The notes under the pieces are model-generated. The model was not told where the DNA came from and made no database searches. It saw only the letters and a program-made list of their open reading frames with translations. 64,000 bases of DNA from Flavivirga jejuensis (GTDB taxonomy: Bacteria; Bacteroidota; Bacteroidia; Flavobacteriales; Flavobacteriaceae). The number at the start of each line of letters is the position of its first letter. Positions within the stretch are counted from its first letter, which is position 1. Positions 1 through 64,000 of the stretch are shown here, piece after piece. The stretch covers positions 1 through 64,000 of the forward strand of contig NZ_JAUOEL010000006.1 in the NCBI RefSeq assembly GCF_030540765.1, in the 5' to 3' direction. A program made the position numbers and the translations under genes.

Positions 1-75
1 ATAATGTTAGTCAACAAGCAACGCTCTGTTACAAGAATGGCTAAAGAACTAGGTTTAAAGGTTGTTCAAGTGTGA
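1..75 (+). CDS. C-terminal end of an unidentified protein (partial)
   Basis: The frame starting at base 1 is open for 24 codons and ends with TGA at 73-75. The visible tail reads ...RMAKELGLKVVQV, which looks like a normal charged/hydrophobic protein C-terminus. The gene enters from beyond the left edge. Too little is visible to name a family, and chance openness over 24 codons cannot be excluded. Confidence 0.4.
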   Translation: MMLVNKQRSVTRMAKELGLKVVQV

Positions 76-176
76 TTTTTAAAACTCTAAAAATCAAATA
101 CTTGAAACAGACGTCAATGGTAGGCTATCGAAAACAAAATATATTTTGTTTGAAGATATAAGCGAAGCTTACGACT

Positions 177-229
177 GAAGAATCTATAGAAATTAATAAT
201 AAAGATTCTTCGCTGCGCTCTGATGACAA
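177..229. repeat. short dispersed palindromic repeat (AGATTCTTCGCTGCGCTC type)
   Basis: Two arms, GAAGAATCT and AGATTCTTC, are separated by 17 bases. The right arm continues as CGCTGCGCTCTGATGACA. This phrase resembles a widespread intergenic repeat of flavobacterial genomes; that comparison is from memory. Within this window it is the only full copy, although GAAGAATCTA recurs near 283. Confidence 0.4.
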
Positions 230-455
230 ACAATTGAAAGTTAAATATTTATAAAACACGTCAATGGTAAGGAGGAACCACTGAAGAATCTAAAATTATT
301 TTTATTAGTCTTAACCGTAGTTAAAACTAAGTGCTTTTGTGGATTTCGTTTTCAGCTTCTAAAAAGTTTGACACAAATTTCACGTTTTACAAAGCTTTTT
401 CTTTTGTTTTGGTAGTTCATGAAGCAGACTTCCAGTCTACAGTTAAGACAAAATA

Positions 456-489
456 AAACGTGAACTCAAAAATAAATGAGCCCACGTTT
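456..489 (-). terminator. intrinsic terminator after leuB
   Basis: An inverted repeat (AAACGTGAACTC / GAGCCCACGTTT, one clear mismatch plus one wobble) with a 10-base loop sits 28 bases beyond the leuB stop. Read on the minus strand, the stem is followed by TTTTATTTTG, a U-rich run. It fits as the end of the leuCDAB transcript. Confidence 0.65.
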
Positions 490-516
490 AAATATAATTA
501 GAGTAGTATATATTTC

Positions 517-1575
517 TTAGATATTTGTAGCTAACCAGTCCCCTACTTCTTTGGTTCCGTAAGCTTTTCCACCGTTAGCAAGATCTTCAGTTACAACACC
601 TTCAGCAAGCGATTTGTTTACAACGTCTCGTATAGCTGCACCTTCTTCTGGTAAGTTAAATGCTGTTTCAAACATCATAGCAGCAGATAATACAGTTGCT
701 AATGGGTTTGCTATGTTTAATCCTGTTGCTTGCGGATACGATCCGTGAATTGGCTCAAATAAAGCGATATCACTTCCCATAGATGCCGATGGCATAAGTC
801 CCATAGAACCAGAAATAACAGACGCTTCATCTGTTAAAATGTCTCCAAATAAGTTTTCAGTAATTAATACATCATAGCTATTTGGCCATTGTACCAATCG
901 CATGGCTACAGCATCAACAAATTCATAAGCTACTTCTACTTCTGGATAATCTTTTTCCATGGCTTGAACTGTTTCTCTCCATAAACGAGATGTTTCCAGT
1001 ACATTAGCTTTATCAACACAGCATAATTTTTTAGAACGCGTCATAGCTAACTCAAAGCCTTTTTTTGCTAATCGTTGTACTTCTGCTCTTGTATACACAC
1101 AGTTATCATAAGCTGTTTCACCATCATCTCTTCTTCCCTTTTCCCCAAAGTAAATACCACCAGTTAATTCACGTAAAAACACTAAATCGGTACCTTCAAT
1201 ACGTTCTTTCTTCAAAGGAGACTTTTCTATAAGTGATGGAAAAGTAAAAGTTGGTCTTACATTGGCAAATAGCCCTAATTTTTTACGCATTTTTAAAAGT
1301 CCTTGCTCTGGACGCACCTTTGCAGAAGGATCGTTATCGAAACGTGGGTGACCAATAGCACCAAATAAAACCGCATCTGAAGCAACACAAATATCATGGG
1401 TTGCATCTGGATAAGGTTCTCCAACAGCATCAATAGCTGCTGCACCAGTTAATGCTGGTTTCCAGGTTATTTCGTGTCCAAATTTTTTAGCAACAGCATC
1501 ACTTACCTTCACGGCTTGATCTATTACTTCTGGTCCTATACCGTCTCCGGCTAAAAGCGCAATATTAAATTTCAT
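517..1575 (-). CDS. leuB: 3-isopropylmalate dehydrogenase
   Basis: LeuB oxidises and decarboxylates (2R,3S)-3-isopropylmalate to 2-oxoisocaproate with NAD+, the third step of leucine synthesis, in the cytoplasm. The 352-residue length is normal for bacterial LeuB. The nucleotide-loop motif GDGIGPE is at 10-16 and the substrate-binding arginine region RPEQGL...VRP at about 88-108. [10 protein letters not shown] lies at about 135-144. The IDH/IMDH signature [10 protein letters not shown] is at 241-250 and EPIHGS at 274-279. It is the last gene of the leuC-leuD-leuA-leuB operon, 21 bases after leuA, with a terminator close behind. The ATG start gives a canonical N-terminus ([16 protein letters not shown]). 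Confidence 0.97.
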
Positions 1576-1596
1576 TTATTTTGTTTTATTGTAATC

Positions 1597-3117
1597 TTAA
1601 TTAATAATAATGTTTAGCATTTTCTCGGTTGCTTTAATAGCAGATACTGCTTGATCTGAATTCAAACCACGTGTTTTAAACTCTTTCTCAGGGTTTCTCC
1701 AGGTAATAATGGTTTCACATAACGCATCCGAATGACTTCCTGGCGGTATTCTTACGGCATAATCTATCAAATCTGGTAATACCATTTTTTTCTTTTTGAA
1801 GACATTTCTAATCGCATTCATAAAGGCATCAAATTGTCCGTCGCCTTGCGCATTTTCTTCAAACGTTTCATTGTTTATTGTGATAGAAACTGTTGTTGAA
1901 GGTTTCAACCCTTTAGAATGTGTTAGTACATAAGAATTTATCTTTACTTTTTCTTCATAAGTATAATCTAAAACATCAGAGATAATATAAGGTAAATCTT
2001 CTTTAGTAACGACTTGTTTTTTATCACCTAATTTGATGATACGTTGCGTTACCTTTCTTAAATCGTCATCATTAAGTTGAAGTCCTAATTCCTGTAAATT
2101 TTTCTGAATATTAGCTTTTCCAGACGATTTTCCTAAGGCATACTTACGAGTTCTTCCAAAACGTTCGGGTAGTAAATCGCTAAAATATAAATTCTTTTTA
2201 TTATCGCCATCGGCATGTATTCCAGCTGTTTGCGTAAACACATTAGCGCCAATAACAGGTTTATTCGCTGGAATCATAACTCCAGAGAATGTCTCAACCA
2301 GTTTACTAACTGTATATAACGCTTTTTCATTAACACCAACTTCTATTTCTGGCATAAAATCATTAATAACAGCAATGGTACTCGATAAAGGGGCATTCCC
2401 GGCACGTTCACCCATACCATTAATGGTTAAATGAAGTCCGTCTGCACCAGCTTTAAGAGCTTCCATAACATTGGCTACACCCAGATCATAATCATTATGT
2501 GCATGAAAATCGAAATGTAGGTTCGGATATTTATCTTTAATTTCTTTTACAAAATCGTAAGATTCTTTAGGAGTAATAACACCTAAAGTATCTGGAAGCA
2601 TGATTCGTTTTATAGGTTGTGTAGAAAGGAATTCCAAAAACTCAAAAACATAGTCTTTAGAATTGCGCATCCCATTGCTCCAATCTTCTAAATAAATATT
2701 GGTTTCAATACCTTTTTCTTTAGCTAATGAAGTAACTTTTGATATTTCTTCAAAATGCTGACTAGGAGTCTTTTTGAGTTGATGAGTTAAATGATTTAAT
2801 GAACCTTTTGTTAATAAGTTTTGAACCTTTGCTCCTGCCTCAATCATCCATTGTATAGAAACACCTTTATCAACAAAAGTGAGCACTTCAACTGTATTTA
2901 AATAATCATTGTCTTTAGCCCAACTGGTTACTTCTTTTACTGCTTGAAGTTCTCCCTCAGATACTCTTGCAGATGCTATTTCTATACGGTCAACTTTTAA
3001 TTCTTCTAATAAAAGCTTTGCTATGGTTAGTTTCTCTGAGGCAGAAAACGACACACTCGATGTTTGTTCACCATCGCGCAGTGTCGTATCCATTATTTCT
3101 ATTTTTTTTATGGCCAT
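1597..3117 (-). CDS. leuA: 2-isopropylmalate synthase family enzyme
   Basis: This enzyme should condense acetyl-CoA with 2-oxoisovalerate to make 2-isopropylmalate, the committed step to leucine. The HMGL-like TIM barrel has DTTLRDGEQ at 10-18, the metal ligands HAHND at 205-209 and GMGERAGN at 234-241. A C-terminal LeuA-type dimer/regulatory domain occupies roughly 390-500, the usual site of leucine feedback. At 506 residues it is of normal size. Homocitrate and citramalate synthases share this architecture, so the exact substrate is inferred from its place between leuD and leuB (1 base after leuD, 21 bases before leuB). No truncation is apparent. Confidence 0.88.
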   Translation of the reverse strand: MAIKKIEIMDTTLRDGEQTSSVSFSASEKLTIAKLLLEELKVDRIEIASARVSEGELQAVKEVTSWAKDNDYLNTVEVLTFVDKGVSIQWMIEAGAKVQNLLTKGSLNHLTHQLKKTPSQHFEEISKVTSLAKEKGIETNIYLEDWSNGMRNSKDYVFEFLEFLSTQPIKRIMLPDTLGVITPKESYDFVKEIKDKYPNLHFDFHAHNDYDLGVANVMEALKAGADGLHLTINGMGERAGNAPLSSTIAVINDFMPEIEVGVNEKALYTVSKLVETFSGVMIPANKPVIGANVFTQTAGIHADGDNKKNLYFSDLLPERFGRTRKYALGKSSGKANIQKNLQELGLQLNDDDLRKVTQRIIKLGDKKQVVTKEDLPYIISDVLDYTYEEKVKINSYVLTHSKGLKPSTTVSITINNETFEENAQGDGQFDAFMNAIRNVFKKKKMVLPDLIDYAVRIPPGSHSDALCETIITWRNPEKEFKTRGLNSDQAVSAIKATEKMLNIIIN

Positions 3118-3118
3118 T

Positions 3119-3715
3119 TTATAGCATCAAACCATTTGCGAATGTTTCTATTTCACCTTTTATGTTTTGTAAATAGTCAATATCATCAAAACCGTTAAGC
3201 ATATTCTCTTTTTTGTAACTATTGATGTCAAAAGATTCCTGAGCACCTGTAGATTTTATAGTAATGGTTTGCTCTTGTAAGTTTACCTCTATCTCTGTGT
3301 TAGCATCGTCGTATATGGCATTGAAGATTTGCTCTGAAAATTCTGGACTCACTTGCACTGGTAAAACACCAACATTTAAGCAATTGTTTCTAAAAATATC
3401 AGCAAAAAAGCTAGATACAACACAACGAAACCCATAATCGTAAACAGCCCAGGCCGCATGCTCTCTAGAAGAACCAGAACCAAAATTCTTACCTCCTACT
3501 AAAATCTTACCACTGTAAACAGGGTTGTTTAACACAAAGTTTTCTTTTGGTGTATCATCACCATTATATCTCCAATCTCTAAACAAATTATCTCCAAATC
3601 CTTTACGTTCTGTAGCTTTTAAGAATCTTGCAGGTATAATTTGATCGGTATCAACATTTTCTAACGGTAAAGGAACCGCTGTACTTGTTAGTATATTAAA
3701 TTTATCGTAAGCCAT
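3119..3715 (-). CDS. leuD: 3-isopropylmalate dehydratase small subunit
   Basis: LeuD is the swivelling small subunit of isopropylmalate isomerase and pairs with LeuC to interconvert 2- and 3-isopropylmalate. At 198 residues the length is typical. Family motifs are NVDTDQIIP at 20-28 and GSGSSREHA at 79-87, which contact the substrate across the subunit interface. It lies between leuC (270 bases upstream) and leuA (1 base downstream), so it is probably cotranscribed. The leuC-leuD gap is unusually long for an operon and is filled by a 94-bp tandem duplication. Confidence 0.97.
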   Translation of the reverse strand: MAYDKFNILTSTAVPLPLENVDTDQIIPARFLKATERKGFGDNLFRDWRYNGDDTPKENFVLNNPVYSGKILVGGKNFGSGSSREHAAWAVYDYGFRCVVSSFFADIFRNNCLNVGVLPVQVSPEFSEQIFNAIYDDANTEIEVNLQEQTITIKSTGAQESFDINSYKKENMLNGFDDIDYLQNIKGEIETFANGLML

Positions 3716-3737
3716 ATTTTAGTATTCAGTTGCCAGT

Positions 3738-3923
3738 ATTCAGTTGGCAGTTATTTTATATTTAATGTCTTCTTCCCTATTTATATTTTAACTTCCCCTT
3801 TGGGGATTGAGGGGATTATTCAGTTGCCAATGTTTAGTTGGCAGTTATTTTATATTTAATCTCTTCTTCCCTACTTATATTTCAACTTCCCCTTTGGGGA
3901 TTGAGGGGAGTATTCAATTGCCA
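3738..3923. repeat. 94-bp tandem duplication in the leuC-leuD gap
   Basis: Two near-identical copies (about 3738-3829 and 3831-3923) each contain AGTTGGCAGTTATTTTATAT, a CTTCTTCCCT segment, the palindromic CTTCCCCTTTGGGGATTGAG, and a closing TTCAGTTGCCA/TTCAATTGCCA. Equivalent positions are offset by 94 bases with only a few substitutions. The CCCC...GGGG core is a small hairpin of a kind that recurs between genes in this window. Confidence 0.8.
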
Positions 3924-3960
3924 GTGTTTTTAATTATATTTTTATGCGAATCCTTCCAAA

Positions 3961-3985
3961 AGTCCCCTTCGGGGATTTAGGGGAA
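3961..3985. repeat. CCCC-TTC-GGGG palindromic repeat next to leuC stop
   Basis: AGTCCCCTTCGGGGATTTAG abuts the leuC stop codon on its downstream side. It is a third, diverged version of the G/C-rich hairpin in the adjacent tandem duplication. It may help stabilise or partly terminate the leuC transcript, but no U-run follows. Confidence 0.5.
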
Positions 3986-5380
3986 TTACAATAAATCTCT
4001 CGGATCTGTTACTACACCTGTAACTGCAGCAGCAGCTGCAACCAAAGGACTAGCAAGTAATGTTCTTGACCCTGGACCTTGACGTCCTTCAAAGTTTCTA
4101 TTAGAGGTACTTACTGCATATTTTCCAGCTGGAATTTTATCATCGTTCATTGCTAAACAAGCAGAACAACCTGGTTGTCTTAATACAAATCCAGCTTTTG
4201 TAATGATATCTAAGATCCCTTCTGCTTTAATTTTATCTTCTACTTCGTGAGACCCAGGAACTAACCAAGCTGTCACATGATCTGCTTTTTGTTTTCCTTC
4301 AACTATAGAAGCAAATGCTCTAAAATCTTCAATTCTACCATTTGTACAACTTCCTAAGAAAACATAATCAATCTTTTTACCAAGCATAGGGTCGTTTTCC
4401 TCGTACCCCATATAATCTAAAGACTTTTTGTATGTAGCAACACCTCCATCAACAGTATTGGCATCAGGAATATTATTAGAGATCCCTATCCCCATACCTG
4501 GGTTTGTACCATAAGTAATCATTGGTTCAATATCGCTAGCTAAGAAAGTTAATTCTTTATCGAAGGTTGCATCAGCTTCAGTTTTTAAGGTTTTCCAATG
4601 TGCAACGGCAGCATCCCAAGCGTCACCTTTTAGAGATAGCGGCTTATCCTTTAAATATTCGAAAGTTGTTTCATCGGGAGCAATCATACCACCACGAGCA
4701 CCCATCTCTATAGATAAGTTACAAACCGTCATACGACCTTCCATAGTCATATTTTCAAAAACATCACCAGCATATTCTACAAAATACCCAGTAGCACCAG
4801 AAGTTGTTAATTTTGAAATGATATAAAGCGCGACATCTTTAGGTGTCACACCTTTTCCTAATTGCCCATTTACATTAATGCGCATTTTTTTAGGCTTTGG
4901 TTGCATGATACATTGTGTAGATAATACCATTTCAACCTCAGAGGTTCCAATACCAAAGGCTATCGCACCAAATGCTCCGTGAGTTGATGTATGTGAGTCG
5001 CCACAAACAATAGTAGCTCCTGGGAACGTAATGCCGTTTTCCGGACCTACAACATGTACAATACCATTCTTTTTATGACCAAGCCCCCAATGGCTAATAC
5101 CATATTCGTTAGAATTATCTTCTAAAGCCTTTAATTGATTTGCCGATAACGGATCTTCAACAGGTAAATGTTGGTTAATAGTTGGTGTATTATGATCTGC
5201 AGTAGCAAATGTACGTTCTGGAAATAAAACATTTAATCCTCTATTTTTTAACCCTAAAAAGGCTACAGGACTTGTTACTTCGTGTATAAAATGACGATCT
5301 ATAAAGAATACGTCTGGACCACCTTCAATCTTTCTTACAACATGCGAATCCCACACTTTGTCAAATAATGATTTACTCAT
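3986..5380 (-). CDS. leuC: 3-isopropylmalate dehydratase large subunit
   Basis: LeuC is the aconitase-fold catalytic subunit carrying a [4Fe-4S] cluster. With LeuD it isomerises 2-isopropylmalate to 3-isopropylmalate. The 464-residue length is standard. The aconitase motif [13 protein letters not shown] is at 127-139. Cluster cysteines are visible in GSCTNGR (about 345) and in [10 protein letters not shown] (405 and 408). It is the first gene of the leu operon, preceded by a leader region with a terminator and a short BCAA-containing ORF, so its transcription may be attenuated. Confidence 0.97.
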
Positions 5381-5429
5381 AAAATATTTTAAATTTAATG
5401 TAATGTATTACTAAGGAAAGCAAATTTAT

Positions 5430-5452
5430 AAAAAACTGCTTTTTATTGCAGT
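5430..5452 (-). terminator. intrinsic terminator in the leuC leader (attenuator)
   Basis: Read on the minus strand: ACTGC, an 8-base AATAAAAA loop, GCAGT, then TTTTTTAT. It lies about 50 bases before the leuC start. The 10 bases TGCAATAAAA covering its 5' arm and loop (5441-5450) are a perfect complement of TTTTATTGCA transcribed earlier (5528-5537). An alternative, terminator-breaking pairing is therefore possible. Confidence 0.55.
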
Positions 5453-5479
5453 CTTTTAAGTGAGTAAGATACTTTGGTA

Positions 5480-5518
5480 TTAAATTTTTATAAAATCATT
5501 AATAGATAGCACATTCAT
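5480..5518 (-). CDS. possible leu operon leader peptide
   Basis: A 12-codon ORF on the minus strand reads MNVLSINDFIKI and stops 28 bases before the leader terminator. Five of its 12 residues are Val, Leu or Ile (one V, one L, three I), as expected if the ribosome senses branched-chain aminoacyl-tRNA. It ends 99 bases ahead of leuC. Such a short frame can occur by chance in AT-rich DNA, so this call leans on its position and on the much clearer his leader in the same genome. Confidence 0.4.
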   Translation of the reverse strand: MNVLSINDFIKI

Positions 5519-5654
5519 TGAATTAAATGCAATAAAACACTGAAATTGACTATAATTTTTAAAGTATCTGTTTTTATAAAGAAGAATAGCCTGATTATCT
5601 AGTATTGAAAGGGGATGTTGTCTTATTTGTCTCTGTGAGGAAGTTAATACAATA

Positions 5655-5662
5655 CAAAAGTA
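5655..5662 (-). promoter_or_regulatory. candidate -7 element for the leu operon
   Basis: TACTTTTG on the minus strand matches the Bacteroidota -7 consensus TAnnTTTG. It lies about 137 bases upstream of the putative leader peptide. No clear TTG at the -33 position was found, because that region is occupied by the 5666-5690 hairpin, so this is weak. Confidence 0.3.
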
Positions 5663-5665
5663 AAA

Positions 5666-5690
5666 ATGCCATTATTCATAATAATGGCAT
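5666..5690 (-). terminator. perfect 11-bp hairpin, probable terminator after the thioesterase gene
   Basis: ATGCCATTATT and AATAATGGCAT are separated by 3 bases, giving a perfect 11-bp stem. On the minus strand it is followed by TTTTACTTTTG. It lies about 100 bases past the thioesterase stop and ahead of the leu leader, so it probably insulates the two units. On the plus strand it is flanked by TAAAAAAAAT. Confidence 0.6.
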
Positions 5691-5788
5691 TAAAAAAAAT
5701 AGTAATTAATGTGAAAAAAAGTTATTTATCTGTAAAAAATAAAAAGTTAGAATGAACTCAATATTTTAAAGGTCATAACTTACTATAA

Positions 5789-6178
5789 CTATTTCAATAA
5801 TCTGTCTGCAACATACTCTATTTGTGTTTTTCCGTGGGGCTTTGGTTTGCCATCTTTTCCCAGATTAACCATTACAATGTTAGAAATGGTTATAATCGTT
5901 TCTCGAGTCATTTTATTTCTAACTTCACTGCTCAGTACAATAGAAGCATTTCCAAATTTAACCACTTCAATACCAATTTCTACGATATCTCCTTGTTTAG
6001 CCGAAGATCTAAAGTCTATTTCACTCATGAATTTTGTTACTACCTTTTGGTTTTCGAGCTGAATAATGGCATATAAAGCAGCTTCCTCGTCTATCCATTC
6101 TAATAATCTGCCTCCAAATAATGTTCCGTTAGGGTTTAGATCTTCTGGTTTTATCCATTTTCTTGTATGAAATCTCAT
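5789..6178 (-). CDS. acyl-CoA thioesterase, hotdog fold (YciA/acyl-CoA hydrolase type)
   Basis: This is likely a cytoplasmic hydrolase of acyl-CoA thioesters. The 129 residues form one hotdog domain. The N-terminal segment NPNGTLFGGRLLEWIDEEAA (15-34) is the characteristic hot-dog helix with its Asn and Asp/Glu residues. The central strands contain DFRSSAKQGDIVEIGIEVV, typical of the acyl-CoA hydrolase group. The adjacent DUF72 gene ends up toward it, 11 bases before its ATG, so the two are probably cotranscribed. Chain-length preference cannot be read from sequence. Confidence 0.85.
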   Translation of the reverse strand: MRFHTRKWIKPEDLNPNGTLFGGRLLEWIDEEAALYAIIQLENQKVVTKFMSEIDFRSSAKQGDIVEIGIEVVKFGNASIVLSSEVRNKMTRETIITISNIVMVNLGKDGKPKPHGKTQIEYVADRLLK

Positions 6179-6189
6179 GTGTTTTGGTT

Positions 6190-7077
6190 TTATAATAATT
6201 TTTGTTGTTTGTCTTCATTAGGGATTGTTAAAGAATATCCCAATTCTTGATTGATTTTTTTAATAAAATATGCCGATAATAGTGGGGATTCTTTTTCAAT
6301 ATTTTGGTGAATGAAAAAATTAATTTCTTTAATTCCAGAATCTTTCCAAAGTTTTAATCGTTCTACCCAATCATCTAAACGAGAATAATCTGTTTCATGG
6401 TTAGCACCTACATATCTAACAAAAGCAGTAGCGTTGGTTAAGCGCATATGCATTAAATCGCGTCTACCAGCAGTATCTACAACAACATTAGAAATGTTAT
6501 TGGTTTCTAATAATTGGTACAATTCTTTGGCTATGGTAGCATCGTTATACCAGTCCGTGTGTCTAAACTCAACAGCTAATGGGATTTCTTTTGGCCAATT
6601 TTCAATAAAAGAAATAACGCGATTAAAATCTTTAGGTGCAAAATTACTATGCATTTGCAAAAAGATGGTGCCTAGCTTTTCTTTTAAATTAGAAGCATTG
6701 TATAAATAATTCTCAACAATAGCTTGGGTATCGTTTAAGCGTTTCCAATGACTTATTTCTTGATTTAACTTTGGAAAAAACTTAAATCCTGGTGGTGTTT
6801 TATCATACCAGGTAGCAAATTGTTCTGCTGGAAAAATTCTATAAAATGTGGCATTTAATTCGATTGCATTAAATTGTCTTGAATAATAAGCCAATTCATC
6901 TTTGGTACCTCTAGGATAAAACCCTTTGAGCTCTGCCCTATTCCATTTTGCACATCCCACATAAATTTCAGGAATGTTATCATCTTTAACTTTATTTAAT
7001 ACGTTTTCGGTATCTAGATGATCTTCAGGAAAAGTGAAATCAATAAGTTCAGGATTGTCTACACGTCCAAATTTCAT
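6190..7077 (-). CDS. DUF72 family protein (YecE-like)
   Basis: A 295-residue protein of the TIM-barrel-like DUF72 family, whose biochemical role is unsettled. Recognisable features are YVGCAKWNR near 40-48 and FYPRGTKDELAYYSRQFNAIELNATFYR at about 53-80. Also seen are FKFFPKLNQEISHWK, LPLAVEFRHTDWY-type text in the middle, and a late MHMRLTNATAFVRYVG segment. It is followed after 11 bases by the thioesterase gene. The N-terminus before residue 35 is divergent. I can support the family but not a reaction. Confidence 0.85.
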   Translation of the reverse strand: MKFGRVDNPELIDFTFPEDHLDTENVLNKVKDDNIPEIYVGCAKWNRAELKGFYPRGTKDELAYYSRQFNAIELNATFYRIFPAEQFATWYDKTPPGFKFFPKLNQEISHWKRLNDTQAIVENYLYNASNLKEKLGTIFLQMHSNFAPKDFNRVISFIENWPKEIPLAVEFRHTDWYNDATIAKELYQLLETNNISNVVVDTAGRRDLMHMRLTNATAFVRYVGANHETDYSRLDDWVERLKLWKDSGIKEINFFIHQNIEKESPLLSAYFIKKINQELGYSLTIPNEDKQQKLL

Positions 7078-7250
7078 AGGTTATTTTATTAGTAATTTAT
7101 ACGTCACATAATATATAGAATTTTCTAAGTTTAGCTTTGTTCTTTTTTTATAGTATGTTTCTTTAACCAAAAGTAAATATTTTGAAAGTATTTTTAATGT
7201 TTTTAAGCATAATAACAAAAAATTTAATAACTGGATTCATAAATATTTTA

Positions 7251-7272
7251 TATATTTGGAACGTTCATTTCA
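7251..7272 (+). promoter_or_regulatory. tetR -7 element overlapped by an operator-like site
   Basis: TATATTTG at 7251-7258 fits the -7 consensus TAnnTTTG and lies 22 bases before the regulator ATG. It runs directly into GAACGTTC, a perfect 8-bp palindrome. The 20-bp block at 7253-7272 recurs with one change at 7877-7896, ahead of the SDR gene. Autoregulation by the TetR protein is the simplest reading. Confidence 0.6.
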
Positions 7273-7279
7273 AATCAAT

Positions 7280-7861
7280 ATGCCAAAAGTAGAAACATTC
7301 GATAAAGAGCTGGTCTTAAAAAGAGCTACTGAGGTCTTTCATGATAAGGGCTTTAACGCTACTTCTATGCAAGATTTAGTAGATGCCACAACCCTTAACA
7401 GATCGAGTATCTATAATTCTTTTGGGAGTAAATTGGATTTGTTTTTAGAATGCTTAAAATCATATCAAGATACGTATGTTTTAAAAGTTTCAGAGATATT
7501 GCAAAGCGCAGATAACTCATTACATGCTATAGAACTTCTTTTTGAGCTTTATTTGCATGATACTCTTAAAGATAAAGATGATAAAGGTTGTTTGATTACG
7601 AATTGTATTTCCGAAATGGCAAATCAAGAAAATGCTATTGTAACCTTTTTAAAATCAAATCAGAAATCTTTTATCAAATTATTGGAAGAATTAGTTGCTA
7701 AAGGTCAAAAAGAATCCTCTATAAACCTCAGTAGAACGCCTAACGAATATGCGTTATATTTATTCTCGTCTATCCAAGGTTTTAGAACTGCTGGCATTTT
7801 AATATCAAATAAGAAAGACTTGCAAACTATTGCAAATACTATAATACAAACATTAATTTAA
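7280..7861 (+). CDS. TetR/AcrR family transcriptional regulator
   Basis: This is a 193-residue one-component repressor candidate. The N-terminal helix-turn-helix lies at about residues 10-55, with TEVFHDKGFNATSMQDLV followed by the recognition-helix text LNRSSIYNSFGSKLDLF. The rest is a helical ligand-binding/dimerisation domain. I start it at the ATG at 7280 (MPKVETFDKELV). An in-frame TTG at 7256 would sit inside the -7 element and operator, so it is unlikely. The SDR gene follows 52 bases downstream behind a second copy of the operator-like site, which suggests a self-regulated pair. The inducer is unknown. Confidence 0.92.
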   Translation: MPKVETFDKELVLKRATEVFHDKGFNATSMQDLVDATTLNRSSIYNSFGSKLDLFLECLKSYQDTYVLKVSEILQSADNSLHAIELLFELYLHDTLKDKDDKGCLITNCISEMANQENAIVTFLKSNQKSFIKLLEELVAKGQKESSINLSRTPNEYALYLFSSIQGFRTAGILISNKKDLQTIANTIIQTLI

Positions 7862-7876
7862 TTTTTTTTTTAATCC

Positions 7877-7896
7877 TATTTGGAACGATCATTTCA
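7877..7896 (+). promoter_or_regulatory. second copy of the TetR operator-like site
   Basis: The 20 bases here match those at 7253-7272 at 19 positions; the core is GAACGATC instead of GAACGTTC. It lies 18 bases before the SDR ATG. The preceding TATTTG resembles a degenerate -7 element, so the SDR gene may have its own repressed promoter. Confidence 0.6.
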
Positions 7897-7913
7897 GATA
7901 AAATATGTAAACT

Positions 7914-8663
7914 ATGAATAAATTGAAAAACAAAGTCGCCGTAATAACAGGTGCAAACAGTGGTATTGGTTTAGCAACAGCTAAATTATTTTTAGAAGAA
8001 GGTGCCAAAGTAGTTGTTTCGGGAAGACGCCAAGAGGCATTAAATGAGGTATCAGAAAGTCTGGAAGGTGATTTTATTACTGTTTTAGCAGATGTATCTA
8101 AACCAGAAGATAATGTTAAGCTTATAAAAGAAGCTACAGAGGCATTTGGAACTATTGATATACTATTCTTAAATGCAGGGATTGCTCCTATTACGCAAAT
8201 CACAGAGATTGATGAGAATCATTATGATGCTATTTTTAACACGAATGTTAAAGGTCCAATATTGGCCACAAAAGAAGCTTTACCACACATTAATGATGGG
8301 GGGACTATTATATTTACAGGTTCAATTGTAAAGCAAAAGGCATTTGATGGCTTTGGTGTATATTCTGCAAGTAAAGGTGCTTTACGTTCTTTTTCAAAAG
8401 TTTTAACTTCTGAAGTGAAATCTAGAAGCATACGTGTAAATACGATTGCTCCCGGACCTATAGACACTCCTATTTATGGAAAAATGGGTTTACCTGAGAA
8501 CGCACTTGAAGAAACAGGAAAAGGTTTTGCTGCTATGGTACCACTAGGTCGTTTTGGTACTTCTGAAGAAATAGCTAATACAGCTTTGTTCTTGGCTTCT
8601 GATGATGCTTCTTATATAAATGGTGTTGAATTAGAAGTTGATGGTGGTATAAGTCAGATTTAG
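7914..8663 (+). CDS. short-chain dehydrogenase/reductase (classical SDR)
   Basis: A 249-residue NAD(P)-dependent oxidoreductase of the classical SDR family. The Rossmann glycine motif TGANSGIG is at 12-19 and the NAG motif at 87-89. The catalytic Ser137, Tyr150 and Lys154 (YSASK) are present, and it closes with the usual EVDGG near the C-terminus. SGRR after the second strand favours NADP(H). It follows the TetR gene and shares its operator-like site, so it probably detoxifies or converts the molecule that the regulator senses. The substrate cannot be inferred. Confidence 0.9.
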   Translation: MNKLKNKVAVITGANSGIGLATAKLFLEEGAKVVVSGRRQEALNEVSESLEGDFITVLADVSKPEDNVKLIKEATEAFGTIDILFLNAGIAPITQITEIDENHYDAIFNTNVKGPILATKEALPHINDGGTIIFTGSIVKQKAFDGFGVYSASKGALRSFSKVLTSEVKSRSIRVNTIAPGPIDTPIYGKMGLPENALEETGKGFAAMVPLGRFGTSEEIANTALFLASDDASYINGVELEVDGGISQI

Positions 8664-9004
8664 AACTTGTGTCATTTTTGAAGCATAAATTATAATAAAA
8701 TATTGAAACTGAATACCCCTATAGCAACCATAGGGGTATATTTTGGCTTAGATCAACACAGGTTTTGCTTTAGAGCTAAATCGAATTTATTATTTTACCT
8801 CACCCAGAACTGTAAAAAAATCACCGTTTTAATGGCTCCAAAAGGACGATATAATTGGAAACCCTCTCCTTGATTGGAGAACTTTTAGACTAAAAACGAG
8901 TACTTTAAATTATTTTGTTAATAACCTCGTTAACAATTACAAGTACCCCTATCATATTTAAGCCTCAATAATCTATACTTTTATGAAAACCAATATCATA
9001 GATA
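8664..9004. other. gene-free stretch between the SDR gene and a hypothetical gene
   Basis: No coding frame is seen. The region holds the SDR terminator at 8713-8739 and a 7-bp inverted repeat (TTGTTAA at 8915-8921, TTAACAA at 8930-8936). The inverted repeat lies about 70 bases before the next gene and could be a regulator site. The rest is AT-rich with no recognised element. Confidence 0.5.
8713..8744 (+). terminator. intrinsic terminator after the SDR gene
   Basis: ATACCCCTAT and ATAGGGGTAT form a perfect 10-bp stem with a 7-base loop, followed by ATTTT. It lies 50 bases past the SDR stop. Confidence 0.75.
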
Positions 9005-9421
9005 ATGAACACAAGACAATATAATCTAAAAAGTATCCGTCCAGAAGTTCCTTCTACTACTATTAATGATAGCATGAGTAATGATGAGCGTTTTCAAAAT
9101 TTAGTTTTGCGACCTATAGCTACGTTGCAGAATGACTTGTTAATTGCTGTTTTTAAGAATTACATTGTTAAGCATAAATCGGTTTTTTACGATTTGTCTA
9201 TAGAAAAACGCATGATCTATATTGAAAATGCCATTCAAAAAGATATGAAATTTAGAAATGCTTTAAAGGGCATGATTATCGGACAATTTACTGTCGAAGA
9301 ATATCAAATATACATACAGAATTCATCTGCTTTAAATAAGCGGATGATGCGTATCGTTAAAGAGCGTTTACTAAGTAATATTCAAATTTTTGAAAAGCCA
9401 GAATTACTTGAAGCTGTTTAA
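9005..9421 (+). CDS. conserved hypothetical protein
   Basis: A 138-residue soluble, charged protein that I do not assign to a characterised family. It has no signal peptide or membrane segment. The composition is helical (for example ERFQNLVLRPIATLQNDLLIAVFKNYIVKH and a long C-terminal KRMMRIVKERLLSNIQIFE helix). Similar proteins occur, from memory, in other Flavobacteriia, sometimes labelled glyoxalase, but no glyoxalase metal motif is visible. It stands alone between the SDR gene and the convergent DUF2461 gene. Confidence 0.8.
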   Translation: MNTRQYNLKSIRPEVPSTTINDSMSNDERFQNLVLRPIATLQNDLLIAVFKNYIVKHKSVFYDLSIEKRMIYIENAIQKDMKFRNALKGMIIGQFTVEEYQIYIQNSSALNKRMMRIVKERLLSNIQIFEKPELLEAV

Positions 9422-9445
9422 TCTTTAAAAAAAGTCGTATACTTT

Positions 9446-10126
9446 CTAAATCAAAGACACCCCATTTAAATCTGTAGTAAGTACATCACTCATATAGTTA
9501 AAGTACGGTCTAATGGCTTTAAAAGAATCATTCACATCTTTTATAAAATTAGTATCTAAAACCTCTTTATCTGTATACTTTTTAGTAAATATGTATTGCT
9601 TTTTCTTTATAAGATCTATAGCTTTATGGTCTTTACTAAAGCCCTTTGGAGCCGTTTTTACTTCATCTCCAACAAAACGATCACCCCAGATGCTGTTAAA
9701 CTTTTTATTAGCTAAAATGTCGCGAATTTCACTATCGTCCATTTCAAATTCCTTTCTAATTCTCAATAAATCTGCAGGTGCTGGTTCCCAAAAACCTGTT
9801 GCAATAAAGCTTTCATTATTAGGTTGAAGGTGTAGGTAATAACCACCTCTTAGTTTTGGTTTTGTTCTGCGAAACGAACCACCAAAATGTGTTTTATAAG
9901 GATCCTTGTTTTTTGAAAAACGGACGTCTCTATAAATTCTAAACATTTTTAGTTTGTCTACTTCATCATGCGTATTAAGAGATTCCAAAATGGCATTATA
10001 CACTTGTTTAACTTCGGCTTCTACACTTTTGAATTCTTTTTTTCGTTCATTAAACCAATCTCTATTATTGTTTTTTTCTAATTTTTTAAAAAAATCTAAT
10101 GCTTCTTTTGGAACCGTTACTCCCAT
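9446..10126 (-). CDS. DUF2461 family protein (TIGR02453)
   Basis: A 226-residue protein matching the DUF2461 pattern. It has FFKKLEKNNNRDWFNERKKEF near the start, then KMFRIYRDVRFSKNKDPYKTHFGGSFR. A YYLHLQPNNESFIATGFWEPAP segment follows, which is the family's most recognisable block. It has no signal peptide or membrane segment. The function of the family is not established. The next gene upstream on this strand is the TruA-like gene, 83 bases away, so cotranscription is possible. Confidence 0.85.
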   Translation of the reverse strand: MGVTVPKEALDFFKKLEKNNNRDWFNERKKEFKSVEAEVKQVYNAILESLNTHDEVDKLKMFRIYRDVRFSKNKDPYKTHFGGSFRRTKPKLRGGYYLHLQPNNESFIATGFWEPAPADLLRIRKEFEMDDSEIRDILANKKFNSIWGDRFVGDEVKTAPKGFSKDHKAIDLIKKKQYIFTKKYTDKEVLDTNFIKDVNDSFKAIRPYFNYMSDVLTTDLNGVSLI

Positions 10127-10209
10127 ATTATTATGTTTTTTGATATTGATGGTTAGTATATAAAGACTTTTAGTCTAAATAATGCGAGGAAATTACAAAA
10201 ATCGCAGTA

Positions 10210-10986
10210 TTATTCAAACTGAATATTGTTAAGAATGAGTCCCGATGCCGGAGCTATGTATTCCATTCTTGTGTTACTACCAGGTAGTAGGCTGTTTTTA
10301 ATATCTTCTATAGATAGTTTTCCTTTTCCTAAATCAATTAGTGTCCCCATCATTAATCTAATTTGATTTCGCATAAACCCTTTTCCTTTTACTCTTAATA
10401 AATACGTTTTTTTAGGAAAATAATTAGCGGTATAAATGGTGTTTTCTACTAACTCGCATAACAAAATTTCCCGATCGTAAATACCATTATCTGTAGGTTT
10501 ATAACAGTACGATTTAAAATAGTGCTTACCTTCAAAAAGTTTAGCGCCTTGTTTCATAATATCAATATCTAAATCGTCAAGAATAGTGGTCATAATTGGT
10601 GCACAAAACGGATGGCACTTTTCACCACAAGTAAACAAATATAGGTATTCTTTAATTTTTGAATGTTTTATTATATTAAACTCTGCGTCGACTTCTTGTA
10701 TACTGGTGGCTCTAATGTCTTGTGGCAGGTTGTGGTTAAAGAGCTCTAAAAAAGCGTTTTCATCTTCAATAGGTTCAAATAAAAACAATTCAAAGGCAGC
10801 ATTTTCGGCAGACACCATTGCATCTGTTCTTCCCGAACTTAAACTTTTAAATCGCTTGCCTTCAAGAATAAAATTTAGAGTTCTGTCTACCATTAAATGC
10901 AGCGTTTTTACGTTGGGTTGTTTTTGCCAACCATGAAAACGATATCCTAAATATTGAATAGTAAACACATAAAAATATTTTTTCAT
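10210..10986 (-). CDS. TruA-like tRNA pseudouridine synthase family protein
   Basis: A 258-residue member of the TruA family, which isomerises uridines in the tRNA anticodon stem-loop. The catalytic motif SGRTDAMVSA is at 51-60 with Asp55, preceded by YLGYRFHGWQKQP (12-24), the other family block. RVKGKGFMRNQIRLMMG near 200-216 is the C-terminal signature. It is diverged from textbook TruA in mid-sequence, with a Cys/His-containing stretch CGEKCHPFC at about 135-143. It may therefore be a second, specialised paralogue, which I cannot test because the rest of the genome is not visible. Confidence 0.8.
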   Translation of the reverse strand: MKKYFYVFTIQYLGYRFHGWQKQPNVKTLHLMVDRTLNFILEGKRFKSLSSGRTDAMVSAENAAFELFLFEPIEDENAFLELFNHNLPQDIRATSIQEVDAEFNIIKHSKIKEYLYLFTCGEKCHPFCAPIMTTILDDLDIDIMKQGAKLFEGKHYFKSYCYKPTDNGIYDREILLCELVENTIYTANYFPKKTYLLRVKGKGFMRNQIRLMMGTLIDLGKGKLSIEDIKNSLLPGSNTRMEYIAPASGLILNNIQFE

Positions 10987-11085
10987 TTTTTATTTTATAT
11001 AAGGCTCGAAAAATACGCTCTTTATTAATTGTGACAAAAAATTTATAACTTGTATATATTATTAACTAACTAAATACTCAAAATT

Positions 11086-11505
11086 ATGACTAAAACATCA
11101 ACAAATGATCCGCCTGTTTGGTTCTGGATAGTAAGTGTTATTGCACTTGTTTGGAATACACTTGGAATAGATGGTTACTTAGGGCAAACATATAATACCG
11201 AACGGTATCGTAATTCTTTTTCGGCTGAAGAACTTGAAATTGCTGCAAATTTACCTTCATGGATAACAGCAACATTTGCTATTGCTGTTTTTGCGGGTGT
11301 TATTGGGGCTATTGGGCTTTTGTTAAGAAAAAAATGGGCTACAATTTTTTGGAGTATTTCATTAATTGCTGTAATCGTTCAAATGGGCTATGCTTTTATT
11401 AATAATCAAGTCACTCATTTAGAGATGACTCTTATGATTGTTGTATTAGCATTTATTTTTCTTTGGGTTTCCAGAAGGTCTCAAGCAAAAGGATGGCTTT
11501 CTTGA
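11086..11505 (+). CDS. four-helix integral membrane protein of unknown function
   Basis: A 139-residue protein with four predicted membrane segments at about 9-27, 61-82, 85-106 and 114-130. A soluble loop lies between helices 1 and 2 (GQTYNTERYRNSFSAEELEIAANLPSW). No transporter or enzyme motif is visible. It is monocistronic and faces a strong bidirectional terminator at 11606-11635. Confidence 0.8.
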   Translation: MTKTSTNDPPVWFWIVSVIALVWNTLGIDGYLGQTYNTERYRNSFSAEELEIAANLPSWITATFAIAVFAGVIGAIGLLLRKKWATIFWSISLIAVIVQMGYAFINNQVTHLEMTLMIVVLAFIFLWVSRRSQAKGWLS

Positions 11506-11605
11506 AAAGAATTTGATTGAGGTAAGAAAAGAAACCAAAGAAACCTTTACAGGATTTGCAATAGTTATCCTGTAGGGCTGTTTAGAAGAAGGTTATTAAT
11601 AAAAA

Positions 11606-11635
11606 AAGGCATTAGAAAATTTATTCTAATGCCTT
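11606..11635. terminator. bidirectional terminator between convergent genes
   Basis: AAGGCATTAGAA and TTCTAATGCCTT form a perfect 12-bp stem with a 6-base loop. On the plus strand it is followed by ATATATTTTT. On the minus strand it is followed by seven T residues. It serves both the membrane protein gene and the convergent secreted-protein gene. Confidence 0.85.
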
Positions 11636-11679
11636 ATATATTTTTAACCAACTATTCATCCAATGGAGACTTAGTTGTA

Positions 11680-12015
11680 TTAGCGTTTTAAAGCTTGCTT
11701 TTGTTTAGGAGTTAAAAGATCATTTTTCGCAGCATACGTCTTTTTACGTTTCTCCTCTATTTTTTTATTGAAAGTTTCTTTCTTTTTTTTAGATTTAGGA
11801 GCTTCTTTTTCAAGGGTAAGAAGTTCTTTGTAAAGTTCTCTGAGTTTAGCTTCTTGCTTTTTTGACAATTTTAAACTTTTATCATTTATTGTTAACTCAA
11901 GATTATCTTTTTTGATTAAATCATTTACTTGACTGTCAATCCCTTTTTGGGCAAATGCGGTAGCTGAAACGGTTATAAAAAATAATAACGACAGCATTGT
12001 TTTTTGTAGGTTCAT
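11680..12015 (-). CDS. small secreted/periplasmic lysine-rich protein
   Basis: A 111-residue protein with a clear signal peptide (residues 1-22, ending ATAFA before QKG). The mature part is helical and lysine-rich: LSKKQEAKLRELYKELLTLEKEAP, then a KKKKETFNKKIEEKRKKTY segment. It ends in LLTPKQKQALKR, which resembles the LT-x-EQ-type segments of Spy/CpxP-like periplasmic proteins. That resemblance is weak and functional assignment is not justified. It lies downstream of hisIE by 47 bases on the same strand. Confidence 0.75.
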   Translation of the reverse strand: MNLQKTMLSLLFFITVSATAFAQKGIDSQVNDLIKKDNLELTINDKSLKLSKKQEAKLRELYKELLTLEKEAPKSKKKKETFNKKIEEKRKKTYAAKNDLLTPKQKQALKR

Positions 12016-12062
12016 GGGGTCTTTAAATTAAAATTATATAGTGTAAAGATAATATTTTTTTA

Positions 12063-12689
12063 TTATTTATGTCTTCCTTTCAATTCTTCTTCAATATCCT
12101 TTAAGGTAAATCCCTTTGCTTGCAGTAACATTAAATAGTGAAATAATAGATCTGCCGATTCGTATAAAAACAACTCATCATTAGTATCCATCGCCTCAAT
12201 AACTGTTTCTACAGCCTCCTCTCCTACTTTTTGAGCTATTTTATTGATGCCTTTTTCAAATAAACTTGCGACATAAGACTTTTTAGCGTCTTTGCTTGAA
12301 ATACGTTCTGTAATAATAGCTTCTAAAGTTGAGAAAAATCCATAGGATGGTTTGTTTTCAGTTTGCCAACATGTATCTGTTCCTTTATGGCATGTAGGTC
12401 CAACAGGATTTACCTGAATTAAGAGTGTATCATTATCACAATCATTTTTTATATCAACTAAATTGAGAAAGTTACCACTTTCTTCTCCTTTAGTCCATAA
12501 ACGTTGCTTGCTTCTGCTAAAAAAAGTAACTTGTTTCGTTTCAATGGTTTTTTGGTAGGCGTCATTATTCATATAGCCCAACATTAATACATTTTTAGTT
12601 GTCGCATCTTGAATGATTGCAGGTATAAGCCCTCCTTCTAACTTCTCCCAAGAGGGAGAAATGATAGCTGTATTTTTATTATTTGTCAT
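12063..12689 (-). CDS. hisIE: bifunctional phosphoribosyl-AMP cyclohydrolase / phosphoribosyl-ATP pyrophosphatase
   Basis: This catalyses steps 2 and 3 of histidine synthesis. The HisI domain covers about residues 1-115. It has LWTKGEESGNFL at 64-75, the DCDND metal site at 83-87, and the zinc-site cysteines in TCHKGTDTC (C100, C107). The HisE domain covers about 118-205, with EKGINKIAQKVGEEAVETVIEA and ESADLLFHYL. The HisIE fusion is common in Bacteroidota. It is the last gene of the his operon, 46 bases after hisF. Confidence 0.96.
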   Translation of the reverse strand: MTNNKNTAIISPSWEKLEGGLIPAIIQDATTKNVLMLGYMNNDAYQKTIETKQVTFFSRSKQRLWTKGEESGNFLNLVDIKNDCDNDTLLIQVNPVGPTCHKGTDTCWQTENKPSYGFFSTLEAIITERISSKDAKKSYVASLFEKGINKIAQKVGEEAVETVIEAMDTNDELFLYESADLLFHYLMLLQAKGFTLKDIEEELKGRHK

Positions 12690-12735
12690 AACCTTAATTT
12701 TTTATACGTAATAAACCTCCTTTGGGCTAAAAGGA

Positions 12736-13491
12736 TTATAGTCGTACTTCTATATTGTTCTCTTTTAATTCTTTTTTTAAGTCTGGAATTGGAATTTCAC
12801 CAAAATGAAAAACACTTGCGGCTAAAGCGGCATCAGATTTTCCTTCTTTGAAGGTGTCTATAAAATGTTGTACACTTCCTGCACCGCCAGAGGCAATAAT
12901 AGGAATGTTTAATGCTTCAGACAACTTAGCTAAAGCTTTATTAGCGAATCCATTTTTGGTACCATCATGATTCATGGAGGTAAACAGAATTTCTCCTGCA
13001 CCTCGTTGTTCTACTTCTTTTGCCCATTCAAACAAATCAATTTCTGTTGGAATACTTCCGCCTGCTAAATGAACTTTCCATTGGCCATCTACTTCTTTAG
13101 CATCAATAGCAACCACCACACATTGGCTTCCAAATTTATTTGATAATTCATTAACAAGTTCAGGTCTTTTAACAGCTGATGAATTTATTGAGACTTTATC
13201 TGCACCACATTTTAACAAGGCATCCACATCCTCAATAGAAGATATACCACCCCCAACTGTAAATGGAATGTTTACTTGTTCTGCAACGTGTAATACCATA
13301 TCTAAAGTAGTAGCACGTCCTTCAAGGGTTGCCGAAATATCAAGAAAAACCAATTCATCTGCTCCTATATCAGCATATTGTTTTGCTAATTCTACAGGAT
13401 CCCCAGCATCACGCAAATCAACGAAATTAACGCCTTTTACTGTTCGTCCGTTTTTAATATCTAAACAGGGTATAATTCTTTTTGTTAGCAT
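12736..13491 (-). CDS. hisF: imidazole glycerol phosphate synthase cyclase subunit
   Basis: HisF forms the (beta/alpha)8-barrel half of IGP synthase. Using ammonia from HisH it turns PRFAR into IGP and AICAR. Catalytic Asp11 (CLDIKNG) and Asp130 (VVAIDAK) are present, as are the phosphate-binding glycine motifs VGGGIS (79-84) and the later ASGGAG. At 251 residues it is full length. It begins 2 bases after hisA, a spacing typical of translationally coupled genes. Confidence 0.97.
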
Positions 13492-13493
13492 GT

Positions 13494-14228
13494 TTATACA
13501 AATTTTTCTAATTCGAAAAGACTTATTCTATTTTCGTAAATAGCTTTTCCTATAATAACCCCTTCGCAACCAATTTCTTTTAAAACAGGTAATTCGTCAA
13601 TAGATGAAATCCCTCCAGAAGCTATTAGCTTAATAGATTGATCGCTGCTACTATTTGAACATTCTGAGATGATTTGTTTATATAAATCTATAGAAGGGCC
13701 CTCAAGCATACCATCTTTTGAAATATCGGTACAAATAACGTATTTAATGCTCTTTTTCTGATATGATTTAATAAACGGAATAACGTCTTCTTTACTTTGC
13801 TCCATCCAGCCACTAATAGACACTTTCCCATTGTTGCTATCGGCTCCTAAAATAATTTTTTCAGCACCGTATTTATTAATCCAACCTTCAAATATTTCTG
13901 GGTCTTTAACGGCAATACTTCCTCCTGTAATTTGTTTTGCACCAGAATTAAAAGCAATGTGTAAATCTTCGTTCGCCTTTAATCCGCCACCAAAATCTAT
14001 TTTGAGATTTGTTTTTGAGGCTATTTGTTCTAGCACTTTATAATTCACGATATGTTTCGCTTTTGCGCCGTCTAGATCTACCAAATGTAAGTATTCAATG
14101 CCAGAGTCTTCAAACATCTTTGCGACCTCTAAAGGGTTTTCATTGTATATTTTTTTAGTTTCGTAATCTCCTTTTGTTAACCTTACACATTTACCTTCTA
14201 TGATATCTATCGCTGGTATAATTCTCAT
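13494..14228 (-). CDS. hisA: ProFAR isomerase
   Basis: HisA catalyses the Amadori rearrangement of ProFAR to PRFAR, on a half-barrel-duplicated TIM fold. Catalytic Asp8 (PAIDIIEG) and Asp130 (LGADSNNG) are in place. FGGGLK at 79-84 and ASGGIS later bind the two phosphates. The length of 244 is normal. A 200-base gap separates it from hisH upstream and contains a small opposite-strand ORF. Confidence 0.97.
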
Positions 14229-14258
14229 CTTTGAATGATTTTAAGTCACTAATTATTA

Positions 14259-14266
14259 TATATTTG
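14259..14266 (+). promoter_or_regulatory. -7-like element facing against the his operon
   Basis: TATATTTG matches TAnnTTTG on the plus strand, 5 bases before the GTG of the small ORF at 14272. A TTTG lies 25 bases upstream, longer than the usual roughly 19-base spacing. If real, it would start a nearly leaderless transcript antisense to the hisH-hisA spacer. Confidence 0.3.
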
Positions 14267-14271
14267 ACAAT

Positions 14272-14427
14272 GTGGATTTAATTAAAAACTTAGCTTTTCG
14301 TTTTATTATCTCGATTGTAGTGGTTGAAGGAATAGCTTCACAATTCATTGAGTTTTACGATTTTTTATTAGTTTCAATTTTAATCCTTTCATTTCTTTTA
14401 CTCACTTATTTATCAAAGAAATTTTAA
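14272..14427 (+). CDS. possible small two-helix membrane protein in the hisA-hisH gap
   Basis: A GTG-started 51-codon frame on the strand opposite the his operon fills the hisA-hisH gap. Its composition is that of a small membrane protein: NLAFRFIISIVVVEGIASQF, a short polar stretch (IEFYD), then FLLVSILILSFLLLTYLSKKF with a basic end. A -7-like TATATTTG precedes it. No ATG is available and AT-rich DNA readily yields hydrophobic frames, so it may be an artefact. It would explain why this one his gap is 200 bases long. Confidence 0.35.
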   Translation: MDLIKNLAFRFIISIVVVEGIASQFIEFYDFLLVSILILSFLLLTYLSKKF

Positions 14428-14428
14428 T

Positions 14429-15067
14429 TTACAGTTCTATAAAATTTTGTAAAATCTTTGCTCCTGCTAAACTACTCTTTTCTGGGTGAAATTGCACACC
14501 ATAAAAATTATTGTGTTGCAAAGCTGAGGCATAATTAATGCCATAGTCCGTTTTTGCAATGGTTTCTTCACAATCTTCGGCATAGTAGCTGTGTACTAAA
14601 TACATATATTCATTTTCTTTAATTCCAGAAAATAGATCGGATTTTAGGTCTTTAATAACATTCCAACCCATTTGTGGCACTTTTACATCGTTGTTAAAAC
14701 GTTTCACTTTAGTTTTAAAGATGCCTACGCCTTTTGTATTACCCTCTTCGGTTGATTCGCATAGTAATTGCATACCTAAACAAATCCCTAATACGGGTTG
14801 TTTTAAGGTTGGTATTAGTTTATCTAAACCACTTTTTTGTAACATGGCCATAGCAGTACTTGCCTCACCAACACCAGGGAAAATAATTTTATCTGCGGCT
14901 AAAATTTCATCTGGATCGTTTGATAAAACAGCATCAACGCCTAAGCGTTTAAAAGCAAATTGAATGCTTTTAATGTTTCCTGCACCGTAATTTATTATTA
15001 CAATAGAAGCCTCATCTAATTTCTTCAAAGAGGAAGAACTATTATTCTGATCTGTTATTTTACTCAT
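14429..15067 (-). CDS. hisH: imidazole glycerol phosphate synthase glutaminase subunit
   Basis: HisH hydrolyses glutamine and channels ammonia to HisF. The class I amidotransferase triad is visible: Cys96 in GICLGMQLL, His194 and Glu196 in QFHPEKS. IINYGAGN at 24-31 is the conserved first strand. The protein carries about 20 extra N-terminal residues (MSKITDQNNSSSSLKKLDEA), which are polar and probably disordered. No later ATG would keep the first strand intact, so I keep this start. Confidence 0.96.
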   Translation of the reverse strand: MSKITDQNNSSSSLKKLDEASIVIINYGAGNIKSIQFAFKRLGVDAVLSNDPDEILAADKIIFPGVGEASTAMAMLQKSGLDKLIPTLKQPVLGICLGMQLLCESTEEGNTKGVGIFKTKVKRFNNDVKVPQMGWNVIKDLKSDLFSGIKENEYMYLVHSYYAEDCEETIAKTDYGINYASALQHNNFYGVQFHPEKSSLAGAKILQNFIEL

Positions 15068-15092
15068 TTTATATTTTTATCCGTTTATAAAG

Positions 15093-15119
15093 CCTTCCTT
15101 TAGGGAAGGTTGGGATGGG
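15093..15119. repeat. palindromic intergenic repeat before hisH
   Basis: CCTTCCTTTAGGGAAGG (15093-15109) forms a 6-bp stem with a 5-base loop and continues as TTGGGATGGGC. It fills the hisB-hisH gap. It has the same style as the CCCC...GGGG and CCTGC...GCAGG repeats elsewhere in the window. Confidence 0.5.
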
Positions 15120-15122
15120 CTT

Positions 15123-16256
15123 TTACAGCATTCCTTTAGTTGATGGCAAAATCATTTTTTCTACATCGCGCTTTACCGCCATCTTGATAGCTTTTGCGAA
15201 AGCTTTAAAAATAGCCTCAATTTTATGATGTTCGTTTTGTCCTTCGGCTTTAATATTCAAATTACATTTTGCGCCGTCTGTAAAGGATTTAAAGAAATGA
15301 TAAAACATTTCTGTTGGCATTTTTCCAATCATTTCTCGTTTAAAGTCTGCTTCCCAAACAAGCCAGTTTCTTCCTCCAAAATCAATAGCAGCTTGTGCAT
15401 AACAATCGTCCATGGGTAAGCAAAAACCGTAACGTTCTATGCCTAATTTATTACCTAAAGCGGTGTTAAATAATTCACCCAATGCAATAGCTGTATCTTC
15501 AATAGTGTGGTGCTCATCAACTTCTAAGTCGCCATCAACTTTAATATTTAAATCTAACTGTCCGTGACGTGCTATTTGGTCTAACATATGATCAAAAAAA
15601 GCAAGCCCTGTATCTATATTACTTTTTCCCGTTCCGTCGAGATTAACTTGAATAGCAATCTTTGTTTCATTTGTATTTCTAATAATCTCTCCAGTGCGGG
15701 CGCTTGTTTTTAAAAAGGCGTAGATATTTTCCCAATCGTTGCTCTCTAAAGCGATATAGGCATCTAATTGCTCTCTTTTTACAGTGATTTCATCAGTACC
15801 CAAATTGGTATCATCGTTTATAAAAACACCTTTGGCTCCTAAGTTTTTTGCTAATTCAATATCTGTAAGCCTATCTCCTATTACAAAAGAGTTTTCTAAA
15901 TCGTAATCGTTAGAAAAATATTTTGTTAGCAAACCTGTATTTGGTTTTCTTGTAGGAGCGTTGTCTTTTGCAAAAGTTCTGTCTATAAACTGTTCTTTAA
16001 AAACAATTCCTTGATCTTCAAAGCATTTAATAATAAAATTATGAATAGGCCAAAAATCACTTTCTGGAAATGCTTCTGTTCCTAATCCATCTTGATTAGT
16101 GATCATCACAATTTCATAATTTAATTCTTTAGCTATTTTACCTAAATATTGAAATACTTTAGGGTAAAACTCTAACTTTTCAAGCGAATCGATTTGCTCA
16201 TCTGCAGGTTCTCTGATAATGGTTCCGTCCCGGTCTATGAATAATACTTTTTTCAT
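15123..16256 (-). CDS. hisB: bifunctional histidinol-phosphatase / imidazoleglycerol-phosphate dehydratase
   Basis: The N-terminal HAD domain (about 1-170) dephosphorylates histidinol phosphate. The nucleophile motif is FIDRDGT with Asp8 and Asp10, followed by MITNQDGLG. The C-terminal domain (about 185-377) is the manganese-dependent IGP dehydratase, with [24 protein letters not shown] and a second histidine block [11 protein letters not shown] take ATG at 16256 ([12 protein letters not shown]) rather than the ATG four codons earlier, because HAD domains begin just before the first strand. The two-domain form is as in enterobacteria. Confidence 0.96.
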
Positions 16257-16270
16257 CTTTGTTATCATAT

Positions 16271-16368
16271 CATTCCTGCCTTTCGATTATCGCTCAAGAT
16301 AAACTTGGCAGGAACTTTTTTAATTTAAACTTAAACTTTCTATAATGGATTCCTGCCTTTGCAGGAAT
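16271..16368. repeat. CCTGC...GCAGG palindromic repeats between hisC and hisB
   Basis: ATTCCTGC-CTTT-GCAGGAAT at 16349-16368 is a perfect 8-bp hairpin. A looser relative at about 16271-16315 begins ATTCCTGCC and ends GGCAGGAAC around a 30-base interior. The same phrase appears inside the 3' end of hisD (17497-17514). Confidence 0.6.
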
Positions 16369-16410
16369 AACAATCTACTCCTAAATTGCATTTCTAATAT
16401 CCATTCATAC

Positions 16411-17469
16411 TCAGGATTTCGATATTAATAAAAGGTTTTTTATTAATATCGTATTTTCCTCTTTTGTGCCAACTGTTAACCTTAAACAATTCTCACAACC
16501 AGGTTGCGTGGTTCTATTTCTAATAACAATGCCCTTGTCTATAAGTTGATCATAACGTTTAGAGGCATCATCAACTTTTACTAAAACAAAATTAGCATCC
16601 GAGGGGTAAATTTTTGAAATAAAACTCACAGATTGCAATTCTGAAATTAAATTAGCACGTTCTTTTAGAATACCATTAATTTGATTTGTTGCCAAATCTT
16701 TTATGCTTAACTGTTGAATGGCTTTTTGCTGTGTTAGTTCATTAACATTATAGGGCGGTTTTATTCTGTTTAAAACTGAAATAATCTTGGTGGAGGCATA
16801 ACATATTCCTAATCTGATTCCAGCCATTCCATAGGCTTTAGACAGGGTTTGAGTTACTATCAAGTTAGGGAATTCCTCTAAGCGATCAATCCAACTTTTT
16901 TCTTTTGAAAAATCAATATATGCTTCATCAATTACAACCACTCCTTTAAATTTATTTAACAGTGTTTCAATCGACTCGCTTGAAAAACTGTTCCCTGTAG
17001 GATTGTTTGGTGAACAGAGGAAAAGGATTTTACTACTACCGTCTGTAATGTTTAATATTTCTTCAACTTGCGGTTGAAAACTGTCCGATAGTTGCACTTC
17101 TTTAATGGTAATAGCATTAATATTAGCTAATACACTGTACATACCGTATGTTGGGGGCAATATAATGATGTTGTCTTTATTTGGTTCGCAAAACGCTCTA
17201 AAAATAAGATCTAATACTTCGTCACTTCCATTTCCTAAAAGGATATGTTTTGAATTAACATTTTTAATTTCTGAAAGTATAGCCTTAACATCCCCTTGCT
17301 GAGGATCTGGATAACGATTTACGCCATTATTGAATGGATTTTCATTGGCATCTAAAAACACCATAGCATCGCTAGTACCCTGAAATTCATCTCTTGCTGA
17401 TGAATAAGGTTTTAAAGCCTTAATGCTAGGTCTTATTAAGTTGTCTATATTGAAATTTGTAGTTTTCAT
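16411..17469 (-). CDS. hisC: histidinol-phosphate aminotransferase
   Basis: HisC is a PLP-dependent fold-type I aminotransferase that transaminates imidazole acetol phosphate with glutamate. The Schiff-base Lys211 lies in TLSKAYGMAGIRLG. DEAY at 181-184 holds the cofactor-ring aspartate, and CSPNNPTGN (152-160) and NRYPDPQ (51-57) are family motifs. At 352 residues the length is standard. hisD ends 20 bases upstream. Confidence 0.96.
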   Translation of the reverse strand: MKTTNFNIDNLIRPSIKALKPYSSARDEFQGTSDAMVFLDANENPFNNGVNRYPDPQQGDVKAILSEIKNVNSKHILLGNGSDEVLDLIFRAFCEPNKDNIIILPPTYGMYSVLANINAITIKEVQLSDSFQPQVEEILNITDGSSKILFLCSPNNPTGNSFSSESIETLLNKFKGVVVIDEAYIDFSKEKSWIDRLEEFPNLIVTQTLSKAYGMAGIRLGICYASTKIISVLNRIKPPYNVNELTQQKAIQQLSIKDLATNQINGILKERANLISELQSVSFISKIYPSDANFVLVKVDDASKRYDQLIDKGIVIRNRTTQPGCENCLRLTVGTKEENTILIKNLLLISKS

Positions 17470-17488
17470 TTTAATTTTAAAGCTGGAT

Positions 17489-18793
17489 TTATGAGGTTCC
17501 TGTCTTTGCAGGAATGATATCTTTTAATCTAATTGACACTGCATTTTTATGTGCTTGTAAGCCTTCAGCTTCTGCCATTAACTCGATAGTTTCTCCTATA
17601 TTTAACAAACCTTCTTTTGATATTTTCTGAAAGGTCATACTCTTTAAGAAACTGTCTAAGTTAACCCCAGAATAAGCTTTCGAAAATCCATTTGTCGGCA
17701 AGGTATGGTTTGTTCCAGAAGCGTAATCTCCAGCACTTTCGGGTGTGTAATCTCCTATAAAAACAGAGCCAGCGTTAGTTATCCCATTTACATAGAAATC
17801 TTCATTTTTAGTACAGATGACAAAGTGTTCTGGACCATATTCATTGATTAAATCGAGTGCTCGCGCATCATTATCTATATAAATTAATTTAGAGTTGGTA
17901 ATCGCTTTTTCGGCAATCGCTTGTCTTGGTAATTCTTTAATTTGTTTTTCAATTTCTTCTGAAACTGAGCTAATTAAATTTTTAGATGTCGATACTAAAA
18001 TAACCTGACTGTCTGCGCCGTGTTCTGCCTGACTTAGTAAATCTGAAGCTATATAGGATGCATTGGCATCACCATCGGCTACAACCAACAATTCACTTGG
18101 TCCTGCTGGCATATCGATAGCTACGCCATGTTTAGTGGCTAATTGCTTTGCAACGGTAACAAATTGATTTCCTGGTCCGAAAATTTTATAAACCTGAGAA
18201 ATGGTCTCTGTTCCAAATGTTAATCCCGCAATGGCTTGTATACCTCCAACTTTAACGATTTTTGTGACACCACAAAGTTCTGCAGCAAAAAGAATTTCTG
18301 GTGCTAACTCGCCTTCTTTATTTGGTGGTGAGCATAAAACAATCTCTTTACAACCAGCAATTTGAGCTGGAACTGCTAACATTAAAACCGTTGAAAATAA
18401 AGGGGCTGTACCTCCAGGAATATATAAACCTATTTTTTCGATGGGGCGTTTTTCTTGCCAGCATTGTACCCCGTTTGTAGTTTCTACAGCTACTTTAGAT
18501 GTTTTTTGTGCTGTATGGAAGGCTTCAATGTTTTTCTTAGCATTTTTAATAGCGCTTTGAAGTTTTTCAGGAACACTTTCTATCGCTTTTTTTATGTCCT
18601 CTTTAGTAACTATATTGGATTGTAAATCAATGCCGTCAAAACGTGTTGTGTATTTATTTATGGCTGCATCACCATTTTTAATGACATCATTAAAAACATC
18701 GCTTACAATACCTTCAATATCATTAACTGTCTGTGTAGGACGTTTTAATATGTCGAACCAACTGCTTCTATTAGGATTATCTATAATTTGCAT
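17489..18793 (-). CDS. hisD: histidinol dehydrogenase
   Basis: HisD performs the last two oxidations, L-histidinol to histidine, with NAD+ and zinc. Family blocks visible in the 434 residues are GGTAPLFSTVLMLAVPA, KIFGPGNQFVTVAK, DMPAGPSELLVVAD, and ESAGDYASGTNHTLPT near the C-terminal zinc ligand. The last residues (IIPAKTGTS) are encoded by a copy of the CCTGT...GCAGG intergenic repeat, so the C-terminal tail appears to be recruited from a repeat. The core enzyme looks intact. Confidence 0.97.
   Translation of the reverse strand: MQIIDNPNRSSWFDILKRPTQTVNDIEGIVSDVFNDVIKNGDAAINKYTTRFDGIDLQSNIVTKEDIKKAIESVPEKLQSAIKNAKKNIEAFHTAQKTSKVAVETTNGVQCWQEKRPIEKIGLYIPGGTAPLFSTVLMLAVPAQIAGCKEIVLCSPPNKEGELAPEILFAAELCGVTKIVKVGGIQAIAGLTFGTETISQVYKIFGPGNQFVTVAKQLATKHGVAIDMPAGPSELLVVADGDANASYIASDLLSQAEHGADSQVILVSTSKNLISSVSEEIEKQIKELPRQAIAEKAITNSKLIYIDNDARALDLINEYGPEHFVICTKNEDFYVNGITNAGSVFIGDYTPESAGDYASGTNHTLPTNGFSKAYSGVNLDSFLKSMTFQKISKEGLLNIGETIELMAEAEGLQAHKNAVSIRLKDIIPAKTGTS
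17497..17514. repeat. CCTG...CAGG repeat forming the 3' end of hisD
   Basis: TTCCTGT-CTTT-GCAGGAA is one substitution away from a perfect hairpin and matches the element at 16349-16368. Here it is inside the coding sequence, giving the terminal PAKTGT residues of HisD. The stop codon follows immediately. Confidence 0.6.
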
Positions 18794-18852
18794 AATTCGT
18801 ATTTTTCTTAGTATTATGAGATTTCCGTTTTTTGCGGAAATGAAAAAAATAT

Positions 18853-19710
18853 CTAAACAACCATTTTTTCAATAGGACAAACTAAGATACCTTGAGCACC
18901 ATTATTTTTTAATTCATCAATAACATCCCAAAATTCATTTTTGCTTATAACGGAATGTACAGAACTCCATCCTTCTTGTGCTAAAGGTAAAACGGTTGGG
19001 CTTTTCATACCTGGCAATACGTTAATAATATCCTGGATTTTTTCGTTAGGAGCATTCAATAAAATATATTTTGATTGTCTTCCTTTTAATACGGATTGAA
19101 TTCTAAACTGAATTTTATCAAGAATAGCCTGCTTTTCTTCATTAAGAATCGGAGAAACAGCTAATACTGCTTCAGATTTTAAAATCATTTCAACCTCCTT
19201 TAAGTTGTTCTTAAACAAGGTACTTCCACTAGAAACAATATCACAAATAGCATCTGCTAGCCCAATGTTTGGAGCTATTTCTACCGAACCATTAATAATG
19301 TGTAGGTTAGCAGAAATATTATTCTTTTCTAAATAGCTTTTAACGGTGTTTGGATAAGAGGTCGCAATACGTTTGCCTTCTAAATCTTTTATACCTTTAT
19401 AGTCAACTGACTTTGGTACAGCGATACAAACTCTACAGGTTGAAAATCCTAATTTTTCGGCAACACGAATGTCATTACCTTTTTCAATTAGAACGTTTTC
19501 TCCAATAATAGCGGCATCTACTACCCCATCTTTAAGATATTGTGGGATATCCCCGTTTCTTAGGTAAAATACTTCTACTGGAAAGTTTCTGGCTGATGCT
19601 TTTAATTGATCTTTTCCATTATCGATAGATATACCGATGTCTTTTAAAATTCTCATCGAATCTTCGTTTAAACGACCCGATTTCTGCACTGCAATTCTTA
19701 ATTTACTCAT
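18853..19710 (-). CDS. hisG: ATP phosphoribosyltransferase, long form
   Basis: HisG joins ATP and PRPP in the first, feedback-inhibited step of histidine synthesis. The 285 residues correspond to the long form: two catalytic lobes (about 1-205) plus the C-terminal histidine-binding ACT-like domain (about 210-285). LRIAVQKSGRL opens the catalytic domain. The PRPP-loop-like region DAICDIVSSGSTLFKNNL is near 160-175. I start at the ATG at 19710 (MSKLRIAVQKSG). An in-frame TTG nine codons earlier would lie in the attenuator hairpin region. It is the first structural gene of the his operon. Confidence 0.95.
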   Translation of the reverse strand: MSKLRIAVQKSGRLNEDSMRILKDIGISIDNGKDQLKASARNFPVEVFYLRNGDIPQYLKDGVVDAAIIGENVLIEKGNDIRVAEKLGFSTCRVCIAVPKSVDYKGIKDLEGKRIATSYPNTVKSYLEKNNISANLHIINGSVEIAPNIGLADAICDIVSSGSTLFKNNLKEVEMILKSEAVLAVSPILNEEKQAILDKIQFRIQSVLKGRQSKYILLNAPNEKIQDIINVLPGMKSPTVLPLAQEGWSSVHSVISKNEFWDVIDELKNNGAQGILVCPIEKMVV

Positions 19711-19760
19711 TTTGTTGTTTTTATGAGTTTGAAACAATCAATTTGGAATTAAAACTAAAA

Positions 19761-19787
19761 AACCCGCTTGATTGTCTCAAACGGGTT
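19761..19787 (-). terminator. his operon attenuator terminator
   Basis: Read on the minus strand, AACCCG...CGGGTT with an inner TTG/CAA extension forms a G/C-rich stem followed by TTTTTTAG. It lies between the leader peptide and hisG. Its 5' side and loop (19775-19783) can instead pair for 9 bp (one G-U) with TCTCAAGCG inside the end of the leader ORF (19826-19834). That is the expected antiterminator. Confidence 0.85.
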
Positions 19788-19819
19788 TAAAAAATATGTT
19801 GATTTTATTCAATACATTT

Positions 19820-19876
19820 TCAGTTCGCTTGAGAGCAAATATGAAAATGATGATGATGTAATTGAATAAAGGTCAT
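19820..19876 (-). CDS. hisL: his operon leader peptide
   Basis: An ATG-started, 18-residue ORF reads MTFIQLHHHHFHICSQAN and stops with TGA. Five of six consecutive codons (7-10 and 12) are histidine, which is diagnostic of a ribosome-sensing attenuator. It lies 109 bases ahead of hisG, and the terminator stem begins 32 bases after its stop. Segment TTTATTCAAT just before the His codons (19861-19870) is perfectly complementary to ATTGAATAAA after the stop (19804-19813). A ribosome stalled on the His codons would cover the first segment. A ribosome at the stop would cover the antiterminator segment. Confidence 0.85.
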   Translation of the reverse strand: MTFIQLHHHHFHICSQAN

Positions 19877-19893
19877 GTTTTGTTTTATTTCTG

Positions 19894-19926
19894 CAAATAT
19901 CTATAATTTATATTTATAATTCCAAA
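19894..19926 (-). promoter_or_regulatory. candidate his operon promoter
   Basis: On the minus strand a TTTG (19923-19926) is followed after 21 bases by GATATTTG (19894-19901), one base off the -7 consensus TAnnTTTG. Transcription would start around 19887, about 11 bases before the leader ATG, which suits an attenuator. Confidence 0.4.
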
Positions 19927-20032
19927 TTATAGTAACAATTTTTATCTCAAATAAATATTATATGTTTTTAGCTAAAAAAAAATCAAAAATGTTTAAAATA
20001 TTAGCAAAAATCTTAAATTATTTAATTCAGCC

Positions 20033-20848
20033 CTATTGATTTCCAAGTATAATAGGCATTCCGCTATCTCCAGAACCAATAACTACAACTTTACTATTTG
20101 GTGATTCTGATAATTTAATGGTTGCTTCGATACCTTTATCTTGAAGAATTTTATCTGTTAAAGACGCGCTTAAAATACGGTTAGCATCTGCTTTACCTTG
20201 CGCTTCAATAATTACTTTTTCTGCTTCTTTTGCAGCTGTAACCAATCTAAATTCATATTCTAAAGACTCTTGTTCTTGCCTTAGTTTACGTTCAATAGCT
20301 TCTTTTATGGTATTTGGTAAAGTAACATCTCTTACTAATACTTCATTCAATTGTACATATTGTTTATCAAGAATCTTTTTCGTTTCAGCAAAAATTTCAT
20401 CTTGAATAGCGTCACGCTTACTAGAATATAATTGCTCTGGCGTGTAACGTCCAACAACACTACGAGCAGCACTACGAATAGCTGGTTGAATAACACGTTG
20501 TAAATAATTTTCTCCTAATGATTGGTGCAAGTTTCCTAAATCATTGTAAATAGGCTCATACCATGCTGAAGCATCAATTTGAATTTCAAGTCCATTAGAT
20601 GAAAGTACTTTCATTTTTTCGAAAAGTTCCTGTTGACGTACTTCATAAATTATAACTTTATTCCATGGTGCTACAATATGAAACCCTTCTCCTAAAGGGG
20701 GGGCATCTGTAACAACTCCATTATCGAATGTTTTGTATAGAACGCCTGCCTCACCAGAACCTATAGTTACAGCCGATTTTGCTAATATTACAACAAGTAT
20801 AATTGCAACAATAATTACAGGTAATGCAATTTTTGGTAATTTTTCCAT
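20033..20848 (-). CDS. prohibitin/SPFH (Band 7) family membrane protein
   Basis: A 271-residue protein with one N-terminal membrane anchor (about 7-28, LPVIIVAIILVVILA). An SPFH domain follows at about 29-190, with VTIGSGEAGVLYKTFDNGV and EVRQQELFEKMKVLSSNGLEIQ. The C-terminal part has a helical EAEKVIIEAQGKADA-type stretch (about 206-222). Such proteins form large rings on the membrane and help organise proteases or microdomains. The gene follows the VWA-like gene after 13 bases, so the two are probably cotranscribed. The exact role is unknown. Confidence 0.9.
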   Translation of the reverse strand: MEKLPKIALPVIIVAIILVVILAKSAVTIGSGEAGVLYKTFDNGVVTDAPPLGEGFHIVAPWNKVIIYEVRQQELFEKMKVLSSNGLEIQIDASAWYEPIYNDLGNLHQSLGENYLQRVIQPAIRSAARSVVGRYTPEQLYSSKRDAIQDEIFAETKKILDKQYVQLNEVLVRDVTLPNTIKEAIERKLRQEQESLEYEFRLVTAAKEAEKVIIEAQGKADANRILSASLTDKILQDKGIEATIKLSESPNSKVVVIGSGDSGMPIILGNQ

Positions 20849-20861
20849 TATTTATTTTAAT

Positions 20862-22895
20862 TTAGATTAATCCGTTATATTTTCTAATAAACCACTCTAG
20901 ACCTAAGCTTAAAGCCAGTATGATGAGTAGATATTTCCAATCTATCAAAGGTATGATATTTTTATTGCTTTTTTGAATAGAAACAAAACGATTATCGTTT
21001 AATAAATCGGTTTTTAAATCCTTAGTATTATCAATAAAATAACTCTTACCGTCACTGTTAGTAGCTAATTGTTGCAGTTTTGTTACATTGGCATTTAAAA
21101 ATTGTTGCTCAACGTTGTATTCTAAAATTTGAAAGTTCCCAGATTTGGCTATATTTTCATTAGTAGCTTTTACCGTAAAGCTATAGTTTGAAGGCGCTAA
21201 GCTGCTTAGGTCTACTTGGAAATTATTACCTTTAAGAATAAGAGGGAAGGTTTTATTTTCTTTTGAAATGTTATCTGTTACGGAAATATTAAGGGTTTCT
21301 CGTGTATCAAAAACATAATTTTTATCAAAGAATTCTGCTTTAATTATAATATTGCTGCTTCCGTTATAAAAAGACTCATAATCAATATTTAATCTGTTTT
21401 TTCTTTTATTTGAAGCTAAATATTGCACAAGTTTTCCTAAAAAGTTATCAAATTGATTAAATGATTGATTGTTAATATAACTTTGTGCTCGCCATTGCCA
21501 AATATTTTCGCCAAACAATACGCCTTCTCTCCTACCATTCGTTTCATAAGTTACTAATAGAGGTTCGTTTGTTGAAATTCCATTAATACGTTTATTTAAA
21601 ATGGATTCGAATGGTGTTGTAAAAGATACAGATCCATAATTTGAGTTTAAAGGCGGGAATGATTCAAAGTTGATATTATCTACTATAAAAGGTGAATAAT
21701 TAGTGTTAAATTCTGCTTGATAGTTTTCGGTTTGGCTTGTTTTTTCATGTAAAAAATTCTGCTTGTTTTTATTTAAGAAATTTAAATCGGTTTTAGTTCC
21801 TACGATAGTAAAATGATTCTTGTTTTCTTTTTCTAAAATGTCAAACAGATCTTTAAACCTATAGTTTGGTTGATTTATTATAATTAACTGAAAATCATTA
21901 ATTTGATTTAATATTTCTTTTGGTTTTAAAAGCGTAACAGCGCGTTGTTCATTGCTTTCAATACTCTTTTTAAAAGCACCTAAATCTGGGTGCAAAAAAT
22001 CGCTAACAATAGCTATTTTTGTTTTTTGATCGATAACTTCTACCGCAAAGTTTTTAGAATTATTAACCGTGTTCTTTTCATTTTCGATTGGAACAATAGT
22101 TGCTTTATAGCTACTTACACCAACACTATTGGCTGGTAATGTAAAGTTAATAATCTTAGAGTTGTTTTCTTTTGATAAACTAATGGGTTGAGAGTAAACA
22201 GTTGTATGGCCTTTTGTTACCAGAAAACGAGAATTTATAGTTTTATTTCCATTATAAACCAGGATAGCTTCTATAGGAAACCTGTTTTTTAGATAGGCGT
22301 ACTTGTTTACATTTAGCTGTTTGATTTTTAAATCGGTATAAGTTACTGTATCTCCTAATATTACAGGGTAAATACTTTGTTTGTATGTGGATGCAGTAAA
22401 CTGATAATCGTTACCATAAGTTTGATTACCGTCTGATATTATTAACGTAGGTGCTGTGGTTCCTCTATATATTTGAGATAGTTGTTTGAAGGCGTTGTTA
22501 ATATTCGTTTGATTCTCTGAGAAGGTTGTAGAATCTGAAACTTTAAATGATTCGCCGAATGTATATAGGTCTATATTAAATTTATTATTTAATCCTGCAT
22601 CATTAGATACTGTTTCAATCAAATTAATGACATGTGTATCTTGGTTAAGATGTTTTATAGAACTTGAGTTATCTATTGCAACAACCAAATTTGGTTTTTC
22701 AATAGAAAAACTAACTTGTTCAAATTTTGGGTTTATTAGTAATAAAAGAACAGAAAAAATACTAAGAAATCTTAAAAAAGAGAAAAGCATGTTTAATTTA
22801 GACATGCTTTTCTTTTTATTATAATACTGAAAAACCGCTAATAAAATAGCTACTATTCCAGCAAGTATGATATAAATAATCGTTTCTGTATGCAT
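20862..22895 (-). CDS. VWA-like domain membrane protein
   Basis: A 677-residue protein with two N-terminal membrane helices (about 5-23 and 35-54) and one C-terminal helix (about 652-670). The interior has a von Willebrand factor A-like fold. AIDNSSSI at 73-80 is a MIDAS-type DxSxS motif, and LIISDGNQTYG at about 150 matches the later strand. The remainder is beta-rich and probably periplasmic, with a glutamine-amidotransferase-like look in parts. This layout is common in uncharacterised Bacteroidota proteins. No catalytic function can be claimed. Confidence 0.7.
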   Translation of the reverse strand: MHTETIIYIILAGIVAILLAVFQYYNKKKSMSKLNMLFSFLRFLSIFSVLLLLINPKFEQVSFSIEKPNLVVAIDNSSSIKHLNQDTHVINLIETVSNDAGLNNKFNIDLYTFGESFKVSDSTTFSENQTNINNAFKQLSQIYRGTTAPTLIISDGNQTYGNDYQFTASTYKQSIYPVILGDTVTYTDLKIKQLNVNKYAYLKNRFPIEAILVYNGNKTINSRFLVTKGHTTVYSQPISLSKENNSKIINFTLPANSVGVSSYKATIVPIENEKNTVNNSKNFAVEVIDQKTKIAIVSDFLHPDLGAFKKSIESNEQRAVTLLKPKEILNQINDFQLIIINQPNYRFKDLFDILEKENKNHFTIVGTKTDLNFLNKNKQNFLHEKTSQTENYQAEFNTNYSPFIVDNINFESFPPLNSNYGSVSFTTPFESILNKRINGISTNEPLLVTYETNGRREGVLFGENIWQWRAQSYINNQSFNQFDNFLGKLVQYLASNKRKNRLNIDYESFYNGSSNIIIKAEFFDKNYVFDTRETLNISVTDNISKENKTFPLILKGNNFQVDLSSLAPSNYSFTVKATNENIAKSGNFQILEYNVEQQFLNANVTKLQQLATNSDGKSYFIDNTKDLKTDLLNDNRFVSIQKSNKNIIPLIDWKYLLIILALSLGLEWFIRKYNGLI

Positions 22896-22926
22896 TCTAG
22901 ATTGCCGATTTTTTTTTGATTGTCGA

Positions 22927-22942
22927 TTTTTGAATTCAAAAA
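22927..22942. repeat. 16-bp perfect palindrome downstream of fabG
   Basis: TTTTTGAATTCAAAAA reads identically on both strands. It lies in the 72-base gap between fabG and the VWA-like gene. Fourteen of its bases recur at 23789-23802, overlapping the fabG -7 candidate. Confidence 0.5.
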
Positions 22943-22967
22943 CCGTGATTCATTCGTAAATCTAAAA

Positions 22968-23714
22968 TTAAGTCAGCATACCTCCATCAACATGAAGTGT
23001 TTGTCCTGTGACATAAGCACTCATATCGCTAGCTAAAAAGACACAAGCATTGGCAATATCTTCTGGTGTGCCACCACGTTTTAAAGGAATTCCAGCACGC
23101 CAGTCTTTTAATATGTCTTCACTGAGTTTAGCAGTCATTTCAGTTTCAATAAATCCAGGAGCAACCACGTTGCTTCTAATATTTCTAGACCCTAATTCTA
23201 AGGCTACCGATTTAGAAAATCCTATTATTCCAGCTTTAGAAGCCGCATAATTAGTTTGTCCGGCATTACCTTTTATTCCAACTACAGAACTCATGTTTAT
23301 TATAGAACCTTTACGTTGTTTTAACATGGTGCGTTGTACCGCTTTCGTCATATTAAAAACAGACTTTAGGTTGACTTCTATAACAGTATCAAAGTCTTCT
23401 TCGCTAATACGCATTAATAAATTATCTTTTGTAATACCTGCATTGTTTACTAAAATATCGATGCTTCCAAATTCACCAACAACAGCTTCGGCTAATTTTT
23501 GCGCTTCATCAAAACTAGCCGCATTACTTTGGTATCCTTTTGCTTTTACTCCTAGTGCGTTCAATTCGGCTTCTAATGCGTTTGCTGCTTCTACAGACGA
23601 ACTGTATGTAAATGCTACATTGGCTCCCTGATTAGCAAATGTTTGAGCAATACCTTTACCAATGCCACGACTTGCTCCAGTTACTATGGCTGTTTTTCCT
23701 TCTAACAATTTCAT
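22968..23714 (-). CDS. fabG: 3-oxoacyl-[acyl-carrier-protein] reductase
   Basis: FabG reduces 3-oxoacyl-ACP with NADPH in type II fatty acid synthesis. The 248 residues carry TGASRGIG at 12-19, the NNAG block, the catalytic Tyr-Lys pair in YAASK, and a FabG-like C-terminus (YVTGQTLHVDGGMLT). VVGIKGNAGQTNYAASKAG is the segment that best separates FabG from other SDRs. The gene has its own promoter candidate and is followed by the VWA-like gene. Confidence 0.93.
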   Translation of the reverse strand: MKLLEGKTAIVTGASRGIGKGIAQTFANQGANVAFTYSSSVEAANALEAELNALGVKAKGYQSNAASFDEAQKLAEAVVGEFGSIDILVNNAGITKDNLLMRISEEDFDTVIEVNLKSVFNMTKAVQRTMLKQRKGSIINMSSVVGIKGNAGQTNYAASKAGIIGFSKSVALELGSRNIRSNVVAPGFIETEMTAKLSEDILKDWRAGIPLKRGGTPEDIANACVFLASDMSAYVTGQTLHVDGGMLT

Positions 23715-23798
23715 GTATTTATTATTTATTTTAATATCACGAATGTATAAATTTCATTTATGTGATTCGTAAGCAAAGTTGTTAATTATTTTTGAATT

Positions 23799-23827
23799 CA
23801 AATATAACAAATACAAGTTGTACCAAA
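23799..23827 (-). promoter_or_regulatory. candidate fabG promoter
   Basis: On the minus strand TTTG (23824-23827) is followed after 17 bases by TATATTTG (23799-23806), a full match to TAnnTTTG. The start would lie about 80 bases before the fabG ATG. The -7 element overlaps a partial copy of the TTTTTGAATTCAAA palindrome. Confidence 0.5.
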
Positions 23828-23852
23828 TAAAAAAACCTCACAAGATTTTATG

Positions 23853-24102
23853 AACCTGAGTTCGATGTAAGGATCATAGATAAAAGTCAATGAATATGCT
23901 AGATTCCACTTATAATTATTATAGACTAACTAGCTAGTTTATGATAATTTAAGGAAGGAAGTGGTATGTTTATTGGTTTTTAGCTTGAAACTAATAGAGT
24001 TGAATATGTTTCAGATATTTAAAATTTACTTTATTAAGATAAATATCTTATAGACAGTATTTTACAAAAACAGCCTCATTTTCCTTATGTAGAACTCAGG
24101 TT
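23853..24102. mobile_element. MITE-like element, 250 bp with 21-bp terminal inverted repeats
   Basis: The left end AACCTGAGTTCGATGTAAGG and the reverse complement of the right end AACCTGAGTTCTACATAAGG agree at 18 of 21 positions. The bounded 250 bp have no ORF. The right end also contains a nested 8-bp inverted repeat, AGCCTCAT (24072-24079) and ATGAGGCT (24103-24110). This fits a miniature element or a deleted insertion sequence. No target-site duplication is evident. Confidence 0.45.
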
Positions 24103-24122
24103 ATGAGGCTTATGATAAATTT

Positions 24123-24222
24123 AGAAACTGTTTAAGTTTTGTTTTTTGGAATTAGTTTGGGTGGTATTAAGTTTTCAGTCAGGGCAAAATAACAAAACAA
24201 ACTAAAAAATTAAACAGTTTCT
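24123..24222. mobile_element. 100-bp inverted-repeat element (possible MITE)
   Basis: AGAAACTGTTTAA (24123-24135) and TTAAACAGTTTCT (24210-24222) are perfect 13-bp inverted repeats bounding 100 bp. Next to them the interior has a related T-rich segment (GTTTTGTTTTTT) and an A-rich segment (AACAAAACAAACTAAAA). It ends 18 bases before the lipoprotein stop. It could be a miniature element or a long imperfect terminator hairpin for the lipoprotein gene. Confidence 0.45.
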
Positions 24223-24239
24223 TATAATGGATAAGTATT

Positions 24240-24815
24240 TTAATTATTTGCAGTAAATTTAATATCTACCATTCCAAGATATGATGTTTCTGAAAACGTT
24301 GCAGGTAAGGTTTGACTTGTTCCGAAGTTAGAACCATAACCAGAAATTAACATGTTCCCTATTTCTACAGGGAATAAATCATTTCCTGAATTAGTAAACT
24401 GGTAATAATCGTTAGTATTAACAGAAACAAAATATGCTGTTCCAGAATTAATGGCAACTGGGGCTATATCTTCAAAAGACAATAAACCAGAGCTTGAAGT
24501 AATATCTGTTGTTACTAAAATTTCTTCGGTTTCTATATGCCACAATGTTACCCGATACACACCGTTATTTGGCACACGAATACCTAATGCTGTTATTGTT
24601 CCATTTTTGAATGATTTAAATTTGTAACCAATCTCAAAGGTACTCGGTCCATCTACTTTTTGATAGTTTACTTGCATGTGCCCACTTTCTATTAGTGATT
24701 TCATCGGGTATTCAGGTATGCTTTCAATAATTTCTACATCATCATCATTTTTAGAACAGCTACTGAAGCATGATCCTATGATTAGTAGTCCTAATATTAT
24801 TTTTTGTGCTTTCAT
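24240..24815 (-). CDS. lipoprotein with a DUF4082-like domain
   Basis: A 191-residue exported lipoprotein. The signal peptide ends in a lipobox around GSCFSSCSKND, with lipidation at Cys20. Acidic residues follow immediately (KNDDDVE), consistent with a surface-exposure signal of Bacteroidota lipoproteins. The mature part is beta-rich. FEIGYKFKSFKNGTITALGIRV and VTLWHIETEEILVTTDI resemble the DUF4082 pattern, in which a visible-surface-change sentence is followed by a strand with LW. That family assignment is tentative. It is monocistronic. Confidence 0.7.
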   Translation of the reverse strand: MKAQKIILGLLIIGSCFSSCSKNDDDVEIIESIPEYPMKSLIESGHMQVNYQKVDGPSTFEIGYKFKSFKNGTITALGIRVPNNGVYRVTLWHIETEEILVTTDITSSSGLLSFEDIAPVAINSGTAYFVSVNTNDYYQFTNSGNDLFPVEIGNMLISGYGSNFGTSQTLPATFSETSYLGMVDIKFTANN

Positions 24816-24896
24816 GATTCCTAATTTTTAGCTTTATGCTAGTATATCAATTAGATCACATTTTTGTTACCCCATATTTTATTTTATTGCAAAAAA

Positions 24897-24928
24897 AAAT
24901 CCGCTGACTTATCTAAGTCAACGGATTT
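24897..24928 (-). terminator. intrinsic terminator after sucD
   Basis: AAATCCG...CGGATTT with an inner TGACTT/AAGTCA helix makes a long stem (one mismatch). On the minus strand it is followed by a run of nine T. It lies 27 bases past the sucD stop. Confidence 0.85.
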
Positions 24929-24954
24929 ATATTTTAAAGAATTACTAGGTTTAT

Positions 24955-25827
24955 TTACCCTAATACTTCTGCTATTTTCTTTCCAATTTCGGCAGGAGAA
25001 TCTACCACATGAATTCCGCAAGCTTTCATAATTTTCTTTTTTGCTTGTGCAGTATCATCACTTCCTCCAACAATAGCACCAGCATGTCCCATAGTACGAC
25101 CAGCAGGAGCTGTTTCACCAGCTATAAAACCAACAACTGGTTTTTTACTTCCACTTGCTTTATACCAATTTGCAGCATCTGCTTCTAATTGCCCACCTAT
25201 TTCTCCAATCATTACAACAGCTTCAGTTTCTGGATCGTTAATTAACAATTCAACAGCTTCTTTAGTTGTGGTTCCAATAATGGGATCACCACCAATACCA
25301 ATGGCCGTAGTAATTCCTAATCCTTGTTTTACAACTTGGTCTGCAGCTTCATAAGTAAGTGTTCCCGATTTAGAAACAATACCTACTTTACCTTTTTTGA
25401 AAACAAAACCTGGCATGATGCCAACTTTAGCTTCTTCTGGGGTAATTACTCCAGGGCAGTTAGGTCCAATTAGGCGACACGCTTTATTTTTTATATAATT
25501 AGATGCAGTGATCATATCTGCAACTGGAATGCCTTCTGTAATTGTAATAATAACTTTAATACCAGCATCGGCAGCTTCCATAATCGCATCGGCAGCAAAA
25601 GCCGGTGGTACAAAAATAATAGTTGTATCTGCTCCAACTTTTTGAACAGCTTCTAAAACGGTATCAAAAACAGGTTTATCTAAGTGCGTCTGCCCTCCTT
25701 TACCTGGTGTTACACCTCCAACTACATTGGTTCCGTATTCAATCATTTGGCTAGCGTGAAATGTACCTTCACTTCCTGTAAACCCTTGAACTATAATTTT
25801 TGAATCTTTATTTACTAAAACACTCAT
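24955..25827 (-). CDS. sucD: succinyl-CoA synthetase subunit alpha
   Basis: SucD carries the phosphohistidine and CoA site of succinyl-CoA synthetase (TCA cycle). The 290 residues start with the CoA-binding fold ([27 protein letters not shown]). The phosphohistidine motif is [13 protein letters not shown] with His248. It stands alone, with the beta-subunit gene absent from this window, which is common in Flavobacteriia. It has its own -7 candidate and a strong terminator. Confidence 0.97.
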
Positions 25828-25860
25828 AGGAGATTATTTGTCGTTTATTAATTTATTGAG

Positions 25861-25868
25861 CAAATGTA
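25861..25868 (-). promoter_or_regulatory. candidate -7 element for sucD
   Basis: TACATTTG on the minus strand fits TAnnTTTG, about 34 bases before the sucD ATG. No convincing TTG was found at -33. Confidence 0.4.
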
Positions 25869-26065
25869 ATTTTTTGTATTAAAAATTTAAAGTAAAAACG
25901 CACTTTTATTTTTAGAAGTATTAAGAGTCCTGTTTAAAATTTCGTCAATTATCTTTTTATGCCCCTTTTTGCGCATTATTTTGTTAAAATTTTGAACCGT
26001 AACTTGGGCCATGTTTAAAAATAATAGCCTATAAAAAGGTCTAGTCAGAAAATCTAAAACAGACT

Positions 26066-27016
26066 TTAAGCTTTATTTTTATCTTGTTCTTTTAATCTGT
26101 CAAATATCTCAGGAATCTTTCTTATAGCTGCAATTTCTTTATATTTTGAACGGAAATCATCAGCTGGAATTCCAAAATAACTTTTGCCACCTTCTAATGA
26201 TTTACTAACGCCTGCTTTTGCAGATATGACCGCTTTTTTTCCAATGGTTATACCACTGGTAATACCAACTTGACCCCAAATAGTGACTTCATCTTCAATA
26301 ACAACACAACCAGCAATTCCTACTTGAGATGCAATTAAGCATTTTTTTCCAATAACTGTATCATGCCCTATTTGAACTAAATTATCAATTTTTGTTCCTT
26401 CTTTAATAGTCGTATCTGCAGTTACCCCTCTATCGATGGTGCATCCAGCTCCAATATCTACATGGTCTTCTAAAACAACACGACCACTAGATTTTAATCG
26501 ATCGTAGCCTTCTGGTCTGTTTTTATAATAAAAGGCATTACCTCCTAAAACGCTTCCTGCATGAATGGTAACATTATTTCCGATAACGGCATCGTCGTAA
26601 ATGCTTACATTAGAATGTATCACACAATGATCTCCGATTACAACATTATGTCCAATAAAACTATTGGGTTGAATTACGGTATGTTCACCAATAACTGCGG
26701 TGTTAGATATTTGGCTATTAGCAGATTGAAATGGTTTAAAATGGTTTGTAAGTTTGTTGAAATCTCTAAAAGGATCATCACTAATTAATAATGCTTTTCC
26801 CGAGGGGCATGCAACTTCTTTATTAATAAGTATAATGGTTGCAGCAGAATCAAGTGCTTTATCATAATATTTAGGATGATCAACAAAAACAATATCTCCT
26901 GGCTCTACTACATGAATTTCATTCATTCCTAAAACGGAGAAATTTGCATCGCCAACAAAAGTGCAATCAATTAATTGAGCAATGTCTTTTAAAATATGTG
27001 GTTGTGGAAATTTCAT
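26066..27016 (-). CDS. second LpxD-like UDP-3-O-acylglucosamine N-acyltransferase paralogue
   Basis: A 316-residue left-handed beta-helix acyltransferase. An N-terminal LpxD-type domain (about 1-100) is followed by hexapeptide repeats (IG/VG every six residues, about 100-280) and a C-terminal helix. His218 in VQIGHDTVIG is at the LpxD catalytic position. It differs from the LpxD at 29912-30934 in having a NAFYYKNRPEGYDRL insertion. It ends the lpx/efp run. It may acylate a variant lipid A intermediate or another nucleotide sugar. Confidence 0.85.
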   Translation of the reverse strand: MKFPQPHILKDIAQLIDCTFVGDANFSVLGMNEIHVVEPGDIVFVDHPKYYDKALDSAATIILINKEVACPSGKALLISDDPFRDFNKLTNHFKPFQSANSQISNTAVIGEHTVIQPNSFIGHNVVIGDHCVIHSNVSIYDDAVIGNNVTIHAGSVLGGNAFYYKNRPEGYDRLKSSGRVVLEDHVDIGAGCTIDRGVTADTTIKEGTKIDNLVQIGHDTVIGKKCLIASQVGIAGCVVIEDEVTIWGQVGITSGITIGKKAVISAKAGVSKSLEGGKSYFGIPADDFRSKYKEIAAIRKIPEIFDRLKEQDKNKA

Positions 27017-27129
27017 TCAGTTTTGAAAAATATGTATTTGTAAAAACCTTTTGGACTTCTGATTTTTATTAAAACCAAAAGCCCCTTCTTTTATTAAAAA
27101 TCTTTAAAAGAGAAAGAAATTAATTAGAA

Positions 27130-27696
27130 TTATTCCTTAACACGTTCTTTATAAGTTCCTTTTTCGGTTTCAACTTTTATCTTGTCTCCTTCATTTATAA
27201 ATAAAGGCACATTAACTGTTGCTCCTGTTTCAACTGTTGCAGGTTTTGTTGCATTGGTTGCGGTATTACCTTTTACTCCTGGCTCTGTTGCAGTTACTTC
27301 TAATATAACACTTGCTGGCATTTCTACAGAAAGCGGCATATTGTCTTCAGAATTAATAATAACTGTTACAACCTCTCCTTCTTTCATTAAACTTGGATTA
27401 TCTAAAGCAGATTCTGCTAATTGAATTTGCGTATAATCTTCTGTGTTCATAAAATGATAAAACTCACCATCATTATATAAAAATTGAAATTTATGGGTTT
27501 CAACACGTACATCTTCTAATTTGTGACCAGCAGAAAAGGTATTATCTATAACTTTACCATTCGTTACACTTTTCATTTTTGTTCTTACAAAAGCAGGTCC
27601 TTTTCCTGGTTTTACATGTAAAAATTCTATTATTTTATAAATATCATTATTGTATTTTATACATAATCCATTTCTAATATCGCTTGTAGTTGCCAT
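27130..27696 (-). CDS. efp: translation elongation factor P
   Basis: EF-P relieves ribosome stalling at proline stretches. The 188 residues comprise the three beta-barrel domains: KOW-like N-terminal (IIEFLHVKPGKGPAFVRTK at about 23-41), the OB domain, and a C-terminal domain with GATVNVPLFINEGDKIKVET. The modified residue position at the loop tip is Lys32 in KPGKGPAF. The gene sits in the conserved block between lpxA and the second lpxD. Confidence 0.97.
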   Translation of the reverse strand: MATTSDIRNGLCIKYNNDIYKIIEFLHVKPGKGPAFVRTKMKSVTNGKVIDNTFSAGHKLEDVRVETHKFQFLYNDGEFYHFMNTEDYTQIQLAESALDNPSLMKEGEVVTVIINSEDNMPLSVEMPASVILEVTATEPGVKGNTATNATKPATVETGATVNVPLFINEGDKIKVETEKGTYKERVKE

Positions 27697-27726
27697 AAAT
27701 TCTTTTTTGTAAATAACTTGGTTTAA

Positions 27727-28512
27727 TTAATTTGATTTGAAATACCCTTTCATGATACCTCGATGCGAATTTTTAATAAATTGAAGGACTTCATCACGCT
27801 CTGTTGTGGCTTCCATTTCTGCTTCAATAATTTCTGAAGCTTGGGTATTATTATAATTCTTTTGATAAAGTATCCTAAAAATATTTTGAATCTCTCTTAT
27901 TTTTTCTGTCGTAAACCCACGTCTTCTTAGACCTACTGAATTTATACCAACGTATGATAAAGGTTCACGTGCAGCTTTTACATATGGGGGCACATCTTTT
28001 CTAACCAAAGATCCTCCTGTTACGAAAGCATGATTACCTATAGACACAAATTGGTGTACTGCTGTCATTCCTGCAAGTACAACATAATCGCCTATTGTAA
28101 TATGACCAGCAAGAGTACTATTATTAGAGAAAATACAATTATCTCCAACAATACAATCGTGAGCAATATGGCAGTATGCCATTATTAAACAATTATTACC
28201 AATAACTGTTTTCATTCTGTCGGTGGTACCCCTATTAATAGTTACACATTCTCTTATTGTAACATTATCACCAATTTCTACAGTGGTATCTTCATCATTA
28301 TATTTTAAATCTTGAGGGACAGCAGAAATAACTGAACCTGGGAAAATATTGCAGTTTTTACCAATACGTGCACCTTCCATTATGGTTACATTACTACCTA
28401 TCCATGTGCCTTCTCCTATTTTTACATTATTGTTAATAGTTGTAAAAGGTTCTATTACTACATTCTTCGCAATTTTTGCACCTGGGTGAACGTATGCTAG
28501 TGGTTGGTTCAT
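27727..28512 (-). CDS. lpxA: acyl-ACP--UDP-N-acetylglucosamine O-acyltransferase
   Basis: LpxA transfers a 3-hydroxyacyl chain from ACP to UDP-GlcNAc, the first lipid A step, in the cytoplasm. The 261 residues are a hexapeptide beta-helix followed by a C-terminal helical cap. His118 in CHIAHDC is the catalytic histidine position, with His115 beside it. PGSVISAVPQDLKY (58-71) is a family block. It begins 2 bases after lpxC-fabZ ends, so coupling is likely. Confidence 0.97.
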   Translation of the reverse strand: MNQPLAYVHPGAKIAKNVVIEPFTTINNNVKIGEGTWIGSNVTIMEGARIGKNCNIFPGSVISAVPQDLKYNDEDTTVEIGDNVTIRECVTINRGTTDRMKTVIGNNCLIMAYCHIAHDCIVGDNCIFSNNSTLAGHITIGDYVVLAGMTAVHQFVSIGNHAFVTGGSLVRKDVPPYVKAAREPLSYVGINSVGLRRRGFTTEKIREIQNIFRILYQKNYNNTQASEIIEAEMEATTERDEVLQFIKNSHRGIMKGYFKSN

Positions 28513-28514
28513 AT

Positions 28515-29921
28515 TTATTTTACTTTAGATATTTGGGCCATTAATTCTGCTTCTGCACAAAGTTTACCATTGGCGTATGCATAACCTTGCATATGGCAAA
28601 TACCACGACGAATAGGAGTAATTAACGAACATTTAAATATTAACGTATCTCCAGGCATTACTTTTTGTTTAAATTTAACATTGTCCATTTTCATGAAAAA
28701 GGTTAAGTAGTTTTCTGGATCTGGAACTGTATTAAGTACTAAAATACCACCTGTTTGTGCCATAGCTTCTACAATTAAGACACCTGGCATTACAGGAGCT
28801 CCTGGGAAGTGACCTTCAAAAAAAGGTTCATTCATAGTAACATTCTTCGTAGCAATAACATGATTATCAGTAAGCTCAAAGACTTTGTCTATTAACAAAA
28901 AAGGTTGTCTATGTGGTAACATAGCCATAATTTGAATAACATCCATTAAAGGCGGTTTATTCAAATCTATATTTGGTACATTATTACGACGTTCGTTCTT
29001 TATTATTTTAGATAATTTTTTAGCAAATTGTGTGTTTACAAAGTGACCTGGTTTATTTGCTATTACTTTTCCACGAATTCTTGTGCCTACAAGTGCTAAA
29101 TCTCCCAAAACATCAAGTAGTTTATGCCTCGCTGCTTCATTGGGATGGTGTAAAGTCAAATTATCTAAGATACCATTTGGTTTTACAGCTATGGAATCTT
29201 TATTAAAAGCGACTCTTAGTTTTTCCATAGTTTCTGGAGATAATGCTTTGTCAACATAAACAATCGCATTATTTAAATCCCCTCCTTTAATCAATCCATG
29301 TTCTAAAAGCATTTCAATTTCATGTAAAAAACTAAATGTACGTGAATTTGAAATATCCTTTTTAAAATCAGATATTTTATTTAAAGTAGCATTTTGAGTT
29401 CCTAAAACTTTAGTCCCAAAATCTACCATAGTAGTTATTTTGTATTCTTTAGAAGGCATTACTAAAATTTCACTACCAGATTCTTCATCTGTATAGGAAA
29501 CAATGTCTGTAATAACAAACTCTTCTCTAAAAGCGTCGAGTTCTATAACATCAGCTTTTTCAATGGCATCAACAAAAAACTTAGATGAACCATCCATAAT
29601 TGGTGGCTCAGATGCGTTCAATTCTATTATAGCATTATCGACATCTAAACCTACTAGAGCAGCAAGTACATGCTCTGAAGTTTGAATCATAACCCCATTT
29701 TTCTCTAAGCAGGTACCGCGTTGTGTATTAGTGACGTAGTTAACATCGGCTTCAATCACCGGAGTGCCTTCTAAATCTACTCGTTTAAAAGCTAATCCAG
29801 AATTAGCGGTAGCTGGTTTAAAAGTTAGAGTAACATTTTTTCCTGTATGTAAGCCAACGCCTGTTAAAGAAACTTCTTCTTTAATAGTTTTTTGCTTTAT
29901 TTCAGTATTTATTATTCCCAT
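28515..29921 (-). CDS. lpxC-fabZ: bifunctional UDP-3-O-acyl-N-acetylglucosamine deacetylase / 3-hydroxyacyl-ACP dehydratase
   Basis: This fusion joins the committed lipid A deacetylase and the fatty-acid dehydratase, two enzymes that compete for 3-hydroxyacyl chains. LpxC occupies about 1-305, with [20 protein letters not shown], a zinc-site block [20 protein letters not shown], and [12 protein letters not shown]. FabZ occupies about 315-468, with [16 protein letters not shown] and the hotdog catalytic stretch [18 protein letters not shown]. The fusion is characteristic of Bacteroidota. Its start overlaps the lpxD stop region by 10 bases. Confidence 0.97.
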
Positions 29922-30934
29922 TTGTTTTTTTCTAAATCATTAATATTTTTTACAATCTTAGGTAAGTTCTTAAAATGCACATAAGATTTATTATAGTCAC
30001 TTAAAGCTAGTGCTGGTGACCCTTGGAGGGTTTCGTTATCTTTTACATTTCTGGCAATACCCGATTGCGCTTGAATTTTTACATTATTGCCAATAGTAAT
30101 ATGCCCCGCAATACCTACCTGCCCACCAATTTGGCAATACTCACCAATTTTAGTCGAGCCAGCAATTCCTGATTGTGCAGCTATTACGGTATGTTTACCT
30201 ATTTCTACGTTATGAGCAATTTGAATTTGATTATCTAATTTAACGCCATTTCTTATTATTGTAGATCCCATCGTAGCTCTATCTATAGTTGTTCCTGCTC
30301 CCACATCTACATGATCTTCTAAAATAACATTACCTATTTGTGGTATTTTGCTATAGCGACCATCTTGACTTGGTGCAAAACCAAAGCCATCGGCTCCAAT
30401 TATTGCTCCAGAGTTTATGACGCATGAATGTCCTATAATAGTATCTGAATAAATCTTGGATCCAGAAAAAACAATAGAGTTTTCTCCAACCACAACATTG
30501 TCACCTATATAAGCATTTGGAAATATCTTAACATTATTGCCTATTAAAACATTCTCACCTATATAGGAGAATGCTCCGAAATAAACATTATCCCCATATT
30601 CTGCGGATTCTGATATAAATGAAGGTTTCTCTATGCCTGTTTTATTAAGCTTAACCATATTATAATACTCAAGTACTTTAGAAAAAGCAGCGTAAGCATC
30701 TTCAACCTTGATTAAGGTCGTGTCTATTTTTTGTTCGGGCACAAAACTTTTATTAACTATTGCTACCGAAGCTTTCGTAGAATATATATATTGGGTATAC
30801 TTTGGGTTAGATAAAAATGTTAAAGAACCATTAGTGCCTTCTTCAATTTTGGATAGCTTTGAAACTTCTACATTTGGATTTCCAACAATATCACCCTCTA
30901 ATATTTCTGCTATTTGTTGTGCTGTAAATTTCAC
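29912..30934 (-). CDS. lpxD: UDP-3-O-(3-hydroxyacyl)glucosamine N-acyltransferase
   Basis: LpxD adds the N-linked 3-hydroxyacyl chain in lipid A synthesis. The 340 residues have the uridine-binding N-terminal domain (about 1-100, LTFLSNPKY at 38-46). A hexapeptide beta-helix follows, with the catalytic His241 in [10 protein letters not shown] and a short C-terminal helix. It is the first gene of the lpx block and overlaps lpxC-fabZ by 10 bases. Confidence 0.97.
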
Positions 30935-30966
30935 ACTGAAAAGTTTGTTTTTTTGTTTGATTGACG

Positions 30967-30974
30967 CAAAAATA
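30967..30974 (-). promoter_or_regulatory. candidate -7 element for the lpxD operon
   Basis: TATTTTTG on the minus strand matches TAnnTTTG, 33 bases before the lpxD ATG. Further upstream TGACA-TT-TGTCA (31024-31035) is a short palindrome that might be a regulator site. No -33 TTG is visible. Confidence 0.4.
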
Positions 30975-31062
30975 GGAAAAATGTGCTAAAGTATTTCATG
31001 TGCAGATGCTTATTGTTTTTTATTGACATTTGTCACATTTTTTATAGCCATATAAAAAATAA

Positions 31063-32283
31063 CTACAGGACTTCCTTAGGATAACATATGTAATATTTAG
31101 TTACTGGTTTAGACAATGCTTTTAGGTTAAGTTGATCTGAAGCTTTAACAATATCTTCAATTTTACCAGTCTTGTGCAAAATATTTATGCCTTGGTGTTT
31201 TAATTGATAAGCTTGATTAGATATTTCACCAGTAAACACGAAATACCTTGCTTCTTCTTTGCTTACATTATATGTACTAATTAAACTTTGAATATGCTTT
31301 TCAAGGCTTTCTTTTTTTATTATTTTGTTTTTTAGTTTAATTTTTAACAAGTCCCTGTTAATTATCATTTTACTTAAATTGCTAAGCACAAAATCATCAT
31401 GATGTTGCCAATGTTTCATGGCTGAAATAATATCATAATCATCTAATTGAGAAAAAACATCAAGCGTATTGTTATCGAAGTTATCAATTGATATTTTATT
31501 TTCTAAAAAAAACAGTAATGCTTTACTTGCTTCTAAGGACACCTCTTTTTTATGTAATTCTTTGGCACGTTTTAAAACACGAATCAATAATTGTTCTGCA
31601 ACTAATCCTGTTTTGTGTAAATAAACCTGCCAATACATAAGACGTCTTGCAACAATAAACATTTCAACACTATAAACGCCTTTTTCTTCAACTACTAATT
31701 CATTATTAACAACATTAAGCATTGTAATTAATCGTTCACTATTTATATTGCCTTCTGCTACTCCAGTATAAAAACTATCCCTTTTTAAGTAATCGGCTCT
31801 ATCCATATCCAATTGTCCGGAAATAAGCTGACACAGAAACTTTCTGTGGTATTCTCCTTTAAAAATTTGGATGGCAAGCGTTAAACTTCCGTTAAATTCT
31901 TGATTTAATTGTTCCATAAAAAGCAAAGAAATGTCCTCATGAGATACATCATTAACAATACTATGTTCCATGGCATGAGAGAAAGGACCATGACCTATAT
32001 CGTGCAATAAAATAGCAGCATAGAGCCCTTTTTCTTCCTCGTCTGAAATTATAACATCTTTAAAACGAAGTACTTTGACGGCTTGCTGCATTAAATGCAC
32101 ACAGCCAATAGCATGATGGAATCTGGTGTGATGTGCTCCAGGGTAAACTAAATAAGACATCCCCATTTGTGTAATCCTGCGTAAACGCTGAAAATACTTA
32201 TGTTGAATTAAATCGAAAATAAGGGAATTTGGAATAGTAATAAATCCGTAAATTGGGTCGTTTAATATTTTAAGTTTGTTCAA
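31063..32283 (-). CDS. HD-domain phosphohydrolase (SamHD1/dNTPase-like)
   Basis: A 406-residue protein with an N-terminal HD domain. HHTRFHHAIG at 51-60 and LLHDIGHGPFSHAMEHS at 92-108 provide the metal-binding His-Asp pair (94-95). An approach with QLDMDRADYLKRDSFY at about 158-173 is typical of dNTP triphosphohydrolase-like proteins. The C-terminal half is helical and specific to this branch. The substrate is probably a nucleotide but cannot be fixed. It diverges from porX on the other strand. Confidence 0.88.
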   Translation of the reverse strand: MNKLKILNDPIYGFITIPNSLIFDLIQHKYFQRLRRITQMGMSYLVYPGAHHTRFHHAIGCVHLMQQAVKVLRFKDVIISDEEEKGLYAAILLHDIGHGPFSHAMEHSIVNDVSHEDISLLFMEQLNQEFNGSLTLAIQIFKGEYHRKFLCQLISGQLDMDRADYLKRDSFYTGVAEGNINSERLITMLNVVNNELVVEEKGVYSVEMFIVARRLMYWQVYLHKTGLVAEQLLIRVLKRAKELHKKEVSLEASKALLFFLENKISIDNFDNNTLDVFSQLDDYDIISAMKHWQHHDDFVLSNLSKMIINRDLLKIKLKNKIIKKESLEKHIQSLISTYNVSKEEARYFVFTGEISNQAYQLKHQGINILHKTGKIEDIVKASDQLNLKALSKPVTKYYICYPKEVL

Positions 32284-32387
32284 ACTTGAAAAGTTAGTGT
32301 TTAAATAGACAAATATAATTATATGAAGTCTATATATAAGGACATTATTAAAACAAATAACTATAAATGATTATTAAAAACATTTAA

Positions 32388-33941
32388 ATGAATACAATAC
32401 AAATACTTTGGGTAGATGATGAAATTGATTTACTAAAACCTCATATCCTATTTTTAGAACAACGCAATTATAATGTTACAACATGCATGAGTGGCACTGA
32501 AGCTATTGATGCTATAGATGAAAAAAGTTTTGATATCGTATTCCTAGATGAAAACATGCCTGGACTTACAGGTCTTGAAACTTTAAACGAAATAAAAGAA
32601 AAACAAGACAATCTTCCTGTTGTTATGATTACCAAGAGTGAGGAAGAATATATTATGGAAGAGGCTATTGGTAATAAAATAGCAGATTATCTTATTAAGC
32701 CTGTAAATCCGAATCAAATACTACTTAGTTTAAAGAAAAACCTGGATCATTCCCGTTTAGTATCTGAAAAAACGACTTCAAACTACCAACAAGAGTTTAG
32801 GAAAATTGCGATGGATTTATCTATGGTTAATTCTTATGAAGAATGGGTGAATTTATACCAGAAACTTATTTATTGGGAAATTCAACTTGAAGATATTGAA
32901 GATATAGGTATGTTTGAAATTTTAGAATCTCAAAAAAATGAGGCTAATATCCACTTTGGAAAATTTATAGAAAAAAACTATGCAGATTGGTTTAAACCAA
33001 ATACGGAGTCGCCAATAATGTCTCATACGCTTTTTAAAGAAAAAATAGCTCCCGAGATTAGTAAAGAACAACCAACTGTTTTAGTTGTTATTGATAATTT
33101 ACGTTATGACCAATGGAAAGTTTTTGAACCTATAATTAATAACTACTACAAAAAAGTTAAAGAAGAAGCGTTTTTTAGTATTCTACCAACAGCTACTCAA
33201 TATGCTCGTAATGCTATTTTCTCTGGGTTGATGCCTAGCGATATGGAGAAATTATTTCCAGAATATTGGAAAAATGATACAGATGATGGTGGTAAAAATA
33301 TGCATGAAGCAGAATTTTTAGAAACACAAATGAAGCGATTAGGTTTGACTCATTTAAATTATGATTATCATAAAATAACGAATCTTAAAAATGGAAAAAA
33401 ATTAGCTGACAACTTTAAAACTCTTAAAAATAATGACTTAACTGTTATTGTGTATAATTTTGTAGATATGTTATCGCATTCTAAAACAGAAATGGAAGTC
33501 GTTAAAGAATTAGCTTCAAACGATAAAGCATATAGATCTTTAACATTAAGTTGGTTTAAAAACTCACCACTCTTAGATATGATCCAACAGGCTCAGCAAT
33601 TAGGGTTTAAACTAATCTTAACAACAGACCATGGGACTATTAATGTTAAAAATCCATCGAAAGTAATTGGTGATAGGGATACTAGTTTAAATCTTCGTTA
33701 TAAAACCGGAAGGAGTTTAACATATGATAATAAAGATGTTTTGTTTTTTAAGAATCCAAAAGAAGCTTGTCTACCATCAATAAATATGAGTAGCTCCTAT
33801 ATTTTTGCAAAAAGCGACTTGTTTTTTGCTTATCCGAATAACTACAATCATTATGTAAGTTATTTTAGAAATACTTATCAGCATGGAGGCGTTTCACTTG
33901 AAGAAATGATTATTCCTTTTGTTGTATTTAATCCAAAATAA
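32388..33941 (+). CDS. porX: PorX-type response regulator with PglZ domain
   Basis: PorX proteins control type IX secretion in Bacteroidota and act through a phosphatase-like output domain. The receiver domain (about 1-120) has DDE at 10-12, the phosphoacceptor Asp54 in VFLDENMPG, and Lys104. The PglZ domain (about 200-510) of the alkaline phosphatase superfamily has VVIDNLRYDQW, the nucleophile-side ILPTATQYARN and FVDMLSHSKTE. Later TDHGTI and QHGGVSLEEMI carry metal-ligand Asp/His. No sensor kinase is adjacent. tsaE follows 91 bases later. Confidence 0.92.
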   Translation: MNTIQILWVDDEIDLLKPHILFLEQRNYNVTTCMSGTEAIDAIDEKSFDIVFLDENMPGLTGLETLNEIKEKQDNLPVVMITKSEEEYIMEEAIGNKIADYLIKPVNPNQILLSLKKNLDHSRLVSEKTTSNYQQEFRKIAMDLSMVNSYEEWVNLYQKLIYWEIQLEDIEDIGMFEILESQKNEANIHFGKFIEKNYADWFKPNTESPIMSHTLFKEKIAPEISKEQPTVLVVIDNLRYDQWKVFEPIINNYYKKVKEEAFFSILPTATQYARNAIFSGLMPSDMEKLFPEYWKNDTDDGGKNMHEAEFLETQMKRLGLTHLNYDYHKITNLKNGKKLADNFKTLKNNDLTVIVYNFVDMLSHSKTEMEVVKELASNDKAYRSLTLSWFKNSPLLDMIQQAQQLGFKLILTTDHGTINVKNPSKVIGDRDTSLNLRYKTGRSLTYDNKDVLFFKNPKEACLPSINMSSSYIFAKSDLFFAYPNNYNHYVSYFRNTYQHGGVSLEEMIIPFVVFNPK

Positions 33942-34032
33942 CCTATTAAAAGCATAAAACATCGATAAAATGCATTATTTTGTTGTTTTTTTAATTTTTA
34001 ATGACTATACTTGTGTGTAAAATTTAACAAAA

Positions 34033-34446
34033 TTGGAAATTAATTACAGATTAAATGATGTTGAAAATGTTGCAACACAGCTGATTAAAAATGTAAAAAC
34101 TAAAACATTATTATTTTATGGAGACATGGGGGTTGGAAAAACAACACTAATAAAAACCATAGTAAAAGTTTTAGGCAGTCATGATAAAGTTAGTAGTCCA
34201 ACATTTTCTATTGTAAACGAATATCAATTAAATGATGATAAAATATATCATTTTGATTTATATAGAATAGATGATTTAGAAGAGGCTTATAATTTTGGGA
34301 TAGAAGACTATGTTGATTCAGAAAATTGGAAGTTAATAGAATGGCCAGAAAAAATTGTACCAATTTTAACAGATCATTTCGATAGAATCGATTTAGAATT
34401 TGATTCTAATAAAAGGATTTTAAGATTAAACGTAATCAACAAATAA
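34033..34446 (+). CDS. tsaE: tRNA threonylcarbamoyladenosine ATPase subunit
   Basis: TsaE is the ATPase that supports TsaB/TsaD in making t6A37 on tRNA. The 137 residues carry the P-loop GDMGVGKTT at 30-38, VSSPTFSIVNEY at about 57-68, and the HFDLYRI block that follows. The frame begins with TTG (MEINYRLND). No upstream ATG is available and the next ATG is in frame only after the P-loop region begins, so the TTG start is required. Confidence 0.9.
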   Translation: MEINYRLNDVENVATQLIKNVKTKTLLFYGDMGVGKTTLIKTIVKVLGSHDKVSSPTFSIVNEYQLNDDKIYHFDLYRIDDLEEAYNFGIEDYVDSENWKLIEWPEKIVPILTDHFDRIDLEFDSNKRILRLNVINK

Positions 34447-34595
34447 CGAACTAATATCTTAGCTTTTACAAATAAATAACATAAAAAACTCCGATATTTT
34501 GAAGTTTTACGGGAAAACCACATTGTGAATTTAAAAAAATCTTGATTTTAACATTTTTTTAACATTTCAAGAAATACTTCAAAATAGTCTTTAGT

Positions 34596-34603
34596 TACAT
34601 TTG
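34596..34603 (+). promoter_or_regulatory. candidate -7 element for the small secreted peptide gene
   Basis: TACATTTG fits TAnnTTTG, 30 bases before the ATG at 34633. No -33 TTG is evident. Confidence 0.4.
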
Positions 34604-34632
34604 GATTATATTAATTAATAAATCCCTTAAAA

Positions 34633-34773
34633 ATGAAAACTAAAAAGTATGTAATTGCAATCGCAATTTTCGGAGGAATGTTGTTTATGGCTCAAGCTGC
34701 AGACGCTTACAACCAAGATGGACAACAAACAGCAAAAATTGACAAAAGATCGAGACCGCTACCTACAAGGTAA
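34633..34773 (+). CDS. small secreted peptide (46 aa)
   Basis: An ATG-started ORF too short for a standard ORF cut-off. It has a basic N-terminus (MKTKKY), a hydrophobic core (VIAIAIFGGMLFMAQA) and an Ala-x-Ala cleavage site near 23-25. The mature peptide would be about 21 residues (YNQDGQQTAKIDKRSRPLPT plus Arg). It overlaps the next gene by 56 bases in a different frame. The signal-peptide-like composition and the -7 element ahead suggest it is real. Its role is unknown. Confidence 0.6.
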   Translation: MKTKKYVIAIAIFGGMLFMAQAADAYNQDGQQTAKIDKRSRPLPTR

Positions 34774-35257
34774 TAAGTCTTTAGTTATTGGGAGTATAAT
34801 TGCTACTTTCATAGCAATTATACCTTACTTATTTTATTTACATGAAAGTGTTCCTCAAAAACAAGTTTGGAGCACTTTTTTGTTTGATTATGACAGCAAA
34901 GCCTGGGGGGATGCTAATTTTGCAATGTGGGTATTAACGGGTAAAGCAATTCCGTTATTTTTATTATTTATATGGTTTTTTACTTGTAGACATTGGTGGT
35001 ATCACGCTTTATTAGTGCCTATTGCAATGTATTCTTACCAAATATTTGACTTTTTCAATTCGACAATTAAATATATTGATGAATTTCAATTAATTTATTT
35101 AATCCCTGTAATGGCGATTATCATTCCTACTATATATTTAATAAGAGCAAGAATTTTTAATAAAATTAATGAGGCAACAAAGTCTTTACAAGAACTTGAA
35201 GATGAATTTAAAATATCTCCAAAAAACTTCTGGGGTAAAATAAAAGAGTATTTTTAA
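34718..35257 (+). CDS. four-helix membrane protein of unknown function
   Basis: A 179-residue integral membrane protein. Helices lie at about 21-41, 75-89, 94-112 and 124-142, with a basic N-terminal tail (MDNKQQKLTKDRDRYLQGNK) and a charged C-terminal tail (about 145-179). I choose the ATG at 34718. The longer frame from 34655 adds a Cys-rich segment that coincides with the signal peptide of the overlapping small gene. It may be translationally coupled to that gene. Its stop overlaps the convergent OMP gene stop within TTAA. Confidence 0.7.
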   Translation: MDNKQQKLTKDRDRYLQGNKSLVIGSIIATFIAIIPYLFYLHESVPQKQVWSTFLFDYDSKAWGDANFAMWVLTGKAIPLFLLFIWFFTCRHWWYHALLVPIAMYSYQIFDFFNSTIKYIDEFQLIYLIPVMAIIIPTIYLIRARIFNKINEATKSLQELEDEFKISPKNFWGKIKEYF

Positions 35258-37683
35258 TTAGTACTCTTCAATCTTTTTCTTTCGTTTATTTCTATTTCTT
35301 TTTTATTAGTATTTAATCTAAAGTTTCCAAACTTATAATTAAACCCAAAAGTAAAGAGTCTATTTTCTTTTCGTGATAAAAAAGAAACATCTTGATTGAT
35401 ATATTTTGTAACTGTATTAACGTTTTTACTATTAAAAATATCCATTACTCCAATGTTAAATGAAGCTTTATTATCCCAAAAAGTTTTCTTTAAACTTACA
35501 TCCAACCCATTACTAGAACTAATATTTATCGGCCCAGTAATGAATGAAGATACGTATAAAAAGGAGAGATCGGCGGTTAAGCTCTTATCTTTTAAAAAGG
35601 AGAAATAGTTAATTATTTGGGCAAAAGTGGACCACCTATCATTAGTCAATAATTCATTATTACTCTCTAAAGCAAAAAAACGTTCGTCATAATAATATAG
35701 TGACGATAAAACATATAAGTTCCAATTGCGAGTAATTGCTTTATAAGTTATAAAATCTAGTCCATAAGAAATACTTCTATCTATATTAGTGTTAATATAT
35801 TTTATAACATTTTCGTCATTGTCCTGAAATGTAATTTGGATTGTAGGGTTATTTTCATATCGATAATATAGCTCAAAAGTATAATCTTTATCGAAAGTGT
35901 ATCCTAAAACAAATATGTCATCTATTTGAGGTTTTAAATTGGGGTCACCAGTAACAAAGGTATTATCATTTAAGAAATATTTAAATGGGTTTAACTGCGT
36001 GTAACGAGGTCTATAAATACGCTTATTGTAATTAAAATAAATTTCATCATTCTTATTTATTTTATTGAGCAAATGAAAAGAAGGAAAAAATTTAAAGTAG
36101 TCATTATTATTAATTTGATTCGTTGATAAGGAACTTCCTTTAATATCGGTATATTCTCCTCTTATACCAGATTTTAAACTCCAATGATCCCAATCTTTTG
36201 AATAACTTATATAGGTCGCATAATTAGTTTCATCATATAAGAAAGTATCTGAGTTTAGTAAATCTTCTACTTTTTCGTCATTTTCAAAAATAAACTGATT
36301 TAAAATACTTTCTGAGTTAATATTTGAGATCTTTACACCTGCTTCAAATTGTGCTGAATCACTTATTGGTAATTCATAATCTACTTGGCCTGTATATAAT
36401 TTAATTATTTGACTCGAAAATGTTTGAAATCTATTACTCCTAATAAGGGTGTTATCAGAAAAACGATAATCTGTATCTACATTTTGAAAACTTGAAGAAT
36501 CATAATTGGTATGATGTGTGCTTATTGAGAGCCTCTCTCCTGCCCTTTTAAATTTATGAGTGTAATCCAGCGTAAAAGCTAAATTAAAGGATTCATCAAC
36601 CTTACGGTTTAAAGTATTAAAAGTAGAATCTAATGTTTTATTTGAATTAAAAACTTCGGTTAAAGAATTAACTGAAGTTTTTGTGTTTTCCCTTGGTGAG
36701 ATAAGCATACTTGTAGAAAAACTTAAGCTATTGCGCTTATTTATAATATAATCAATATTACTATTTATATTTTGATTTGAAGTTTCACGCGTTTTTTCAA
36801 AATCTGTTTCCCAACTTGATGTGATTTGATCGTTATTATCTATAAAATTAATAAATTCATTGTTATGCCTATAATCTTTTCTTGGGCTTATATTATAGTT
36901 TACATAGGCACTAAGTTTCTTTGTTTTAAAAAAATGACTAGTACCTAATGAATATTTAGGAAACATTTCTCCTTGCTTATAATTCCCGAAAACACTTCCA
37001 TGATAACCAGCAATGATATTTTTACTGGTTACAATATTAAGCACAATACCACCTTCAGCTTCATACTTTGCAGGAGGATTTGTAATAACTTCTATAGATT
37101 TTACATTATTAGCAGATGTAGCTTCTAAAAGTTGTTGTATTTCATTTGAAGATAAGTGAACTTTTCTATCGTTTATGTACACCGTAGGTGTTGATTGTTT
37201 TATAGTTATAGCACCATCATGAATCAACACACCTGGTGTATGTTTTAAGATATCTAAAATGTTACTGTTTGATAGCGTGGAATTTTCTACATTAAAAACC
37301 AGGCGATCTACCATCCGTTTAACTGTTGGTCTTTTTGTCATAACAGTTACACCGTCAAGCGCTTCTATATTGTCTTTAAGTATAATAGTGTCAAAATTAA
37401 TATTTCTATAAAGTTCTACCCTAGTAATATATGATTTAAATCCAAGAAAGCTAATTTTTAAAATATAATCACCTGCTTTTAGGTTCTCTATTATAAAATA
37501 CCCTGCTTCATCTGTAGAAGTACCATTTGCAGTTTTAGAATTTCCAAGGCTTGTAATTAATACATTTGCATATGCTATTGGATTGTTATTAGCATCCTTA
37601 GCATGTCCATTTATTCTAAATTCTTGAGAAAAAGATGTTATAGAAAGCAACAGAATGAAAAAATAAAATAAATTTTTAATCAT
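35254..37683 (-). CDS. outer-membrane beta-barrel protein with CarboxypepD_reg-like domain
   Basis: An 809-residue TonB-dependent-receptor-like protein. It has a signal peptide (1-19) and a CarboxypepD_reg-like beta-sandwich (about 22-105, INGHAKDANNNPIAYANVLI). A plug-like segment (about 110-215) includes GVTVMTKRPTVKRMVD, YINDRKVHL and ITNPPAKYEAEGGIVLNI. A large C-terminal beta-barrel of the OMP_b-brl_3 type follows (about 370-809). No TonB box can be assigned. It is monocistronic with no SusD partner nearby, so a polysaccharide-import role is not indicated. Confidence 0.85.
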   Translation of the reverse strand: MIKNLFYFFILLLSITSFSQEFRINGHAKDANNNPIAYANVLITSLGNSKTANGTSTDEAGYFIIENLKAGDYILKISFLGFKSYITRVELYRNINFDTIILKDNIEALDGVTVMTKRPTVKRMVDRLVFNVENSTLSNSNILDILKHTPGVLIHDGAITIKQSTPTVYINDRKVHLSSNEIQQLLEATSANNVKSIEVITNPPAKYEAEGGIVLNIVTSKNIIAGYHGSVFGNYKQGEMFPKYSLGTSHFFKTKKLSAYVNYNISPRKDYRHNNEFINFIDNNDQITSSWETDFEKTRETSNQNINSNIDYIINKRNSLSFSTSMLISPRENTKTSVNSLTEVFNSNKTLDSTFNTLNRKVDESFNLAFTLDYTHKFKRAGERLSISTHHTNYDSSSFQNVDTDYRFSDNTLIRSNRFQTFSSQIIKLYTGQVDYELPISDSAQFEAGVKISNINSESILNQFIFENDEKVEDLLNSDTFLYDETNYATYISYSKDWDHWSLKSGIRGEYTDIKGSSLSTNQINNNDYFKFFPSFHLLNKINKNDEIYFNYNKRIYRPRYTQLNPFKYFLNDNTFVTGDPNLKPQIDDIFVLGYTFDKDYTFELYYRYENNPTIQITFQDNDENVIKYINTNIDRSISYGLDFITYKAITRNWNLYVLSSLYYYDERFFALESNNELLTNDRWSTFAQIINYFSFLKDKSLTADLSFLYVSSFITGPINISSSNGLDVSLKKTFWDNKASFNIGVMDIFNSKNVNTVTKYINQDVSFLSRKENRLFTFGFNYKFGNFRLNTNKKEIEINERKRLKSTN

Positions 37684-37781
37684 ATATATAGTTGTAATGC
37701 AAACTTATAAATAATTAAGATAAAACCATTTAAGGAAAAACTATAATTTTTTGTTTTTTTTTCTTACAGTTTCGAATTGCT

Positions 37782-37789
37782 TACTTTTG
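37782..37789 (+). promoter_or_regulatory. candidate -7 element for the alanine dehydrogenase gene
   Basis: TACTTTTG fits TAnnTTTG, 92 bases before the ATG. No -33 TTG at standard spacing was found, so the call is weak. Confidence 0.35.
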
Positions 37790-37880
37790 AGGTTATAAAG
37801 AAACTAGAATAATTATTTTCAGTTTGTATTAAACAATAGAGAATTTATTTGTAATTTGATTTTTATTAATTAAACTAACC

Positions 37881-39080
37881 ATGTCGAAATCACTTTCCCC
37901 TTTTACTAAGCAACAACTTTTACCACAAGAAGAAACTCTTGAGATACATAAACGTAAAGGAGAATTATATATTGGAATACCTAAGGAGACTGCTTTTCAG
38001 GAAAAACGTGTGTGTTTAACTCCAGATGCTGTATTTGCTCTTGTAAGTAACGGCCATAAAGTATTACTTGAATCTGGTGCAGGACTTGGCGCCAGTTTTA
38101 GTGATAAAGATTATAGTGAAGCTGGTGCCGAAATCACAAAAGATACAGCTAAAGTTTTTGCATGTCCAATGATTCTTAAAGTAGAACCACCAAGTATTGA
38201 GCAAATCAAACTTATTAATCCACAAACGATATTAATATCTGCACTTCAAATAAAAACCCAATCTAAAAAATATTTTGAGACATTAGCATCAAAACGAGTT
38301 ACAGCATTAGCTTTTGAGTTTATTCGTGATGCAGATGGCACATACCCAGCTGTAAGAACCTTAAGTGAAATTGCAGGAACTGCCTCTGTCTTAATAGCTT
38401 CAGAGTTATTGTCTGATACTAAAGATGGAAATGGATTAATGTTTGGAAATATTAGTGGAGTACCTCCTATAGAAGTTGTTATAATAGGTGCTGGCACTGT
38501 TGGGGAATTTGCAGCAAGAAGCTCGATTGGACTTGGCGCTAATGTTAAGGTTTTTGATAATTCTATTACAAAATTAAGGCAAATACAAACCAATCTTGGT
38601 AGACCATTTTTTACATCTACGATTACACCAAAAAACTTAACAAAAGCTCTAAAGCGTTGTAATGTTGTAATTGGTGCCATACGTGGTACAAATAGAGCTC
38701 CTATAATAGTATCGGAAGCTATGGTAGAATCTATGAAAAAAGGCGCTATTATTATAGATGTAAGTATAGATATGGGTGGGTGTTTTGAGACTAGTGAAGT
38801 GACAACACATAAAAAACCAACGTTTATTAAACATGATGTTATTCATTATTGTGTACCCAATATTCTTGCAAAGTACTCACGTACAGCGTCTGTTTCTATA
38901 AGTAATATTTTTACACCTTATTTATTAAAAATAGCCGAAGATGGTGGGATAGAAAATTCTTTAAGATTTGATAGAGGTTTAAAAAATGGATTGTATTTTT
39001 ACCACGGAATTTTAACAAGTAAATCTGTAGGTGATTGGTTTGATTTAGATTTTAGCGATGTTAATTTGCTGATTTTTTAA
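37881..39080 (+). CDS. ald: alanine dehydrogenase family protein
   Basis: This likely interconverts L-alanine and pyruvate with NAD+. The 399 residues include an Ala_DH/PNT N-terminal domain (GIPKETAFQEKRVCLTPDAV at about 32-51). A Rossmann domain follows with VIIGAGTVGEFAARSSIGLGANVKVFD at about 200-226, then DVSIDMGGCFETS, a conserved late block. The first 28 residues (before YIGIPKE) are extra. The transhydrogenase alpha subunit shares this fold, but no membrane subunit genes are adjacent. A small DUF4258-like gene follows. Confidence 0.85.
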   Translation: MSKSLSPFTKQQLLPQEETLEIHKRKGELYIGIPKETAFQEKRVCLTPDAVFALVSNGHKVLLESGAGLGASFSDKDYSEAGAEITKDTAKVFACPMILKVEPPSIEQIKLINPQTILISALQIKTQSKKYFETLASKRVTALAFEFIRDADGTYPAVRTLSEIAGTASVLIASELLSDTKDGNGLMFGNISGVPPIEVVIIGAGTVGEFAARSSIGLGANVKVFDNSITKLRQIQTNLGRPFFTSTITPKNLTKALKRCNVVIGAIRGTNRAPIIVSEAMVESMKKGAIIIDVSIDMGGCFETSEVTTHKKPTFIKHDVIHYCVPNILAKYSRTASVSISNIFTPYLLKIAEDGGIENSLRFDRGLKNGLYFYHGILTSKSVGDWFDLDFSDVNLLIF

Positions 39081-39118
39081 TTGATTACAATTCTGATTTA
39101 TTTCACTAAACACATTAA

Positions 39119-39490
39119 ATGAAACTTATTCAGCGCATTGGTTATTATCTAGGTGGCTTTTCTATCGGGTTAATAATTTTAGCTTTCTTTTTAAATGGAA
39201 AAAAAACCTCCTGCAGTTATGGACCAGATGCTAGGGTTTTAAAGAATATTAGATTAAAAAGAATTATTTATAGTGATAACATTCAGTCTAATTTGCAGCA
39301 ATATGATATAGATTCTGTAGCTATAAATTATATTTTAAGAAAAGGAAATATTGATTTTTCTGAAAGCAATGCAAGACAAAAGCCATGTGGCATATACAAT
39401 GTTGAAGGTGAATTTCAAAAAAAAGAAATTGTTTTAACTATTCAAAATTGTGATAGCACGGCTACAATAACTAATTTAAAAATAGAATAG
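39119..39490 (+). CDS. small DUF4258-like membrane-anchored protein
   Basis: A 123-residue protein with an N-terminal membrane anchor (about 8-28) and a soluble C-terminal part. It contains SCSYGPDARVLKNI, DSVAINYILRKGNIDFSESNA and a late VLTIQNCDSTATI. From memory, similar proteins in Flavobacteriia are labelled DUF4258; the function is unknown. It lies 38 bases after ald and 6 bases before the sugar transferase gene, which suggests cotranscription with both. Confidence 0.7.
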   Translation: MKLIQRIGYYLGGFSIGLIILAFFLNGKKTSCSYGPDARVLKNIRLKRIIYSDNIQSNLQQYDIDSVAINYILRKGNIDFSESNARQKPCGIYNVEGEFQKKEIVLTIQNCDSTATITNLKIE

Positions 39491-39496
39491 GTAGCA

Positions 39497-40090
39497 ATGC
39501 TTAAACGTAGTTTCGATGTTATTCTTTCTGTAATAGGATTATTTGTACTGGCTCCTTTTTTAATATTAATTGCTGTTTTAATTAAGTTAGACTCAAAAGG
39601 CCCTGTTCTTTTTGTTCAAGGGCGTGTTGGTAGAAATAATATAGACTTCAATATTTTTAAGTTTCGTACCATGCATGTGCTATCTCAAAAAAAGGGATTG
39701 CTTACATTGGGAAATAACGATTCAAGAATCACTAAAGTAGGTTATCTTTTAAGGCGTTATAAAATTGATGAATTCCCGCAGCTTATAAATATTTTAAAAG
39801 GAGATATGAGTTTTGTAGGCCCTAGACCTGAATTAAGGTACTACGTGAATTTTTATAATGAAGATGACATGAGGATCTTTTCTGTTAGGCCAGGTATTAC
39901 AGGGCTTGCTTCTTTAAAATACAGAAACGAAGTTGAGCTTTTAAAAGCTGCCAAAAACCCTGAAGATTTCTTTATTAATACAATTATTCCAGATAAGTTA
40001 AAATATAATAAAGAATATATTAGAAAACGCCATTTCTTTTTTGATTTGAAGCTTATATTCATTACTATAATTAAAGTTATAGCTAGGTAA
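39497..40090 (+). CDS. initiating sugar transferase, small monotopic phosphoglycosyl transferase
   Basis: Transfers a sugar-1-phosphate from a UDP-sugar to undecaprenyl phosphate, starting polysaccharide repeat assembly. At 197 residues it is the minimal PglC-like form, lacking the extra helices of WbaP. The re-entrant membrane helix lies at about 8-30. KFRTM is at 55-59, the catalytic Asp91-Glu92 pair in RYKIDEFPQL, and GDMSFVGPRPEL at 102-112. It is 160 bases before the short CapD-like gene. With the PglF- and PglE-like enzymes at 47.7-50.7 kb it could start from a bacillosamine-type sugar. Confidence 0.9.
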   Translation: MLKRSFDVILSVIGLFVLAPFLILIAVLIKLDSKGPVLFVQGRVGRNNIDFNIFKFRTMHVLSQKKGLLTLGNNDSRITKVGYLLRRYKIDEFPQLINILKGDMSFVGPRPELRYYVNFYNEDDMRIFSVRPGITGLASLKYRNEVELLKAAKNPEDFFINTIIPDKLKYNKEYIRKRHFFFDLKLIFITIIKVIAR

Positions 40091-40251
40091 GTTTTTAATC
40101 TAAAGATTCTCCATCCTTTAGGATAGCTCTGTTTTAAGATTTTTTTATTTCGTTTTTGCCTACTGTATTTGGCATAAAACATTATTATTCATATTTTGCA
40201 AATGTAACCCTCCTCGTTAAGTATACATTTAAGCACAGCTAAAACCCTGAA

Positions 40252-41322
40252 ATGAATAAATCTACATCTAATCGTATAGATCAATTGTTAATTGATTCTG
40301 GATTGTTTCCTACTAAAATAACAGATAAAAAACCATTAAATAATTTCGATTTTTCTAATGAAATCATTCTAATTACTGGAGCTGCTGGTTCTATAGGTAG
40401 TGAGCTTTCTAAACAATTGTTAGCATGCAAGTATAAAAAACTTATTCTAGTTGATGTGGCAGAATCTCCTCTTTATGATCTTATAACAGATTTAGAGTTT
40501 GAAGATACTAGTAAGATTGATTTTCTTCTTATAAATATTACAGAAACCAAATCAATAAAAAGGCTATTTGAAACTTATAAACCTACATTTGTTTTTCATA
40601 CTGCGGCATACAAGCATGTCCCTCTAATGGAAAAAAATCCGTACGAAGCCATTAAAGTTAATGTGTTAGGAACGAAGCTTCTGGCAGATCTATCAACAAC
40701 ATATTATGTCAATAAATTTATATTTATTTCTACAGATAAGGCTGTAAAACCTATAAGTGTTATGGGCATGTCTAAACGTATAGCCGAGAATTACTTGAGT
40801 TATTTATCGACTCAATCAAAAACACAATTTATAACCACACGATTTGGTAATATACTAGGTTCTAATGGGTCTGTTTTAGCCCTTTTTAAAAAGCAAATAG
40901 AATCAAATATCTCGCTTACAGTTACTAATGAAAGTATATCTCGTTATTTTATAAGCAATAGTAAGGCATGTTCTTTAATATTACAGATTGCTATTCTTGA
41001 TGGAGGAAAAAGTAATGTTTTCACTTTTAATATGGGAGCACCTATTAAAATAATTGATTTAGCAGAAAGATTGGTAGCCTTTTATAGTAGTACAGATGAA
41101 AAGGTAGAAATTAAAATCACAGGATTACGACCAGGTGAAAAACTTCATGAAGAAATAGTTTGGAATAATGAGCAGTTAATACCAACCGAAGATGAGAGCA
41201 TTTTAATGGTTAGATCAAAAAATAATATTGAAACTAAAAAGGTTGATTTTACAGAATTAGAGGGTATTACACCAAATATGTCGAATTCGGAAATTAAATC
41301 TATTTTAAAAAAATATGTCTAA
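40252..41322 (+). CDS. short CapD/FlaA1-like nucleotide-sugar 4,6-dehydratase
   Basis: A soluble, 356-residue SDR-type enzyme of the FlaA1/CapD group, lacking the N-terminal membrane domain of its 646-residue paralogue at 47663. TGAAGSIG at 42-49 binds the nucleotide. The triad region FISTDKAVKPISVMGMSKR is at about 158-176, and ITGLRPGEKLHEE is near 290. It faces proline dehydrogenase tail-to-tail with one base between stops. It may act on UDP-GlcNAc or a related sugar. How it divides labour with the long paralogue is unknown. Confidence 0.85.
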   Translation: MNKSTSNRIDQLLIDSGLFPTKITDKKPLNNFDFSNEIILITGAAGSIGSELSKQLLACKYKKLILVDVAESPLYDLITDLEFEDTSKIDFLLINITETKSIKRLFETYKPTFVFHTAAYKHVPLMEKNPYEAIKVNVLGTKLLADLSTTYYVNKFIFISTDKAVKPISVMGMSKRIAENYLSYLSTQSKTQFITTRFGNILGSNGSVLALFKKQIESNISLTVTNESISRYFISNSKACSLILQIAILDGGKSNVFTFNMGAPIKIIDLAERLVAFYSSTDEKVEIKITGLRPGEKLHEEIVWNNEQLIPTEDESILMVRSKNNIETKKVDFTELEGITPNMSNSEIKSILKKYV

Positions 41323-41323
41323 A

Positions 41324-42499
41324 TTATAGTGTTTTCCGACGTTTCTTTTCTTTGCTTAAAAGTGCTAATTCTCTACCAGTTTGTCCTGCAACAGAAGTAT
41401 TTTCTTCTGCTCTTCTAATTAAGTAAGGCATAACATCTTTTACAGGCCCAAAAGGAATGTATTTAGCAACATTATAGCCTTTATCAGATAGATTAAAACT
41501 AATATGATCGCTCATTCCATATAATTGTCCAAACCAAATGCGGCTGTCGTTATTTTTTAAATTTTTACTTGCCATTAATTCCATTAATAGATAAGAACTA
41601 GCCTCATTATGAGTACCTGCAAATAAAGACATCGTATCTAAATTATCGATCATATAATGCAACCCCTGATCAAAGTTTTCGTCTGTAGCAGATTTACTTA
41701 CGCAAATGGGAGACTTATACCCTTTATCTTCAGCTCTTTCATTTTCTTTTTCCATATAAGCACCTCGAACCAATTTATACCCCAGAAAATAATGACCTGC
41801 TTTTGCTTTTTCATGTTCTGCTTTTAAAAAGTCTAATCGATCGTGTCTATACATTTGCAAAGTATTATATACAATAGGTTTTTCTGTATTATACTTTTGC
41901 ATCATTGTTGTTACTAATGCATCTGCTGCATCTTGCATCCAACTTTCTTCTGCATCAATTAAAACTGCAACATCATTTTCTTGAGCCTTTTTACAAACAA
42001 GGTCAAATCTATTTATAACATGATTCCATTCTTCTTGTTCACTTTGGCTTAGTGTCTCTCCGCTGCCAACTTTTTCATATAAATTCAATCTGCCAAATCC
42101 TGTAGGTTTAAAAACAGCAATTGGAATGGCATCAATATTTTTTGCAAAATCAATAATGCTAAGTATTGTATTCATTGCAGAATCAAATTCTTTTTCGCTT
42201 TCTTTTCCTTCTACAGAATAATCTAAAACGGAACTCACACCATTCACAAACATGTTGTTAATTACTGGCAAGCAATCTTCTTCATTTACACCACCACAAA
42301 AATGATCAAAAACTGTAGATCGAATCAACCCTTCTATTGGTAAATTGGCCTTAATTGCAAAGTTTGTAGCCGCTGTACCTATTCTAACTAAAGGCTCTAT
42401 AGATATCATTTTAAATAAAAAATAAGCACGCTCTAATTGAGAATCATTTTTTAATGAAAATGCAATTTCTGTATTATCAAATATTTTGTTAGAACTCAT
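41324..42499 (-). CDS. proline dehydrogenase
   Basis: Oxidises proline to pyrroline-5-carboxylate with FAD, usually at the membrane, feeding electrons to quinones. The 391 residues form the PutA-type TIM barrel. YKLVRGAYMEKEN at about 243-255 and the late FGQLYGMSDHISFNL, YIPFGPVKDVMPYLIRRAEEN block are family signatures. No P5C dehydrogenase domain is attached. It is monocistronic and its only link to its neighbours is chance position. I withhold the symbol putA because that name implies the fused enzyme. Confidence 0.88.
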   Translation of the reverse strand: MSSNKIFDNTEIAFSLKNDSQLERAYFLFKMISIEPLVRIGTAATNFAIKANLPIEGLIRSTVFDHFCGGVNEEDCLPVINNMFVNGVSSVLDYSVEGKESEKEFDSAMNTILSIIDFAKNIDAIPIAVFKPTGFGRLNLYEKVGSGETLSQSEQEEWNHVINRFDLVCKKAQENDVAVLIDAEESWMQDAADALVTTMMQKYNTEKPIVYNTLQMYRHDRLDFLKAEHEKAKAGHYFLGYKLVRGAYMEKENERAEDKGYKSPICVSKSATDENFDQGLHYMIDNLDTMSLFAGTHNEASSYLLMELMASKNLKNNDSRIWFGQLYGMSDHISFNLSDKGYNVAKYIPFGPVKDVMPYLIRRAEENTSVAGQTGRELALLSKEKKRRKTL

Positions 42500-42590
42500 A
42501 TTAAAAATTTTCGCAAAGATAATTATATCTATACTATCATTTTATATAAAATCTCCTTAATTTCACCACCTTAAAAATGATAATTATTCT

Positions 42591-43658
42591 ATGGATTCTA
42601 TTACTGCAAATGAATGTACAATTCATTTTAATGACTTATGTTATGAGCCTTTAAACAAGCACATTAAAGAAAGTGGTTTTTCTAAAATTTTTGTTTTAGT
42701 TGATGAAAATACGCATCAATATTGTTTGCCTTATTTCTTAGAAAAACTAGAAACAAACCTAGTCATTGAAATTATTGAAATCGAATCTGGCGAAATTAAC
42801 AAAACAATAGATACCTGTGTAGGAGTTTGGAACACTCTTTCCGATTTAGATGCAGACAGAAAAAGCTTAGTTATAAATATAGGAGGCGGTGTTATTACAG
42901 ATTTAGGAGGTTTTGTTGCCTGTACGTTTAAAAGAGGGGTTTCATATATTAATGTTCCTACTACCCTACTCTCTATGGTTGATGCTTCTGTTGGTGGGAA
43001 AACTGGCGTTGATTTAGGACATTTAAAAAATCAAATAGGCGTTATTAGTAATCCTGATTTGGTACTAATTGACACTAAGTTTCTAAATACTTTGCCAGAA
43101 AACCAAATACGTTCTGGTTTAGCAGAAATGTTAAAACATGGTTTAATTAGAGATGAAGCTTATTGGAATAAATTTAAAGAGGTCTCAAAATTAACTTTAG
43201 ATGATTTAGATGTTTTAATTTATGAATCTGTATTAATTAAAAAGAATGTTGTAGAGAATGATCCTTTTGAAGATAATTTACGTAAAACTTTAAATTTTGG
43301 TCACACACTTGGCCATGCTATAGAATCTTATTTTTTAAGCAATCCTAATAAAACAACACTGTTGCATGGCGAGGCTATTATAATTGGTATGATTTTAGCT
43401 TGTTATATTTCTACAGAATTAGCAGGTTTCCCTAAGCAAACAACGGCAGATATTAAAAGCTTATTTATTAATTATTACGGTAAAGTTAAAATTAATGAAG
43501 ATGAACATGCCGCTATAATTGAACTGCTTAAATATGATAAAAAGAATAATCATGGCAATATTAACTTTGTGCTTTTAGAATCGATAGGGAAACCTAGAAT
43601 TGATTGTTTAGTAGATAACAAGATAATCGTAGATGCTTTTCATTTTTATGACAACTAA
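42591..43658 (+). CDS. aroB: 3-dehydroquinate synthase
   Basis: Second step of the shikimate pathway, cyclising DAHP to dehydroquinate with NAD+ and a divalent metal. The 355 residues have GGGVITDLGGFVA at about 100-112, VPTTLLSMVDASVGGKTGVD at about 123-142, the metal ligands in NFGHTLGHAIE and HGEAI, and the AEMLKHGLIRDE block. The length is normal. It lies in the same orientation as, but 39 bases before, a polysaccharide phosphatase gene. Confidence 0.96.
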   Translation: MDSITANECTIHFNDLCYEPLNKHIKESGFSKIFVLVDENTHQYCLPYFLEKLETNLVIEIIEIESGEINKTIDTCVGVWNTLSDLDADRKSLVINIGGGVITDLGGFVACTFKRGVSYINVPTTLLSMVDASVGGKTGVDLGHLKNQIGVISNPDLVLIDTKFLNTLPENQIRSGLAEMLKHGLIRDEAYWNKFKEVSKLTLDDLDVLIYESVLIKKNVVENDPFEDNLRKTLNFGHTLGHAIESYFLSNPNKTTLLHGEAIIIGMILACYISTELAGFPKQTTADIKSLFINYYGKVKINEDEHAAIIELLKYDKKNNHGNINFVLLESIGKPRIDCLVDNKIIVDAFHFYDN

Positions 43659-43697
43659 TAATTAGTTGTTAACTTAATATAATTTGTAAACTTATAA

Positions 43698-44447
43698 ATG
43701 TTTCATTTTTTTTCTAAGAAACTATTTTTAAAAGATTTATTAGAAGATTTTGTAGATATCCATAATCACATACTTCCTGGGATTGATGATGGTGCAAAGA
43801 CTATTGAAGATGCTTTACTCTTAATAAAAAAAATGAAAGAACTGGGGGTAAAACAGTTTATACCTACGCCTCATATCATGCAGGATTTTTACCCCAATAC
43901 AGATGAATCTATTGGAGGTGCTTATCAAATTTTATTAGAAGCTTTAAGTGCTTCTAAATCACTTGATACTATTACGGTAAACCCAGCTGCAGAATATATG
44001 CTTGATAGTCATTTTGAAAGCTTATTAGAGAACAAAAACTTATTTACTTTAAAAAGAGATTACGTGCTTATTGAAATGTCGTATTTTCAAGCACCTATAA
44101 ATTTAGAAGACATTATTTTTAAAATTAAAACGCAAGGGTACCTCCCTATTTTGGCACACCCCGAACGTTATTCGTTTTATCATAACAATTTAGAATACTA
44201 CAAAAGACTAAAACAATTGGGGTGTTTTTTTCAGCTTAACTTGCTATCACTTGGTAATCATTATGGAAAAAATGTTGAAAAGACCGCTAGTTATTTAATA
44301 GAGGAACAATTAATTGATTTTGTTGGTACAGATATTCACAATGAAGGTCATGTAGATAAATTATCTAATTTAACATTAAATAAGAAAATAGTTAAAAGCC
44401 TTAATGGAATAATAGAAAATACGAACCGAACATTTTCAGTAATTTAA
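43698..44447 (+). CDS. CpsB/CapC-type PHP-domain tyrosine phosphatase
   Basis: Proteins of this type dephosphorylate the tyrosine cluster of Wzc/CpsD-like kinases and so control capsule assembly. The PHP domain covers most of the 249 residues. The metal site HNH is at 22-24 (DIHNHILPGIDDG), with TPH in FIPTPHIMQDFYP, HPERY near 154, and a GTDIHNEGH C-terminal block. The convergent kinase gene at 44444 shares a TTAA stop overlap with it, a tight pairing of likely partners on opposite strands. Confidence 0.88.
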   Translation: MFHFFSKKLFLKDLLEDFVDIHNHILPGIDDGAKTIEDALLLIKKMKELGVKQFIPTPHIMQDFYPNTDESIGGAYQILLEALSASKSLDTITVNPAAEYMLDSHFESLLENKNLFTLKRDYVLIEMSYFQAPINLEDIIFKIKTQGYLPILAHPERYSFYHNNLEYYKRLKQLGCFFQLNLLSLGNHYGKNVEKTASYLIEEQLIDFVGTDIHNEGHVDKLSNLTLNKKIVKSLNGIIENTNRTFSVI

Positions 44448-46834
44448 GATCTCTTTGATATCTTTCTAAAAAAGCTTTTCTTTTCAGGAGCTCCATAATA
44501 ACCATATTTTGCTCCATATCCAAAATTAGATTGTTTTACATCATTAACTACAAGCATCATTCCATTAAGTTTATTTTCAGCATGTAATTCTTTCGCAAAA
44601 TTCAATATACGTTTTTCTGTATAATCTGCTCTTGTTAAATAAATGGTATGCCCAGCATATTCACTTATTAATAATGTGTCTGTAACAAGCATGGATGGAG
44701 CTGTATCAACAATAACATAATCATATTGTTCTGAAACAGTATCAAATAAATCTTTTATTCTATTATTCATTAATAATTCTGCCGGGTTTGGTGGCACTTT
44801 TCCTGAAAGTAAAATATCAATATTTATTCCATTAATGTTATGTGTATTAATAGTTTCTCCAACAATTATAGATTGGTCAACTAAGAATTCAGTAAGCCCA
44901 ACTTTAGAATACTCTTTTCCTTTTTCGTTTTTTATTGCAGAATAAATTTGAGGATTTCTAATATCTGCACCAAGAAGTAAAACTCTTTTACCTGTATTTA
45001 CTAGTGTAAGCGCCATATTTAAACTGAAGAATGATTTTCCTTCTCCATTAATGGTAGATGTTACAAAAATAACATTCTCGTAATCCCTGGCTTCTCTACC
45101 TCTTTTAACGTAATCAAGATTCGTTCTTATTATTCTAAATGACTCAGATAAGATAGATCTATCATTTTGTTCTACTAAAGTTTCTCCATTCTTTTTTACT
45201 CTTGGTATCTCCCCTAGAACAGTTATATTTTTAATCTCTTTTTCTAAATCTTCTTTATTATGGATCTTAGTATCTAATAAATGCCCTAAATATATTAATG
45301 AAAAGGGAATTACGAGCCCAAAAAATAATGCTGTGATGTATGTAATTTGGTTGTTTGGAGATACAGGACCTCCGTAACTATTATAGGCTTCATCAATTAC
45401 TTTTGCAGTCGGAGAAGTCGCTGTTAAAGATATGGTGGCTTCTTCTCTTTTTTCTAGCAAGTATAAATATAGAGATTCTTTAATACCTTGTTTTCTTTCA
45501 ATAGATCTTAGTCTGCGTTCTTGTCCTGGAACAGAGAATATTTTGGAATTTATCCTTTTTGATTGGCTTTCTAAACCACCTATTTGGATTCTAAGTGATT
45601 TACTGGAATTATTAATACTTTGTTGAAGATTTTCTCTTATCCCTCTTAAAGTTTGGTCTAATTCTATAACTATAGGGTTTTGTTCACCTGCACTTTTTAA
45701 AAGTGTTTTTCTTCTTTCAAGTAACTCATTATATCTAGATGAAAGTTGGCTAATAGATGCATCGCCCAAGCCTAAATTAGATGGGATGGCTTGATATTTC
45801 TCCTCACCTAATGACTCTTTCATATAATTTAATTGATTCAATTGCATTCTAGAGGCATCCAATTGTTGCTCGTTTAATACGCTAGAACTCAGAAATTGAC
45901 CAGCTTCAGAGGAAACATCTGTTATTTTATTTCCTGTTTTAAATTTTACAATACTATCATCAACATTAACTAAGTCTGAGGCTATTAATTCAACACGCTT
46001 ATTAATAAAGTCGGCTGTATTCTTTGATATTTCATTTTTCTTCTGAATGGTAGAAATATTATACTCATCAATCAGAACATTTACAATATCTTTAGCTTTC
46101 TGTATAACAGGGTCAGTCATAGTAACTCTAACAACCTTCGATGATTTACCTGAAGGGGTTATTGAAATTCTATATTTAAGAGATTCAGCTAATGATTCTA
46201 ACGGGGTTATTTTTACCCTAATGTTATTTCCAATATAACCTTCTAAACTTTTACTTTTAGGTGTAATTATAAGACCACCAAAAAACGTGGGAATTGTTTC
46301 TCCAAAAGTGTATTTTTTGGGAGGATCTTCTTCATTAATTCTAAAGTTAAAATGAGTAACAGAAAGAATTTCGGTATGAAAATTAAAATTAGTCGTATTA
46401 ATAATAGAATCAGATTCAATAAAATTGACAACTATTGGAGATGTTTTATAAAGTTCAAACTCGTTAATTCTTCCTTTTGTAAAATAGGTAATATTTAAAC
46501 GCAGCCTTTTAACTATATTTCTTAAAAAACTTCTAGATTGAATGACTTGTATTTCATCTTCGACCATCGCATCCTCTTTTTCAGAGAAAATAGATAAATC
46601 TTTTAATGCCCCTGCGGAAGATGCATCTTTATCATCTAAGAGCATTATTTTGGCAGTTGCTTGATATTGCGGAATCGTATACCTTAAATGTAGATAAGCC
46701 ATACCTAAGCATACAATACAACTTAATGCAAACCATTTCCATTGCTTTAAATATACAAAAAGTACTTTCTTTAGATTAAAACTAAAATCTTCAGAAGTAT
46801 TATCAGATGAGTTTCTATTGTCAGCTAAAGCCAT
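44444..46834 (-). CDS. Wzc-like exopolysaccharide tyrosine autokinase
   Basis: A 796-residue inner-membrane BY-kinase that regulates polysaccharide chain length. N-terminal Wzz domain with a helix near 28-50; a long periplasmic coiled-coil region (about 260-450) with a GNVR-like segment RLRSIERKQGIKESLYLYLLEKREEA; second helix near 500-520. The cytoplasmic kinase domain (about 545-796) has a modified Walker A (STINGEGKSFFSLN), Walker B (YDYVIVDTAPSML) and a C-terminal tyrosine cluster (YGAKYGYYG). It pairs with the Wza-like gene 10 bases upstream. Confidence 0.92.
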   Translation of the reverse strand: MALADNRNSSDNTSEDFSFNLKKVLFVYLKQWKWFALSCIVCLGMAYLHLRYTIPQYQATAKIMLLDDKDASSAGALKDLSIFSEKEDAMVEDEIQVIQSRSFLRNIVKRLRLNITYFTKGRINEFELYKTSPIVVNFIESDSIINTTNFNFHTEILSVTHFNFRINEEDPPKKYTFGETIPTFFGGLIITPKSKSLEGYIGNNIRVKITPLESLAESLKYRISITPSGKSSKVVRVTMTDPVIQKAKDIVNVLIDEYNISTIQKKNEISKNTADFINKRVELIASDLVNVDDSIVKFKTGNKITDVSSEAGQFLSSSVLNEQQLDASRMQLNQLNYMKESLGEEKYQAIPSNLGLGDASISQLSSRYNELLERRKTLLKSAGEQNPIVIELDQTLRGIRENLQQSINNSSKSLRIQIGGLESQSKRINSKIFSVPGQERRLRSIERKQGIKESLYLYLLEKREEATISLTATSPTAKVIDEAYNSYGGPVSPNNQITYITALFFGLVIPFSLIYLGHLLDTKIHNKEDLEKEIKNITVLGEIPRVKKNGETLVEQNDRSILSESFRIIRTNLDYVKRGREARDYENVIFVTSTINGEGKSFFSLNMALTLVNTGKRVLLLGADIRNPQIYSAIKNEKGKEYSKVGLTEFLVDQSIIVGETINTHNINGINIDILLSGKVPPNPAELLMNNRIKDLFDTVSEQYDYVIVDTAPSMLVTDTLLISEYAGHTIYLTRADYTEKRILNFAKELHAENKLNGMMLVVNDVKQSNFGYGAKYGYYGAPEKKSFFRKISKRS

Positions 46835-46843
46835 GTCGTAATT

Positions 46844-47617
46844 CTAATTTCTAGTAATTAATAAGAGTGTTGTAGTTATGAGGAATGATGTAATTGAAAT
46901 TAGAGTTCCAATTCTTGCATCACCAGAAGCACCACTTATAGCTGAGTTGTTAGGCTCAACGTAAATATAATCATTTTGTGTTAAATAATATACGGGAGAA
47001 TTAAAAACCTCTTTATTTGTTAAATCAATTCTTGTATACGTTTTTGTACCATTAAAATCTCTAACTATTAATATATTATCTCTTCTGCCTTTTATCGTTA
47101 AATCTCCAGCCATGCCAAGTGCTTCTAGAATGGATATTCTTTCACCAGTAACAGGGTAAACACCTGGACTGTTCACCTCTCCAGCTACAGTTACTCTAAA
47201 ATTAAGGACACGAAAAATAATAACAGGATCTTTTAATAGCTTACCTTCAGCAAATTTTTTCTTAAATAAAGCTTTTGCTTCCTCAACGGTAAGACCTAAT
47301 AATTTTATTTTACCTAAAACAGGGTAATCTATATTACCTTCTGCATCAATTAAATAATCAATTAATTCTCCTTGGGCACCAGCAGATCTAATTAAATTAT
47401 ACGGTTGTGTAACAGTTGGATCTAAAGTAGAAACATAAATACTTACTACGTCACCAACTTTAAGTTTGGCTGTAAAAGTATCTGTATCTACAATAGTTTC
47501 AAAATTTTTGGCATTTTGAAAGTATACAATATCTTCTTTTGATGCACATGAAGTCAAAAACAGACTAATTACTATACCAATAATAAATAATTTACTTTTT
47601 ATAAGTGATATGCTCAT
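46844..47617 (-). CDS. Wza-like polysaccharide export lipoprotein
   Basis: A 257-residue outer-membrane-associated export protein. The signal peptide ends at a lipobox (LFLTSCAS, lipidation at Cys24). The poly_export domain follows (LKVGDVVSIYVSTLDP...), then an SLBB-like segment (VTVAGEVNSPGVYPV). A hydrophobic C-terminal helix (about 233-253) resembles the outer-membrane helix of Wza. It lies between the dehydratase gene and the kinase gene in the minus-strand operon. Confidence 0.92.
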   Translation of the reverse strand: MSISLIKSKLFIIGIVISLFLTSCASKEDIVYFQNAKNFETIVDTDTFTAKLKVGDVVSIYVSTLDPTVTQPYNLIRSAGAQGELIDYLIDAEGNIDYPVLGKIKLLGLTVEEAKALFKKKFAEGKLLKDPVIIFRVLNFRVTVAGEVNSPGVYPVTGERISILEALGMAGDLTIKGRRDNILIVRDFNGTKTYTRIDLTNKEVFNSPVYYLTQNDYIYVEPNNSAISGASGDARIGTLISITSFLITTTLLLITRN

Positions 47618-47662
47618 TTTTAATATTATTTGGGGGAAAATAGTGAAACTAGAAATAGTTAA

Positions 47663-49603
47663 TTATAGGTTCCCATAATTTTTATCGGCCCTGTTTTGAG
47701 ATATTCCTTTTACTTTTTTGTATATCTGAACTCTTTTGTCAAATCGCTCATAATCAGAATTATTAGATTTATATTCAGGAATAAGTCGTTTCATTTTCAT
47801 AACAATATTGTTATTTTGAAAACGATTTGTAATACATAATTCTTCTATTTGAGCCCTAACCTTATCGTAATCTAATTCTCTGGTTTTGCTTATTAATATT
47901 TTTTTATGATATGTAGATAATGTATTTTCTCCATTAGCTAATAGTTCTTCATATAATTTTTCACCAGGACGTAATCCTGTAATTTTAATAGCAATATCTT
48001 CAGGAAATCTAAGACCAGAAAGTTTTATCATATTTTCTGCAAGATCATAGATCTTAACAGATTCACCCATATCAAAGATGAATATCTCACCTCCTTTGCC
48101 CATTGTTCCAGCTTCTAATACTAGTTGAGAAGCTTCAGGAATGGTCATAAAATATCTGGTAATATCTTTATGTGTTAAAGTTAAAGGCCCTCCATTTTCA
48201 ATTTGTTTTTTAAATAAAGGAATAACAGATCCATTGGAACCTAATACATTACCAAATCGTGTGGTAATAAATTTTGTTTTGCTTTCTTTTTGAAGGCAGC
48301 TTATATACATTTCTGCCATTCTTTTTGTAGCTCCCATAACACTTGTTGGGTTAACAGCTTTATCTGTAGATACAAAAACAAACTTTTTTACATTATAGCG
48401 AGATGCTGTATCTGCTAAAAGTTTAGTTCCATTAACATTAATTTTTATGGCTTCATAAGGAGATTTCTCCATTAATGGGACATGCTTATAAGCTGCGGCA
48501 TGAAATACCATGGTTGGTTTATGATTTTGAAAAATGGTATCAATTCTCAAACCATCTCTAATATCTGCTACTATAGCTGTAAAGTTATGTTTTCCATTTT
48601 GCTTTAAATCTTGCTGTACATCATAAAGAGCAGACTCAGCTTGATCAACCAAAATTAAATGTTTCACATCAAAATTAGAAAGTTGTTTTACTAACTCACT
48701 CCCTATAGATCCAGCTGCACCAGTAACAATAACCGTTTCACCTGTGAATTCATTTATTAAGTTAGGATTATTTATTTCAATAGGAGGCCTTCCTAATAGA
48801 TCTTCTATTTGTACTTGTTTTATTTGTTTAACACTTAATTCTCCATTAATCCAGTCTTCAATAGGCGGAACTTTAGTGATCTTTATATTAAGATTTACTA
48901 AATCAATTAAATTTTCCTTCTCTATATTCTTAGAAGCTATAATTAATTCGTCTATTTTATGAGACTCAATGTAATCATTGTTAATCTTTTCTTTAGAAAA
49001 AATAGAAATACCATTTATTGATTTTCCTTTCTTTTTTGAGTTATCATCAATAAATCCAACAACTTGAAATTGCGTAGTAACATTACTTATTAAAGCGTTG
49101 TAAGTAACGATTCCAGAGTCTCCAGCACCATAAATTAGAACTCTTTTTGATGTTATCAATTGACACTTTAAGTACTTGTAAGACATTTTAAAAAGTAATC
49201 TACTTGCACTAAGTGCAACAAAACTTAATAAGGCATGCATTACTACAATAGATAATGGTATTGTAAATTCAGGAAATATCACAAATATTCTATTAACTGA
49301 TACAGCAGCTATACATATAAAAGATATTACAGTAATCGATTTAAATAAATTTACAACATCTGCAAATCCTGTATGTCTAATAACACTTTTAAATGATCCT
49401 GTTAATAAAAAACTAAGAGTCGTAGCTGTTGCCAAAAAGGGTAATTGGATAAAAAATTGTTTTAAATCAAAATCTAATGTGAAATTGAACCTAATTAAAT
49501 ACGCTATAAAAAACGTTAACAAAACAATTGTTAAATCGATAGCTAAAACCAGCCATTTTGAAGCATATTTTTGCGAGAGATAAGTAAAGTAATTATTTAC
49601 CAT
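47663..49603 (-). CDS. PglF/CapD-like UDP-sugar 4,6-dehydratase, membrane-anchored
   Basis: A 646-residue enzyme with four or five N-terminal membrane helices (about 1-150) and a Rossmann-like domain. The catalytic SDR domain begins near 285 (TVIVTGAAGSIGSELVKQL). The triad region is FVSTDKAVNPTSVMGATKR and ITGLRPGEKLYEELL follows. It converts UDP-GlcNAc to the 4-keto-6-deoxy intermediate that PglE-type aminotransferases use; the aminotransferase gene is directly upstream and overlaps by 11 bases. Other UDP-sugars are possible. Confidence 0.9.
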   Translation of the reverse strand: MVNNYFTYLSQKYASKWLVLAIDLTIVLLTFFIAYLIRFNFTLDFDLKQFFIQLPFLATATTLSFLLTGSFKSVIRHTGFADVVNLFKSITVISFICIAAVSVNRIFVIFPEFTIPLSIVVMHALLSFVALSASRLLFKMSYKYLKCQLITSKRVLIYGAGDSGIVTYNALISNVTTQFQVVGFIDDNSKKKGKSINGISIFSKEKINNDYIESHKIDELIIASKNIEKENLIDLVNLNIKITKVPPIEDWINGELSVKQIKQVQIEDLLGRPPIEINNPNLINEFTGETVIVTGAAGSIGSELVKQLSNFDVKHLILVDQAESALYDVQQDLKQNGKHNFTAIVADIRDGLRIDTIFQNHKPTMVFHAAAYKHVPLMEKSPYEAIKINVNGTKLLADTASRYNVKKFVFVSTDKAVNPTSVMGATKRMAEMYISCLQKESKTKFITTRFGNVLGSNGSVIPLFKKQIENGGPLTLTHKDITRYFMTIPEASQLVLEAGTMGKGGEIFIFDMGESVKIYDLAENMIKLSGLRFPEDIAIKITGLRPGEKLYEELLANGENTLSTYHKKILISKTRELDYDKVRAQIEELCITNRFQNNNIVMKMKRLIPEYKSNNSDYERFDKRVQIYKKVKGISQNRADKNYGNL

Positions 49604-50729
49604 AAGTTGGGGTTTTTAAAATATTGTTAAGGACTCTGTCTAAATCATCTTGACTTAAGTTAGATCCACTTGGTAAACATAAACCTTTATCAAAAAGGTC
49701 TTCTGAAGTACCGTTTGTAAAATGAAGGTAATCTTTAAAGACAGGTTGCATATGCATTGGCTTCCATAAAGGCCTTGATTCTATATCATCTTTTAATAGC
49801 GTAAGTCTTATTTGCTCACGAGTGTTAAAAGAATCGGTTTTAATACAAGTAATCCATCTGTTTGAAAAGAAACCTTGAGGTTCTTCTAAAAATTCGATAG
49901 TATTAAATTGTGATAAATTCTTCTTATAAAATTCAAAATTTTGTCTTCTAGCAGCTACTCTATCGTCAATCACTTCCATTTGTCCTCTACCAATACCCGC
50001 TAAAACATTGCTCATTCTATAATTGTAACCAATTGATGAATGCTCATAATGAGGGGCATGATCTCTTGCTTGAGTTGATAAAAAAACAGCTTTTTCTTTT
50101 AGGTCTTGAGTATTTGTAATTAAAGCACCTCCTCCAGAAGTCGTTATTATTTTATTACCATTAAAAGATATTATACCAATATCTGAAAGTGTGGCACAGG
50201 CTTTATTAAAATAGGTACTTCCTAAAGCTTCAGCACTGTCTTCTATTACTGGAATTTGATATTTCTCAGCAATAGCATTAATTTCATTAGCCTTGTATGG
50301 CATACCATATAAATGAACAGCTATTATTGCTTTCGGTTTTTGATACTTTTCAATCCTGTCTTTAATAGCTATTTCCAATAATTCTGGAGACATATTCCAA
50401 GTGTCAGTTTCACTATCTATAAAAACAGGAGTTGCTCCTTGATATAATATTGGATTAGCAGAAGCAGAAAAGGTGAAACTCTGACATAAAACTTCATCAC
50501 CTTTAGATACATTAAGAAGTAGAAGTGCTAAATGAATAGCCGCTGTGCCAGAACTTAACGCAGCAACATATTTATCTTCTCCTAAATAATTTCTTAAATC
50601 ATTTTCAAAACCATCAACATGAGGCCCTAATGGAGCAATCCAATTAGTATCAAAAGCATCAGCAACAAATTTTCGTTCTGTGCCTCCCATATGTGGCGAT
50701 GATAAATATATTTTAGTTTTGGTCAACAT
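49593..50729 (-). CDS. PglE-like UDP-4-keto-sugar aminotransferase
   Basis: A 378-residue PLP enzyme of the DegT/DnrJ/EryC1 family. Its N-terminus (IYLSSPHMGGTERKFVADAF) and mid segments (SFNGNKIITTSGGGAL with Lys193; ESRPLWKPMHMQPVF) closely resemble Campylobacter PglE as I recall it. It would make UDP-4-amino-4,6-dideoxy-GlcNAc, the precursor of diacetylbacillosamine. The matching acetyltransferase PglD was not found in the window. It is the first gene of the minus-strand polysaccharide operon, behind a good promoter. Confidence 0.88.
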   Translation of the reverse strand: MLTKTKIYLSSPHMGGTERKFVADAFDTNWIAPLGPHVDGFENDLRNYLGEDKYVAALSSGTAAIHLALLLLNVSKGDEVLCQSFTFSASANPILYQGATPVFIDSETDTWNMSPELLEIAIKDRIEKYQKPKAIIAVHLYGMPYKANEINAIAEKYQIPVIEDSAEALGSTYFNKACATLSDIGIISFNGNKIITTSGGGALITNTQDLKEKAVFLSTQARDHAPHYEHSSIGYNYRMSNVLAGIGRGQMEVIDDRVAARRQNFEFYKKNLSQFNTIEFLEEPQGFFSNRWITCIKTDSFNTREQIRLTLLKDDIESRPLWKPMHMQPVFKDYLHFTNGTSEDLFDKGLCLPSGSNLSQDDLDRVLNNILKTPTYGK

Positions 50730-50839
50730 TTTACAGTTTTATAATTCCAGTTTATTGCATAAAACATGCGTACAACTTTTTACGGTTATACAATTAAATA
50801 CATTTTTTTTCTGGATGATTTCCCTCTTTATTCATAAAA

Positions 50840-50869
50840 CAAAATTAATTACCTGTTTATTAGCTTCAA
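50840..50869 (-). promoter_or_regulatory. promoter of the pglE-like / dehydratase / wza / wzc operon
   Basis: On the minus strand TTG (50867-50869) is followed after exactly 19 bases by TAATTTTG (50840-50847). This matches the Bacteroidota promoter pattern in both motif and spacing. The 5' untranslated region would be roughly 100 bases. Confidence 0.6.
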
Positions 50870-51338
50870 TTAAATTAGTATTAAATGATTTTAAAATATT
50901 CGTTTTAATCTATTTACTTTTTTATAGATTAATAATAGAGAGATTTTGAAAATATTTTTATTTATCCTTTTTAATACAATTAAATTAATGCTGCTATTAA
51001 TCAATTCAATTTGTGTTTTACGGTGTAAATTTAGTAATTGTTTTATATCAAAAAGAGCATAACTAACTTAATTCGCTAAAAGAGTAATTAAAATCGGTTA
51101 AATACATAGGCGTATTTAGTTAAAAGTAAAAGTATGCATATCATCGATTCTATATTTCAGTTTTAAGTTTAAATATTATTGATTAATAGATATATATGCA
51201 TAATATTTAACTTACAAAATCTAAAATGCTTAGATTTAATTATAAAGAATGTGATTCTGTTTTTATAAAAAAAGCTTTACTTAATCGCTTATTTTAGCAC
51301 TTATTTGAATTTCATCGGTAAAAACGAGACCTTAATAT

Positions 51339-51354
51339 AATTAGTTAACTAATT
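51339..51354. promoter_or_regulatory. 16-bp perfect palindrome upstream of the plus-strand polysaccharide operon
   Basis: AATTAGTTAACTAATT reads the same on both strands. It lies 53 bases before the first ATG, with a -7-like CATATTTG 15 bases after it. It therefore covers where a -33 element would be. A dimeric regulator could bind here. Confidence 0.45.
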
Positions 51355-51406
51355 ACATTTATTTTTTTCATATTTGCTCCGAATTAAATAAATCCTAAAA
51401 TCTAAA

Positions 51407-52405
51407 ATGACTAAACAACAACTAAAAACTTTACAAGGAAAAAGAATTCTTATTACTGGCGGCGCTGGTTTTATTGGCTCTAATTTATGTGAAGTATTAT
51501 TAGACAATAATATAAACGTCGTTTGCTTAGATAATTTCTCAACAGGGAAGCGAATCAATATAGATCCTTTTTTAAATAATAGCAATTTTAAATTAATTGA
51601 AGGGGATATTAGAAACCTTGAAGATTGCCATAATGCATGTGCTAATGTTGACTATGTATTACATGAAGCGGCTTTAGGATCTGTTCCTAGGTCTATCAAT
51701 GACCCTATTACTACTAATGATGTTAATGTATCAGGATTTCTAAATATGTTAGTTGCTTCTAGAGATGCAGGTGTCAAACGCTTTGTATACGCAGCCAGTT
51801 CCTCAACATATGGAGATCATGAAGCTTTACCAAAAGTAGAAGACACTATTGGAAAACCATTATCTCCTTACGCTATTACTAAATATGTAAATGAATTATA
51901 TGCTGAAATTTTTTACAGTACTTATAAATTAGATACTATTGGATTACGTTATTTCAACGTTTTTGGAAAACGACAAGATCCAAATGGAGCTTATGCAGCT
52001 GTGATACCAAAATTTGTTCAACAGTTTATAAGTCATGAATCTCCAATTATTAATGGTGATGGTAGTTATTCTAGAGATTTCACATATATAGATAATGTCG
52101 TACAAATGAATATAAATGCATTAACAGTTGGTAATGCAAAAGCTATAAATACGGTATATAATGTAGCGTATGGCGAAAGAACGACTTTAATTGAATTAGT
52201 CAACCTTTTAAAAGAATATTTGACTGATTTTGATAATGCTATAGGAAATATTGAAATTAAACACAGAGATAATAGAATTGGAGATATCCCTCACTCTTTG
52301 GCTTCTATTGATAAAGCAAAACAATTATTAAATTACGACCCAAAGTACGATATTAGTAGCGGCTTAAAAGAAGCTGTTAATTGGTATTGGGAAAATTTAA
52401 AATAA
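51407..52405 (+). CDS. NAD-dependent epimerase, WbpP/TviC-like (UDP-GlcNAc 4-epimerase type)
   Basis: A 332-residue extended SDR likely to interconvert UDP-GlcNAc and UDP-GalNAc or their uronic acids. GGAGFIG at 18-24 binds NAD. The catalytic pair is Tyr155 and Lys159 (SPYAITKY), with the Ser region AASSSTYGD at about 129-137. The sugar-binding RYFNVFGKRQDPNG block is typical of the WbpP group. It is the first gene of the plus-strand polysaccharide operon and is followed by its usual dehydrogenase partner. Confidence 0.9.
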   Translation: MTKQQLKTLQGKRILITGGAGFIGSNLCEVLLDNNINVVCLDNFSTGKRINIDPFLNNSNFKLIEGDIRNLEDCHNACANVDYVLHEAALGSVPRSINDPITTNDVNVSGFLNMLVASRDAGVKRFVYAASSSTYGDHEALPKVEDTIGKPLSPYAITKYVNELYAEIFYSTYKLDTIGLRYFNVFGKRQDPNGAYAAVIPKFVQQFISHESPIINGDGSYSRDFTYIDNVVQMNINALTVGNAKAINTVYNVAYGERTTLIELVNLLKEYLTDFDNAIGNIEIKHRDNRIGDIPHSLASIDKAKQLLNYDPKYDISSGLKEAVNWYWENLK

Positions 52406-52429
52406 AAGTTACATTATCAAAATAAAAAA

Positions 52430-53710
52430 ATGAAGGATATTAAAATTGCCGTTATTGGTTTAGGCTACGTAGGTCTACCTTTAGCTAGACTTTTTGCAAC
52501 AAAATATGATGTTATAGGTTTTGACATTAATGAAAACAGAATTGAAGAATTATTACAAGGTAATGATGCTACTTTAGAAGTCGATTCTAAAACATTACAA
52601 TCTGTTTTAAAAAAGAATCCAAGCAATAACATTGGTTTGTTTTGTTCTTCTAATCTTGAAGATATAAAAGATTGCAACTATTATGTTGTTACTGTCCCTA
52701 CGCCTATCGATAAAAATAATCGTCCGGATTTAACACCATTATATAAGTCTAGTGAAACAGTTGCTAAGGTCTTAAAAAGAGGAGATATTGTTATTTACGA
52801 ATCTACTGTATACCCAGGAGTTACAGAAGATGAGTGTGTGCCAGTATTAGAAAAAATAAGCGGTTTAAAGTTTAACGAAGATTTTTATGCGGGCTATTCG
52901 CCAGAAAGAATTAATCCGGGAGATAAACTTCATACAGTAGATAAAATACTAAAAGTTACGGCTGGTTCAACTCCAGAAGTAGGCAAAAAAGTGGATGATT
53001 TATATGCCAGCGTTATCACAGCTGGAACTCACTTAGCACCAACCATTAAAGTCGCAGAAGCAGCAAAAGTTATCGAAAACTCACAACGTGATATCAATAT
53101 TGCTTTTGTAAATGAGTTAGCGAAAATTTTTAATCTAATGGATATTGATACCCATTCGGTATTAGAAGCTGCAGGTACTAAATGGAATTTCCTACCATTT
53201 AAGCCAGGTCTGGTTGGAGGCCATTGTATTGGTGTTGATCCTTATTATTTGGCTCAAAAGGCACAAGAAGTTGGGTATCATCCAGAAATCATATTAGCGG
53301 GGCGTCGCGTAAATGATAGTATGGGACAATATGTTGCTTCTGAAGTTATTAAGTTAATGGTTCAAAATGATATCCGGATAAAAGGCGCAAAGATATTAGC
53401 TTTAGGGATTACATTTAAAGAGAATTGTCCGGATGTTAGAAATACCAAAGCTGTTGATGTTATTAACCAACTTAAAAGTTATGGTACAGAAGTTACCATA
53501 TACGACCCTTGGGCTAGCCCGGAAGAAGTAAAACATGAATATGATTTACAGACAGTAAGACAATTACCAAAAGATACATTTGATGCTGTTGTTTTAACTG
53601 TTGCTCATAAAGAATTTCTTCAAGAAGATTTAAGATCATTATTAAATCCAGAAGGCGTTTTATATGATGTTAAAGGTATTCTTAGCGAAAATGTGAATGG
53701 AAGGTTATAA
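52430..53710 (+). CDS. UDP-sugar 6-dehydrogenase, WbpO/TviB-like
   Basis: A 426-residue NAD-dependent enzyme that oxidises the C6 hydroxyl of a UDP-HexNAc to a carboxylate. The nucleotide motif GLGYVGLPLA is at 10-19. The catalytic Cys266 is in GLVGGHCIGVDPYY, and TVYPGVTED (126-134) is another family block. Next to the epimerase it predicts a UDP-GalNAcA- or GlcNAcA-type precursor. It lies 24 bases after the epimerase gene. Confidence 0.92.
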   Translation: MKDIKIAVIGLGYVGLPLARLFATKYDVIGFDINENRIEELLQGNDATLEVDSKTLQSVLKKNPSNNIGLFCSSNLEDIKDCNYYVVTVPTPIDKNNRPDLTPLYKSSETVAKVLKRGDIVIYESTVYPGVTEDECVPVLEKISGLKFNEDFYAGYSPERINPGDKLHTVDKILKVTAGSTPEVGKKVDDLYASVITAGTHLAPTIKVAEAAKVIENSQRDINIAFVNELAKIFNLMDIDTHSVLEAAGTKWNFLPFKPGLVGGHCIGVDPYYLAQKAQEVGYHPEIILAGRRVNDSMGQYVASEVIKLMVQNDIRIKGAKILALGITFKENCPDVRNTKAVDVINQLKSYGTEVTIYDPWASPEEVKHEYDLQTVRQLPKDTFDAVVLTVAHKEFLQEDLRSLLNPEGVLYDVKGILSENVNGRL

Positions 53711-53756
53711 CCTTTATCAATACATTTTAAATGATTTTAACTAAAACCTACGCGCT

Positions 53757-55292
53757 TTGAGTCAATTAAAAAAAGGAGCTTTTTTAAATTACACAACTAT
53801 TATTTTGATAAATGTAATAGGGTTATTAATAACTCCTTTTATACTTAATCACTTAGGGAAAGAAGAATACGGTATTTTTCTAACTATAGGCGCTTTAGTA
53901 GGAACAATATCTTTGCTGGATTTTGGACTTAACAACACAGTAGTACGTTTTGTTGCCAAATACAAAGCAGAAAAAGATAAAATTGGTCAAGAAAACTTTC
54001 TAGCAACTACCATGCTTATTTATCTTGGTATATCTACGCTAGTCGTTATTATTGGTGTTGTTTTTTACGGTTATATAGACACCTATTTCACCAAAATGAA
54101 TCCAGGAGAAATAGAAATTGCAAAAGTGATTTTTATAATTTTTATTTTTAATCTAGCTATTGGTTTACCTGGTGGTTCATTAACAGGAATATGCTATGGC
54201 TACGAGAAGTTTGTATTTCCAAAAACACTTAATATAATAAGATATATTTTAAGGTCAATAACTGTAGTAGCAGTGCTATTATTAGGTGGAAAAGCAATAG
54301 CTCTTGTAATAGTGGACTCCATCTTTAATATATGCATCATACTAATTACCGGATATTATGTGTTTTATAAATTAGATGTAAAAATTAAGCTTCACTCCTT
54401 TTCTGTAGATTTTATAAAGAAAATATTTAGTTATTCCACATGGATATTTGTATTTGCATTAGTAGGTTTACTTCAATGGAAAGCTGGGCATTGGGTTTTA
54501 GGGAGAATAAGCCCTCCTGAAGTTTTAAGTATATATGGGATAGGGATTGTCTTAGGGTCTTACTATGGCGCTTTTTCTACAGCAATTTCTAGCGTATTTT
54601 TACCAAGGGCAACAAAAATGTCTGTAGATGATGCCTCTGGTGAAGCGCTAACAGATATGATGATTAAAATAGGTAGATTATCGTTTATTGTTTTAATGTT
54701 TATTTTGACTGCTTTCATTTTATTTGGAAAACAATTTGTGTATTTATGGGTTGGTAGAGAATTAGGTGATGATGGAAGTTTTCAATCGTGGGTAATTGCT
54801 CTAATGATAATGGTTGCTTATACTTTACCTCTAGTACAAGGCTTTGGGAATTCTATTTTAGAAGCTAAAAACAAGCTTAAATTTAAAGCAATCTTATACT
54901 TGTCATTTATGATTCTTGGAACCATACTTGGCGCCATATTAGCGCATGACTATGGCGCCATAGGAATGATGATAGGCTCAGTTATAGCATGGATAATTGT
55001 ACAAAATGTTATGAATTTTTATTATCATAACAAAATAGGACTCAACATTATTAGATTCTTTAAAGAATTATTAAATAAAACCATTTTGGTAATAGTAATA
55101 GCATTAGCTATAGGTTACTTTATCAATTCAATTTCAGTTTCGGTTAATGATTGGGTAAATTTTATTACCAAATCTATTTTATACACGTTTGTCTTTAGTA
55201 TTCTTATGTATTATATTGGTTTAATAGAATTTGAAAAAGAATTATTTAAAAAAACATTCAGTAGATTATTTAAAATAAAAAAAAATGAATAA
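53757..55292 (+). CDS. Wzx-type polysaccharide flippase (MATE/PST family)
   Basis: A 511-residue integral membrane protein with about 12-14 helices spanning most of its length, which moves undecaprenyl-linked repeat units to the periplasm. LNYTTIILINVIGLLITPFILNHLGKEEYGIF at about 8-40 is the typical PST-family N-terminus. It starts at a TTG, since no nearby in-frame ATG would keep the first helix intact. It overlaps the next gene by 8 bases. Its presence implies a Wzx/Wzy pathway; no Wzy polymerase was identified in the window. Confidence 0.88.
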   Translation: MSQLKKGAFLNYTTIILINVIGLLITPFILNHLGKEEYGIFLTIGALVGTISLLDFGLNNTVVRFVAKYKAEKDKIGQENFLATTMLIYLGISTLVVIIGVVFYGYIDTYFTKMNPGEIEIAKVIFIIFIFNLAIGLPGGSLTGICYGYEKFVFPKTLNIIRYILRSITVVAVLLLGGKAIALVIVDSIFNICIILITGYYVFYKLDVKIKLHSFSVDFIKKIFSYSTWIFVFALVGLLQWKAGHWVLGRISPPEVLSIYGIGIVLGSYYGAFSTAISSVFLPRATKMSVDDASGEALTDMMIKIGRLSFIVLMFILTAFILFGKQFVYLWVGRELGDDGSFQSWVIALMIMVAYTLPLVQGFGNSILEAKNKLKFKAILYLSFMILGTILGAILAHDYGAIGMMIGSVIAWIIVQNVMNFYYHNKIGLNIIRFFKELLNKTILVIVIALAIGYFINSISVSVNDWVNFITKSILYTFVFSILMYYIGLIEFEKELFKKTFSRLFKIKKNE

Positions 55293-56571
55293 TGTATTAA
55301 AACTTAATAGTATATCTTTTTCAAACAATGGAAAAAGAGTTAATTATGATTATTCAATTGGAAATAAGATCAAAAAATTTTTCAATGAAGATCAACCATT
55401 GTATGCCGAATATGGCGTAGATGTTAGTCAAGTGCCTAAAAGTATTTTGGCCATTCCTTTTTTATCTAATGTATTAACTATTGCTTGGTATGGCTGTTTT
55501 GATGTTGAAGCAGATGAATTAGATGAAGATTTTTACAATGCCATGGTACTTGTTAAAAAGGAATTTGAGAAGCGAGATGCTTCATATACACTTACTAGTA
55601 AACTACTAGTTAATAACCTGATAAAGAATACTATAAATGGAGAGAAATATGCATTGCTTTTTAGTGGTGGTGTTGATGCCTTTTCTTCATATATCAGAGA
55701 AATAGACACTGTACCAGATTTAGTAACCATACATGGTCCAGATATTGCCATTAAGGATACTGAACAATGGAACGATTTAAAAACGTTTATTGAAGGTCAG
55801 TCTTTATTACAAAAAAACAATAAAAACTTTATTGAGTCTAATGTTCGTGATTTTTATACTTATGAAGTCAACTTGTTAATTGAAGGTTTAGGCTGGTGGG
55901 GTAAAGTACAGCATGGCTTGTCTCTATTAGGCTCGGTAGCTCCTATTTCTTTTATTAACGGCTATAAACATCTTACAATTTCATCGACTTACTCAGAGCT
56001 AATGGATGTCGTATGGGGTTCAAAACCAGAAATAGATGAAAAAATAACTTGGGCTGGGATACAAATACATCATGATGCATTCGATTTAAGAAGACAGGAT
56101 AAAGTAGATTTAATTGCTAATTTTTCTAAAGAAACGAATACGCCTTTCCGCCTTAGAGTTTGCTATTCTGAAGTAAGAGACCAGTTTAATTGTAGTAATT
56201 GTGAAAAATGTTACAGAACTATTTTAGGTTTAGTGCTTGCTGGCGAAAATCCAAATAATTATGGTTTTAATGTAGATGAGAAATATTATGACGAGATGTT
56301 TAAGACATTAGAGATTGGTAATTCGAATAAGGGGATGCAATACTTTTGGTGGGAATTAATGGAGAAAGCTAAAACAGCTACAAATCCTTACATTTTTAAT
56401 GATAAAGAAAAAGAACTATCACAGATTAAAGACATAGCTAATGGGAAAATTGATAAGCTTTTAGACGAAATATCTTTAAAGACTAATAGTAGTAATCAAA
56501 AGTTTAAATTTATTTTAAGAAATAAGTTTTCAAAAGTTTATAACCTAATTAAAAAAATAAAAACCTCTTAA
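55285..56571 (+). CDS. PP-loop ATPase-like protein in the polysaccharide cluster
   Basis: A 428-residue protein that I cannot name. It has a PP-loop (ATP pyrophosphatase) motif SGGVDAFSS at 127-135. A cysteine cluster CSNCEKC follows at 303-309 (C303, C306, C309) with C293 before it, which could bind zinc or iron-sulfur. PP-loop enzymes adenylate a carbonyl or amide for attack by ammonia or sulfur. The N-terminus (1-110) is family-specific and the last 60 residues are basic and helical. Position between wzx and a pyruvyltransferase suggests a role in modifying a sugar precursor. Confidence 0.75.
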   Translation: MNNVLKLNSISFSNNGKRVNYDYSIGNKIKKFFNEDQPLYAEYGVDVSQVPKSILAIPFLSNVLTIAWYGCFDVEADELDEDFYNAMVLVKKEFEKRDASYTLTSKLLVNNLIKNTINGEKYALLFSGGVDAFSSYIREIDTVPDLVTIHGPDIAIKDTEQWNDLKTFIEGQSLLQKNNKNFIESNVRDFYTYEVNLLIEGLGWWGKVQHGLSLLGSVAPISFINGYKHLTISSTYSELMDVVWGSKPEIDEKITWAGIQIHHDAFDLRRQDKVDLIANFSKETNTPFRLRVCYSEVRDQFNCSNCEKCYRTILGLVLAGENPNNYGFNVDEKYYDEMFKTLEIGNSNKGMQYFWWELMEKAKTATNPYIFNDKEKELSQIKDIANGKIDKLLDEISLKTNSSNQKFKFILRNKFSKVYNLIKKIKTS

Positions 56572-56620
56572 TTAGACCAAGATCCATTTTAAGATAAATT
56601 AACCATCCAAGTACGATAAA

Positions 56621-57586
56621 ATGAAATACGGACTGCTTACATACGACGAAAATAAACGTTTTTTTAACGTTGGAGACAATATACAAAGCTTAGCAGCTAA
56701 ACAGTTTTTACCAAATGTTGATACATTTATAAATAGAGAGCGATTAGGCGAATATAAAGGAGAAAAAACCAAACTTATTATGAATGGGTGGTTTACACAC
56801 AATATCCATAATTGGGTACCCTCTGATGATATTTCGCCAGTATTTGTTTCGTTTCACATGAATAATACAGCAGCACCAGCAATGTTAAGCGATAAAGGAA
56901 TTGCTTATTTGAAAAAGCATGAACCTATTGGGTGTAGAGACCAGTTTACGGCTGATACACTCATAGCAAAAGGAATTGATGCTCACTTCACTGGATGCCT
57001 AACCCTTACTTTAGATTCTTATAAAGTTGATGATTCTCAAAGAGATGAAAATATATACATTGTAGATCCATTGTATAGTTACCCAAGACCAGAAAAAATA
57101 TTTTATAATGCAAAAGCTACAGTAAGAAATATACTAAACGGAACTGCTTTTCAACTTTCCAAAAAAAATAAGCACTTAAAGAATTTTATTAGTGACGAAT
57201 TATTAGAATCTGCCGAGTTTATTAATCAAGAACCCCCTTCAAATAAATATTCTGATGTGGAAAAATTTGAAATGGCAGAATCGTTATTAAAAAAATATGC
57301 CAAAGCAAAACTAGTAATAACTTCTAGGATTCACTGTGCATTACCATGTTTAGCACTTGGTACACCAGTAATATTTGTTAATGGATTTGATAGTTTCGTA
57401 GATTCTTGCAGGTTTGATGGTATTTTAGAATTATTTAATCGCATTGATATAAACAGTAAAACAGGAGTATATACTTCTAATTTTGAATTAAAAGGTAAAA
57501 TTAACAAATTGACCAATGTTAAAAACCTTGAAAAGCATCATGATTTGGCGAATGCGTTAAAAGAAAAAGTAAAAAGCCAAATATAG
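56621..57586 (+). CDS. polysaccharide pyruvyl transferase family protein
   Basis: Members of this CsaB-like family transfer pyruvate from PEP to a sugar, making ketal groups, although some relatives have other roles. The 321 residues begin GLLTYDENKRFFNVGDNIQSLAA. A mid block runs EPIGCRDQFTADTL, and the late signature is ITSRIHCALPCLALGTPVIFVNG. It lacks membrane segments. It is 50 bases after the PP-loop gene and 46 before the methyltransferase gene. Confidence 0.85.
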   Translation: MKYGLLTYDENKRFFNVGDNIQSLAAKQFLPNVDTFINRERLGEYKGEKTKLIMNGWFTHNIHNWVPSDDISPVFVSFHMNNTAAPAMLSDKGIAYLKKHEPIGCRDQFTADTLIAKGIDAHFTGCLTLTLDSYKVDDSQRDENIYIVDPLYSYPRPEKIFYNAKATVRNILNGTAFQLSKKNKHLKNFISDELLESAEFINQEPPSNKYSDVEKFEMAESLLKKYAKAKLVITSRIHCALPCLALGTPVIFVNGFDSFVDSCRFDGILELFNRIDINSKTGVYTSNFELKGKINKLTNVKNLEKHHDLANALKEKVKSQI

Positions 57587-57631
57587 AAACCAAGCTTTGT
57601 ATATTGTAAGTAAAACTAATTACCTAAAAAT

Positions 57632-58579
57632 ATGAAAACCTTAGTAAAAAAATTAATGTATTCTGCTCCAAAAAAGATGCAGAAAAATCATTTAACATTT
57701 AGTGAAAAGCAGGTAGAAGAGCTTAAAAACTCACTGGAATCAAATTATTTAGATAGAGGTGATACGAAAAGCAGGCTTACAAAGCAAGAATATGATAGAG
57801 CCTTAAACGGTCAATTATTTGAACGTTTAGCATATAATAGAAACCGTATAGCACCATGGTTAAATAGTATAAAAGGTCTAAAAGGCGCAAATATTTTAGA
57901 AATTGGTTGCGGTACAGGTATTTCAACATTAGCACTAAGCGAACAAGGCGCTAATGTAACAGGTATCGATGTAGACGAAGGTGCATTAAATGTTGCTAAG
58001 GACAGAATGAAAATGGCTGGTTTCGATACCGAATTACATTTAATGAATGCTGATGAAATTAAAGAAAACTTTAAAACAAAAAAGTTTGATTTTATCATAT
58101 ATTATGCTGTTTTAGAACATATGACGATTAAAGAAAGACTATCTTCTCTTAAGCAAGCATGGGACATTTTACCAGAAGGTTCTTTTTTATCAGTTATAGA
58201 AACTCCAAATAGATTGTGGTATTATGACTCGCATACGGCAGCTATGCCTTTTTACGATTGGTTACCAGATGAATTAGCTTTTTACTATTCTAAATTTTCC
58301 GACAGGAAAAACTTTAAAGATTCTTACAGAGAATTAAATGATGATAATATGATGAAGTTTTTACGCTGGGGTCGTGGTGCCAGTTATCATGAATTCGAAA
58401 TTGCTATAGCTCCCTTAAAGGATTTAAATGTTGTGGGGTCTTTGATGCAATTTGAAAAAACAACATTATTTAAAGCTGGTATAAAAGGGATGCGTCATAT
58501 AAAATTTTTAAAATCTCTAAATAAAAACCTTCACTCTGGTTTCTGTTATCCATATTTAGATATTGTACTAAAAAAATAA
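57632..58579 (+). CDS. class I SAM-dependent methyltransferase
   Basis: A 315-residue enzyme with the SAM motif ILEIGCGTGIS at 88-98, GIDVDEGAL after the second strand, and FIIYYAVLEHM as motif IV. The C-terminal third is not typical of the fold, and includes DWLPDELAFYYSKFSD and a tail with membrane-leaning residues. It probably methylates a sugar or a lipid-linked intermediate of the polysaccharide. The exact acceptor is not visible. It is followed after 10 bases by the first GT4 gene. Confidence 0.85.
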   Translation: MKTLVKKLMYSAPKKMQKNHLTFSEKQVEELKNSLESNYLDRGDTKSRLTKQEYDRALNGQLFERLAYNRNRIAPWLNSIKGLKGANILEIGCGTGISTLALSEQGANVTGIDVDEGALNVAKDRMKMAGFDTELHLMNADEIKENFKTKKFDFIIYYAVLEHMTIKERLSSLKQAWDILPEGSFLSVIETPNRLWYYDSHTAAMPFYDWLPDELAFYYSKFSDRKNFKDSYRELNDDNMMKFLRWGRGASYHEFEIAIAPLKDLNVVGSLMQFEKTTLFKAGIKGMRHIKFLKSLNKNLHSGFCYPYLDIVLKK

Positions 58580-58589
58580 CAACTTAATA

Positions 58590-59711
58590 ATGGCGCATAA
58601 AATTCTATACATTACTAATGGTATATCTGGTCCTGGAGGTTTAGAACGTGTGCTATCAATAAAAGCTAGCTATTTAGCTGATAACTTTGGGTATGAGGTG
58701 CATATTATCTCCTTAAATGAGAAAAATAGCGCTCATTTTTATACGTTTAGCCAGAAAATAATTTGTCACAATATAGAAACTAAAGGCGGTCATTTAAGCT
58801 ATCTATACTCCTACCTTTCTGGTATTAAAAAGGTTATAAAAGAAATAAAACCAGACGTCATTTCTGTTTGTGACGATGGACTCAAAGGTCTTTTTGCTCC
58901 ATTGCTTATAGGTAAACCATGTCCTATGATTTATGAACGGCATGTGTCTAGAAATATTGAAATAAAAAAGGATGCCACATCATATATAAATAAGGTTTTT
59001 ACTTTTTTTAAGTTTAATGCAATGAACTTTGGAGGTAAATTATTTGATAATTTTGTGGTTCTTACGAATGGAAACAAAAAAGAATGGGAATTAAACAATT
59101 TATTGGTAATTCCAAACCCATTATCTTTTTTTCCTGATAGCACTCAGTTAAGCAACTTAGAAAACAAAAAAGTTTTAGCAGTAGGAAAACATAGTTTTCA
59201 AAAAGGTTATGATAGGCTGATAAATAGTTGGAAGGATGTTTCTGAAAAACACCCTGATTGGGAATTAGATATTTATGGAACTATAAATGAGAATGTGGGC
59301 TTAAAAAAGCTTGCAAAATCATTAAAACTTGATGATTGTGTAAATCTTTTTCCTCCAGAAAAGAATATAGGAGAAAAATATAAGGAAGCTTCTATTTACG
59401 CAATGTCTTCTAGATATGAAGGTTTTGGTATGGTTTTAACAGAAGCAATGGCTTATGGAGTGCCTTGTATTTCATTTGATTGCCCTTTTGGACCGTCAGA
59501 TATAATATCTCATAATGAAAATGGTATTATAGTTGAAAATGGTAATATTAAAGATCTATCTGATAGCATTATCCGATTAATAGATGATTCTGAATTAAGA
59601 AAATCTATGGGGCAAAAAGCCAGAATAGATGTAGAACGTTATCTTCCTGAAAAAGTTGTTTATCAGTGGGATCAGTTATTTCAAAGCTTAATTTCTAAAT
59701 CCTTGAAATGA
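58590..59711 (+). CDS. glycosyltransferase family 4
   Basis: A 373-residue GT-B glycosyltransferase. The N-terminal acceptor-side motif [17 protein letters not shown] is near 10-27. The C-terminal donor-binding domain has VGKHSFQKGYDRLI and SSRYEGFGMVLTEAMAYGVPC. The paired glutamates of the latter fit the E-x7-E motif, and CPFGPSDII closes the block. It overlaps the next GT4 gene by 4 bases (ATGA), suggesting coupling. Confidence 0.9.
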   Translation: MAHKILYITNGISGPGGLERVLSIKASYLADNFGYEVHIISLNEKNSAHFYTFSQKIICHNIETKGGHLSYLYSYLSGIKKVIKEIKPDVISVCDDGLKGLFAPLLIGKPCPMIYERHVSRNIEIKKDATSYINKVFTFFKFNAMNFGGKLFDNFVVLTNGNKKEWELNNLLVIPNPLSFFPDSTQLSNLENKKVLAVGKHSFQKGYDRLINSWKDVSEKHPDWELDIYGTINENVGLKKLAKSLKLDDCVNLFPPEKNIGEKYKEASIYAMSSRYEGFGMVLTEAMAYGVPCISFDCPFGPSDIISHNENGIIVENGNIKDLSDSIIRLIDDSELRKSMGQKARIDVERYLPEKVVYQWDQLFQSLISKSLK

Positions 59712-60838
59712 ACATAGTATTTGTTATTGATCAAGTTTACTTACATGGAGGTATAGAAAGAGTGCTTTCTATAAAAGCAAATTATTTAGCTAAAAATAAG
59801 AATAATCAAATTTCTATCTTAACCACTGAACAATGCAATAAAAAGCCTTGTTATGATTTTGATAAAGAAATTGTTTTTAAAGATTTAGCTATTAACTACG
59901 TAAGGGGTAAATCATATTTTCACCCAACAAACCTTTTAAAATCCATAAGACACTTATTTAAGCTAAGAAAAGCAGTTCAGCAAATTAATCCAGATATCGT
60001 CGTTGTTTGCAGTCATAGCACAGATACACATTTTATACCTTTTATAAATAAGACGATTCCAAAAGTAAAAGAATTTCATTATTCAAAGTTTATTGAAGAA
60101 AAAAAACGAAATAAAAAGGGAATAACTTTTAAAAAGATATTTTTTTTAATTACGGATTATGTTGAATCAAAATACGATCGTCTAGTCATTTTAAATCCTG
60201 ATGAATCAAAATATTACAAAAGCAATAATACTATTGTAATTCCTAATCCAATTACGTTTTTTCCGAAAAGTGTTTCAAGTTTGTCAAACAACATAATAAT
60301 ATCGGCAGGTAGAATTGCTCCAGTAAAAGGATATGATATGCTAATTGATATATGGGAGCAGACACATAAAAACATTCCAAATTGGGAATTACATATTTAT
60401 GGAGATGGCGATATCAATTACATTAAAGAACTACAAAATAAAATTGATGATGCAAATCTTAAAAAATCTATAATTTTAAAAGGAGCCACTAACAATATAG
60501 AAAATAAGCTGTTGAATGCCTCTGTTTTTGCAATGAGTTCACATAATGAATGCTTCCCTCTTGTCTTATTAGAAGCGCAAGCTTGTGGTTTACCTATTAT
60601 CTCATTTGATTGCCCAAATGGCCCTAGAAATATTATTAATAAAGAAAATGGTTTATTAATCCCAGTAGGTGATAATCAATTATTTGCAAATAAATTAGCA
60701 ACATTAGCACTAAATAAAGAGCAACTAATAAATAAGGGTTTAAATGCGCGAAAAAATGCGTATAATTATAGTGTTGAAAAAATAATGTCTTTATGGACAG
60801 ACATGTTTGATAAAGTACTTCAAAACAGAAATAGTTAA
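59708..60838 (+). CDS. glycosyltransferase family 4 (paralogue of the preceding)
   Basis: A 376-residue GT-B enzyme clearly related to its upstream neighbour. [16 protein letters not shown] near the N-terminus matches [14 protein letters not shown] there, and [23 protein letters not shown] matches the E-x7-E region. CPNGPRNII parallels CPFGPSDII. It probably adds a different sugar to the same repeat unit. The donor cannot be deduced. The pair looks like a tandem duplication that has diverged. Confidence 0.9.
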
Positions 60839-60839
60839 A

Positions 60840-61409
60840 ATGAAACTAGTACTAAACCTTTTTAAAATCTTTTTAATTCCACATATTGTTTTGTACAAAA
60901 GGAGTAAAAACAAAGCACATATAGATAAGGATATTGAGCGTTGGGCTACTGCAAAAAACATAAAGGGAGGAAAGATTTCTTTACTATTACATTTTTTAGC
61001 GTATTCTTCAGATTTTAGAACCATTTTTTATTACAGAAATCATGGTATCATCAGCTACATTTTAAATATTTATTGCCGAAAAGAAAAGTATTTTAGAATT
61101 GACGTAACAACTAAACTAGAAGGCGGTATTTTAACAGGACACCCCTATAGTACTATACTAAATGCAGAAAGCATTGGTGAAAATTTTTATGTGAATCATT
61201 TAGTTACAATTGGAGAAGTTAACGGCAAAAGACCAACCATAGGAAATAATGTATCGATATTTACAGGCGCTATAGTTATTGGTGACATAAAAATTGGTGA
61301 TAATTGTAGTATTGGAGCTGGTGCAGTTGTAGTGAAAGACGTTCCTGATAATTGTGTTGTCGTAGGAAATCCTGGTAAAATTGTAAAACAAAATGGTGAA
61401 AAAGTATAG
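60840..61409 (+). CDS. CysE-like hexapeptide acetyltransferase
   Basis: A 189-residue left-handed beta-helix transferase. The first 100 residues are helical, with SHR-like KKYFR text, followed by hexapeptide repeats from about 120 ([43 protein letters not shown]). It ends [15 protein letters not shown], as in serine acetyltransferases and sugar O-acetyltransferases of polysaccharide clusters. I start at ATG 60840, one base after the GT4 stop, rather than at the earlier in-frame ATG inside the GT4 gene. In this context it is more likely an O-acetyltransferase than a cysteine enzyme. Confidence 0.85.
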
Positions 61410-61656
61410 ATTGTATAATTAGTCGTGTTTTTATACATAAAGTATATAGGGAATCATTACTCACTTACAACGAAGTTTTCGTTAATTCATAGATTAAAAA
61501 TGGCGCAATCTTCTAAATGCAGTATGTTAGCGGAGTTATTATTTCATCCCTCGGAAATAAATTTAAAATTATTTGAAGTATTAAAAATAAGTACTTTAAG
61601 ATAATAGATAGTTAAAAGCCAATTTTTATATAAATGGAGAAAAAATAATAATTAAT

Positions 61657-63141
61657 ATGGACTTACTCTCTAACCTACAAACCTCTATTCAAGATAATTA
61701 TAATAATAATGCCCTTTGTATAAACAAAGTGTTTTATAGTTATAAAGATTTTGCTCAAGAAATATCTAATATTAGAGTTTCTTTAAAAAAGAACACCAAT
61801 AAAAATGAGCGGAACATTGGTCTGGTAACCAATAATGATATACAGACTTATGCTTCCATTATTGCTTTATGGATGGAAGGAAAGGCGTATGTCCCTTTAA
61901 ACCCAGACTTTCCAATAGAAAGAAATACCTCTGTAATACAACAAGCGGATATTGTAACCATTCTTGATTCATCAGAAAGCATTGTGTTTGATGGTTATAA
62001 AACCATACTAACAAAAAAATTATCCCACGTAGATATTGATTTAACACCATCGACCGTATCTGGTGAAAATCTTGGTTATATTTTATTCACATCAGGAACT
62101 ACAGGCACTCCAAAAGGTGTACCAATAACTTTTAATAATCTTCATGCGTTTTCAGAAGCGTTTTGGAAGTTAAGCTATACTTACGATAATACAGATAAAT
62201 GCCTACAAATGTTCGAGTTAACATTTGATTTTTCAGTAATGGCGTATTTATTACCAATATTAAAAGGAGCTTGTATATATACGATACCAAAAGACGAAAT
62301 TAAGTATAGTTATATATTTGAATTAATGGAGGATTATGAACTTACCATATTGCCAATGGTTCCTTCAATTTTACACTATTTAAGACCGTATTTTGATGAG
62401 ATTGATTGCCCTAAGGTGAAACTAAGTCTTTTTTGTGGGGAAGCTTTACCATTGGATGTTACTAACGAATGGAGTGAATGCATTCCAAATGCCACTATAG
62501 CCAATGTGTATGGACCAACAGAATGCACTGTATTCTGTACAGATTACACTTTTAAACGTGGTGCGCCAAATAAGACGCATAACGGTGTTATAGCTGTTGG
62601 TAAAGACATGGAAAATACCATCACTATTATTGCTGACGAAAACAACAATGAGGTTTCTGTTGGAGAAAAAGGAGAACTATGCTTAAGCAGTTTACAGCTT
62701 ACACCTGGTTATTGGAAAAATGAAGAAAAAAACAAAGAAACATTCTTTTTAAAAGAACATAAAGGAGAACAAAGAAGATTTTATAGAACTGGGGATTTAT
62801 GTGCTGTGGATCAAGATGGTGACATTCTATACCATGGAAGAGTTGATTTTCAAGCAAAAATACAAGGGTTTAGGGTCGAATTATCAGAAATTGAATTTCA
62901 TACTAAAGCAGCATTAGATAGAGTAAATGCTGTTGCTCTAGCTATTTCTAATAACGCAAATAATGCAGAAATAGGATTAGTGATAGAATCAAAAGTTTTT
63001 GAAACAACAGCACTACTAGAAGATTTAAAAGCTAAACTTCCTCAATATATGATACCTGCAAAAATTAAATTTATTGATAATTTTCCACTTAATACCAATG
63101 GGAAAATAGATAGAAAAAAATTAGAAGAACAATTTAATTGA
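61657..63141 (+). CDS. stand-alone adenylation enzyme, DltA-like
   Basis: A 494-residue AMP-forming ligase of the amino-acid adenylation type. The A3 motif FTSGTTGTPKG is at 144-154, NVYGPTECT is the A5-like motif, and YRTGDLCAVDQDG with YHGRVDFQAKIQGFRVE forms A7-A8. Catalytic Lys483 is in NGKIDRKK. It activates a carboxylic acid, probably an amino acid, for transfer to the adjacent carrier protein. With the carrier gene and the MBOAT gene it resembles the Dlt system. The substrate code has not been determined. Confidence 0.88.
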   Translation: MDLLSNLQTSIQDNYNNNALCINKVFYSYKDFAQEISNIRVSLKKNTNKNERNIGLVTNNDIQTYASIIALWMEGKAYVPLNPDFPIERNTSVIQQADIVTILDSSESIVFDGYKTILTKKLSHVDIDLTPSTVSGENLGYILFTSGTTGTPKGVPITFNNLHAFSEAFWKLSYTYDNTDKCLQMFELTFDFSVMAYLLPILKGACIYTIPKDEIKYSYIFELMEDYELTILPMVPSILHYLRPYFDEIDCPKVKLSLFCGEALPLDVTNEWSECIPNATIANVYGPTECTVFCTDYTFKRGAPNKTHNGVIAVGKDMENTITIIADENNNEVSVGEKGELCLSSLQLTPGYWKNEEKNKETFFLKEHKGEQRRFYRTGDLCAVDQDGDILYHGRVDFQAKIQGFRVELSEIEFHTKAALDRVNAVALAISNNANNAEIGLVIESKVFETTALLEDLKAKLPQYMIPAKIKFIDNFPLNTNGKIDRKKLEEQFN

Positions 63142-63152
63142 TTAATAATAAC

Positions 63153-63392
63153 ATGGAAGCCGTAATAATAAAAGAAAAAATAAAAGAGGTTCTTGTTTCT
63201 ATTTTAGAGCACGAAAATTTTGATATGCGTGACGAACTAACTGCTGCAGACGTAGATGGTTGGGACTCTTTATCTCATATGATGATTCTTACCAAAATAG
63301 AAGAGAAATTTAATATTAAATTCAAGCTCAGAGATTTGAATAAACTCAAAAATATGGGAACATTAGTTACAGTCATACAATCTAAAATTTAA
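63153..63392 (+). CDS. acyl/aminoacyl carrier protein
   Basis: A 79-residue carrier protein with the phosphopantetheine site Ser39 in DVDGWDSLSHM. The four-helix fold is visible from IIKEKIKEVLVSILEHENF and the C-terminal KIEEKFNIKFKLRDLNKLK. I start it at the ATG 12 bases after the ligase stop. A TTG at 63138 in the same frame would add five residues and overlap the ligase by 4 bases, and is possible. It would carry the activated group to the MBOAT enzyme. Confidence 0.9.
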   Translation: MEAVIIKEKIKEVLVSILEHENFDMRDELTAADVDGWDSLSHMMILTKIEEKFNIKFKLRDLNKLKNMGTLVTVIQSKI

Positions 63393-63401
63393 TTTGTAAC
63401 C

Positions 63402-64000
63402 ATGGTATTTAATTCTTTTAATTTTATTGTTTTTATAATACCAGTACTCTTACTGTATTGGATTATTTTTAAAAGATCTTCTGTATTACAAAACGTTTTT
63501 TTATTACTTGCAAGTATCTTCTTTTATGCTTTTGCAGATTGGCGCTTTTTAATTTTATTGATAGCAAGTATTTTGTTGAATTTTTATTTAGGATTAAAAA
63601 TACATAATGCTGAAAAAGAAAGTAAACAAAAAATGTTTTTAAATATAGGTTTAGTCTTCAATATAGGACTATTACTATATTTTAAATATTTTAATTTTTT
63701 CTACGAAGGCTTTTTTAAAGCATTAAACCTCTTTGGGTTAGATTCCAACCATAATACCTTAAAAATATTATTACCCCTAGGTATCAGTTTTTTTACATTT
63801 CAAACATTAGGGTATTTAATAGATGTATACAACGAAGAAGTAAAACCTAATCAAAATTTACTTCAATTTTCAGTCTTTATTGCTTTCTTTCCAAAAATAT
63901 TGTCTGGACCAATTGAAAGAGCAGCAAACCTTCTTCCTCAAATAGAGAAGAAAAGATTATTCTCATATAACATTTTTACTGATGGATTGAGACAAATTTT
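63402..64000 (+). CDS. MBOAT family O-acyltransferase (3' partial)
   Basis: The gene starts at ATG 63402 and runs off the right edge after about 199 codons. The N-terminus is hydrophobic (FNFIVFIIPVLLLYWIIF). Helices follow, and then the family-like ILLPLGISFFTFQTLGYLIDVYNEE and FPKILSGPIERA. These match the N-terminal half of DltB/AlgI-type MBOAT enzymes; the catalytic histidine lies beyond the edge. With the ligase and carrier genes it is the acceptor-side enzyme of a polysaccharide or lipid esterification module. Confidence 0.9.
   Translation, partial: MVFNSFNFIVFIIPVLLLYWIIFKRSSVLQNVFLLLASIFFYAFADWRFLILLIASILLNFYLGLKIHNAEKESKQKMFLNIGLVFNIGLLLYFKYFNFFYEGFFKALNLFGLDSNHNTLKILLPLGISFFTFQTLGYLIDVYNEEVKPNQNLLQFSVFIAFFPKILSGPIERAANLLPQIEKKRLFSYNIFTDGLRQI

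Follow-up and report, generated by a model that had tools for sequence, protein, structure and literature searches.

The leader region of the his operon of Flavivirga jejuensis (Flavobacteriaceae) is, with a probability that we put at about 0.92, a ribosome-mediated transcription attenuator of that operon. Support comes from the coding character of a leader open reading frame (ORF), an intrinsic terminator, a pairing between strand B at the end of the leader ORF and the 5′ arm of the terminator (T5), and spacing on the scale of a ribosome, as judged by comparison of relatives and by folding; ribosome stalling, coupling of RNA polymerase to the ribosome, and a response to histidine are what we infer from them. 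The original prediction, made from one genome's sequence, had read the region as a ribosome-sensing his attenuator, and that reading is supported in that the His run, the terminator, the antiterminator strand, and a 15-nt segment near hisG are all kept in relatives. Its coordinates for the leader ORF, the terminator, and three complementarities were correct to the base. Conservation and covariation in relatives had been named beforehand as the check that could refute it, and both the antiterminator strand and the 15-nt segment turned out to be conserved and to covary. The most novel part, and the one for which no precedent was found, is the 15-nt segment, here called E, which had been mentioned last as a "possible additional fold."

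The window is the whole stretch of DNA that was analyzed, 64,000 nucleotides corresponding to positions 1 to 64,000 of contig NZ_JAUOEL010000006.1, and the attenuator region lies on its minus strand. The his operon is complete (hisG-D-C-B-H-A-F-IE) and reaches down to position 12063 on the same strand, with the best NCBIfam match of each of its eight genes above the curated cutoff of that family. Among the matches listed, the nearest named HisG proteins were from Flavivirga and were 97 to 98% identical. The gene upstream of the leader (20033 to 20848, minus strand) resembles HflC/HflK, with matches only below curated cutoffs. The 221-nt leader region as a whole folds at −46.5 kcal/mol (z = −6.03), and its features are collected in Table 1.

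Table 1. Features of the predicted his attenuator region, in window coordinates.
Feature	Position	Strand	Remark
Promoter-like TTTG	19926-19923	minus	read from sequence
Promoter-like GATATTTG	19901-19894	minus	one mismatch to TAnnTTTG
Leader peptide ORF MTFIQLHHHHFHICSQAN, 18 codons	19820..19876	minus	ATG 19876-19874, stop 19822-19820
Segment 1 TTTATTCAAT	19861..19870	minus	predicted to pair with 19813-19804 when ribosome-free
His codons CAT x4, TTT, CAT (putative sensor)	19841..19858	minus	CAT x4 at 19858-19847
Antiterminator strand B TCTCAAGCG, last sense codons	19826..19834	minus	predicted to pair with T5
Local hairpin between leader stop and terminator	19790..19821	minus	nested inside antiterminator fold
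Segment 1 partner ATTGAATAAA	19804..19813	minus	also inside 5′ side of local hairpin
Intrinsic terminator hairpin, 12 bp	19760..19788	minus	T run 19762-19757
Terminator 5′ arm T5	19788-19777	minus	12-bp stem
Terminator loop	19776-19772	minus	between T5 and T3
Terminator 3′ arm T3	19771-19760	minus	12-bp stem
Segment E TTGATTGTTTCAAAC	19727..19741	minus	complementary to terminator apex and loop, 19782-19768
hisG, first his operon gene	18853..19710	minus	best NCBIfam match above curated cutoff

HisG was detected in 166 of 199 genomes of Flavobacteriaceae and in 12 of 12 genomes of the window's genus. Upstream DNA was compared for 160 genomes, made up of 150 of the 166 and 10 further members of the genus, and alignment A1 contains 105 of these sequences, with the most divergent ones omitted. 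A leader ORF (at least two His codons within eight codons) together with a terminator was present in 159 of the 160 upstream regions, the single exception being a 129-nt contig end. In the window, the leader ORF ends 109 nt before hisG, with the 12-bp terminator between the two, and the anticipated 18-residue His-rich leader is indeed there, having 18 codons with four consecutive CAT codons and a fifth His codon at 19843 to 19841. At least three His codons within eight codons were found in 155 of the 159 relatives (97.5%; 155 of 160 when all upstream regions are counted), compared to 1.8% of 1,590 shuffled sequences and 1.3% of 159 reverse strands. Moreover, every gap run in the leader columns of A1 (310 of 310) was a multiple of three, and gap runs after the leader stop mostly were not. 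The gap lengths and the excess of the His run over controls therefore indicate that the leader is kept as a reading frame. We conclude that the leader is a conserved short ORF, rich in His codons and predicted to be translated.

Two promoter-like boxes ahead of the leader ORF, TTTG and GATATTTG, are separated by 21 nt and were absent from the original prediction. The Bacteroidota −33/−7 promoter consensus is TTTG/TAnnTTTG, and the pair (19894 to 19926, minus strand) would yield a leader mRNA with a short 5′ untranslated region. In 54 of the 159 relatives, the 60 nt ahead of the leader ATG contained an exact TAnnTTTG, compared to 7 of 159 in a control stretch. The last TTTG ahead of the leader ended 4 to 20 nt from the leader start in 123 of 159, a count that stands without a TTTG-only control. 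Some leader mRNAs in relatives may be nearly leaderless.

The strong terminator expected after the leader was recovered as a 12-bp stem with a T run and was the sole terminator-like site in 501 bases scanned, where shuffled sequences gave a mean of 0.1. A hairpin of at least 7 bp with at least three G-C pairs was present in 159 of 159 relatives, and 5 of the 11 pairs in the terminator consensus showed changes on both sides. We conclude that an intrinsic terminator is located between the leader ORF and the first structural gene.

The proposed pairing of the leader end with the terminator arm also held up. Strand B, TCTCAAGCG (19834 to 19826), faces CGTTTGAGA of the terminator in a helix of 9 bp with one G-U (P = 0.0062 against 5,000 shuffles), and the helix is conserved and covaries in relatives, in which it is formed by T5 and the bases CTCAAGCG of the final sense codons. 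At least eight contiguous B:T5 pairs were found in 121 of 159 relatives versus 8.6% of shuffled strands, and 94.3% of 907 cells were paired in A1, where no slid register exceeded 48.4%. Changes on both sides affected 25 cells versus 11.8 in shuffles; pairs with two-sided change numbered 3 versus 1.6, a value reached by 48 of 500 shuffles. When partners were shuffled in A1, 92.2% of cells were still paired because the B and T5 columns vary little. The leader peptide retains its terminal Gln-Ala (last sense codons, 19826 to 19834), and that conservation probably reflects a constraint on the antiterminator RNA that resembles protein conservation.

The outermost B:T5 pair joins a leader base to a base of the terminator loop and therefore supports the antiterminator, not the terminator. 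The base before CTCARGCG matched the loop base in 66 of 106 genomes with both motifs, where 36 were expected and 52 was the maximum in 10,000 shuffles. Relatedness inflates such loop-match counts. On a hisG tree of 86 rows, the B base changed 17 times, the loop base 5 times, and the two together 4 times; off-register loop positions on the same tree gave 3, 1, 1, and 1 joint changes with the B base. In the window, the antiterminator fold reaches −19 kcal/mol (z = −5.06). We conclude that the predicted antiterminator is mutually exclusive with the terminator, the two sharing the 5′ arm in the modeled folds.

Distances between codons and pairing strands were counted in the 127 relatives with a recognizable B strand. 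In 105 of them, the uninterrupted His run had its last codon starting exactly 15 nt before B, and in 121 the leader stop began 12 nt after the start of B. The footprint of a ribosome reaches about 12 nt beyond its A site. We conclude, as judged from the spacing only, that a ribosome at the control codons in the His run would leave B just free and that a ribosome at the stop would cover it. One misfit to this spacing is that 59 of the 127 leaders, the window's included, have a further His codon just 9 nt ahead of B, and a ribosome stalled there would overlap B.

In simulated nascent chains with a His-stalled ribosome and T3 not yet made, B:T5 formed in 152 of 155 cases, with a mean of 0.95. Equilibrium folding with a stalled ribosome gave 0.70 for T5:T3 versus 0.12 for B, and the antiterminator must therefore act kinetically. 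In the mechanism that we propose, ample charged His-tRNA would allow the ribosome to reach the leader stop and cover B, such that the T5:T3 terminator hairpin would end transcription. When His-tRNA is scarce, the ribosome would stall in the His run, cover segment 1, and leave B free; B would then pair with T5 around the local hairpin before T3 is made, and RNA polymerase would read into hisG. If the leader is not translated at all, segment 1 could pair with its partner and the terminator could form.

The helix of segment 1 stood in part. As originally proposed, TTTATTCAAT and ATTGAATAAA form 10 perfect base pairs, and the helix is above chance (P = 0.0086 in 5,000 shuffles), but it found no covariation support within its own leader group. 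A leader's own partner fit better than a swapped partner in 122 of 159 relatives, a count that mostly separates groups. Within the 70 TTATTCA leaders the helix hardly varies, and the own partner was lower in 24 of 70 (P = 0.79); within 85 divergent leaders support was weak (49 of 85; P = 0.014). The local hairpin (19821 to 19790), which had not been predicted, has halves that fit each other better than swapped halves in 114 of 155 relatives and in 56 of 85 divergent leaders, and singly it beat shuffles at 0.05 in only 27% of 159. We regard the segment 1 helix as the no-translation state, and as less well supported than the other parts of the attenuator.

A structured 5′ region could also mean that the leader RNA senses histidine or tRNA directly, as a riboswitch or T-box, with the ORF incidental, and T-boxes precede his genes in other phyla (PMC9413887). 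We consider direct sensing extremely unlikely: a scan of the window brought no Rfam family up to its gathering score, relatives preserve the ORF as coding sequence, and the His run stands at one distance from B. No T-box match was found in the window either at the gathering score or up to an E value of 5, and the enterobacterial His_leader family had no match at the gathering score and was absent among the 12 matches up to an E value of 5. Those weak matches were to unrelated small RNAs, leaders, and others, and assignment to a known RNA family was rejected.

A covariance model of the attenuator was used to search more widely, with filters that lose weak matches. At an E value of at most 1e-6, 76 of the 296 genomes sampled from the order matched the model, including 48 from the window's own family, as did 46 of 395 genomes of a phylum sample that overlaps the order sample, including 40 from the own family. 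In a class sample, 96 of 395 genomes reached an E value of at most 1e-3, and many of these weak matches may be plain terminators. Of 44 matches outside the family that were fetched, 42 carried a His leader with T5 paired to the leader end and the other two were terminators only. The 42 span 21 families, three of which (f83, f101, and f105) belong to other classes of the phylum. We conclude that the his attenuator reaches across the phylum and that it was found by the model in a minority of the sampled genomes.

The 15-nt complement near hisG was borne out as well. Segment E pairs with 19782 to 19768 over 15 nt with one G-U, a fit equaled by none of 5,000 shuffles, and it is separated from the hisG ATG by 16 nt. 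In relatives, E is conserved and covaries with the terminator loop on the hisG tree. In swap tests, its own partner gave −11.15 kcal/mol versus −8.18 kcal/mol for swapped partners, and 108 of 139 genomes favored the own partner. Of the 147 genomes with room for E, 105 showed at least 8 Watson-Crick pairs of 12, and comparison to shuffles was significant at 0.05 in 79 of the 147 and at 0.01 in 70.

Chance complementarity combined with shared descent is favored by 26 of the 147 genomes that had at least 8 Watson-Crick pairs and no significance, by 42 that had fewer pairs, and by loop positions 11 and 12, which gave only 2 joint changes each with E, below off-register values of 6 and 4. On the tree of 96 rows with E, however, loop positions 8, 9, and 10 changed 8, 9, and 9 times, and 7, 7, and 6 of these were joint changes with E; there is some linkage between positions 8 and 9, with off-register values of 5 and 4. 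Moreover, among the 31 rows scored outside the family, 24 were significant at 0.05 and 17 at 0.01, with different stems and loops (for example, in L269, L309, and L310), and we give chance and descent very little credence.

Outside the family, the terminator stem GTCTGA faces TCAGAC in E, and GCCTGA faces TCAGGC in L268 and L305 and not in L297 and L299. In L269 (f21), L309 (f2), and L310 (f123), the terminator stem and loop are very unlike those of the window, and E differs accordingly. No significant E was found in L306 (f122), L312 (f105), L316 and L319 (f17), L321 (f63), and L322 (f13), in which leader and terminator were kept; E therefore can be lost or was gained separately.

A 12- to 15-bp dyad before the first gene of an operon could instead be a DNA inverted repeat bound by a protein rather than an RNA helix. 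Against this, G-U replaced a Watson-Crick pair 117 times versus 16 times for A-C, an excess that is partly one of composition, the terminator strand being rich in G and T, and not decisive, and the spacing of the arms varies, with 0 to 101 nt from the end of T3 to the start of E among relatives. A DNA repeat is thus very improbable. We conclude that E is, in all likelihood, a real RNA strand near hisG that pairs with the terminator apex and loop.

The function of E is far less certain than the pairing, and any single function that we might assign to it is doubtful. One tentative reading is that E is one strand of a translational gate and in read-through mRNA pairs either with the terminator apex or near or with the hisG start, such that leaky transcripts are translated differently. 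Consistent with a gate, E is placed more tightly relative to hisG than to the terminator: its end lay 13 to 17 nt before hisG in 70 of 105 genomes, and the best 5-nt range for its distance to the terminator held 51 of 105. Outside the family, the end of E lay 13 to 21 nt before hisG in 24 of 24 significant rows. Furthermore, the potential of E to pair with the hisG start exceeded that of shuffles at 0.05 in 65 of the 98 genomes positive for E and in 0 of the 29 others, and in RNA ending at E with a ribosome at the stop, T5:E reached 0.47 versus 0.45 for T5:T3 (n = 85). In most full-length folds, T5:E was a minor state (means of 0.06 to 0.09), and it reached 0.38 in the window with a ribosome at the stop. 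The modeled folds suggest that E and T3 would be about equally matched only for as long as the RNA stops at E and that T3 would mostly win in longer RNA.

Other comparisons argue against a gate. At sites where the terminator apex and the hisG start differ, Watson-Crick pairing of E was exclusive to T5 in 160 cases and to hisG in 19, although this count leans towards T5 through the choice of rows and register for their fit to it; the terminator apex and the hisG start did not track each other (6.79 versus 6.73 when swapped); and keeping T3 off T5 left the hisG start more open in only 36 of 100 cases. A main conserved role of E in hiding the hisG start codon was rejected, as in the first two of these comparisons, one of them the biased count, E tracks the terminator and not hisG. 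Short G-C-rich palindromic inserts were seen directly before hisG in L033, L035, L092, L125, L144, and L152, and they shift E to roughly 33 to 47 nt from the hisG start, not about 16. An Rfam scan of 12 loci, several with such inserts, returned nothing at an E value of 0.01.

The loop and upper arm to which E is complementary belong to the very terminator that would end the short leader RNA, and E could be the site on hisG mRNA that the terminated leader RNA targets in trans, in the manner of rnTrpL. Trans-acting attenuator RNAs are known, as described in parts of the literature (PMC7298713 and others), and make a second role for the terminated leader RNA conceivable here too, with trans action in this case hypothetical. 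The same pairing is nevertheless available in cis at a higher local concentration, and the leader RNA holds T5 within its own hairpin; a target in trans is unlikely. Our leading guess, weakly held, is that E senses the availability of T5 and tunes the translation of hisG accordingly in read-through transcripts. T5 would then switch among three partners, namely B within the leader ORF, T3, and E, and one ribosome decision might thereby be read twice in many Bacteroidota families, a suggestion that we advance with reservation. The two readouts would perhaps be RNA polymerase at the terminator first and then the ribosome starting hisG.

Attenuation of his operons by ribosome stalling is classical, and the Salmonella and Escherichia coli leader, as outlined in one account, encodes 16 residues with 7 His and forms A:B, B:C, D:E, and E:F hairpins (PMC4046918). 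The element described here resembles that attenuator, to the extent of that outline, in its His-codon leader, its terminator before hisG, and pairings decided by ribosome position, and the original prediction of enterobacterial logic in unrelated sequence agrees with the same alternative-pairing logic and the lack of an Rfam His_leader match in the window. Unlike the seven His codons in a row of the enterobacterial leader so outlined, the leaders described here mostly have three to five His codons within eight. Here, in addition, the antiterminator strand lies within the last sense codons, the local hairpin lies inside the antiterminator, and the extra strand E precedes hisG. We know of no strand like E in any enterobacterial his leader.

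Within the Bacteroidota, our literature search found one relevant paper, a 2021 study of Flavobacterium psychrophilum, parts of which report strong clues for leader-peptide attenuation before amino acid operons and a 5′ element of hisG that is conserved in other genera and has no Rfam match (PMC9723704). That element, from the same family, is very probably the same as the one described here, and the relevant parts of the account contain no pairing scheme, spacing, E, or reach beyond the family (PMC9723704). In Firmicutes, a different phylum, His runs with a terminator/antiterminator are described, in the corresponding sections, before hisZ and hisS copies (PMC2965389) and in his operons (PMC9413887), and the main text of the latter has no occurrence of the word "Bacteroidetes." Leader-peptide-like small ORFs are described in a Bacteroides thetaiotaomicron transcriptome paper, with histidine and hisG not mentioned in the portions concerned (PMC7366714). 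The attenuator is thus not new in kind; new here are its own sequence, its own strand order, and its presence in many families, and no Rfam model matches it. Vitreschak 2004 reportedly mentions Bacteroidetes/Chlorobi, and an earlier his example from that group is therefore possible.

Ribosome-mediated attenuation works only with a ribosome closely behind RNA polymerase, and ribosomes of Bacteroidota rely little on Shine-Dalgarno pairing. With a conserved attenuator in that phylum whose spacing is tuned to the ribosome footprint, transcription-translation coupling becomes directly testable there, and the model of the element can be added to RNA annotation. No precedent for E was found in the literature on leader peptides, on attenuation of his operons, and on attenuator RNAs that act in trans, and precedent elsewhere is possible; to our knowledge, a second control layer that acts through a third terminator partner has no described counterpart. 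Such a second layer is suggested by the retention of this third partner in many families, a short way ahead of hisG.
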